Origin: a virus
Reading direction: 5' to 3' (one strand)
Length of the DNA: 29,888 nt
IMG/VR virus record: IMGVR_UViG_3300044949_002752
Location: 1 to 29,888 of that record
Position 1 is the first letter of the stretch. Every line of letters begins with the position of its first letter. Position numbers and translations under genes: made by a program. Positions 1 to 29,888 of this stretch are shown here, in pieces. Under the pieces are notes generated by a model that was not told the origin of the DNA, made no database searches, and saw only the letters and a list, made by a program, of their open reading frames with translations.

Positions 1-22
1 CCGCTACCCAGTTTTCGCAAGG

Positions 23-1069
23 CTAATACCCCCGAAAGAGCGGCGGCATAACGGCGTGCATCATTCCGCCCCAAAGACCCAAATCTTGGAGCTTGTGTTG
101 TGCTTCGGGAGTCAGGCCAGCCAGCGCCGAAAGAGTGCGCCCAGCGATGTTCGCGGTTGCAAGCCCGACGCCAGCCGAGGCAAAACCTCGAACCACGTCG
201 ATTGGGCGAATGATTGGCGACTGTAGTCCTGTGCTGATACCGCTCATTAGCCCGGTGGCCGCAGCGGCGATCGGGGGCGGGGTGTGCTGCCCAAACGGGC
301 CGTACGGGTTGATCATCCCCTTCTGCACGTCTCGCCACATGGTTGTATTGAACTGGGGCACCGAAATCGTCGGCTGGTGCATACCCACGGCGTCTGGAAC
401 CATTGGGTTGGCAGGGTTAAAGCCGTAGTTGGTGACGTAGCTCTCTTTCTCGAACGGATACACAACGGGAGTGTCGTTCTTGGTAACGAGGCTCTTCAGA
501 TATGGCTGCTTCAAAGCTTGCGCAGTGGCATAGGCGTTCAGGGCGCCCACACCCAGGCCAGTTCCGGCGCCAAGGAGGCCCAGCGTCTTGCGCAACCGAC
601 CGCGGCGCATGTACCGCTCCGGAAACAGCTGCTCGGCCAGGGCGCCGGTGCCGTAGCCCAGGCCGCCCAGAAGCAGGCTCGAGACGATGCCGTTGGAGAG
701 CGGCGTCGGGCCGCCCAGAGCTTTATTGCCCAGCTCAAAAACCTGTTTGATGCCGGGAATGGCCGATTGCTTGATCAGAATGTCTTCGGGCGGAAACTCT
801 CCGCTGAGAATGCGGCGTGTGCAGCCATAGTCGGTCAGATGCTCCCGATAGGTCGCCGCCTGTTTTTCCGGAATAGGCTGCGCCGACCAGAGCGTGACAA
901 CGTTCGCCTCGGGCATCCACGTTGCAGAGACAAACGACAGAATATCCGCAGCCAGCGCGGCTTTTTCGTGGGCAACGCGAACCCGGGCCGCCGCAGGTAG
1001 CAGTTCTGCCACCCGCGCGGGGACTACCTCCCACCGATAGATATCTTTGGCTGCCGTCATCGTTGTCAC
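23..1069 (-). CDS. Ala/Gly-rich putative virion-associated protein
   Basis: I do not recognise a family for this 348-residue protein. The N-terminal 120 residues are mixed and charged. After that come glycine/alanine-rich hydrophobic stretches at about residues 127-147, 162-184, 267-286 and 295-320, which could insert in a membrane or pack inside the virion. The style resembles the Ala/Gly-rich proteins encoded at 13645-14844, 16634-17317, 17342-17977 and 18000-18659. The listed start is a GTG that overlaps the TGA of the upstream 35-residue gene (GTGA), which suggests translational coupling; an ATG three codons later, at 1060, is an alternative. Codons 8-11 (Lys-Asp-Ile-Tyr) contain one copy of the recurring AGATATCT palindrome. 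A structural or internal virion role is inference from the similar proteins and the neighbourhood. Confidence 0.8.
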   Translation of the reverse strand: MTTMTAAKDIYRWEVVPARVAELLPAAARVRVAHEKAALAADILSFVSATWMPEANVVTLWSAQPIPEKQAATYREHLTDYGCTRRILSGEFPPEDILIKQSAIPGIKQVFELGNKALGGPTPLSNGIVSSLLLGGLGYGTGALAEQLFPERYMRRGRLRKTLGLLGAGTGLGVGALNAYATAQALKQPYLKSLVTKNDTPVVYPFEKESYVTNYGFNPANPMVPDAVGMHQPTISVPQFNTTMWRDVQKGMINPYGPFGQHTPPPIAAAATGLMSGISTGLQSPIIRPIDVVRGFASAGVGLATANIAGRTLSALAGLTPEAQHKLQDLGLWGGMMHAVMPPLFRGY

Positions 1070-1173
1070 TGCCGGATAAATAACACCAAGCCGCCTGCAA
1101 GCAGCGCGGCCAGCGCGATCATGGTGTAGATAAAGCGCGCGATCGGGTCTGTAGTGCGCTTGCGTGTTCTCAT
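1066..1173 (-). CDS. 35-residue single-pass membrane protein
   Basis: This very short frame encodes a basic N-terminus (five Arg/Lys in the first 13 residues) followed by one hydrophobic segment at about residues 14-33. That fits a single-pass membrane peptide with a cytoplasmic N-terminus. Its ATG overlaps the TGA of the upstream 89-residue membrane protein by four bases, and its own TGA overlaps the GTG of the next gene. It is therefore coupled on both sides in a run of small membrane genes. No function can be assigned. A role in lysis or membrane remodelling is possible only by position. Confidence 0.65.
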   Translation of the reverse strand: MRTRKRTTDPIARFIYTMIALAALLAGGLVLFIRQ

Positions 1174-1439
1174 CGGAAAGCGGCCCTTACCAGGCGAACT
1201 AGGCCGCGAATTGCGACATAGCCCCAGAGTACCAAACCGGACAGGGCCAGAAAGACCATCACCGGTACAGTAAACAAAGCCGCGCCGAGCTTTTGCTTAT
1301 CAATCTGCCGCAGGAGCAGCCAGGCCTTGAGCCAGGCAGCGCGGGCAGGGTTGGCCACGTCGTCGGGATTAACCGGCGCTGGCGCAGGCGGCGTGACCGG
1401 GTCGTCAGGCCTTCTGGGCTTCCAAGGGAACCAAGGCAT
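1170..1439 (-). CDS. Small proline-rich membrane protein
   Basis: The product is 89 residues. Residues 1-27 are rich in proline and tryptophan, an amphipathic stretch follows, and one clear transmembrane segment lies at about residues 53-76, with a basic C-terminal tail. The ATG at 1439 is preceded by AGGA about 11 bases upstream and directly follows the stop codon of the upstream gene. A longer reading with extra N-terminal residues would overlap that gene and has no better ribosome site. The stop overlaps the next start by ATGA. The family is unknown. The context is a chain of small membrane proteins between a holin candidate and an Ala/Gly-rich protein. Confidence 0.75.
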   Translation of the reverse strand: MPWFPWKPRRPDDPVTPPAPAPVNPDDVANPARAAWLKAWLLLRQIDKQKLGAALFTVPVMVFLALSGLVLWGYVAIRGLVRLVRAAFR

Positions 1440-1441
1440 CT

Positions 1442-2569
1442 TTATTTCTTTCCTGTGGGAAACTGCGCCAGCACGTCGTCGCCATAGCGGGCGATCACCT
1501 GGTCGATCAGGTTGGGGCGCTCGGTCTGGCCGCGGATGGCTTTTAGCGCGAGCTGGTGCCGGTACCGCGGGTCGAGCTGCGACCGCCACATCTTGTGATT
1601 CCGGTCGCTGTCGCGAATAAAGTCGCCGCGGCGCTTGGCTTCGGTGAGCTGGCTTTTGATGTTCTCGAAGACCGGCTTGCTGGGGTCGTAGGGAATCGGC
1701 TTTTGGATAGCCAGTGGGTCGAGCATTTGACGGCTCTGGTCGAGGTAGACGCTCCCGGCGCCCTTCTCTATTTGCTCGACCTTTTTGTAGTAGGCCGGGT
1801 CTTCGGACAGGTGATCCTTGGCAATTTCTTCGGCGATTTCTGCATTGTCCGTGTGCTCGCGCTCATGCTGCTTGCCTTCTGCCAAGGCCTCCTGGGGAAA
1901 CTCGCTATCGGGCTTATGGTCTGCCTCGCCGCCAGGCAAGACGTCGTGCACTTTTTCAGCTGCAGCTTTTAGCTCACCGCGGCTGCCGTCGACCTTAGCA
2001 ATCTCGTTGGCGCCCAGCACGTTCTTGCGCCGCACCGCCACCGTAATGTGAAACTGGTGGTCGCCGTTCGGCAGCGCTGACAGGCCATAGCTCTTGCGCA
2101 GCGCGGCCAGCTCAGGACTCGCGACCTGAATCGCCCAAACGCGGCTGATGCCGTTGACGTTCTTAGGCGTGATCTCTTTGACCGGACCTAGCGCGTAATG
2201 AAAGTTGTGACCGCGCTCGTTGATCTTGTCCTTGTTGATCTGCTCGACTTCTTCGGCGGTCATCACCGAAATGTGGGCATTGAGCAGGTCGGGCTTCACG
2301 TCCGGCACATTCATGGTTCCAGCCAGCGGCAGCTCGACGCCCGGCGCGGTCATGGCGTCGAACACGCCGCGCACCAGGGCGTTTGGCACAGACAGGAGCA
2401 GCCAGCCGCTCTTAGAAACGTACAGCCGCCCGGCCAGGTAATGGTTCGTGCCGTTGGCGGATCCGGTCTTCGAGAGCCAGGCGGCTGTGTTCCCGGCAAC
2501 GTAAGCCGGGTGGAGCTTGACCGCCGCCGGGTCCCACGCCAAAGGGTCAAGAATAGAAAAGCCGTCCAT
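1442..2569 (-). CDS. Candidate 2H phosphoesterase-domain protein
   Basis: The product is 375 residues. Two short motifs, His-Ile-Ser at residues 99-101 (inside LNAHISVM) and His-Ile-Thr at 174-176 (inside FHITVAV), are 75 residues apart, and each lies in a beta-strand-like hydrophobic context. A pair of HxT/S motifs at roughly this spacing is the signature of the 2H phosphoesterase superfamily, which includes RNA ligase-type enzymes and the phage anti-CBASS nuclease Acb1. The C-terminal half (about 200-375) is charged, probably helical, and unassigned. The protein is much longer than Acb1, so any anti-defence role is inference. It sits between the PAS membrane protein and small membrane genes, with 10 bases separating it from the former. 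Confidence 0.8.
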   Translation of the reverse strand: MDGFSILDPLAWDPAAVKLHPAYVAGNTAAWLSKTGSANGTNHYLAGRLYVSKSGWLLLSVPNALVRGVFDAMTAPGVELPLAGTMNVPDVKPDLLNAHISVMTAEEVEQINKDKINERGHNFHYALGPVKEITPKNVNGISRVWAIQVASPELAALRKSYGLSALPNGDHQFHITVAVRRKNVLGANEIAKVDGSRGELKAAAEKVHDVLPGGEADHKPDSEFPQEALAEGKQHEREHTDNAEIAEEIAKDHLSEDPAYYKKVEQIEKGAGSVYLDQSRQMLDPLAIQKPIPYDPSKPVFENIKSQLTEAKRRGDFIRDSDRNHKMWRSQLDPRYRHQLALKAIRGQTERPNLIDQVIARYGDDVLAQFPTGKK

Positions 2570-2579
2570 GGCCGATACC

Positions 2580-3143
2580 TCAGTTCAGATTTGAAGGAGG
2601 CACGACAGACAGGTCGCCCGATTTTGCGGGCTGTTTGGCATCGGGTTGAGGCACAGCGACAGGCGTAATGTAGGCAAAAAACTGCGGCCCGCCAAAGTGA
2701 AGAACGCTGCCAACGCTGACCAGGCAAAGAATCGTCGCGCCGTCTTTGCGAGTGACCGGATAGATATTTCGGTACGCAATGCCCTCAATCCCTCGGGTCG
2801 TCTTGTCTTTAGCGCGATCAAGACCTTGGCGGTGTCGGTCTTGGAGATAGTCGGGAATGATCTGCGCCAGACCGTGCTCAACTAGGTCGCGCTCAGAAAA
2901 CCCGGTAATCACGCGGACGGCATCGTTGGCGAAGAGTACCTTGCCTTTTCGGTCGCAGACGATCACGCCGTCAGACGAATAGTTGATAACTTTGATAATT
3001 TCGCTCTGGTGCGCCTCCAGCTGCGCGACATACTGCCAGAGCAGTACCGCGCACACGATCGACGCCGTAAAAGCCCACCAAGCGGCAAGGTTTCGCTTTT
3101 TTCCCGCGGGCTCTTCGAGCAGCATGGCGTTAAAAAAAGTCAT
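2580..3143 (-). CDS. Membrane-anchored PAS domain protein
   Basis: The 187-residue product has a charged N-terminus, one transmembrane segment at about residues 21-38, a short helical linker, and a single PAS domain at about 48-162. The PAS core is plain: SSDGVIVCDRKGKVLFAND, then an F-helix-like ITGFSERDLVEHGL, then a hinge and the strands around RKDGATILCLVSVGSV. A proline-rich tail follows. There is no kinase, cyclase or other output domain, which is unusual. PAS domains sense small molecules, redox state or light, or mediate dimerisation; nothing here identifies a ligand. The ATG at 3143 is set by a four-base ATGA overlap with the upstream 49-residue gene. The neighbours are small membrane proteins, including a holin candidate. 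Confidence 0.87.
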   Translation of the reverse strand: MTFFNAMLLEEPAGKKRNLAAWWAFTASIVCAVLLWQYVAQLEAHQSEIIKVINYSSDGVIVCDRKGKVLFANDAVRVITGFSERDLVEHGLAQIIPDYLQDRHRQGLDRAKDKTTRGIEGIAYRNIYPVTRKDGATILCLVSVGSVLHFGGPQFFAYITPVAVPQPDAKQPAKSGDLSVVPPSNLN

Positions 3144-3289
3144 GGATGCACGCTTTGTGCCGATTCGGTGGCCATGGCGGTATGCGCGCTCACCAGGGCC
3201 GTGGCCGAGGAAAGCAGGGCCAGAGACCACAGAACCACAGCACACCAGGCGGCAGCGCTCAGGGTAACGCGAAGTTTACGGTCAGTCAT
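3140..3289 (-). CDS. 49-residue membrane or exported peptide
   Basis: This short frame encodes a basic start (MTDRKLR), a hydrophobic segment at about residues 8-33 and a small polar tail. It could be a signal-anchor protein or a secreted peptide. An AGGAG ribosome site lies about ten bases upstream of the ATG. The ATG overlaps the end of the holin-candidate gene by eight bases, and the TGA overlaps the ATG of the PAS gene. These overlaps support translation. No family is recognised. Position between a holin candidate and a PAS protein suggests a lysis or membrane role, but nothing in the sequence shows it. Confidence 0.65.
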   Translation of the reverse strand: MTDRKLRVTLSAAAWCAVVLWSLALLSSATALVSAHTAMATESAQSVHP

Positions 3290-3620
3290 CCTCGTTGCTC
3301 CTATTGTGCTCGTGCGTGATTTTTACCTTAATTCCAGCGCCCGACAGAATAGACCAGCCCACGTCAGTGATCGCCGAACCGCTCATTCCGGCGAACACGC
3401 AGATACCAATTAGACCGTAAATATTCTCTGCATTTCGATAGTGTTGATACCAGAGCAGAGAAATAGCTAGGCCAAGGCAGCCAGCGTTAAGCATAGCGCT
3501 AAACAGCCCCAGCCGGGACATTCTACGAGAAAACCGGAGGTATGTAGCTAGTCCGGCAAAAGACGAAACCCCGAACGCGCTGAGAAACACCCAGAGCGGA
3601 TGAGTAACGTCAAAAAACAT
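3282..3620 (-). CDS. Small multi-pass membrane protein, candidate holin
   Basis: The product is 112 residues with three probable membrane segments (about residues 7-29, 36-57 and 66-90) and a charged C-terminal tail (HEHNRSNEDD). This size and topology fit a class I-type holin, though no endolysin is visible in the window and many other phage membrane proteins look alike. The ATG at 3620 has a GGGAG ribosome site nine bases upstream; an upstream extension of 45 codons lacks one and runs through intergenic-looking sequence. A variant of the recurring AAAGATATC element lies 15-30 bases upstream of the start (3635-3650). It heads the run of coupled genes that ends at position 23. Confidence 0.75.
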   Translation of the reverse strand: MFFDVTHPLWVFLSAFGVSSFAGLATYLRFSRRMSRLGLFSAMLNAGCLGLAISLLWYQHYRNAENIYGLIGICVFAGMSGSAITDVGWSILSGAGIKVKITHEHNRSNEDD

Positions 3621-3983
3621 CCCACTGGCTCCCTGCGCAAAGATAAATCGATGTGTGTACCGCAAGCCCCTGGGATCCCCTACCCACAGGTCCGACCTCA
3701 GCAAGCTGAAGTAATGCGGTGACTTACAAAGGCATAAATTCGCCCCGTGTGGCATTCACCGCGCCTCCGACCGTGTTCACGTCATGCTCTGACCACGGAT
3801 CCAGCTACCCCAGGTGCATCCATGCAGCCCGAAATAGCACCTAACCAGTCGGCCACCACGACCAACTCACGGTATTTGCGTGCTTTCGCCCGCAAACACT
3901 AATTTATCACGTCCCGCTGGACGGGCGCAAAAACAGGTTGTCAAAGAGCACTACAACTGGACACCATTACAAATAACGCAGCC
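3621..3983. other. Non-coding gap of about 360 bases
   Basis: I see no convincing gene here on either strand. On the minus strand the gap contains a perfect TTGACA (3938-3943) with no matching -10 box at normal spacing, a short hairpin around CGTCC/GGACG near 3916-3929, and, at 3635-3650, GCGCAAAGATAAATCG, which resembles half of the palindrome found at 10376-10395. The gap separates the glycosyltransferase gene from the membrane-protein run and is the longest gene-free stretch in the window, so it is the likeliest place for the promoter of that run. No tRNA fold was found by eye. Confidence 0.5.
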
Positions 3984-4005
3984 GCGGGGAACTGCATAGC
4001 CCCGC
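3984..4005 (-). terminator. Hairpin after the GT25 gene
   Basis: On the minus strand GCGGGG, a ten-base loop and CCCCGC form a six-base-pair GC stem starting ten bases after the TGA of the glycosyltransferase gene. The bases that follow (GGCTGCGTTATTTG) are only weakly T-rich, so this is a plausible but not textbook intrinsic terminator. It marks the end of the 8062-4016 gene group. Confidence 0.4.
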
Positions 4006-4015
4006 AAACGCTGTT

Positions 4016-4645
4016 TCAGCGGCAATACCGCGCGCGCTGCTGCCGCCAAAAATCAAGCTGCGCTGTGCCGGGGATATCCGTGTCGTCGCCGCGCTGAAAA
4101 ACCAATGCGTGCGCAACTGGTACGCCGTAAACTTGGCCGCCTGCTTCACTAAATACGCCGGACATGTAGTAATCAACTGGCTGATCGTGCTTTTTTTCAA
4201 GCGCAAGCAACTTTTCACAGCCGCGCGCGTTGACGACGTAACCGTGGCTGCCCCACATATTGCCGGTAATCCGAACTAAATGCTCGCTGACATGAGTCAC
4301 GCGCGCCCGCGTTGAGTGCAGGTGCCACAAATCCCAGTCTGTAGGTAATTCAGCGGCGGTCGTGGCGAAAATAGACGCAAAGTCAGCCGGAAACACGACA
4401 TCGTCTTCAAAAACGGCCATCAACTCTAATTTTTCGACCAGGCAATGCCGCCAGAGCGCCTTGTGACTGTCTAAACAACCAGCGTGTCCAAGTGCTAGCG
4501 GTGGGTAGGGAGATTTGTCGTACAAAATAGCGGACCAGCGCTTTACCGGCCAGCAAACCCGCGCAAACTCTGCTTTTGCCAGCTTCCAACGATCTGCGCG
4601 CGCGTCTAAATTGACACAAAAAGCCGAAAGCTGCTGGTAATTCAC
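4016..4645 (-). CDS. Glycosyltransferase family 25 (LPS-type)
   Basis: The 209-residue product matches the glycosyltransferase 25 family, whose members add sugars such as galactose to lipopolysaccharide or proteins. It has the N-terminal FCVNLDARADRW (about residues 9-20), which matches the family's INLD-x-R-x-R start. It also has FEDDVVF with the acidic EDD at 80-82, typical of the nucleotide-sugar/metal site, and GSHGYVVN and DYYM further on. Length is near that of a compact family domain. The start is a GTG at 4645 just after the stop of the HAD gene (two-base gap), so the two are probably coupled. Acceptor and donor sugars cannot be read from sequence. Third positions look less GC-biased than in the structural genes, hinting at a separate origin. 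Confidence 0.88.
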   Translation of the reverse strand: MNYQQLSAFCVNLDARADRWKLAKAEFARVCWPVKRWSAILYDKSPYPPLALGHAGCLDSHKALWRHCLVEKLELMAVFEDDVVFPADFASIFATTAAELPTDWDLWHLHSTRARVTHVSEHLVRITGNMWGSHGYVVNARGCEKLLALEKKHDQPVDYYMSGVFSEAGGQVYGVPVAHALVFQRGDDTDIPGTAQLDFWRQQRARYCR

Positions 4646-4647
4646 GC

Positions 4648-5943
4648 TTATTCTTTCGGTTCGATAATCGGATGATGCGCTTGGTGCTGACGAATTAGCT
4701 CGCGCGGAGCGTGTCGCCGCACCTGCTGAAACACCTGCGTCATCAGCGCGTCGGTTGGCAGCCCCGGCGGTCGAAAAATGTGCCGCAAGAGACAGTCCAC
4801 CGCGGCGTGACTTGCCTGTGCGGCTTTTTTGTCGTATTCCAGCGGCGCGCGCACAGGCTGCCCATTACGAACATCAATCACACGACCGTGGACGTCGTAG
4901 TTGAGCACCTCTAGCTCGGTGCCGATAAATTCGAGCGAATACAGCGCCGGTGAAAACGCCGCAAGCCGACGCGGCATAGCGCAGTAGACGTAAGGCAACG
5001 AGAGCTGCGTTGCGTCACTGAATTCTCTAACGCTCTTGCCAGTTCCCTGTAAATCGACAAACAGCGGCCGAGGGCGAGACAACGCTGCCTGCGTGTAGGC
5101 AATGAACTCCGCAGACGGTTGCGTGTATGTCTGACGGCTGGCGTAAAACGTTTCGGCAGAAATGTCCGGATACAGCGCCGCAAAAACGCGCTGCAGCAAA
5201 CACGTATCTCGAGACAGGAACCAAACGTGTTTGTGATTGTGCTCCAGCACGTACTGTTTCAATCTGGCAGCGCAAAGAAGCAAAAAAGGAATGTTGTACT
5301 GCGCTTGTTTTTGCCACACAGACCACGCAGGCGCCGGGCGGCGATACGGATTCTGCAGCCGCACACAGCGCGATAGGCCCGCTACATCCCAATGCCCGGC
5401 CGTGCTCAGTGTTTTTTCAATTCCAGTTGCGTCACCGGCCCGATAATTTACAGCGGAGAACCCAAAACGCCGCGCCTGGTCGTAATCGGCGTGGCGATTA
5501 TCGCCGGTGTGCGTCGCGGGTTTTCGCGCAGCGCGCCGCAAATTTTTCCAGACCGTGCCGTGATGCTTGCCGCCATACGTCGCAATGACGTCTACGGCGG
5601 GCAGCGCAATACGGTCTGCTAACGCCCGAATTTGCTGTGCGTCAAAATACGTGTCCGTGATAACCAGGTCGTTCTCTTTGACGGCTTGCACGTTCTCGAC
5701 AATCGGAAAAGCGAGCCGCCGCTCCCACTCCCACTCGGCGGCTTGCAACTCGTCAACACGCTCTTGCGGCCAGTTTGTGAGCTGGCGAAGCGCCTGGTAA
5801 ATCCCTGCAAATGTTTTGTCGCTCTTCTGCTCAGCCTGCTGGCGTAAGTTTTTAAACTCTTCTCCGCCCAACAGCTCAAAAACGCGCCACGGCTCGCCGC
5901 AAGCCCGACCAAGGAGCGTGTCAAAAAAATCCCAGCTGCGCAT
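4648..5943 (-). CDS. HAD-superfamily hydrolase, polysaccharide-associated type
   Basis: The 431-residue product begins with a HAD motif I, WDFFDTLL (Asp5 and Asp8). The second motif is ITDTYFD near residue 95, the lysine region is GGKHHGTVWKNL near 125-136, and the acidic motif is HTGDNRHADYDQARR near 145-160. These together define an intact haloacid dehalogenase-type core. The C-terminal half (about 215-431) contains WFLSRDTCLLQ and YASRQTY, as in predicted HAD hydrolases found in bacterial capsule and LPS gene clusters, where the C-terminal part is of unknown function. It lies between a GH130-like gene and a GT25 gene, which supports a glycan role. The substrate is unknown. The start ATG at 5943 has a weak ribosome site inside a hairpin. 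Confidence 0.85.
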   Translation of the reverse strand: MRSWDFFDTLLGRACGEPWRVFELLGGEEFKNLRQQAEQKSDKTFAGIYQALRQLTNWPQERVDELQAAEWEWERRLAFPIVENVQAVKENDLVITDTYFDAQQIRALADRIALPAVDVIATYGGKHHGTVWKNLRRAARKPATHTGDNRHADYDQARRFGFSAVNYRAGDATGIEKTLSTAGHWDVAGLSRCVRLQNPYRRPAPAWSVWQKQAQYNIPFLLLCAARLKQYVLEHNHKHVWFLSRDTCLLQRVFAALYPDISAETFYASRQTYTQPSAEFIAYTQAALSRPRPLFVDLQGTGKSVREFSDATQLSLPYVYCAMPRRLAAFSPALYSLEFIGTELEVLNYDVHGRVIDVRNGQPVRAPLEYDKKAAQASHAAVDCLLRHIFRPPGLPTDALMTQVFQQVRRHAPRELIRQHQAHHPIIEPKE

Positions 5944-5946
5944 AAG

Positions 5947-5974
5947 TAAATCCGGAGCGTAGTGTGCGGATTTA
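5947..5974 (-). promoter_or_regulatory. Hairpin overlapping the HAD gene ribosome site
   Basis: An eight-base-pair inverted repeat (TAAATCCG with CGGATTTA, twelve-base loop) lies directly upstream of the ATG at 5943. The only SD-like bases (CCGGAT) are in its 3' arm. If it folds in the mRNA it would limit initiation. It could also be the remains of a promoter, since AT-rich TTAAAATAAAT lies just upstream. Confidence 0.35.
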
Positions 5975-6001
5975 TTTTAACGCAGGAAACCGCAAAACTG
6001 G

Positions 6002-7027
6002 TCAGACCGCCCGCATGATATTCATGACATCCGGCAACCTAACCTGCGCGATCCAGCAGGTTAGATCGTGATGCCCGAACGAAACGAAAAGGTTTCCGTC
6101 CTTGTGAACCAACCCGGCGGCAAACTCGACGCTAAACGGCGTTAAAAAGTGAAACGGCGGAGAAACGGCCGCCACGCAAAACGGCGCGCGCCGATATAAG
6201 ACAAAGCGGTGGAAGTACGCGCGGCTATAACAATGCTGGCGCGACAACGCGTTTGGAACGTGTAACACTGTTTCATGGACAACACCGATTGCGTAGTCTT
6301 CATTGATATTGACAATTTGCGTGCTGCCGCGGGAAAGACGCAACGTTGGCGGCGTGTTTTGCGGCGAATAATAGACGAGTTTCTTTGTGCCTGGGGCAAT
6401 CGTGCCGCGCAGCGTGTTATGCGGCGTGTATAGCCAATCAAGCCCGCCTTCGATGGGCATCCAGTTTTTTTCATGCTGCTCAACGCGCCCTGGCAAAATT
6501 GTCAGGTCCGTCCACGTAAAATTGTCGTCAAACGACATCAACCCCATACGAATCCAAATCTTGTCATCAACAAAGCACGCTGGCGAGTCTGAAAACGATG
6601 CGGTTCCAAACCATCGCCCGTGCGCGCGAAAGAGCCGCATGTCTTCGGGGCCAAACGTCGAGTAGTGGTGAATGCGCGTCTCTCGCACTAACGGCCGCAC
6701 ATACTGGACGGCGGTCACCTCCATCTGATCACTCAGCGAGGCAATGACGACCTCGGAGTGCGTCGTAAAACTTTTAAGCACCGGCCACGATGAGTAGCGC
6801 GCCGCGCAATAATAGCCGCCCGCCGGATTGATAACGATGCTTGGATTTTTGAACGTCCAGCCCGGCGATCGCGGCGTCAGGTGCACCGGGTAGAAATCGC
6901 AGCCGAGTAACCTATCTAAGCTATCGGTGTTCTGCGCTAGCTCGAGATGCAGCCCGCCCGTGTCCGGCGAATCTTCCGGCAACGCGTACAGCCTGCGCTC
7001 AATATCTGCCGCTACAGCGTTGAACAT
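6002..7027 (-). CDS. GH130/GH43-like five-bladed beta-propeller protein
   Basis: The 341-residue product has the features of the beta-propeller fold shared by GH130 glycoside phosphorylases and GH43-type enzymes. These are FKNPSIVINPAGGYYCAAR (substrate-site strand), FGPEDMRLF (blade with an acidic pair), EKNWMPI, GVVHETV, YSRAYFHRFVLYR, VEFAAGLVHKDGNLFVSFG and the terminal GHHDLTCWIAQV. The last two match a pattern seen in propeller proteins encoded next to glycosyltransferases. Such proteins cleave or phosphorolyse beta-mannosides or related sugars, but the activity here is not provable from sequence. It is followed by the HAD hydrolase (58-base gap) and preceded by the actin-like gene (3-base gap). 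Confidence 0.82.
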   Translation of the reverse strand: MFNAVAADIERRLYALPEDSPDTGGLHLELAQNTDSLDRLLGCDFYPVHLTPRSPGWTFKNPSIVINPAGGYYCAARYSSWPVLKSFTTHSEVVIASLSDQMEVTAVQYVRPLVRETRIHHYSTFGPEDMRLFRAHGRWFGTASFSDSPACFVDDKIWIRMGLMSFDDNFTWTDLTILPGRVEQHEKNWMPIEGGLDWLYTPHNTLRGTIAPGTKKLVYYSPQNTPPTLRLSRGSTQIVNINEDYAIGVVHETVLHVPNALSRQHCYSRAYFHRFVLYRRAPFCVAAVSPPFHFLTPFSVEFAAGLVHKDGNLFVSFGHHDLTCWIAQVRLPDVMNIMRAV

Positions 7028-7030
7028 TGT

Positions 7031-8062
7031 TTAAAGAATTTTGGCGGCGACCAGGCAACCACGGGCCACAGCGTGTAGTGGATCCTTGGCGTGCCGGACT
7101 TCCTTAATCGCAATCGGAAAGCCGTTCTCGACGAGTTTCTCGTGGAACCGCGGCACAAAGCCACGGGCCTGGCTGGTACCACCGGCGATAACCACCGGGA
7201 GGGGATTCTTGAACTTGGGAAGCAGCTTGTGGTCAGTCATGGCCGCGGCGAGCTGCTTGGTCGTGTAGTCGATGAGCCGCTCGTAGTAGCTCGAGACGGC
7301 CGAGAGAATCGCGCTGGCGTTGGGCTGGCCGAGCGTGAACGCACCGTGTTCTTTCTCCGCCTGAACAACCGAGTCCGGTTCGCCGGTCGCCACAGCGGTC
7401 ATCCGGTCGATCCAATCGCCGCTCTTGGTGGTTGAAAACATCACCGTGGGCTCGCCGTTGAGCATCACGCAGCAGTTGACCATTCCAGCCCCGCAGGAAA
7501 GCGCCAACCCGGTGTAGTCATCGTGTTCCAGCTCCGAGTAGCACAGCGCCTCGGCTTCGTTGATGGCGCGAGCTTCGTAGCCGCACTCGCCGAGAATCTG
7601 CTTGATGACGTCTTCGTGGTAACCGACATCAAAATCCTCGTCTTCTTGGTCTACAGGCTGCGCGGGAATACAGAACACGATCTTCTCGCCAAACGGATCT
7701 GCCTGCCCGGCGACTTCTTTAAGAATGTAGGCGAGCACACGCTGCGCTGCTTTTTCCTTTACGCTGACCACGCCCTTGTGCATGGGCCGCTTCGCCGAAT
7801 CATTGCGCTCAATGGCCTTCTCAATGGCGTCTTTGCCCAGAATAATAAAACTGCCGCCCTCGTCCTTCACAAAAACACGACCCGACAAGCCCTTCTCGAT
7901 CATCTTGTTGGCTATAGGCGTCGTCGCCTTGATCACGTAGAACGCGTCGCGGAAATCTTTGTACTCAACCAGGCCGACCTGAGTCGTGCTGGTGGTCGAG
8001 TTTTCACGGGCGTCTTGCGCCAGAACAATGAACGAAGTGCCTACGTCGAGCCCCTTGGCCAT
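7031..8062 (-). CDS. Actin/Hsp70-superfamily ATPase (ParM-like)
   Basis: The 343-residue product has the actin-ATPase motifs in the right order. Phosphate-1 is KGLDVGTSFIVLAQ (3-16), connect-1 is INEAEALCYSE (167-177), phosphate-2 is LALSCGAGMVNCCVM (186-200), the adenosine motif is VVIAGGTSQARGF (290-302), and connect-2 is DPLHAVARGCLVAA (327-340). Length fits a single actin-like domain such as ParM or MamK, not Hsp70. Phosphate-2 lacks the usual leading aspartate (LSCGAG instead of DxGxG), so ATP turnover may differ. Roles known for phage and plasmid actins are DNA segregation and positioning; that role here is inference. The ATG has a GGGAG site nine bases upstream. Confidence 0.87.
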   Translation of the reverse strand: MAKGLDVGTSFIVLAQDARENSTTSTTQVGLVEYKDFRDAFYVIKATTPIANKMIEKGLSGRVFVKDEGGSFIILGKDAIEKAIERNDSAKRPMHKGVVSVKEKAAQRVLAYILKEVAGQADPFGEKIVFCIPAQPVDQEDEDFDVGYHEDVIKQILGECGYEARAINEAEALCYSELEHDDYTGLALSCGAGMVNCCVMLNGEPTVMFSTTKSGDWIDRMTAVATGEPDSVVQAEKEHGAFTLGQPNASAILSAVSSYYERLIDYTTKQLAAAMTDHKLLPKFKNPLPVVIAGGTSQARGFVPRFHEKLVENGFPIAIKEVRHAKDPLHAVARGCLVAAKIL

Positions 8063-8064
8063 GA

Positions 8065-8394
8065 TTATCTCCCTTTAAGCTGCGCCAGCTTGCTGACCGA
8101 CGCGTCGATGTTATCAGACTGCACAGTTTTTGTCCCAAGCTCTTCGGCGGCCTCGCTGGACTTGGCGATGCCCGCGGTGCTGATCTCAGTGACGACCTTG
8201 CGTTCGTCAATTGATATCTTTGGCGCGGGCTGACCATTTTGCTGCGGTCGGCAATATGGTGCCTGCTCCGAGAAAAAACCCGCTTTTGGCGCTGGGGCGA
8301 ACTTGTCCCGCAGCACGCGGTACAGCGAATCTGCGCGCCCGGTTAGATAGCCCAGTGCAAACGCCAGCAAAAGGTAAACAATTTCACTGTGCAT
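8065..8394 (-). CDS. Single-pass membrane protein
   Basis: The 109-residue product has a membrane segment at about residues 4-19 (IVYLLLAFALGYLTGR), then a soluble basic and polar region. No family is recognised. Its ATG overlaps the end of the HAD phosphatase gene by eleven bases, and its stop lies two bases before the ATG of the actin-like ATPase. This position makes it a candidate membrane anchor or partner for the actin-like protein, but only by neighbourhood. A TTGATATCTTTGG variant of the recurring element falls inside it at 8211-8223. Confidence 0.75.
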   Translation of the reverse strand: MHSEIVYLLLAFALGYLTGRADSLYRVLRDKFAPAPKAGFFSEQAPYCRPQQNGQPAPKISIDERKVVTEISTAGIAKSSEAAEELGTKTVQSDNIDASVSKLAQLKGR

Positions 8395-8803
8395 CTGGTT
8401 GCCACACTGCGTTAGGGTCTACAGCGCCCATTGCCACAACAGGCAGTGTCTCGCCGATCGGTTGGTGAAGTTTGATGGCCTCGAGAAGCTCGGGGCTGGC
8501 GTTGCCTACGAACTCTGGCAGGTCGTCGATCCAAACATCGATCTTTACGCCACGGGCTGCTGCCGTCGCGCGCTTTGGCCGGTGATCTGTAAAAATGAGG
8601 CCCGCCAGCAGCTGCATCGTCGGCGCGCCAATTACGTCCGGAACGAGCGCGCGGTTTTCGAAGGTGCTGTGCCGCGCCGTGACAACCCACACAGTGTGCC
8701 CGCGCTGCACGCACAGCCGCACAAACAACCGCCAGAACTCGATGTCCGCGGTGAACGAGCAGTCAAAATCTAGCGCAATCGCAATAGCGCGATAAGGCGT
8801 CAT
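8384..8803 (-). CDS. HAD-like phosphatase
   Basis: The 139-residue product shows the HAD signature: IAIALDFDCSFT with Asp12 and Asp14 (motif I, DxD), VWVVTAR at about 38-44 (motif II threonine), and KIDVWIDDLPEF near 86-97 (motif IV acidic pair). There is no large cap domain, so it is a minimal HAD fold, as in phage-encoded polynucleotide or nucleotide phosphatases. The substrate is unknown. Its ATG overlaps the TGA of the methyltransferase gene by ATGA, and no separate ribosome site is visible, so translation is probably coupled. Confidence 0.8.
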   Translation of the reverse strand: MTPYRAIAIALDFDCSFTADIEFWRLFVRLCVQRGHTVWVVTARHSTFENRALVPDVIGAPTMQLLAGLIFTDHRPKRATAAARGVKIDVWIDDLPEFVGNASPELLEAIKLHQPIGETLPVVAMGAVDPNAVWQPDAQ

Positions 8804-9330
8804 GCCGTGTAAAACCAGCTAGGGTAGTAATCATTAGTGACAATTTCCGGCGGCCGTCCGAAAAACTCGCACACGGCGGTTTTCACGCCGAACACGCCTT
8901 CCTGGCGCACACCATCCATAAAATCGTGGCCACACAGCGTGCCACCCGGGCGCACTTTCGGCGCCCAAGCAGCCAGATCGCGTTTGACGGATTCGTAGCT
9001 GTGGTCGCCATCGAGGTACACCAAGTCAAAGAAGTGATCTGGGAAGTTCGCCGCGGCGGCCGGAGATAGTTCGCGCCAGATAATCGCGCGGGGCGTAAAC
9101 ACCTCGGCGACGCGCATGGCCTGCGCAAAGCACTCCTCATGCTCGGCATCCGAAAGGTTGCACTGGTCCTGATAATTCTCTAGATGCCGCCAGGCGTCGA
9201 TCATGTGCAGCTGTCCGCTCCAGGTGCAGAGCAAACGCGCGGAAAACTCTCCTTTCCAAACACCGACCTCGGCCGCGATCGTGTAGCCGCGCGCGGTCAT
9301 CCATAGTCCAAGCTCGTCGCGCGAGGTCAT
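8800..9330 (-). CDS. SAM-dependent methyltransferase (class I)
   Basis: The 176-residue product has a Rossmann-type methyltransferase core. IAAEVGVWKGEFSARLL (18-34) is the SAM-binding motif I, HMIDAWRHL carries the acidic residue after strand 2, FDLVYLDGDHSYESVKRDL is the motif IV region, and WAPKVRPGGTLCGHDF closes the fold. The DGDHSYE pattern is characteristic of the Methyltransf_24 group, often found with glycan, antibiotic or surface-polymer genes. Target unknown. The ATG follows an AGGAAAG ribosome site. It is in line with a small membrane gene upstream and a HAD phosphatase downstream. Confidence 0.87.
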   Translation of the reverse strand: MTSRDELGLWMTARGYTIAAEVGVWKGEFSARLLCTWSGQLHMIDAWRHLENYQDQCNLSDAEHEECFAQAMRVAEVFTPRAIIWRELSPAAAANFPDHFFDLVYLDGDHSYESVKRDLAAWAPKVRPGGTLCGHDFMDGVRQEGVFGVKTAVCEFFGRPPEIVTNDYYPSWFYTA

Positions 9331-9331
9331 G

Positions 9332-9598
9332 CTACTTTCCTGAATGCAGATCGCCCATGTATTTCACTGCTACATATGTACCCAAAAACGCGCCGAGCGC
9401 CAGGGGAATCAAATACCACGGATTGTGCAAATAATTCATCACGCCATAAGCGCCCAAACTGTACAGCACCGAGCTAATCAAACTGGCGGCCATGGCCTGT
9501 TTGCGGCTGACACACAACACGTAAAGCGCGTAGAGAATGTCAAAAAACACGTACACAACGAACACTGTAGCGGCTGTCGTCCAGCTGAAGTCGTTCAT
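9332..9598 (-). CDS. Three-pass small membrane protein
   Basis: The 88-residue product has hydrophobic segments at about residues 8-29, 33-54 and 60-78, with little outside the membrane. The ATG at 9598 overlaps the end of the upstream nuclease-like gene region (its TGA lies two bases before). An extension of 22 residues would run inside that gene and is less likely. The last segment (LIPLALGAFLGTYVAVKY) resembles small transporter-like or UPF0316-type membrane proteins, but this is too weak to name. No function assigned. Confidence 0.7.
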   Translation of the reverse strand: MNDFSWTTAATVFVVYVFFDILYALYVLCVSRKQAMAASLISSVLYSLGAYGVMNYLHNPWYLIPLALGAFLGTYVAVKYMGDLHSGK

Positions 9599-9600
9599 GG

Positions 9601-10077
9601 TCAACTCGCGGTATTTCGGTGACGGGCCGCGTTGTTCTGGAGCGACCACCAGGCGTCGCGCCACTCGCTGTCGTTGTGAAATGTCATCGAGGTTTTGTTG
9701 AAGTCGATATAGGTCGCCGGAACCACAAAGGTTCGACGGTACACAAAATCGACAAAAACCATCGCGTCAAACTGATCTGCCGTGTATTTCACGGCAGGGC
9801 GGGCGTGATACCCGGCCGAAGTAGACAACCCGGCTTTGTTTCGCAGGATTGGAAAACGACAACTTTTTTCGGTGACAAACTGCCGGTTTGGTTTGTTGCG
9901 AGTTTTGACCTGCAGCCGATTAATGCGGCCCAGATGGTCCGAGATCAGGTCATAGCCGTTGTCGAGTAGCGGAAAAGCAGGCACCATTCCGTTGCGCAGC
10001 AATTCTGCTGCGACGTACTGCACGCCTGCGGCGCCAACTGCCTGGGCAGTAACGCGCAGCTGATCATCCCTAATCAT
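9601..10077 (-). CDS. PD-(D/E)XK-type endonuclease-like protein
   Basis: The 158-residue product carries AAELLRNGMVPAFPLLDNGYDLISDHLGRINRLQVKTR at about residues 23-60. An early helix is followed by GYDLI (active-site aspartate), a turn, then RLQVKT (Q-x-K), the arrangement of the PD-(D/E)XK fold found in group I intron endonuclease-like and Holliday-resolvase-like proteins. DAMVFVDFVYRRTFVVPA (about 104-121) matches the later strand pair. A GAGG ribosome site lies nine bases before the ATG. A nuclease in DNA processing is likely by family. Specificity is unknown. Confidence 0.78.
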   Translation of the reverse strand: MIRDDQLRVTAQAVGAAGVQYVAAELLRNGMVPAFPLLDNGYDLISDHLGRINRLQVKTRNKPNRQFVTEKSCRFPILRNKAGLSTSAGYHARPAVKYTADQFDAMVFVDFVYRRTFVVPATYIDFNKTSMTFHNDSEWRDAWWSLQNNAARHRNTAS

Positions 10078-10127
10078 GACTGCGGCCTCGAAGAACGCGC
10101 CCAGTCCCTCGGGCGCTTACGCGAGAG

Positions 10128-10247
10128 TCACCCCTCGTCGTCGTTGCGCATGTCCTTGTAGGTCAGCATGCCCATGCACACAGCGGCAGTGGCAATAAGA
10201 AGCGCCAGACTCAAAATCAGCGCAGCGCAGGCAATTTCAAACAGCAT
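10128..10247 (-). CDS. 39-residue membrane peptide
   Basis: A short frame starting at ATG 10247 with an AGGAG ribosome site encodes one hydrophobic segment (about residues 2-27: LFEIACAALILSLALLIATAAV and onward), then TYKDMRNDDEG with an acidic end. This looks like a single-pass phage membrane peptide. Its ribosome site overlaps the TAG of the upstream 94-residue frame, which supports both being translated. No function can be assigned. Confidence 0.6.
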   Translation of the reverse strand: MLFEIACAALILSLALLIATAAVCMGMLTYKDMRNDDEG

Positions 10248-10256
10248 GGCAAACTC

Positions 10257-10541
10257 CTAGATAAGGCGGGCTGGGCGCTGGCAGCAGGACCGCTCGCGTC
10301 CTGCTTTTGCTCGTGTTGCGTTGGGGCGAAGGAGGCGGTCGGACGCCGTTGAAAACCCAGCAACCAGCGTTAAGCGCGCAAAGATATCTTTGCGCAGCAT
10401 CCCGGCACCCCGGCTGTCCGATGGGGTACAGATGCGGCCCGGTTCGGAAGACCGCTCCCGCAAGTACTCTTTTCGACTCGGCGCGTCCGCATGGAGCGAC
10501 TGCAGCCGATATCGAATCGCCTCCCTGCGCCTCTCCCGCAT
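10257..10541 (-). CDS. Hypothetical arginine-rich 94-residue protein
   Basis: The ATG at 10541 has GGAGG five bases upstream, and the frame closes at a TAG inside the ribosome site of the next gene. Both favour a real gene. The product is very rich in arginine, has no recognisable domain and no membrane segment, and would bind nucleic acid by charge alone. Against it, the DNA holds two strong inverted repeats (10376-10395 and 10283-10305), so this stretch could instead be a structured non-coding RNA or a control region. Codons for Lys-Asp-Ile-Phe make up the 10380-10391 palindrome core. Confidence 0.45.
   Translation of the reverse strand: MRERRREAIRYRLQSLHADAPSRKEYLRERSSEPGRICTPSDSRGAGMLRKDIFARLTLVAGFSTASDRLLRPNATRAKAGRERSCCQRPARLI
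10376..10395. repeat. Perfect 20-base palindrome with AAAGATATCTTT core
   Basis: The sequence GCGC-AAAGATATCTTT-GCGC is perfectly self-complementary over 20 bases with no loop, which suits a dimeric protein-binding site better than a terminator. The 14-base core CAAAGATATCTTTG recurs exactly in the inverted repeat at 22641-22684. It lies inside the reading frame of the 94-residue protein and about 130 bases upstream of the 39-residue membrane gene. Confidence 0.6.
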
Positions 10542-10607
10542 ATGCCCTCCGTGGGGGTCTAAATTGCTGTAAAAAGTTTATGGTGCACTGCCAAAAGGCG
10601 CAAGAGA

Positions 10608-12155
10608 TCACAACAGTGGCGAGTCTTTCAGCAGTGGATTTGGGTGTACAAAATGCTCACGATGACTCGGGCACAGAGCGCATTGCGGAATGTCGCGCGT
10701 TGCAAAAAACGCATGAAGAATTTCGTCGCTGGCTCCAGGCTGGCAGGGCGCATACTGACGAAACTGGTCCCAAGCCTCAACTGTCTCGAGTCGCAGTTTC
10801 TTTTCAAATAAACTGTAGTAAGCCAACGCCGGGCACTTCCAAAGCTGCCCCTGATAAAGCTGTGTACATGTTTTTTGCATGCACACGTGATAGGCTGCCG
10901 CCGGTTCAGACTGGTACGGCAGCGGCTGCCCATCCGCAACGCGATACTGCCGCATCCAACCCTGGTGAGAATGCCGCAGGTTATACCGAAGTTTTGGGTA
11001 CTCTTTGCGCCAACTATAAACCGTTTCCAGGCCCGCATTAAATTGCTGAACATATTCTGGCGAGTCGCCGTGTTTAGAGATCTCTAAACAACAGTCGGTC
11101 GCGACGAGCACCGCTGGTAGCTCAGGGTGACGGTCTAAAAAAAACGCATTGCTGACCAGCATCAGCTGCGAGTCAGGCCAGTACTCGCGAGCTAATCGAA
11201 CGTGCGAAACCAGCTCCGGGTTTAACGTTGGTTCGCCACCTAATAACGCAAAAACACGAGGGCGTAACCGATCCGCCCACAACTCGTATTCCTGCCGCGC
11301 CTGCTCCACTGACAACAAACCGCCCAGCCGAAAATTTGAATAATGCGAACACTGCTGGCACGACAAATTACAGCCGTGCGCGACGTGATACTCAAGAGAC
11401 GCAATAGATAATAGCGACGGCATCTCAATCGCGGCGGGAGCCGCAAATACAGCAGCCAGGGCGTCAACCTGCCGCAATTTTTTCCACCACCACTGCACGC
11501 GTTGTCGCGCCGGAACATGTACTTCATGGACATGATGCTGGTGAATGTTTGATGGAAAAGAAACGTGATAACTGAGCAGCGACACCGAAAAAACACGCGG
11601 AGTATGAAACAACACGCATTCCGCCCGCGCCGGATGTTTATTCTCGCGCGCATACGGCGCCAGCCGTTCGTCAAGTAAGTGCGCGCGCACCAATTCCGCG
11701 GCAAAATCGCGCGTAATCAAATACGCCACCGTGCCCCAGTCATTATTTCCACGCGCATGCCACTGCGGCGTCTGATTCACCTGACTATTTACAAGTTGAA
11801 TGCAGTCCCACGAAACCGGAACGCGATCCAAAAACTCGCGCAGTGTAAAATTCCAACGCTCACAAATCGACAAATCCACATCGTCTTCAAGTATTAGCGC
11901 AACAGGCGCGTCACTTTCGTTTAAATAACGCTGCAATGTTAAAAGATGTGCAAAAGTGCACGCTATTTCGGGCAGTGTTAAACCAGAGTTTTCTGGCAAT
12001 ACGCACCGCGACAAAAGATCAGGCACGGCTAAAACACCGGCCACACGCGTAGCTGTCGCGTTATATTGCGCCAGCTGTGCTTCTAAACAGCTGCGCCGCT
12101 CTACATCTTTATCAAGGTTGATGTAGAAAATTGGTACTGTTGCAAACGGCGACAT
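10608..12155 (-). CDS. GT25 glycosyltransferase fused to radical SAM domain
   Basis: This 515-residue protein has two halves. Residues 1-215 form a glycosyltransferase 25 domain: IFYINLDKDVERR (9-21), EIACTFAHLLTLQRYL (63-78), ALILEDDVDLS with EDD at 90-92, and DWGTVAYLITRDFAAELV (139-156). Residues about 250-500 form a radical SAM domain: CNLSCQQC gives the CxxxCxxC iron-sulfur motif (Cys262, Cys266, Cys269), and LLGGEPTLNPE (304-314) is the SAM-binding GGE region. C-terminal cysteines at 425, 430, 441, 471, 492 and 495 suggest an auxiliary cluster (SPASM-like). The combination suggests glycan transfer plus a radical modification, but the substrate is unknown. Composition is less GC-rich than its neighbours. 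Three bases separate it from the upstream gene. Confidence 0.9.
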   Translation of the reverse strand: MSPFATVPIFYINLDKDVERRSCLEAQLAQYNATATRVAGVLAVPDLLSRCVLPENSGLTLPEIACTFAHLLTLQRYLNESDAPVALILEDDVDLSICERWNFTLREFLDRVPVSWDCIQLVNSQVNQTPQWHARGNNDWGTVAYLITRDFAAELVRAHLLDERLAPYARENKHPARAECVLFHTPRVFSVSLLSYHVSFPSNIHQHHVHEVHVPARQRVQWWWKKLRQVDALAAVFAAPAAIEMPSLLSIASLEYHVAHGCNLSCQQCSHYSNFRLGGLLSVEQARQEYELWADRLRPRVFALLGGEPTLNPELVSHVRLAREYWPDSQLMLVSNAFFLDRHPELPAVLVATDCCLEISKHGDSPEYVQQFNAGLETVYSWRKEYPKLRYNLRHSHQGWMRQYRVADGQPLPYQSEPAAAYHVCMQKTCTQLYQGQLWKCPALAYYSLFEKKLRLETVEAWDQFRQYAPCQPGASDEILHAFFATRDIPQCALCPSHREHFVHPNPLLKDSPLL

Positions 12156-12158
12156 AGT

Positions 12159-12806
12159 TTAATTTTCTTTTTGCAGCAAGTCTTCTGTTAAAGCGCCCAT
12201 TTTGCGAAGCGTACGCCCGGCAGCCGACCACCCTTTGAGAAACGCGCGATCTTCTCGGCCGTATAGCTCGTGACCGAAAAGCCAGCCTACCAGCAACACG
12301 ACGTAAGGCGCCAGACACGCTTCGCCGTGCGCCCGGTCGGTCAGGCCAAATACGTAGACAATATCTCGCATCTTCTCGAGCGGCATGTCGCGCTCGTGAG
12401 TGAGACAAAGCTTCATGGCCGTCTCCTCGTCGAAGGCCCAGCCCTTGGGTGGCTCGGAACCTTTCGTGTCCACGGCGACCTGTCCGCCGAGCAGATGACA
12501 ATCTACGCCGTTGTCACCGGCAAACTTGTTCTGGTTGCGCAGCTCGCGACGCGTCACAAAGGCGTTGAAACCACCCGCGCCCAGAAAGTTGCCCCACTTC
12601 GAGAACGCGGCTTCTACTCCCATGCCGACGTACTGGTTCTCGCCGCGTTCCTGCTCGCGCAAAGCAAGCTGGTCGGGGCTGCCGGTAAAGATCTTTGAGC
12701 GCCCCACAGGCAGCTTGGCCTGCTCTGCGTGATGCGCTACCAGTTCGCGTTCTTCCTGCGTAAACTCGACCGCAATTGTTCCGTATCGGCACGCCGTTGC
12801 CGCCAT
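12159..12806 (-). CDS. Candidate PD-(D/E)XK nuclease-like protein
   Basis: The 215-residue product contains NKFAGDNGVDCHLLGGQVAVDTKG at about residues 92-115. An aspartate in a strand, a hairpin, then VDTK (D-x-K) match the core of the PD-(D/E)XK nuclease fold, and EAAFSKWGNFLG upstream could supply the helical acidic residue. No close family is recognised, so the assignment rests on this motif alone. The ATG at 12806 has an excellent AGGAGG site seven bases upstream, and a sigma70-like promoter lies 43-70 bases upstream, making it one of the few genes here with its own visible promoter. Confidence 0.75.
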   Translation of the reverse strand: MAATACRYGTIAVEFTQEERELVAHHAEQAKLPVGRSKIFTGSPDQLALREQERGENQYVGMGVEAAFSKWGNFLGAGGFNAFVTRRELRNQNKFAGDNGVDCHLLGGQVAVDTKGSEPPKGWAFDEETAMKLCLTHERDMPLEKMRDIVYVFGLTDRAHGEACLAPYVVLLVGWLFGHELYGREDRAFLKGWSAAGRTLRKMGALTEDLLQKEN

Positions 12807-12848
12807 AACGCCTCCTGCGGCCGCGGGAAAAATCCACGCGGTGGCACG

Positions 12849-12876
12849 AGTGTAGCGCGGTCCCGATATGGGTCAA
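12849..12876 (-). promoter_or_regulatory. Sigma70-like promoter for the nuclease-like gene
   Basis: On the minus strand TTGACC (12876-12871) and TACACT (12854-12849) are separated by 16 bases, a good match to -35 and -10 boxes. The site falls in the gap between the PhoH stop and the next gene's start, pointing at that gene. A host-type promoter within a co-directional operon suggests early or independent expression of the nuclease-like gene and the GT25-radical-SAM gene after it. Confidence 0.5.
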
Positions 12877-12882
12877 GCGAAA

Positions 12883-13602
12883 CTACAGTCGTTCTAGGAT
12901 GGTCGTAACAATCGGGTGACGCACGACATCGCTGTTGGCAAACTGTATGGTTGCGATGTTCTTTGCCTTCTCCAACTTACCAACCACCTCGCGCAACGGC
13001 GGCGGACTGAACGGCAGATCCGACTGCTGTGGGTCACCCGTCACGATCATCTTGCTGCCCTCACCAAACCGAGACAGGAACAGCTTGAGCTGGCCGTAGG
13101 TCGCGTTCTGCGCTTCGTCAAAAACGCAGATGGCGTTGGTGAATGTCCGGCCGCGCATATAGCACAGCGGCGCCAGCACGACAGCCTTATTGATCAGCTC
13201 GCGCTTGGCTGATTGTTTGCCGACAAGAACGTCCATGGCGTCGTACAGCGGCTGCATGTACGGATTAACTTTTTCATTAAAAGTGCCGGGAAGATATCCC
13301 AGCTTCTCGCCTGCTTCGACGATTGGCCGAGTCAGCACAATCTTTTCGGCCTGATTGGTCAGTACGGCGTTTAGCGCGTACGCCATGGCGAGAAACGTTT
13401 TGCCGGAACCGGCAGAGCCAAGCAGAAAGGTGACCAGATTATTTTCTAGCGCAGTCCAAGCAGCCTTCTGCGCCGCTGTCCGCCAGGTAATCTCAAGCGG
13501 CTGCCGCACCTGCTGGTCGCGGACTTGTTGGCGCTCTTGGCGCCGACGGGCCTTCTCAGCGGTTTTCTTTTCCGCGGCCCTTGCTGGTGGTTGTTTCCCC
13601 AT
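12883..13602 (-). CDS. phoH: PhoH-like ATPase
   Basis: The 239-residue product is a PhoH-family P-loop NTPase. It has LLGSAGSGKTFLA (Walker A, 61-72), ICVFDEAQNATYGQLK (Walker B with DE at 162-163), and MIVTGDPQQSDLP (185-197), all characteristic of the family and arranged as in superfamily 1-type helicases. The basic N-terminal 35 residues (many Lys, Arg, Gln) may bind nucleic acid. PhoH homologues are very common in large phages; their role is thought to be in RNA or phosphate-related metabolism but is not settled. A copy of the AGATATCT element lies 34-41 bases upstream of the ATG, and an AGGAA ribosome site is present. Confidence 0.93.
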   Translation of the reverse strand: MGKQPPARAAEKKTAEKARRRQERQQVRDQQVRQPLEITWRTAAQKAAWTALENNLVTFLLGSAGSGKTFLAMAYALNAVLTNQAEKIVLTRPIVEAGEKLGYLPGTFNEKVNPYMQPLYDAMDVLVGKQSAKRELINKAVVLAPLCYMRGRTFTNAICVFDEAQNATYGQLKLFLSRFGEGSKMIVTGDPQQSDLPFSPPPLREVVGKLEKAKNIATIQFANSDVVRHPIVTTILERL

Positions 13603-13635
13603 AACGCCAGGATTCCTTTCCGTGGCAGGCGGGAC

Positions 13636-13643
13636 AGATATCT
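13636..13643. promoter_or_regulatory. AGATATCT element upstream of phoH
   Basis: One copy of the recurring 8-base palindrome, in the context TAATAGATATCTGT on the minus strand. It sits one base past the stop of the Ala/Gly-rich gene and 34 bases upstream of the phoH start. The position suits an operator or a promoter -10-like element. Its meaning is inferred from recurrence at several gene starts, not from a known binding protein. Confidence 0.4.
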
Positions 13644-13644
13644 A

Positions 13645-14844
13645 TTACGACTTATGTGGCTGCGATTCCTCGGGGCGAAGATCCTCGCTCTGGGCAGGCT
13701 CAGCGCGGGTCACCTTCTCCTCGTGGCCTTCGCTCGTCGGCTTCCTGCCGTCGACGACCGCCTCGGGCTTTTTCTCGGTGAGCTTGAATACTGTGCTGCC
13801 CGCCTTCTTCTCTTCTTTCTTTTTCTTCTTGCTGCCAACCGGGCGGCAAGAGTCTTCGCTGTACGGTGCTTTGCCCGGAACCGGCTCGTAGCCCTTCCAG
13901 CACCGCGCGAGCTTGAGCAGCTCACCAGCGCTGGCCTTCTTGGCCTCGAGATTGGGCAGCATCCGAGAGATCATGTCTTTGTTCTTGGTAAGGAACTCGT
14001 ACTGCTGCATCGCTTCCTGCGCGGAAAGCTTCGGGTCGCGACCCATAAGAACCGTCGCGCCCATCTGAGGGCTCAGCCCGGAAAGACGACCGAGCTGGCT
14101 GGCCGTGTCGCTCTTGCCGCCAAAAAACGAGCCGAGGTTGTAAAGCATCTTGCCCGAGAACCGCCGGGCGTCATCGCCGAACACACCGCCACTGGCGCCC
14201 CCCAGCGCCGCGGCGCCAAGACCGAGCGCACCGAGACCGAGGCCTCCGAGGCCGCCCTTTCGGCCCATGTATCCGCCAAGCAGCGCCAGGGGGACGCCAG
14301 CACCAATCGCATATCGAGCTTCAACCGGCAGGCTCTTCCACATGTCCGTGGCGCGCTGACTAAAGCCGCCCAGACCAGCTGCAGGAGCAGCCGCCGGAGC
14401 TTTCATCGCGGCGGCAGGCGCACCAGGCGCGCCGCCCTTGCCTTTGAGTGCTGCAGCGCCCGCGCCGAGAATCCCGGCTCCCGTCGCCACGTTAAGCGGA
14501 TTGAACTTGCTGGTGTGCGCCACGCCGGTCAGCTTCTCGGCACCACGCTGCAGTGCGCCAACGGTCTTCGTACCCAGGCCTTTGGCTGCCTGCGACGCGT
14601 CCCACAGCGCCTTGTTCACACCCGGAGAAAACGACGGGTTGATGCCGGGGCGCGTCAGCGCAACGCCGACATCACCCAGCACGTTGCCCGCGCGCCGCGC
14701 CGTGTTCAGCGCAAAGCCACCAAGGCCGCCGGGAATACCAGCCACAGCCGCGGGGGCCGCGGTGGCAGCACGGCCGAGCACCGCCGGAGCGCCGCGCACG
14801 GCCTTGAGGATGTCGGCAACGTTAACTGCTTCTTTCTCGGTCAT
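13645..14844 (-). CDS. Ala/Gly/Pro-rich putative structural protein
   Basis: The 399-residue product starts MTEKEAVNVADILK, continues with long alanine, glycine and proline-rich stretches (about residues 15-60, 85-150 and 175-215, the last with hydrophobic glycine-rich LGGLGLGALGLGAAALGG), and ends with a highly charged lysine/glutamate-rich tail from about 325. No family is recognised. The ATG at 14844 overlaps the TGA of the cupin gene by ATGA; a longer reading starting upstream would run inside the cupin gene and is unlikely. It is one of five proteins of this style in the window, which suggests a set of virion-internal or ejected proteins. Confidence 0.8.
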   Translation of the reverse strand: MTEKEAVNVADILKAVRGAPAVLGRAATAAPAAVAGIPGGLGGFALNTARRAGNVLGDVGVALTRPGINPSFSPGVNKALWDASQAAKGLGTKTVGALQRGAEKLTGVAHTSKFNPLNVATGAGILGAGAAALKGKGGAPGAPAAAMKAPAAAPAAGLGGFSQRATDMWKSLPVEARYAIGAGVPLALLGGYMGRKGGLGGLGLGALGLGAAALGGASGGVFGDDARRFSGKMLYNLGSFFGGKSDTASQLGRLSGLSPQMGATVLMGRDPKLSAQEAMQQYEFLTKNKDMISRMLPNLEAKKASAGELLKLARCWKGYEPVPGKAPYSEDSCRPVGSKKKKKEEKKAGSTVFKLTEKKPEAVVDGRKPTSEGHEEKVTRAEPAQSEDLRPEESQPHKS

Positions 14845-15245
14845 GTTTCGTCGTCCTTGTCTGCTGCGTCTTGTTGTCCAGCCCGTACGACGTCCTTGTC
14901 GTTGTGGTGCGTGCTGAACTCGGTAATTACAGAGTCTTCTACACCCTCGAAACGGTGCCACATGCCCGGTGGAATGTGGAAGGCCATGTCGGGCGTCAGA
15001 GTAATCTGCGCCGCATGGCCGACATCCTCGTCCCAGCCGTAGGTCAGAATGATTTTACCAGACTCGAGATACATCACCTCGTCCTTCACCCGGTGGTGGT
15101 GAAAAGAGCAAGATTTGCCCTTCTTGACGTGGAGCTTCTTGCCGCAGTACCGGCCGTTGTAGATCCAGTCCTCGTGGCCCCAAGACTTTTCCACGTAAAC
15201 GCGCTGCTCGACGTTAAGAATGAACCGGGCGGCGGGTGCGACCAT
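14841..15245 (-). CDS. Cupin-domain protein
   Basis: The 134-residue product has a complete cupin motif 1, G(X)5HXH(X)4E(X)6G, spanning Gly43 to Gly63 with His49, His51 and Glu56 as metal ligands. It also has a matching motif 2 around IPPGMWHRF (91-99) with His97. It most resembles the mannose-6-phosphate isomerase type II cupin domain (WGHEDWI near residue 22 also fits), which would link it to sugar-nucleotide metabolism, though small cupins have many activities. The ATG at 15245 has GGAGG five bases upstream; a TTG four codons earlier is inside that ribosome site and is rejected. It is coupled to the Ala/Gly-rich gene downstream. Confidence 0.88.
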   Translation of the reverse strand: MVAPAARFILNVEQRVYVEKSWGHEDWIYNGRYCGKKLHVKKGKSCSFHHHRVKDEVMYLESGKIILTYGWDEDVGHAAQITLTPDMAFHIPPGMWHRFEGVEDSVITEFSTHHNDKDVVRAGQQDAADKDDET

Positions 15246-15283
15246 GCAAGCCTCCAAAAACAGTTACGGAACAGAAAAAACAG

Positions 15284-15529
15284 TTACCGAGGACCGGTGT
15301 TCGTCGTTTTCGTTTTTTGCACGCGGCGCACGTCTTCCTGAAACGCCCGGAAGCCATCTTCACAGATGCTGTTCTCAACGCCGTCGGGACTCAGAATCGG
15401 CCGACTGCACTGCGGACAAAGTCTGCAGTGCGACGCGAAGAGCGACTCGGGCTGGGTGCTCACAGCCGGGACGATTGGCGCGGCGCAGCCAACCAAGAGC
15501 GCCAACAGAATCGCGACAAGGAGTGTCAT
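15284..15529 (-). CDS. Small lipoprotein with cysteine cluster
   Basis: The 81-residue product begins with a hydrophobic signal (about residues 2-13) ending in LLVGC, a good lipobox with Cys15 as the lipidated residue. The mature part carries HCRLCPQC and a further cysteine after about 19 residues, which looks like a zinc-binding or disulfide-bonded knuckle. Possible roles include superinfection exclusion or an outer-membrane spanin, but spanins rarely have such cysteines. Its ATG overlaps the TGA of the MazG-like gene by ATGA. A lipoprotein signal implies a Gram-negative-type or at least lipoprotein-processing host. Confidence 0.75.
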   Translation of the reverse strand: MTLLVAILLALLVGCAAPIVPAVSTQPESLFASHCRLCPQCSRPILSPDGVENSICEDGFRAFQEDVRRVQKTKTTNTGPR

Positions 15530-15837
15530 GCCTTCTCCTCTTTTACAAACACACCCTCGGGCGTGAGCGTGCCACGGCGGTCTTTAATTTCTTCGTACGC
15601 GGCGGCTAACGAGCCGCACAGCGACAAGCCGGAGAGCTGCGCGTAGATGATCAGCGTTACGAGCACGTCGCCCAACCCGTCGGTCATACCAGCAGGGTCG
15701 CGCTTGAGCGTGGCGTCAGCCAGTTCTCCCAGTTCGCTCATTGTTTTCATGAGCTGCGCCTGGGGCGTGCTGTTGGGAATGATCCGTCGCGCTGCTGCCC
15801 AGTCTTCCACTGCCAGAATCAACTCGTTCAGCGTCAT
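15526..15837 (-). CDS. MazG-like nucleotide pyrophosphohydrolase
   Basis: The 103-residue product has the all-alpha NTP pyrophosphatase pattern: MKTMSELGELADATLKRD (the ExxE-type metal site of helix 1), DGLGDVLVTLIIYAQLSGLSL (the ExxD-like second site, here DxxGD), and AAAYEEIKDRRG. Such enzymes hydrolyse non-canonical or regulatory nucleotides to monophosphates, and phage versions have been proposed to influence host nucleotide signalling. The ATG at 15837 has GGAG nine bases upstream; a TTG five codons earlier is less likely. The 5' end overlaps the zinc-ribbon frame by about 120 bases in another frame. Confidence 0.87.
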   Translation of the reverse strand: MTLNELILAVEDWAAARRIIPNSTPQAQLMKTMSELGELADATLKRDPAGMTDGLGDVLVTLIIYAQLSGLSLCGSLAAAYEEIKDRRGTLTPEGVFVKEEKA

Positions 15838-15976
15838 GCGCCGCTTCTCCAAGAGGGTAGCTGCAAGGGCCGCCCTCGCAGCAGGTCTCCAAGATCATAT
15901 GGCAGTTCGGGCAAATACGCTTGCCGCGAATCTCAATGGTCTCGGTGGCGCAAGCGTAACAAAGTCCTGAATTCAT
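15716..15976 (-). CDS. Zinc-ribbon protein overlapping the MazG-like gene
   Basis: The 86-residue frame starts at ATG 15976 with GAGG five bases upstream. Its first 40 residues form a clear zinc ribbon: CYAC (Cys6, Cys9), then ICPNCHMILETCCEGGPC with Cys22, Cys25, Cys32, Cys33 and Cys38. The remaining residues are low-complexity and lie in the region that overlaps the MazG-like gene, so the C-terminal half may be a by-product of the overlapping frame. The first half is well supported as coding. Such small ribbons often bind nucleic acid or partner proteins; no more can be said. Confidence 0.65.
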   Translation of the reverse strand: MNSGLCYACATETIEIRGKRICPNCHMILETCCEGGPCSYPLGEAAHDAERVDSGSGRLGSSATDHSQQHAPGAAHENNERTGRTG

Positions 15977-15985
15977 GCCAGCCTC

Positions 15986-15997
15986 AAAGATATTTAT
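15986..15997. promoter_or_regulatory. AAAGATATTTAT variant of the recurring element
   Basis: An imperfect copy of the AAAGATATCT element overlaps the stop of the sulfotransferase-like gene and ends 10 bases before the start of the zinc-ribbon gene. On the minus strand it reads ATAAATATCTTTGAGG, running straight into the ribosome site. Compare the copies at 17334 and 20903, which also flank starts. Confidence 0.35.
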
Positions 15998-16605
15998 GCC
16001 TGTCGTACCTGAACAAGATTAAGCGCGGCCGCCCGTTGTTCAGGCGTTGGCGAAATACTGGTGAAACAAATGAGCCGCTCAATCTCCGCTTCCGGCTGCG
16101 ACAGAAGATCGTAAAAACCTATCGTAAGCGTCTTTGCTGCGTGCGGCTCGAGGTCTGCGTTACGTTTTTCAAGCATGGCCGCAAAAGAACGCTGCGTGAT
16201 TTCTACAGGCCAACCAAAATGACGATGCGCTGAGGCGACTGACTCTTCTACCGGGCGCTCCGTGCGCACAAATAACACGTCGCCCCAAGCCTCTACTAGC
16301 TCGGGCACCAGCAGGCAGAGCAGCGGATGCTTGCCGCCAAAAACACGGTTGGCATCAGTGCGCCGCCGCATCTGCGCCCAGTCGCGCAGAAGTGCGACAC
16401 GGGCATCGCGCTCGATTAACGGCGCTAGGTCCGGCTCTGAGAAACATCGGCGGCAAATGTCAACAAGCTGCCGCGCCTCGAAATATCTGTGCTCTGGTAT
16501 TTCGTACAGGCTATTGCCCATGCAAACGCCGAGTTCGTGCAGCACGCCTGCCGTAACTGACGTGCCGCTGCGAAACTGGCCGAGCACAGCGATGATCGGC
16601 GGCAT
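15994..16605 (-). CDS. Sulfotransferase-like P-loop protein
   Basis: The 203-residue product begins with IIAVLGQFRSGTSVTAGVLHELGV, a PAPS-binding loop (the RSGTS pattern) of the sulfotransferase family. FGGKHPLLCLLVPEL and VLFVRTERPVEESVASAHRHFGW match the central region and the 3'-phosphate-binding R...S motif. Family members transfer sulfate from PAPS to sugars, proteins or small molecules. The size is slightly short for a full enzyme, and some phage homologues have unknown activity. ATG 16605 is chosen over an upstream TTG; no strong ribosome site is visible. The neighbours include Ala/Gly-rich and zinc-ribbon genes, not a clear glycan cluster. Confidence 0.83.
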   Translation of the reverse strand: MPPIIAVLGQFRSGTSVTAGVLHELGVCMGNSLYEIPEHRYFEARQLVDICRRCFSEPDLAPLIERDARVALLRDWAQMRRRTDANRVFGGKHPLLCLLVPELVEAWGDVLFVRTERPVEESVASAHRHFGWPVEITQRSFAAMLEKRNADLEPHAAKTLTIGFYDLLSQPEAEIERLICFTSISPTPEQRAAALNLVQVRQA

Positions 16606-16633
16606 ACGCAAACCAGCCGAGAAGTTTTGCGGT

Positions 16634-17317
16634 TTACCAGAGAACCTTGACCGGTTTCTGGAACCGAATGCCGCCGCCGGTTCCCATGCCGCCGACGTCT
16701 ACCGGCGACCTGAACCGCATGTTCGGAATGCGCACGGGCGAGCGAAAGTTCACGCCCTGGCTATCGACCACAACGGGATTGCGCAGCGTGTTATAGCCGC
16801 CGTAAAGCGCAAGCCCGGCGCCCAACGCCGCAGGCACGCCGCCCCTGCTAATTGACTGCGCCGCGTTGCCAAAGCCCCGCGTCATTCCGGGCAGGCCGCC
16901 AGTAACAAGACCAGTGACCGGCTTCGTCACGGCGTAAGCGCCGCGAGCCATGTTGCCGACACCGCGGGCCATCGTCGGCGCGCCGCGGACGACAGCCGCG
17001 CCAGCCGTGCCCAAACCGCGCGCTATAGTGCCCAGCGCGCCAAGAACACCCGACTGCTTCTCAGAAACGAGAGCGACAAGCTGCGCCTCAAAACTTGAGG
17101 TCTTCTGGCTCGCGGCGGTGGCGTCATGCTCGGCCAGCGCGTGCGGCGCTGAGATCGGCATCTGGGTCACGCTCGTCGGACCCTGCTGCGGGAGCGGCAC
17201 GGGCGCGGGCTCGGGAAGCGGCGGAGACGACGGCGCCACAGGGTCGCGCTGCCCAATCTGCTGCATGAGCATCTGCGGAATGTACTGATTGGCAAACTTG
17301 AAAGCGGGCGATTCCAT
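16634..17317 (-). CDS. Ala/Gly-rich putative virion protein
   Basis: The 227-residue product has a short N-terminal helix region, a proline-rich linker (about 26-60), a segment SSFEAQLVALVSEKQSG that weakly recalls the shared FEFG motif of the two upstream genes, a long alanine/glycine-rich middle (about 95-175), and a C-terminal tail with repeated RSPV/RFxxPV phrases (about 190-225). No family recognised. The ATG at 17317 has GGAGGGG seven bases upstream; a TTG five codons upstream is inside that site and is rejected. One AGATATCT copy lies just upstream (17334-17341). Confidence 0.8.
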   Translation of the reverse strand: MESPAFKFANQYIPQMLMQQIGQRDPVAPSSPPLPEPAPVPLPQQGPTSVTQMPISAPHALAEHDATAASQKTSSFEAQLVALVSEKQSGVLGALGTIARGLGTAGAAVVRGAPTMARGVGNMARGAYAVTKPVTGLVTGGLPGMTRGFGNAAQSISRGGVPAALGAGLALYGGYNTLRNPVVVDSQGVNFRSPVRIPNMRFRSPVDVGGMGTGGGIRFQKPVKVLW

Positions 17318-17333
17318 GAACCCCTCCGGCAAT

Positions 17334-17341
17334 AGATATCT
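17334..17341. promoter_or_regulatory. AGATATCT element before the 227-residue protein gene
   Basis: This copy reads CTAAAGATATCTATTG on the minus strand. It begins at the stop codon of the preceding gene and ends about 17 bases before the ATG at 17317, immediately 5' of the GGAGGGG ribosome site. It could be a promoter-type or operator element, or a feature of the mRNA leader. Confidence 0.4.
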
Positions 17342-17977
17342 TTAGCGCTGCGGCATCACGGACTGGCCAGCCTGCTGCGCGCGCTGCACAATCGGCGTGG
17401 GCGGTTTTGGGTTACCACCGGTATGGAACATTGCGCCCACCGTCAACGGATTTCGAACCGCGGCGTTCACCGTCGCCTGTACAGGGCTTTTCATAAACGT
17501 CGCGCCCGCACGAACCGGCACGACTTTCTGAATACCCCGAGAGAGCGCCTGCTCGGCCTGCGCGCCCAGCCGCCCAGCTGCGGCACCACCGGCTGAACCG
17601 AGCGCGCGCCCGGCAGTGACAGCGCCGCGGCCCGCCACGTGAAGCCCGGTCTGCACGGCGCCACGGGCTGCTTGCGGCAACAGCGTGCTGGCGCCCGCCG
17701 ACGCCCCGGCGCGCATCAGACCCCCGCCGAGGCTCTTCAAGCCGCCGGTAATCGCCCCGCCACCAACCAGGCTCAGGCCTGTAGAGGCCACGTTGCCGAG
17801 CGCGCCCAGATAGTTCCCCGAGCGCAGCGAGTTGTAGGTGTCGTAAATGCCCGTCGGCACACCCGTCCAAGGGTTCGAGTAAAGGGCCATGTCGGCAAGA
17901 ATGCCGCGGGCCTCTTTCTCGGCAGCCTCCTTGGAGAGCGAGCCGAAGTGCCGACCAAACTCGTATGGCGTGGTCAT
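17342..17977 (-). CDS. Ala/Gly-rich virion-type protein with FEFG-like N-terminus
   Basis: The 211-residue product starts MTTPYEFGRHFGSLSKEAAEKEA. This aligns with the N-terminus of the next gene upstream (FEFGYAVGNLEKQA), sharing E-F-G, the second G, L, K and A. The middle and C-terminal parts (about 55-165) are alanine/glycine-rich and hydrophobic. No enzymatic motif is visible. A short conserved N-terminus followed by low-complexity sequence suggests a targeting peptide for packaging into the head or for processing, as in phages that load internal proteins; this is inference. GGAGGG precedes the ATG. Confidence 0.82.
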   Translation of the reverse strand: MTTPYEFGRHFGSLSKEAAEKEARGILADMALYSNPWTGVPTGIYDTYNSLRSGNYLGALGNVASTGLSLVGGGAITGGLKSLGGGLMRAGASAGASTLLPQAARGAVQTGLHVAGRGAVTAGRALGSAGGAAAGRLGAQAEQALSRGIQKVVPVRAGATFMKSPVQATVNAAVRNPLTVGAMFHTGGNPKPPTPIVQRAQQAGQSVMPQR

Positions 17978-17999
17978 GCCTAGTCCCTCCGAGAAATGG

Positions 18000-18659
18000 T
18001 TACTTGTTCTTCCGCCAGTTCTCGAAGTTCGTCTGCATCTTCTTGCCCGCGTCGACCGTCTTGTTGGCGACGGTCTTCGCGGTCGCGGTGGCCTTGCCAG
18101 CCATCTGCTTGGTCTTGTCCATCACGGTCTGGGCAGCGTCGCCCACCATGCCCGCCTGCTTGCCCGCGTACGAAGCTGGGCCCATCGCCTTGTGTGCGCC
18201 CATCAGACCGCCAATTGCGCCCACCCCGCCGCCGACCAGCTGCGCGGGAATTTGATATTTCTGCGGCAGCAAACGAGAAACACTATTGCCGAGTCCCATG
18301 CCAACAGCGGTGCCTACACCGGCGCCAGCGCCGTAACCAACACCGCGCCCGGCGGCCTCGACTTTGTTGCCCTTGCCCGCCAAGAGACCATGCAAAAGAC
18401 CGCCATAGCCTGCTCCGGCAAGCATCGTCTCAGCGCCCGGAAAAGCGCGCGACACATCGCCAGCCACAGTCTTCACGCCCTGACCAGCCATGCCCGCGAG
18501 GCGCTTGCCAGTCTCGAGCGTCTGTCGCGCGGCATCACGGAACGGCGCGCCTTGAACACCCTTTCCGGCAATCGTGGCCGGAAGATTACCCGCCAGCGTG
18601 AAATTTACAGCCTGCTTCTCAAGATTGCCGACAGCGTAACCAAATTCGAAGGCGTTCAT
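18000..18659 (-). CDS. Ala/Gly-rich virion-type protein with FEFG N-terminus
   Basis: The 219-residue product begins MNAFEFGYAVGNLEKQAVNF, the clearest copy of the motif shared with the downstream gene. The centre contains long glycine-rich hydrophobic stretches (about 80-130 and 140-160) and the C-terminus is a lysine-rich helical region with MDKTKQMAGKATATAKTVANKT-like heptads (about 180-205). No known domain. The ATG has a strong AAGGAG site six bases upstream. A 22-base gap separates it from the downstream gene, so the two are probably expressed together. Confidence 0.83.
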   Translation of the reverse strand: MNAFEFGYAVGNLEKQAVNFTLAGNLPATIAGKGVQGAPFRDAARQTLETGKRLAGMAGQGVKTVAGDVSRAFPGAETMLAGAGYGGLLHGLLAGKGNKVEAAGRGVGYGAGAGVGTAVGMGLGNSVSRLLPQKYQIPAQLVGGGVGAIGGLMGAHKAMGPASYAGKQAGMVGDAAQTVMDKTKQMAGKATATAKTVANKTVDAGKKMQTNFENWRKNK

Positions 18660-18721
18660 GATGACTCCTTAAACCCTAAAAATGTAGACCGTGAGCGACC
18701 CGGTCATGATACCAAACCCCC

Positions 18722-19078
18722 CTAGATACGCGCCACGGCCGGAATAAACTGCTGTTCGTAGACGCAGTAAACTTCGGCGTAGGCCACGCCCCAGGCGGCG
18801 TCGTGGGCCAGTTTGTTGAACGCGTCGTCGTCCTTGGCGGCGTCCAGCATGTGGTTCCAAGCCTTGGCGTGCGCCCACTCATGGAGCAAGACGTCCATGG
18901 TCCGGGCTTCATCGAGCTTCTTGTCGATCTCGATAAAGAACTTTTTGCCGTCCTTCCAGCAGCGCCCCTCGAGCCGTTTGGGGAGCTGCACCCGCTTCAC
19001 GGAGATCGTGTAAGCCGGTGGGCAGTGCTTTTTGAGCGTGCGTACCAGGGTTTGGTACTTCGAGAAGCGAGCCGCCAT
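18722..19078 (-). CDS. SprT-like / HExxH metalloprotease-like protein
   Basis: The 118-residue product has MDVLLHEWAHAKAW with His66-Glu67-x-x-His70, the zinc-binding HExxH motif of gluzincin-type or SprT-like peptidases. The preceding strand (KKFFIEIDKKLDEA) fits the edge strand of that fold. It is small for a full protease and may be a minimal metallopeptidase domain; the third zinc ligand is not obvious. The ATG at 19078 has GGGAG about eight bases upstream; a longer reading of 59 extra residues crosses the intergenic hairpin and is rejected. The ribosome site lies within a possible hairpin (19084-19125). Confidence 0.82.
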   Translation of the reverse strand: MAARFSKYQTLVRTLKKHCPPAYTISVKRVQLPKRLEGRCWKDGKKFFIEIDKKLDEARTMDVLLHEWAHAKAWNHMLDAAKDDDAFNKLAHDAAWGVAYAEVYCVYEQQFIPAVARI

Positions 19079-19083
19079 GCTCT

Positions 19084-19125
19084 GGCTCCCTGGAGGGGGT
19101 CCCAGGCATCCTTGCCGGGGGAGCC
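19084..19125 (-). promoter_or_regulatory. Leader hairpin that can hide the ribosome site
   Basis: In the minus-strand transcript GGCTCCC (19125-19119) can pair with GGGAGCC (19090-19084). The latter contains the GGGAG ribosome site of the metalloprotease gene, so the fold would block initiation. A smaller alternative stem, CCTGG with CCAGG, lies inside the loop. A TATACT box (19133-19128) stands just upstream, but no -35 box is evident. This could be a translational switch or only chance pairing. Confidence 0.4.
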
Positions 19126-19137
19126 TTAGTATACCGG

Positions 19138-19551
19138 TTACAGAACAAAGGCTTCTCGAAACGCCTGATCCACCTGTTCCTCGGTCAAACCAAGCGCGGC
19201 GGCCAGCGGAATTAGCATGGGGTGCGCGCGTTCGACGTAGGGCGCCCACTCCCACTCTACCTTGACTAAGTCGCGCTGCATCGGGTCGGGAATGTTATCA
19301 ATAGCCGCGTCGACCGTTGCGAGCGAGATACCGTGCAGAACGAGCCACAGCCGAATCTGCCGCGCTGACACGTTAGTCGGCACCGGAGCAAGCACTTCCG
19401 GCGCGCGCTGCCAACCCTCGGGCAACTCGTCGTCGGGAACAACGGTGTAGCCTTCTTCAGGCGCCCACGTTTCGGGCAAATCGAGCCGCAAGAACGTCTC
19501 GACATAGCCGTCCGGCCGGATCAACGCCCACGATGTTTGATTTGCGCCCAT
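19138..19551 (-). CDS. Small tail-associated protein (putative)
   Basis: The 137-residue product begins ANQTSWALIRPDGYVETFL. Its C-terminal half has NVSARQIRLWLVLHGISLATVDAAIDNIP and a helical end ALGLTEEQVDQAFREA. This two-part layout, a small beta domain then a helical bundle, resembles phage tail-fibre assembly or tail-accessory proteins found downstream of fibre genes, but I cannot name a family with certainty. The ATG at 19551 begins two bases after the TAA of the glycine-rich gene; a GTG four codons upstream is also possible. Confidence 0.72.
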   Translation of the reverse strand: MGANQTSWALIRPDGYVETFLRLDLPETWAPEEGYTVVPDDELPEGWQRAPEVLAPVPTNVSARQIRLWLVLHGISLATVDAAIDNIPDPMQRDLVKVEWEWAPYVERAHPMLIPLAAALGLTEEQVDQAFREAFVL

Positions 19552-19553
19552 GT

Positions 19554-20522
19554 TTAGTACCACACGTAAATACGAACTACACCGTCGCCGCCGTTGCCAC
19601 CGGCTCCGCCCGTAGCGCCATTCGTGCCGCCTCCGCCTCCGCCACCACCACCGCCCGGGAAAGCACCGTTGCCGCCACTACCGCCGCCGCCTGCTGCGTT
19701 CCCGCCGCCTCCGCCTCCACCGCCACCAGACCCGCCGCAGTACGCGGGCAAGGCGTCGCCGCCGTTGCCGCCGGTGTTTGCGCCGCCAAGACCGGAGTTC
19801 GCCGCCGCTGGAACAGCCCGCGTAATTTCGTTGTAGTAACCCGCGCCGCCAGCGAACGCCGTATTTGCTGTATTAACGCCACCGCCCCCGGCGCCGGGCT
19901 GAGCAGCCATGCCGTTACCAGTATTAGAGCCAGTTCCAACAGCAGAGCCGCCGCCGCCCGCGCTACCCGGCCACGTTGATACCCACGCCGCACCACCGCC
20001 GGTCACGCCCGAGCCGTTTGTTCCGCCAGCCGACGCCGTTGTATTCCAAGCAACACACAAATACTTAATTAGCGCTGTTGTTGGACCGGCGAGGCTGTTA
20101 AACCCGACCAATTGTGCGACATAAGTCTGCCCGCCAGCAACGCCAGCATTACCGTTTGTGTCGTTTGTCGTGGGCGCCGCGCCGCCTGCGCCGCCAGCGC
20201 CGACCGCAATGACTAACTCACGCCGATCTTCAAGCAGACTGGTGTGAATAGACCACACCGATTTGCCGCCTGTTCCGCCTCCCGCGCCGCCGGACCGAAA
20301 AGTACCAGCCGCGCCGCGTCGGCCAGACCCACCACCACCGCCGCCGCCAACGCACTCGATAGTAATGTACGATGCGTTTTGCGGAATGTTCCAGACGTAC
20401 GTGCCCATGCTGCCGCGGCCTTGCGCGCCCAGAGGCGCGGACGTCCGCGTGAACTCGAACATCTCGACCGTCGGCCGCCCACGTGTATTGCTCTTTCCCT
20501 GACCGAGAATACCCGGATTCAT
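19554..20522 (-). CDS. Polyglycine tail/receptor-binding protein
   Basis: The 322-residue product has a short N-terminal domain (about 1-60: MFEFTRTSAPLGAQGRGSMGTYVW and ITIECVGGGG), then a chain of glycine-rich loops, with runs of up to nine glycines. Between them lie hydrophobic strands such as ELVIAVGAGGAGG, and it ends VVRIYVWY. The pattern fits the polyglycine-sandwich adhesins seen at phage fibre tips (as in T-even gp38-type tips) and the GGxGG-rich proteins in tail operons. The ATG overlaps the TGA of the upstream gene and has GGAG about eight bases upstream. A host-recognition role is inferred. Confidence 0.8.
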   Translation of the reverse strand: MNPGILGQGKSNTRGRPTVEMFEFTRTSAPLGAQGRGSMGTYVWNIPQNASYITIECVGGGGGGGSGRRGAAGTFRSGGAGGGTGGKSVWSIHTSLLEDRRELVIAVGAGGAGGAAPTTNDTNGNAGVAGGQTYVAQLVGFNSLAGPTTALIKYLCVAWNTTASAGGTNGSGVTGGGAAWVSTWPGSAGGGGSAVGTGSNTGNGMAAQPGAGGGGVNTANTAFAGGAGYYNEITRAVPAAANSGLGGANTGGNGGDALPAYCGGSGGGGGGGGGNAAGGGGSGGNGAFPGGGGGGGGGGTNGATGGAGGNGGDGVVRIYVWY

Positions 20523-20902
20523 AGATCGGCTCCGAGCACAAACACATTGAACGTCTCGGCAACATGCGTCGATGCGCGAATGCTCCATGACGCGCTGGGC
20601 AGCACGAGATTGTCGTAGGTCTTGGTCGTGCGATAAGCGGCCACAAAATGGCTCGCTGTGTTGGCCGGAATGGGAAACTCGTCGAACATACGCGTGTTGG
20701 TGCCATCGTGAAGATACAGCCGCACCATGCCCGCGGTTGTCGTGCCCGTGCCTTCAATTGTGATCTCGTTGATGCGCGTGCCAGCGGCGACGCCCGTCAA
20801 GATCGTGGCAATCGTGCCAGTGCCGTCGCGATTGGTATTGGCGGTGCTGACTTGCCCCAGGCCGATACGGGGCGTCGTCGCAAATGCGGGCTGCGTTGCC
20901 AT
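20519..20902 (-). CDS. Small structural protein of the tail-fibre cluster
   Basis: The 127-residue product (RIGLGQVSTANTNRDGTGTIATILTG, then TRINEITIEGTGTTTAGMVRLYL and AYRTTKTYDNLVLPS) looks like a beta-rich jelly-roll or sandwich protein, as often found among phage fibre and decoration genes. No definite family. An AAGGAG ribosome site lies upstream, and between it and the ATG sits ATAGATATCT, so the recurring palindrome overlaps the start codon (20901-20912). Overlap with the polyglycine gene indicates coupled translation. Confidence 0.75.
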   Translation of the reverse strand: MATQPAFATTPRIGLGQVSTANTNRDGTGTIATILTGVAAGTRINEITIEGTGTTTAGMVRLYLHDGTNTRMFDEFPIPANTASHFVAAYRTTKTYDNLVLPSASWSIRASTHVAETFNVFVLGADL

Positions 20903-20912
20903 AGATATCTAT
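20901..20912. promoter_or_regulatory. ATAGATATCTAT palindrome on the start codon
   Basis: A perfect 12-base palindrome covers the first two bases of the start codon and the bases between the ribosome site and the ATG on the minus strand (AATAGATATCTATG). A bound protein or fold here could compete directly with ribosome entry. It is the copy placed most tightly on a start. Confidence 0.4.
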
Positions 20913-20924
20913 TCTCCTTCAGGC

Positions 20925-22574
20925 TTACCGGAAATTGGACCACAGATATAGCATTTCACCGGGCGAGCGCAAGGCGCCGGTGAGCTTGATATCGCCCACC
21001 ACGTCGAGTGCCGTTGCGGGCGAGTTTGTCCCAATACCCACGCTGCCGTTAGCTGCAATGCGCATCCGCTCGTTGGCGCCGTTGGTTAGAAAAAGCAGCG
21101 GCCCATTGCTGTCGTTGCGAATCGAGAACGATCCGGCCTGATCAAAATAGATGACGCCTGTGTTCGCCACACTCTGGTGCTTCCAGTCCATACGCGCCCA
21201 GTCAGCGCCTGTTGAACTAGACACGGCGACGATCGCGCAGCCAAACTGCGTGGTGGCTACCGAGGCGAAACGCGAAGCCGCCACAAAGCCGCTGGGCGTC
21301 GACGTACCCACGCCGACGTTGCCAGAAGAGTCAACCACAAACGGCGTCGTGTCGCTCGCGGCGTCGTTTACGACAAACGAATTGCCCGTGCCCGTGTTTG
21401 TGATAGTCACGGGTGCGCCAGTTGACGCAACAAAATTTGCCGTGCCATTAACGTATAGATTTGCCGCTGATGAAAGTGTGCCAAGGATAACGTTGCCGTT
21501 TTCATCAATGACAACTCGGTCAGTCAGCACTCCAGCAAGGCTCGTTGCAAAAGTCAGCACGCCGTCAGAAGGCGAATCGCCTGATTTGCACTGAATTCGC
21601 GCAAGATTTCCAATCTCGCCCGAACCAGAGTCGTATCGGTTGTAAAAGTTAAAAGACGCTAGCTCCATGGAATCATACTCAACTGATTTCTTGAAGCTGT
21701 AATTACCGTCACTTGTAATTTCAAGCCGCGGCTCGTTGTTGGTAAAAAACTCGATCGGCGCGCTGCCGTAGTTGCCAATCTGCAGTTTTACGATGTCGGT
21801 GCCCTGGGTCACGATCATGGCGCAACCGGCGTCGGACGTATTGCCGCCGTAATAACCGTAGGCATACGTTGAGCCGTGACAGAAAAATTGCAGAACGTTG
21901 TCTTGCCACGCGCTATTCGTACCCGAGTTGCTCAGCGAGAAAGACCCGCGAGACGCGCTACTGTTGCAGTGAAACCGACCAAGATTGACGTATTCGTCTG
22001 CGCTATCGTCTATGATTTGAAAAATTTCTGTTTGCGCGGCGCCCAGCAGTGTGCTGCTGCCGCCGTTTGTTACGATCTGGAAATTAGTTTGCGGATTGGC
22101 TGTGCCTACGCCAATCTTGCCGCTCGTAGCGAGCGATAATTGCGGAAAAAAACCGGCGGTCAAAATCATCGGTTTGTACTGCGTGACCGCTTCGTTCAGG
22201 GCCTCCAGATAAACCGAGTCAGCAACGTTGTCCCACGTATTAGCGGCTACAACGCCGACATGTACGCCGACTGTTCCGGCAGCATTGCCAATAAAAGCGT
22301 CGCCGCGAGTCAGCAGTTTGCAGCCTGCAATGCCGAAGTTTGTCGGGTTAGCGCTAGTACCAAAACCAGCCCCGCTTGCTGCCGTGACCTTGTCGGGCGT
22401 AATCGTCTGCCCGCTGATGCTCGTCACCGGGAGATTCACCACAGTCCCGGCAGCGTTCTTGGCAAACAGCCTGCCGTCAGCGGTGTTAATAGCCAACTCG
22501 CCCGCGTCAAGTTGCCCGGCAGTAGGCGTGGCGTTGGCAGTACTGCTTTTTTTGAGAAGTATCTTGTTGGGCAT
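20925..22574 (-). CDS. Tail-fibre protein
   Basis: The 549-residue product starts MPNKILLKKSSTANATPTAGQLDAGELAINTADGRLFAKN, the standard N-terminal 'LKRS...GELAIN..DGRLF.K' pattern of phage tail fibres. It continues with repeated beta-helix-like phrases (GKIGVGTANPQTNFQI, GNVGVGTSTPSGFVA, GSVGIGTNSPATALDVVGDIKLTG). These IGTxxP repeats typify the shaft of T4-like fibres and their relatives. It ends shortly after a DIKLTG phrase (SPGEMLYLWSNFR) with no visible intramolecular chaperone, so it may be a truncated fibre or depend on another protein. Function: host attachment. Confidence 0.88.
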   Translation of the reverse strand: MPNKILLKKSSTANATPTAGQLDAGELAINTADGRLFAKNAAGTVVNLPVTSISGQTITPDKVTAASGAGFGTSANPTNFGIAGCKLLTRGDAFIGNAAGTVGVHVGVVAANTWDNVADSVYLEALNEAVTQYKPMILTAGFFPQLSLATSGKIGVGTANPQTNFQIVTNGGSSTLLGAAQTEIFQIIDDSADEYVNLGRFHCNSSASRGSFSLSNSGTNSAWQDNVLQFFCHGSTYAYGYYGGNTSDAGCAMIVTQGTDIVKLQIGNYGSAPIEFFTNNEPRLEITSDGNYSFKKSVEYDSMELASFNFYNRYDSGSGEIGNLARIQCKSGDSPSDGVLTFATSLAGVLTDRVVIDENGNVILGTLSSAANLYVNGTANFVASTGAPVTITNTGTGNSFVVNDAASDTTPFVVDSSGNVGVGTSTPSGFVAASRFASVATTQFGCAIVAVSSSTGADWARMDWKHQSVANTGVIYFDQAGSFSIRNDSNGPLLFLTNGANERMRIAANGSVGIGTNSPATALDVVGDIKLTGALRSPGEMLYLWSNFR

Positions 22575-22640
22575 GATGCGTCAGAGGTGCGCTGGAGTTA
22601 AAAACCTGCTCCCGATCGTAGCGCCCCGCCGAAAAGCAGA

Positions 22641-22684
22641 CAACCAGCCGGAGCCCAAAGATATCTTTGAACTCCGGCTGGTTG
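22641..22684 (-). terminator. 44-base inverted repeat containing the recurring palindrome
   Basis: A 13-base stem (22641-22653 with 22672-22684) flanks CAAAGATATCTTTG, itself a perfect palindrome, so only two base pairs break a 44-base inverted repeat. It lies seven bases after the stop of the large fibre gene. Behind it in the direction of transcription comes TCTGCTTTT, giving a weak U-tract. It may be a terminator between two fibre genes, or a duplex protein-binding site built on the recurring motif, or both. Confidence 0.6.
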
Positions 22685-22691
22685 AGTGAGA

Positions 22692-25600
22692 CTAGAAAGT
22701 ACCGCCGTCGAGCGTGCAATCTGCGATGGCCGTGCACACAGTGTTCGTGTAGACCACCGTGCCGCCTGCGCCAAAAGCGACCGAACTGGCATCGGTGCCC
22801 GTAAACGTCAGCGTATTGCTGGCCGTGAGGGTCTTTCCGTTGGCGATCGTTAGCGTCGCGCTGGTGGCTGGTGCCGTGATCGTGACCTTGTTGATGCTCG
22901 TGGCCGTAGCGACGCCCAGCGTGGGGGTCACCAGGGTCGGGCTGTTGGAGAAGACCACCGCGCTGGTGCCCGTTTCGTCAGTCAGCGCGGCGGCCAGGTT
23001 TGCAGAGCTGGGCGTAGCCAGAAACGTCGCCACACCCGTACCCAGGCCCGAAATACCAGTGCCGACCGGCAGTCCGGTGCAGTTGGTCAGCGTGCCGCTG
23101 GTGGGCGTACCCAGCACCGGCGTCACCAGCGTGGGAGTATTGGCAAACACCAGCGCCCCCGAGCCAGTCTCATCCGTCACGGCGCTGGCCAAGTTCGCGG
23201 AGCTGGGTGTGGCCAGGAACGTTGCCACGCCCGTACCAAGGCCAGAGATACCCGTGCTGACAGGCAGACCGGTGCAGCTGGTCAGCGTGCCGGAGCTGGG
23301 CGTACCCAGCGCCGGAGTGACGAGCGTCGGGCTGGTGGCCAGGACAATGTTGCCCGAACCAGTCACGCCGTTGCTCAGGTTGCTGGCGGCAATCTGCGAG
23401 CCGCTGATGTGCACAGCGCCGACGTCGATCGTGCCCAGCGTGCCGGAAAACACTTCACTGGTGTTCGTAGCGTCCGGAATGAACGTGAACTTGCCAGTGC
23501 TGTCATCGAAGCCGAAGAACCCGATCTTGGCTGCGCTGCCGTTGTGCCAACGAAACTCGACGCCCCGGTCCTTATTGTCGTCCGCGCCGGGCGCCGTGTC
23601 GCCGCCCAGGGTGACGATCGGGTCGTCCACCGTCATGGTGGTGGAGTTCACCGTGGTCGTGGTGCCGTTGATCGTCAGGTTGCCCGTGACGGTCAGGTTG
23701 TTGTTGATCGTCGTCGTGCCAGAACCAGCGCCCATGCTGAGCGTCGTCGCGGCACCAAACGCGTTCACCGTGGTGGCTGTAGTGTTAAACACAGCCAGCG
23801 TAGTGCTGCCCGAGAGAATGCTCGTGGTGATCGTCGGGCCGGTGCCAAAGACCAGCGCGCCGGTGCCAGTTTCGTCGGTCACCGCGCTGGCCAGGTTTGC
23901 GCTGGACGGAGTAGCCAGGAAAGTGGCCACGCCAGTGCCAAGGCCCGAGATGCCAGTGCCGACAGGCAGCCCGGTGCAGTTGGTGAGCGTACCCGAAGTC
24001 GGCGTACCCAAAACCGGAGTGACCAGCGTCGGCGTGTTCGCAAACACCAAAGCGCCCGTGCCCGTCTCGTCAGAGATCACGCCCGCCAGCTCAGAGCTTG
24101 TCGTGGCCGCAAAAGCAGAAAGCTTGTTGCCCGTGTAAGCCACGGTGCCGCCAGCGCCAAACGCGACCGAGCTAGAGTCAGTGCCGGTGAACGTGAGCGT
24201 GTTGCTCACCGTCAGCGTCTTGCTGTCCGCAATGGTCAGCGTGCTGCCCGTCGCTGGAGCAGTGATGGCGACCTTATTGATGCTGGTAGCGCTGGCTACA
24301 CCCAACGTCGGCGTCACGAGCGTCGGGCTGTTTGCAAACACCAGGCCGCCCGTGCCGGTTTCGTCTGTTATCGCCGCGACCAGGTTCGCACTGGACGGCG
24401 TGGCCAGAAATGTCGCCACGCCAGTTCCAAGGCCAGAGATACCTGTGCTCACCGGGAGCCCAGTGCAGTTCGTGAGCGTGCCCGAGGTCGGCGTGCCCAA
24501 AACAGGCGTGACGAGCGTCGGCGTATTGGCAAACACCAAGGCGCCAGTGCCAGTCTCATCAGAGATCACGCCAGCCAGCTGCGACGACGTGGTCGCAGCA
24601 AACTGATTCAAGCCAGAGCCAGTGTAGGCCACCGTACCACCGGCGCCGAACGCGACAGAGCTGCTGTCCGTGCCCGTGAAAGTCAGCGTGTTGCTGGCGG
24701 TAAGAGTCTTGCCGTTCGCGATGGTCAACGTGGCACTGGTCGCGGGCGCCGTGATCGCCACCTTGTTGATGCTCGTGGCCGTAGCTACGCCCAAAACCGG
24801 CGTGACCAGAGTCGGGGTATTCGCAAATACCAGCGCACCCGAACCCGTTTCGTCCGAGATCACCCCGGCAAGCTGTGACGAGGTGGTCGCCGAGAACACG
24901 GCCAGCGTGTTGCCCGTGTAAGCCACGGTGCCGCCAGCCCCAAACGCGACCGAACTGGAGTCAGTGCCGGTGAACGTCAGGGTGTTGCTGGCCGTGAGTG
25001 TCTTGCCGTCCGCGATGGTCAGCGTACTGCCCGTCGCCGGTGCCGTAAGCGTGACTTTGTTCACCGTCGTGGCCGTTACGGCGCCAACAATAATCGCGCC
25101 AGCCGTACCAGCAACCACCTCGCTGGTGATCGTGGCGTCGGGAATAAACGTAAAAGCACTGGCGCTGTCGTCGTAGCCGAAGAAGCCAATCTTGGCTGCA
25201 GATCCAGTGTGCCAGCGAAACGCCACGCCGCGATCTTTGTTGTCGTCAGACGCCGGAGCGGTATCTCCTCCGAGAGTGAAGATCGGGTCGTCAATCGTGA
25301 CGACCGTGCTGTTCACTGTGGTCGTGGTGCCGTTCACCGTGAGGTTGCCGGTCACGGTCAGGTCGCCGCCTATCGCGCCATCGCTGACAGTCGTTACACT
25401 GTTTCCGCTAATATTGCCGGATTCCGTGACCCCGAAAGTTTTAACGGCACCAGCGTCGTAGAGTTCAATTTGCGCCAAGCCGTTACCCGCTTCGAGCCGC
25501 AAACTCTCTGCGCCGACAGCCTTAAACGCAGTGATGCTTTTGTTGGCGTCTACCACGATGGCTTTGCTGGCTGTAACCGTGCCCGCGGTCACGCCGTCCA

Positions 25601-25961
25601 GGACGTTGAGTTCCGCCGCGCTGGTGTTGACCGTCACGGCGTCGATCTGAAACGTGCCTTCCAGGTTCACCGTGCCGTTAAACGTGTTGGTCTTCGCGGC
25701 GTCCCAGGTGTTGTCCTGCGCCAGGTAGGCCACGCCCGTCGGCGTCGAGGCCGCCACGGCGCTGTCGACGTAGGTCTTCGTGGCGAACGTGCCGTCGCCC
25801 GCAATGGCGATAATGCTCGTGGCCGTGCCCGAGCCGTTGTCGCCCTTGCCGTAATACAGCGTGTTATTGACCTCGTTGAAAGCCAGCTCGGCGTTTGCCA
25901 GCGTCGAGGGAGCGCCAGAACCGCCAGTGGTGCGGCGCTTGATGCGAAGGGTATTGGCCAT
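22692..25961 (-). CDS. Very long repeat tail fibre
   Basis: The 1089-residue product begins MANTLRIKRRTTGGSGAPSTLANAELAFNEVNNTLYYGKGD, the common fibre N-terminus. Repeated modules follow: one of about 90 residues (LTITAPAT..TIA.GKTLT.SNTLTFTGTDSSSVAFGAGGTV.YT) occurs four times, a second (GLPV.TGISGLGTGVATFLATPSSANL..) four times, and a third (NLTVNGTTTTVNS...DDNKDRGV.FRWH.GSAAKIGFFG) twice. The first unit also ends the protein. Such shuffled beta-structured modules are typical of fibres in large freshwater and marine phages. The likely role is receptor binding or side fibre. Confidence 0.92.
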   Translation of the reverse strand: MANTLRIKRRTTGGSGAPSTLANAELAFNEVNNTLYYGKGDNGSGTATSIIAIAGDGTFATKTYVDSAVAASTPTGVAYLAQDNTWDAAKTNTFNGTVNLEGTFQIDAVTVNTSAAELNVLDGVTAGTVTASKAIVVDANKSITAFKAVGAESLRLEAGNGLAQIELYDAGAVKTFGVTESGNISGNSVTTVSDGAIGGDLTVTGNLTVNGTTTTVNSTVVTIDDPIFTLGGDTAPASDDNKDRGVAFRWHTGSAAKIGFFGYDDSASAFTFIPDATITSEVVAGTAGAIIVGAVTATTVNKVTLTAPATGSTLTIADGKTLTASNTLTFTGTDSSSVAFGAGGTVAYTGNTLAVFSATTSSQLAGVISDETGSGALVFANTPTLVTPVLGVATATSINKVAITAPATSATLTIANGKTLTASNTLTFTGTDSSSVAFGAGGTVAYTGSGLNQFAATTSSQLAGVISDETGTGALVFANTPTLVTPVLGTPTSGTLTNCTGLPVSTGISGLGTGVATFLATPSSANLVAAITDETGTGGLVFANSPTLVTPTLGVASATSINKVAITAPATGSTLTIADSKTLTVSNTLTFTGTDSSSVAFGAGGTVAYTGNKLSAFAATTSSELAGVISDETGTGALVFANTPTLVTPVLGTPTSGTLTNCTGLPVGTGISGLGTGVATFLATPSSANLASAVTDETGTGALVFGTGPTITTSILSGSTTLAVFNTTATTVNAFGAATTLSMGAGSGTTTINNNLTVTGNLTINGTTTTVNSTTMTVDDPIVTLGGDTAPGADDNKDRGVEFRWHNGSAAKIGFFGFDDSTGKFTFIPDATNTSEVFSGTLGTIDVGAVHISGSQIAASNLSNGVTGSGNIVLATSPTLVTPALGTPSSGTLTSCTGLPVSTGISGLGTGVATFLATPSSANLASAVTDETGSGALVFANTPTLVTPVLGTPTSGTLTNCTGLPVGTGISGLGTGVATFLATPSSANLAAALTDETGTSAVVFSNSPTLVTPTLGVATATSINKVTITAPATSATLTIANGKTLTASNTLTFTGTDASSVAFGAGGTVVYTNTVCTAIADCTLDGGTF
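22759..25340 (-). repeat. Internal DNA repeats of the long fibre gene
   Basis: Within the fibre gene the SNTLTFTGTD module is near 22760-22890, 24130-24290, 24620-24780 and 24900-25060. The GISGLGTGVATFLATPSSANL module is near 22990-23090, 23190-23285, 23890-23985 and 24380-24475. A longer module (DDNKDRGV...) is duplicated near 23400-23720 and 25100-25350. Copies are similar but not identical, with synonymous differences between them, so they are old enough to have drifted. They could recombine, shortening or lengthening the fibre. Confidence 0.75.
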
Positions 25962-26007
25962 AATGAAAGCACTCCGTTGCTGGAACTACCGTGATTACCG
26001 TGTGTTG

Positions 26008-26529
26008 TTAAAACTCGCCGCCGTCCGTGAGGCGCTCGAGTTTGGCTGGGCGCCATTGATTGGTGTCAGGGTCGTAGACCAGGGCTGCCCGATCAGGTGG
26101 TATTGTATCATCCACGTCTGTTAATCCGGCGAGCGTTTGAGACGTGACGGCCAGCAGCGCCCAGTTGTCGAGCACCGTGGCATTCTGGCCCTGCAGGATG
26201 AACGTCTTCCCCAGGTCTTCGCGCAGCGCCACGTCGCCCATCTGCGCCGAGAGCGCCAGCATGGCGGCTTGAGAACTCACCGTAAACGTCTCGGTGACGG
26301 CGAGGCCCGGCAGCTGCGCCGTCGGCAGCCGGGCGCTGGAGTCCAGCGTGGCCACGCCGCCAGCTGCGCCCTTCTCAGGCTGCGTGACGGCGTTGACCTC
26401 GTTGATCAGGTCCTGCACCGTGGTCTTCTTGGTTTTGCGCCGCGTCAGCTCCGTGTCGACGATCGGAATGATGTCCGTCGGCGCCAGATTGCCCTTGGGG
26501 TCAAGGTCGGAGATTTTCTTACGAACCAT
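26008..26529 (-). CDS. Short fibre/baseplate-associated protein
   Basis: The 173-residue product has ISDLDPKGNLAPTDIIPIVDTELTRRKTKKTTVQDL at the N-terminus, a phrase shared by phage fibres and appendage proteins (the 'ISxL...l..tD.ipi.D' pattern). ARLPTAQLPGLAVTETFTVSSQAAMLALSAQMGDVALREDLGKTFILQG follows, matching tail-fibre domains that sit before a distal knob. It ends with a short TIPPDRAALVYDPDTNQWRPAKL strand unit. It is probably a small fibre subunit or connector; the next gene downstream is the long repeat fibre. Confidence 0.82.
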   Translation of the reverse strand: MVRKKISDLDPKGNLAPTDIIPIVDTELTRRKTKKTTVQDLINEVNAVTQPEKGAAGGVATLDSSARLPTAQLPGLAVTETFTVSSQAAMLALSAQMGDVALREDLGKTFILQGQNATVLDNWALLAVTSQTLAGLTDVDDTIPPDRAALVYDPDTNQWRPAKLERLTDGGEF

Positions 26530-26607
26530 GGCGACGCCCGCGGATTCGGGGGATTTTCAGCCTCAATGATAGCAAACCGAGCGCCGCCACGGACTCGAGA
26601 AAGAGCA

Positions 26608-26664
26608 CCGCCCCAGGCAACTGGTTTTACCTGGGGCGGGCGGCCAGCTATCGAAACAGCTGGC
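26608..26664 (-). terminator. Two consecutive hairpins after the HNH gene
   Basis: In the minus-strand transcript, GCCAGCT/AGCTGGC (eight-base loop, 26643-26664) comes eight bases after the HNH stop, then CCGCCCCAGG/CCTGGGGCGG (twelve-base loop, 26608-26639). The stems are GC-rich but no clear T-run follows, so they may be weak terminators or mRNA stabilisers, or may limit read-through from the HNH gene into the fibre gene. Confidence 0.5.
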
Positions 26665-26671
26665 GGGGCAA

Positions 26672-27043
26672 TCAAACTACCGTAAGATCCGGACTTTCGG
26701 GGGCCGCGTCATTGCTAAGGCGCTGATGTGTGCGAATCCGGTGGCAGTTTGCGCACACCAGTTCGCACTTGGCAATCTCGTCCCAGACTTTTTTGCGTGA
26801 GTGATTGACGCGCGTTATGTCGGCGACGTTAGCCAGCTTTTCGCCGTGGACGTGGTCAAAATCCATGACGTAATGCGGGTAAGATTGCTGGCAATCTGCG
26901 CATGGCGTGCTGCTCTTGTACTGCTGAACTTCTTCCCGGTTGCGCTTGGACTGGTCGCGAACGCGAGCCATCTGCTGCGCTCGGTTGTTTCGATACCAAC
27001 GCCGCCAGGTTTCACGGCGCTGCTCGGGGTCTTTTGCGGGCAT
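26672..27043 (-). CDS. HNH homing-type endonuclease
   Basis: The 123-residue product has a basic helical N-terminus (RRETWRRWYRNNRAQQMARVRDQSKRNREEV) and a full HNH domain. CADCQQSY (first Cys pair), VMDFDHVHGEK (HNH metal-histidine), and KCELVCANCHRIRTHQR (second Cys pair plus the H-R end) are present in order. Enzymes of this kind are mobile in phage genomes and can be free-standing homing endonucleases or serve in packaging. Its place between fibre genes, flanked by a hairpin pair, suggests mobility. GAGG lies before the ATG. Confidence 0.88.
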   Translation of the reverse strand: MPAKDPEQRRETWRRWYRNNRAQQMARVRDQSKRNREEVQQYKSSTPCADCQQSYPHYVMDFDHVHGEKLANVADITRVNHSRKKVWDEIAKCELVCANCHRIRTHQRLSNDAAPESPDLTVV

Positions 27044-27088
27044 CCTTGCCTCACAACCGCGAATGCTAAATTTTATGCCGCGTGTGAC

Positions 27089-27475
27089 TTAAACAGACTG
27101 CTCAGGAGTCTCGAACGGCGTGTTTGGCGCCTCGGATGAAACTTCGGGCTCTGGTGTAATCACCGTGACCGTGCCGTCCTCGTTGTACGTAAACTGCCCC
27201 ACCACGGCCATGCCCAGTGCAATGCTTTCGGGCTTGACATCGGCCAGGAGCGCGCCGATCTTGCCATGCAGCTGAAACACCTCCACAGCCTGCGGGCCCA
27301 GCGCCGCCGCAATCTCAGCAGGCGTGGCGGCGGGATTAGCCCAGAATTGCCGGGCGCCCTGATTGAACACCTGCGCCAGCTGTTGAAACGTCGTGCGTGT
27401 GGTGGTCTTGAGCTGCGAAGCAACGCGCTGTGCCTGCGACAAAGGCTGCGGCGCGGGGTTGTCAAGAACGCTCAT
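27089..27475 (-). CDS. Small structural-cluster protein
   Basis: The 128-residue product has a proline-rich start (DNPAPQPLSQAQ), a helical middle (about 13-90: QRVASQLKTTTRTTFQQLAQVFNQGARQFW and TPAEIAAALGPQAVEVFQLHGKIGALLADVKPESIALGM), a short beta strand with GTVTVITPEPE, and an acidic, proline-rich tail. No family is recognised. The helical part, with QPxxxAQ and FNQ patterns, resembles small tail/baseplate hub or head proteins found near fibres. The ATG at 27475 has GGAG six bases upstream; an ATG four codons earlier lies within that site. Confidence 0.72.
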   Translation of the reverse strand: MSVLDNPAPQPLSQAQRVASQLKTTTRTTFQQLAQVFNQGARQFWANPAATPAEIAAALGPQAVEVFQLHGKIGALLADVKPESIALGMAVVGQFTYNEDGTVTVITPEPEVSSEAPNTPFETPEQSV

Positions 27476-27520
27476 AGAAAACTCCATTTGGTAAGAAGAA
27501 AGACGCAGTATAGCGCAGAG

Positions 27521-28375
27521 TTAATACGAGCAAGACCCGTTGTCGACATTGGCTGCCGGGTCGTAATTTGTGCCGAGCGGGTCTGTGCAGCCCTCAACGA
27601 TCGCCAAGGGCACGACGTGGCGCACCAGTGAGCTAAGTTCTGCCGCAGGCGGCGTGAACGGCCCCGTGTAGACCGCCATGCCCTTTACGATGCGTAGGTC
27701 ATCCAGGTAGCCGATCAGGTTTCGATAATCGCCGGGGACGTCAGCCGCAGTGCCAATCCAGCACGACGCGCCCAGCAAGCTGTAACCGTCTACATCGGCG
27801 CTGCCTTCCTGGATGCCGTTCACAAACAAGCGCAGCGTGTTGCCGCGCCGCGTGGCTGCCACGTGCGTCCAGGTGCTCAGCGCCACAGCGCTGGTGCCGC
27901 CCGCTACGGCCTGATTAAGATTGTTGTTGCTAGACATGTACGCGCCCCACTTGCTGGTAGTCGCGTCATACCACAGCGCAAACCCCGTGGTACCGCCGGA
28001 GTCGCGCGTGTCGACGAGCACAGACAAGTCACCGCTCGGCGCAGCTATCGGATACACCCAGGCTTCTACAGTGAAATCGCCAGCGCCAAAGGCAAACTCG
28101 GAACCCAGTGCCTCCGCTGCCATGTAGGTGCCTTCGGTGTCGGCAAACTCAGCAGCGCCGCCGGAAGCCGTTCCAGGCGCGCCGCTGCCAACGCCGAAGG
28201 TCGCATCGCCGAAAGCAGAGACCGCGTGATCGCTGGGACTGCTGTCCGCCAGGTTGCCATTGAAATGCAGTAGCAGCGCGGACTCGGCGAGAATAATCTC
28301 ACCGCCGCGGGCAACAGCTTTTAAGCCCGTGGCGCCCAGATACGCGCGCTGAATGATATCAAGGCCCAGTTTCAT
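27521..28375 (-). CDS. LamG-domain tail protein with Cys-rich C-terminal motif
   Basis: The 284-residue product has an N-terminal tail-fibre-like start, then a concanavalin-A/LamG fold at about 32-245 (ALLLHFNGNLADSS, FTVEAWVYP, GFALWYD, WTHVAATRRGNTLRLFVNG, YLDDLRIVKG). It ends with GCTDPLGTNYDP and ANVDNGSCSY, the two-cysteine GCTD/NYDP/DNGSC motif common in secreted marine and freshwater proteins. LamG domains bind sugars, so the protein could attach virions to host polysaccharide. The ATG overlaps the TGA of the collagen-like gene. Confidence 0.86.
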   Translation of the reverse strand: MKLGLDIIQRAYLGATGLKAVARGGEIILAESALLLHFNGNLADSSPSDHAVSAFGDATFGVGSGAPGTASGGAAEFADTEGTYMAAEALGSEFAFGAGDFTVEAWVYPIAAPSGDLSVLVDTRDSGGTTGFALWYDATTSKWGAYMSSNNNLNQAVAGGTSAVALSTWTHVAATRRGNTLRLFVNGIQEGSADVDGYSLLGASCWIGTAADVPGDYRNLIGYLDDLRIVKGMAVYTGPFTPPAAELSSLVRHVVPLAIVEGCTDPLGTNYDPAANVDNGSCSY

Positions 28376-29733
28376 CAGGCGTCCGGTACGATGAGATAGA
28401 GCGTATTGGAATTCTTCACGACCGTCGCGTCATAGTCTGCCTGCGACAGCGCCTCGATATTCGTGATCTGCACAAACGAACTCATGTCGTTGGGGTTGGT
28501 ACTCACGACAGTCGCAGCGGGTGCGCCAGGCACCATCAGCTCCCAGTAATCCGGTCCCTCGGGTACGGTGCCTGGATCAATCAGCCCGGCGACTGCTTGA
28601 ATACAGACATACAGCGAGCCGGAGAAACTCACAACGTCGTCCACGTTGTAGGCGCCATAAGTTTCAGGGTCGGCCCATTCACCGCGCCAGTTCAAACCCG
28701 CAGGTCCGCTCGGCCCCGTGGGACCCGTTGCGCCTGTTGGCCCCTCTGGACCCGTTGCGCCTGTCGGTCCACCAGCTGGTCCTGTTGGGCCTGTCGCGCC
28801 TGGCGAGGCAAGCAAATACCAGTTGTTTGAATCTGGCGGATAACCCGCGCCGCCAATGAACGTGTGCATGACCCAGGTTGCGCCGTTGTATTCCACAGCG
28901 TCGCCCGGACTGTACGTTACGCCGTTGTTATACGCGCCTAAAAGCGTGAACGGCGCAGGACCCGTGGGACCTTCAGGACCCGTGGGGCCAGTAGCGCCCG
29001 CGTCACCCGTGAGGTCATATACCAGCTGCCAGTAGTTGGGGTCAAAGTCCGGTGCGTAGAGCCCTGAGTAGGGACTGATCGCCTCGTAGAGTGCAGAGTT
29101 GTAAAGCCACAAGTCGCCCTGCTGCACCGTCACGCCTGTTTCCCATAGTCCCCGCAACGGAGAGTCTGCGCCTTGTGCGCCGGTAGGGCCCGTGGGGCCT
29201 TCAGGGCCGGTTGGGCCAGTTGGTCCGCCTGCTGGACCTGTTGCGCCTGTCGCGCCAGTTGCGCCTGTTGGACCCGTGGCGCCTGTCGTTCCAATGCCCG
29301 TGGGTCCGGTGACACCAGTTACGCCAGTCGGGCCCGTAGCGCCAGTTACGCCAACCGGGCCCGTGGGACCACTTGGACCACCGGCTGGACCGATGGGCCC
29401 TGTCGCGCCGCGAGGACCGGTGGGGCCAATCACGCCTGTTACGCCACGCGGACCAGTCGGACCACGGGCGCCAGACGGGCCACTCGGACCCGTAACGCCT
29501 GGTGCGCCTGCAGGGCCCGTAACACCAGTGGCGCCCTGATAGAACGCGCCGCCGTCCTCGGGCACAAACGCGATGACCGAGCCGTCTGCCTTGCCGATGT
29601 AAAGCTTCTCTTCAGCTTCGCCAAAGGCTAGCTCGCCCCGCTTGAGCTTGAGGGGCGCGCCGTCGACCGCGTTGTCGGCTTTGCGACGCTTGTTCCAGAG
29701 CTTGATGATCCGAAAAATGCGGGTGATAGCCAC
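28375..29733 (-). CDS. Collagen-like tail fibre protein
   Basis: The 452-residue product starts [51 protein letters not shown], the usual fibre N-terminus that attaches to the tail. It then carries Gly-X-Y collagen-like triplets (mostly GPTGPTG, GVTGPTG) over about residues 67-187, again near 245-258 and 310-348. Small beta domains such as [26 protein letters not shown] and [26 protein letters not shown] (carbohydrate-binding-like W-x-x-G units) lie between them. Collagen triplets form stiff trimeric fibres. The start is a GTG with GAGGT eight bases upstream. Confidence 0.87.
29165..29535 (-). repeat. Gly-X-Y coding triplet repeat
   Basis: The DNA that encodes the main collagen-like stretch is a 9-base-period repeat of GGN-CCN-ACN triplets on the minus strand, with shorter blocks near 28700-28800 and 28955-29010. 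Copies vary at third positions. The repetitive DNA can slip or recombine, changing fibre length. Confidence 0.7.
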
Positions 29734-29759
29734 GGCGCGACCTCGTGCGGCAAGACGGC

Positions 29760-29789
29760 AATACAGCGAGCAGAAACAAGAACAAGCAA
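29760..29789 (-). promoter_or_regulatory. Weak promoter candidate before the collagen-like gene
   Basis: On the minus strand TTGCTT (29789-29784) and TGTATT (29765-29760) are 18 bases apart in the gap between the end of the upstream gene and the GTG of the collagen-like gene. Both boxes match consensus only in part. The gap of 83 bases is longer than most in this operon, so a promoter is plausible, but confidence is low. Confidence 0.25.
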
Positions 29790-29816
29790 CCTGCGTATTC
29801 TACCGCACGCGGGCGC

Positions 29817-29888
29817 TTAAACGGGCTGCGCCGTCTCTTCCTGCTCTGCCTGGCGTTTGGGCGGCGTCCCAATCTCGCGCAGGATCTT
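29817..29888 (-). CDS. C-terminal end of a truncated gene
   Basis: The last 72 bases carry the final 23 codons and TAA of a gene that begins outside the window (ending REIGTPPKRQAEQEETAQPV). It is co-directional with the downstream fibre operon. A charged, flexible C-terminus alone does not identify the protein; a head or tail structural protein is plausible only by position. Confidence 0.55.
   Translation of the reverse strand, partial: KILREIGTPPKRQAEQEETAQPV

Follow-up and report, generated by a model that had tools for sequence, protein, structure and literature searches.

The 29,888-bp stretch of viral DNA analyzed here (the window) contains a single intact minus-strand frame, from an ATG at 12155 to a stop at 10608, whose 515-amino-acid product joins a family 25 glycosyltransferase (GT25) to a radical SAM enzyme. 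This locus raises the question of whether the union is genuine and, if it is, what one chain with these two domains might do. The preferred reading, to which we give about an even chance, is that a large tailed phage carries, as a moron, a bifunctional enzyme for tailoring glycans, whose GT25 half transfers a sugar and whose radical SAM half oxidizes a sugar to a keto-sugar. The features discussed are listed in Table 1.

Table 1. Positions in the window of the fusion gene, its domains and motifs, the segment that carries it, and neighboring genes.
Feature	Position	Strand	Evidence
Inserted segment with fusion gene, ~1.64 kb	10558..12197	-	~83 bp in L252; lowest GC3 of the genes tabulated
Fusion gene, GT25 + twitch radical SAM, 515 aa	10608..12155	-	Open frame; both halves above Pfam cut-off; identical frame in L003
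GT25 domain, residues 1-238	11442..12155	-	PF01755; phrog_2835 3.6e-37; conserved NLD..R + EDD; fold matches
EDD motif, residues 90-92, GT25 metal/UDP-sugar site	11880..11888	-	Invariant in 6-sequence alignment
Twitch radical SAM domain, residues 239-515	10611..11441	-	PF04055; SpeY by PDB profile and structure
CxxxCxxC (C262, C266, C269), predicted SAM-binding [4Fe-4S] ligands	11349..11372	-	25/25 relatives
GGEP, residues 306-309, predicted SAM methionine binding	11229..11240	-	Invariant in 25 relatives
C425 + C441, putative auxiliary-cluster cysteines 1-2	10833..10883	-	25/25 relatives
C492-x2-C495, putative auxiliary-cluster cysteines 3-4	10671..10682	-	25/25 relatives
Second, stand-alone GT25	4016..4645	-	PF01755 4.7e-18; about 31-35% identity to N-half of prophage GT25-sulfotransferase
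Methyltransf_24 methyltransferase, possible further tailoring enzyme	8800..9330	-	PF13578 6.3e-17
Sulfotransferase	15994..16611	-	PF13469; about 32-37% identity to 25+ prophage loci, C-half of GT25-sulfotransferase
Collagen-like tail fiber, candidate acceptor	28375..29733	-	PF01391 1.7e-18; CBM5/12; Phage_tail_C

Both halves score above the curated Pfam cut-offs. Glyco_transf_25 (PF01755) matches residues 8 to 97 (6.8e-9; 36.3 versus 24 bits), Radical_SAM (PF04055) matches residues 258 to 352 (4.9e-9; 37 versus 29.5 bits), and phrog_2835 (glucosyltransferase) covers residues 7 to 239. Together with the position of EDD and the intact C262-x3-C266-x2-C269 and GGEP motifs, these matches bear out the original prediction, made from the letters alone, of a GT25 domain with EDD at residues 90 to 92 and a radical SAM domain with CxxxCxxC and GGE. 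The GT25 half can be aligned to phage GT25 proteins until approximately residue 238, and stand-alone radical SAM relatives start at approximately residue 245, which leaves almost no linker between the two domains. Alignments mixing both halves misplaced GT25 rows, and the full-length model was built on alignment A6, which accounts for its modest confidence; it resolves the two expected domains and leaves the joint itself (residues 231 to 245) at low confidence. Where the stand-alone relatives begin, residue 245 is encoded by an ATG (window 11423) that lacks a strong ribosome site upstream but from which the radical SAM half might still be expressed separately.

The radical SAM half looks like the SpeY/BtrN twitch-dehydrogenase type, with catalysis judged from fold and context. 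CxxxCxxC, GGE and a partial TIM barrel place it in the radical SAM superfamily. When 25 diverse relatives are aligned, seven cysteines prove invariant, namely, the three of CxxxCxxC and C425, C441, C492 and C495. The extra C-terminal cysteines noticed originally are therefore real, and the cluster cysteines, whose loss from close homologues had been named as damaging to the prediction, are kept throughout. H271, H362 and W382 are also invariant, and C430 is conserved in 21 of the 25 relatives, with Ala or Asn in the other four. The cysteine pattern is that of a twitch domain, with one predicted auxiliary cluster held by four Cys ligands, and the four-Cys site (C..C...CxxC) of the SpeY/BtrN twitch dehydrogenases is present in every relative. 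BtrN performs two-electron oxidation of an alcohol with an auxiliary cluster that has four Cys ligands, whereas the MoaA cluster has an open iron site (PMC9012708).

Structural comparison points the same way. The profile of alignment A8 matched SpeY (1.5e-17; the name is taken from the PDB title) and BtrN (2.4e-5) in the PDB. A separate model of the radical SAM half, also from A8 (pLDDT 91.7, pTM 0.89), matched SpeY with Z 22.1 and 2.8 Å over 245 of 277 residues, followed by BtrN (Z 14.0) and the remainder at Z ≤13; identity to SpeY is only 17 to 19%. Other twitch enzymes catalyze different chemistry, and fold likeness alone is no proof of reaction. The original suggestion of a radical SAM enzyme with auxiliary clusters acting on peptides, tRNA or sugars can thus be kept for its auxiliary-cluster site and narrowed to the SpeY/BtrN type. 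Two other assignments were rejected: a SPASM-domain maturase, as the seven-cysteine two-cluster motif is absent and there are only four invariant cysteines beyond CxxxCxxC, and viperin, as NF038283 scores 26.7 bits against a cut-off of 180.

The GT25 half has a GT-A fold, a profile match above the cut-off, and invariant EDD and N-terminal NLD..R motifs, as expected of GT25 members. Its nearest folds are human COLGALT1 (9evk; Z 16.4), Mimivirus R655 (Z 16.4) and beta-1,4-GalT (8xlz; Z 16.3). In a tree with long branches, built from phage and prophage GT25s only, it groups with cyanophage-type GT25s (support 100/99), apart from planctomycete prophage GT25s; the second GT25 of the window groups with the latter. 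The radical SAM half belongs to a clade of planctomycete and prophage sequences (98/100) that is separate from the cyanophage clade. The trees of both halves show that they are separate lineages and that the fusion is of chimeric ancestry. Elsewhere in the window, 7031-8062 encodes a Volactin-family actin-like protein (PF25216, 7.5e-60), and two proteins encoded within 17342-18659 have similar N termini (MNAFEFGYAVGNLEKQA and MTTPYEFGRHFGSLSKEA), which may serve as a signal for processing or sorting.

Relatives of the radical SAM half at 55 to 60% identity are found in Pirellulaceae planctomycetes (32 loci in one search and 46 of 241 genomes of the family in another) and in IMG/VR contigs. Judged by their gene content, the Pirellulaceae loci look like prophages: GpA-type terminase, lambda-type portal, capsid and tail tape-measure genes occur in G004, the sole genome examined upstream. 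Their cassette begins with a tape measure gene, followed by genes for a 263-aa protein, a serine-rich protein, a 185-aa protein and a GT25-sulfotransferase fusion, and continues with GT2 genes and genes for a 341-aa protein, the stand-alone radical SAM protein and a Pro-rich protein. The serine-rich repeat sequence was seen in L026 and L036, and proteins at that cassette position have 775 to 980 aa. The serine-rich gene and its cassette look like a glycosylated, sulfated phage fiber with its own modification operon. Cassettes are carried, for example, at L026:2-10217, L036:222-10316 and L250:7805-18892, with up to four copies per genome. The same host gene, named P-type ATPase-like on the basis of its L036 sequence, is found near the cassettes in L025, L027, L035, L036, L038, L039 and L041. 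These loci span several genera, which suggests that the cassettes share an integration site or that the element has been retained and partly domesticated.

Relatives occur in other phages as well. In Synechococcus phage S-SCSM2R, as in two relatives from IMG/VR, the genes flanking the radical SAM gene encode a DegT aminotransferase (PF01041, 1.8e-17, tested in S-SCSM2R; a short form) and a GT25. The successive genes in S-SCSM2R (L002:11408-15075), L077 and L078 encode the DegT protein, a SpeY-like radical SAM protein, a GT25, a 2OG oxygenase and an annotated inosamine amidinotransferase, a row that resembles aminocyclitol-type chemistry within a cyanophage glycan cluster. Marine phages (L064:1518-7227, L065 to L068 and L071) carry two radical SAM paralogues of the SpeY-like family, the second of which is followed by a carbamoyltransferase gene. 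Thus, in Pirellulaceae prophages, S-SCSM2R-type cyanophages and marine phages, which are separate lineages, the radical SAM relatives keep company with glycosyltransferases and tailoring enzymes.

From fold and context we infer both activities, the order of the steps, the sugar and the acceptor. With its GT-A fold and EDD metal site, the GT25 half would use a UDP-sugar as donor and add a hexose, probably Gal or Glc, to a phage-made or host surface glycan, most likely on a virion fiber. In the radical SAM half, [4Fe-4S] and SAM would generate the 5'-deoxyadenosyl radical, which would abstract H from a carbinol carbon, either in the transferred sugar or in a neighboring one; the second electron would pass to the four-cysteine auxiliary cluster and leave a keto-sugar, as BtrN does with its own substrate. 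The sulfotransferase, methyltransferase and second GT25 nearby may decorate the glycan further. The two-step modification of a glycan by a single chain, as originally proposed, fits the neighborhoods of both halves, while the glycosylation and oxidation steps themselves are deduced. A more ambitious version of this proposal is tentative and, taken as a whole, doubtful: that the protein is the first single-chain glycosyltransferase-radical SAM sugar dehydrogenase, joined within a phage from a cyanophage-type GT25 and a planctomycete-prophage radical SAM enzyme, placing keto-sugars on virion glycans and belonging to a wider, unstudied SpeY-like phage family.

The virion is the favored target because the prophage cassettes follow a serine-rich fiber-like gene and because the window has fibers, collagen-like and others, together with a sulfotransferase. 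It is unlikely that the enzyme instead modifies a host surface glycan (LPS/O-antigen-like) and so blocks superinfecting phages or phage loss to debris. GT25 is an LPS-biosynthesis family, many cyanophages carry GT25s of this kind, and L252, the closest relative found, has other glycan genes at an adjacent variable site, all of which would suit a host glycan. The position of the prophage cassette directly downstream of tape-measure and serine-rich fiber-like genes points to the virion, though less clearly for the window, which has no serine-rich fiber, adjacent or otherwise.

A glycan-directed bifunctional enzyme could also epimerize or deoxygenate the sugar in a NeoN-like manner, with a cysteine as hydrogen donor. 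C430, which lies near the auxiliary ligand C425 and is kept in most relatives, could be that donor, and the radical SAM epimerase EpeE is among the fold matches (Z about 10.9). This possibility appears quite unlikely, as the Ala or Asn at position 430 in four relatives leaves no invariant donor cysteine besides the cluster ligands, and SpeY scores 8 to 11 Z units above the rival folds. DegT aminotransferases require keto substrates of the kind that a SpeY/BtrN-like enzyme would provide, and the DegT neighbor in cyanophages therefore fits a ketone product.

There is a small chance that the domains were joined by accident and work independently, each on its own substrate, which for the radical SAM half would be a peptide or a nucleotide of the viperin type. 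The halves do differ in ancestry, and viperin and peptide maturase models match weakly; these matches fall far below the curated cut-offs, and radical SAM kin stand repeatedly beside glycosyltransferase genes in separate lineages. Slimmer still is the prospect of DNA-base hypermodification, in which the GT25 half would glycosylate, and the radical SAM half alter, a modified base. TET/TAGT phage clusters do contain radical SAM and carbamoyltransferase genes, and one prophage GT2 matched TAGT weakly (9.9e-6, below the cut-off). The window has no TAGT match, and the nearest solved glycosyltransferase folds use protein-linked or glycan acceptors; a TET_JBP search of 18 fragmentary records gave zero matches, with the control likewise silent.

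That an assembly error or frameshift fused two genes, an idea to which the lack of any other fusion lends some color, is very improbable, given a continuous, linker-free frame with intact motifs in both halves and a second IMG/VR contig (L003) that encodes an identical fusion protein, unless both assemblies carry one error. The alignment of L003 with the window spans 10,776 bp without a gap (99.95% identity), and its five mismatches all lie at 14874-14943, with none within the fusion gene.

The fusion was rare in the scans made. Among 160 viral GT25 frames, the radical SAM fusion occurred in one only, which was the same contig again, and a GT25 fusion like that of the window gene was absent from the remaining viral radical SAM loci. 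The Pirellulaceae radical SAM matches were all confined to residues 231 to 513, with none fused to GT25. These scans were pattern-based samples, and further fusions may exist, but they agree with the original remark that no phage enzyme with this combination is known to have been described. A 588-aa viral fusion at L087:2987-4753 has a C-terminal GT25 and an N-terminal part that is GT4-type-like by eye. Megablast of the whole window against phages gave no match, a plasmid search gave weak partial matches only, and the literature searched yielded neither a GT25-radical SAM fusion nor anything on SpeY. The component families are known; from the searches here, neither the GT25-radical SAM combination nor the occurrence of SpeY-like enzymes in phage glycan cassettes seems to have been described.

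Comparison with L252, a syntenic locus in a contig of 153,669 bp (PhoH is 94% and the next gene 90% identical), indicates how the gene may have arrived. Homology ends at window 12198 and restarts at 10557, and the fusion protein is not encoded elsewhere in the L252 or L253 records. The GC3 values of the two halves (0.50 and 0.56) are the lowest among the tabulated genes, most of which have values of 0.60 to 0.78. Given the empty site and the low GC3, recent acquisition of the gene as a moron is the best reading, and loss from L252 is less likely. The frame at 10237-10611 is doubtful as a gene, yet the stretch is conserved in L252. Opposite window 8800-10077, L252:9479-12066 holds a gene whose 534-aa product ends in Methyltransf_24, together with a gene that is weakly GT9-like, which makes this region a second variable glycan-gene spot.

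SpeY and BtrN come from antibiotic pathways. If the preferred reading is correct, the presence of a SpeY/BtrN-like family in phage glycan cassettes would extend its range to macromolecular glycans, and phages would have an O2-independent chemistry for making unusual sugars on the virion or the surface, which bears on adsorption and evasion. The natural fusion would couple radical chemistry to one specific sugar transfer and so offer a direct handle on the substrate.

Known systems share parts of this design. SpeY (PDB 7WZV/7WZX/7X0B), the nearest solved structure, has the same CxxxCxxC followed by a conserved His and the same twitch C terminus, but it is not fused to GT25. BtrN (PDB 4M7T), a 2-deoxy-scyllo-inosamine dehydrogenase, shares the twitch fold and four-Cys auxiliary cluster; it is a more distant fold match (Z 14 versus 22 for SpeY) and a stand-alone enzyme with a small-molecule substrate. 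In the Pirellulaceae cassettes the operon GT25 is likewise fused to a tailoring enzyme, but the partner is a sulfotransferase, the closely related radical SAM protein stands alone, and the GT25 is of another lineage. In S-SCSM2R the homologous radical SAM (SSCSM2R_306) and GT25 (_307) domains are encoded by adjacent genes, which differ from the fusion in being separate, in reverse order and about 25 to 35% identical. Mimivirus L230 combines a lysyl hydroxylase and a hydroxylysyl glucosyltransferase in one protein (PMC9546862). Like the phage fusion, L230 is a virus protein that couples an oxidative enzyme with a collagen-type sugar transferase, but its partner is a 2OG-Fe lysyl hydroxylase and its acceptor is collagen, whereas the Pfam scan of the fusion protein detected no 2OG-Fe(II) lysyl hydroxylase domain and its C-terminal half is a radical SAM domain.
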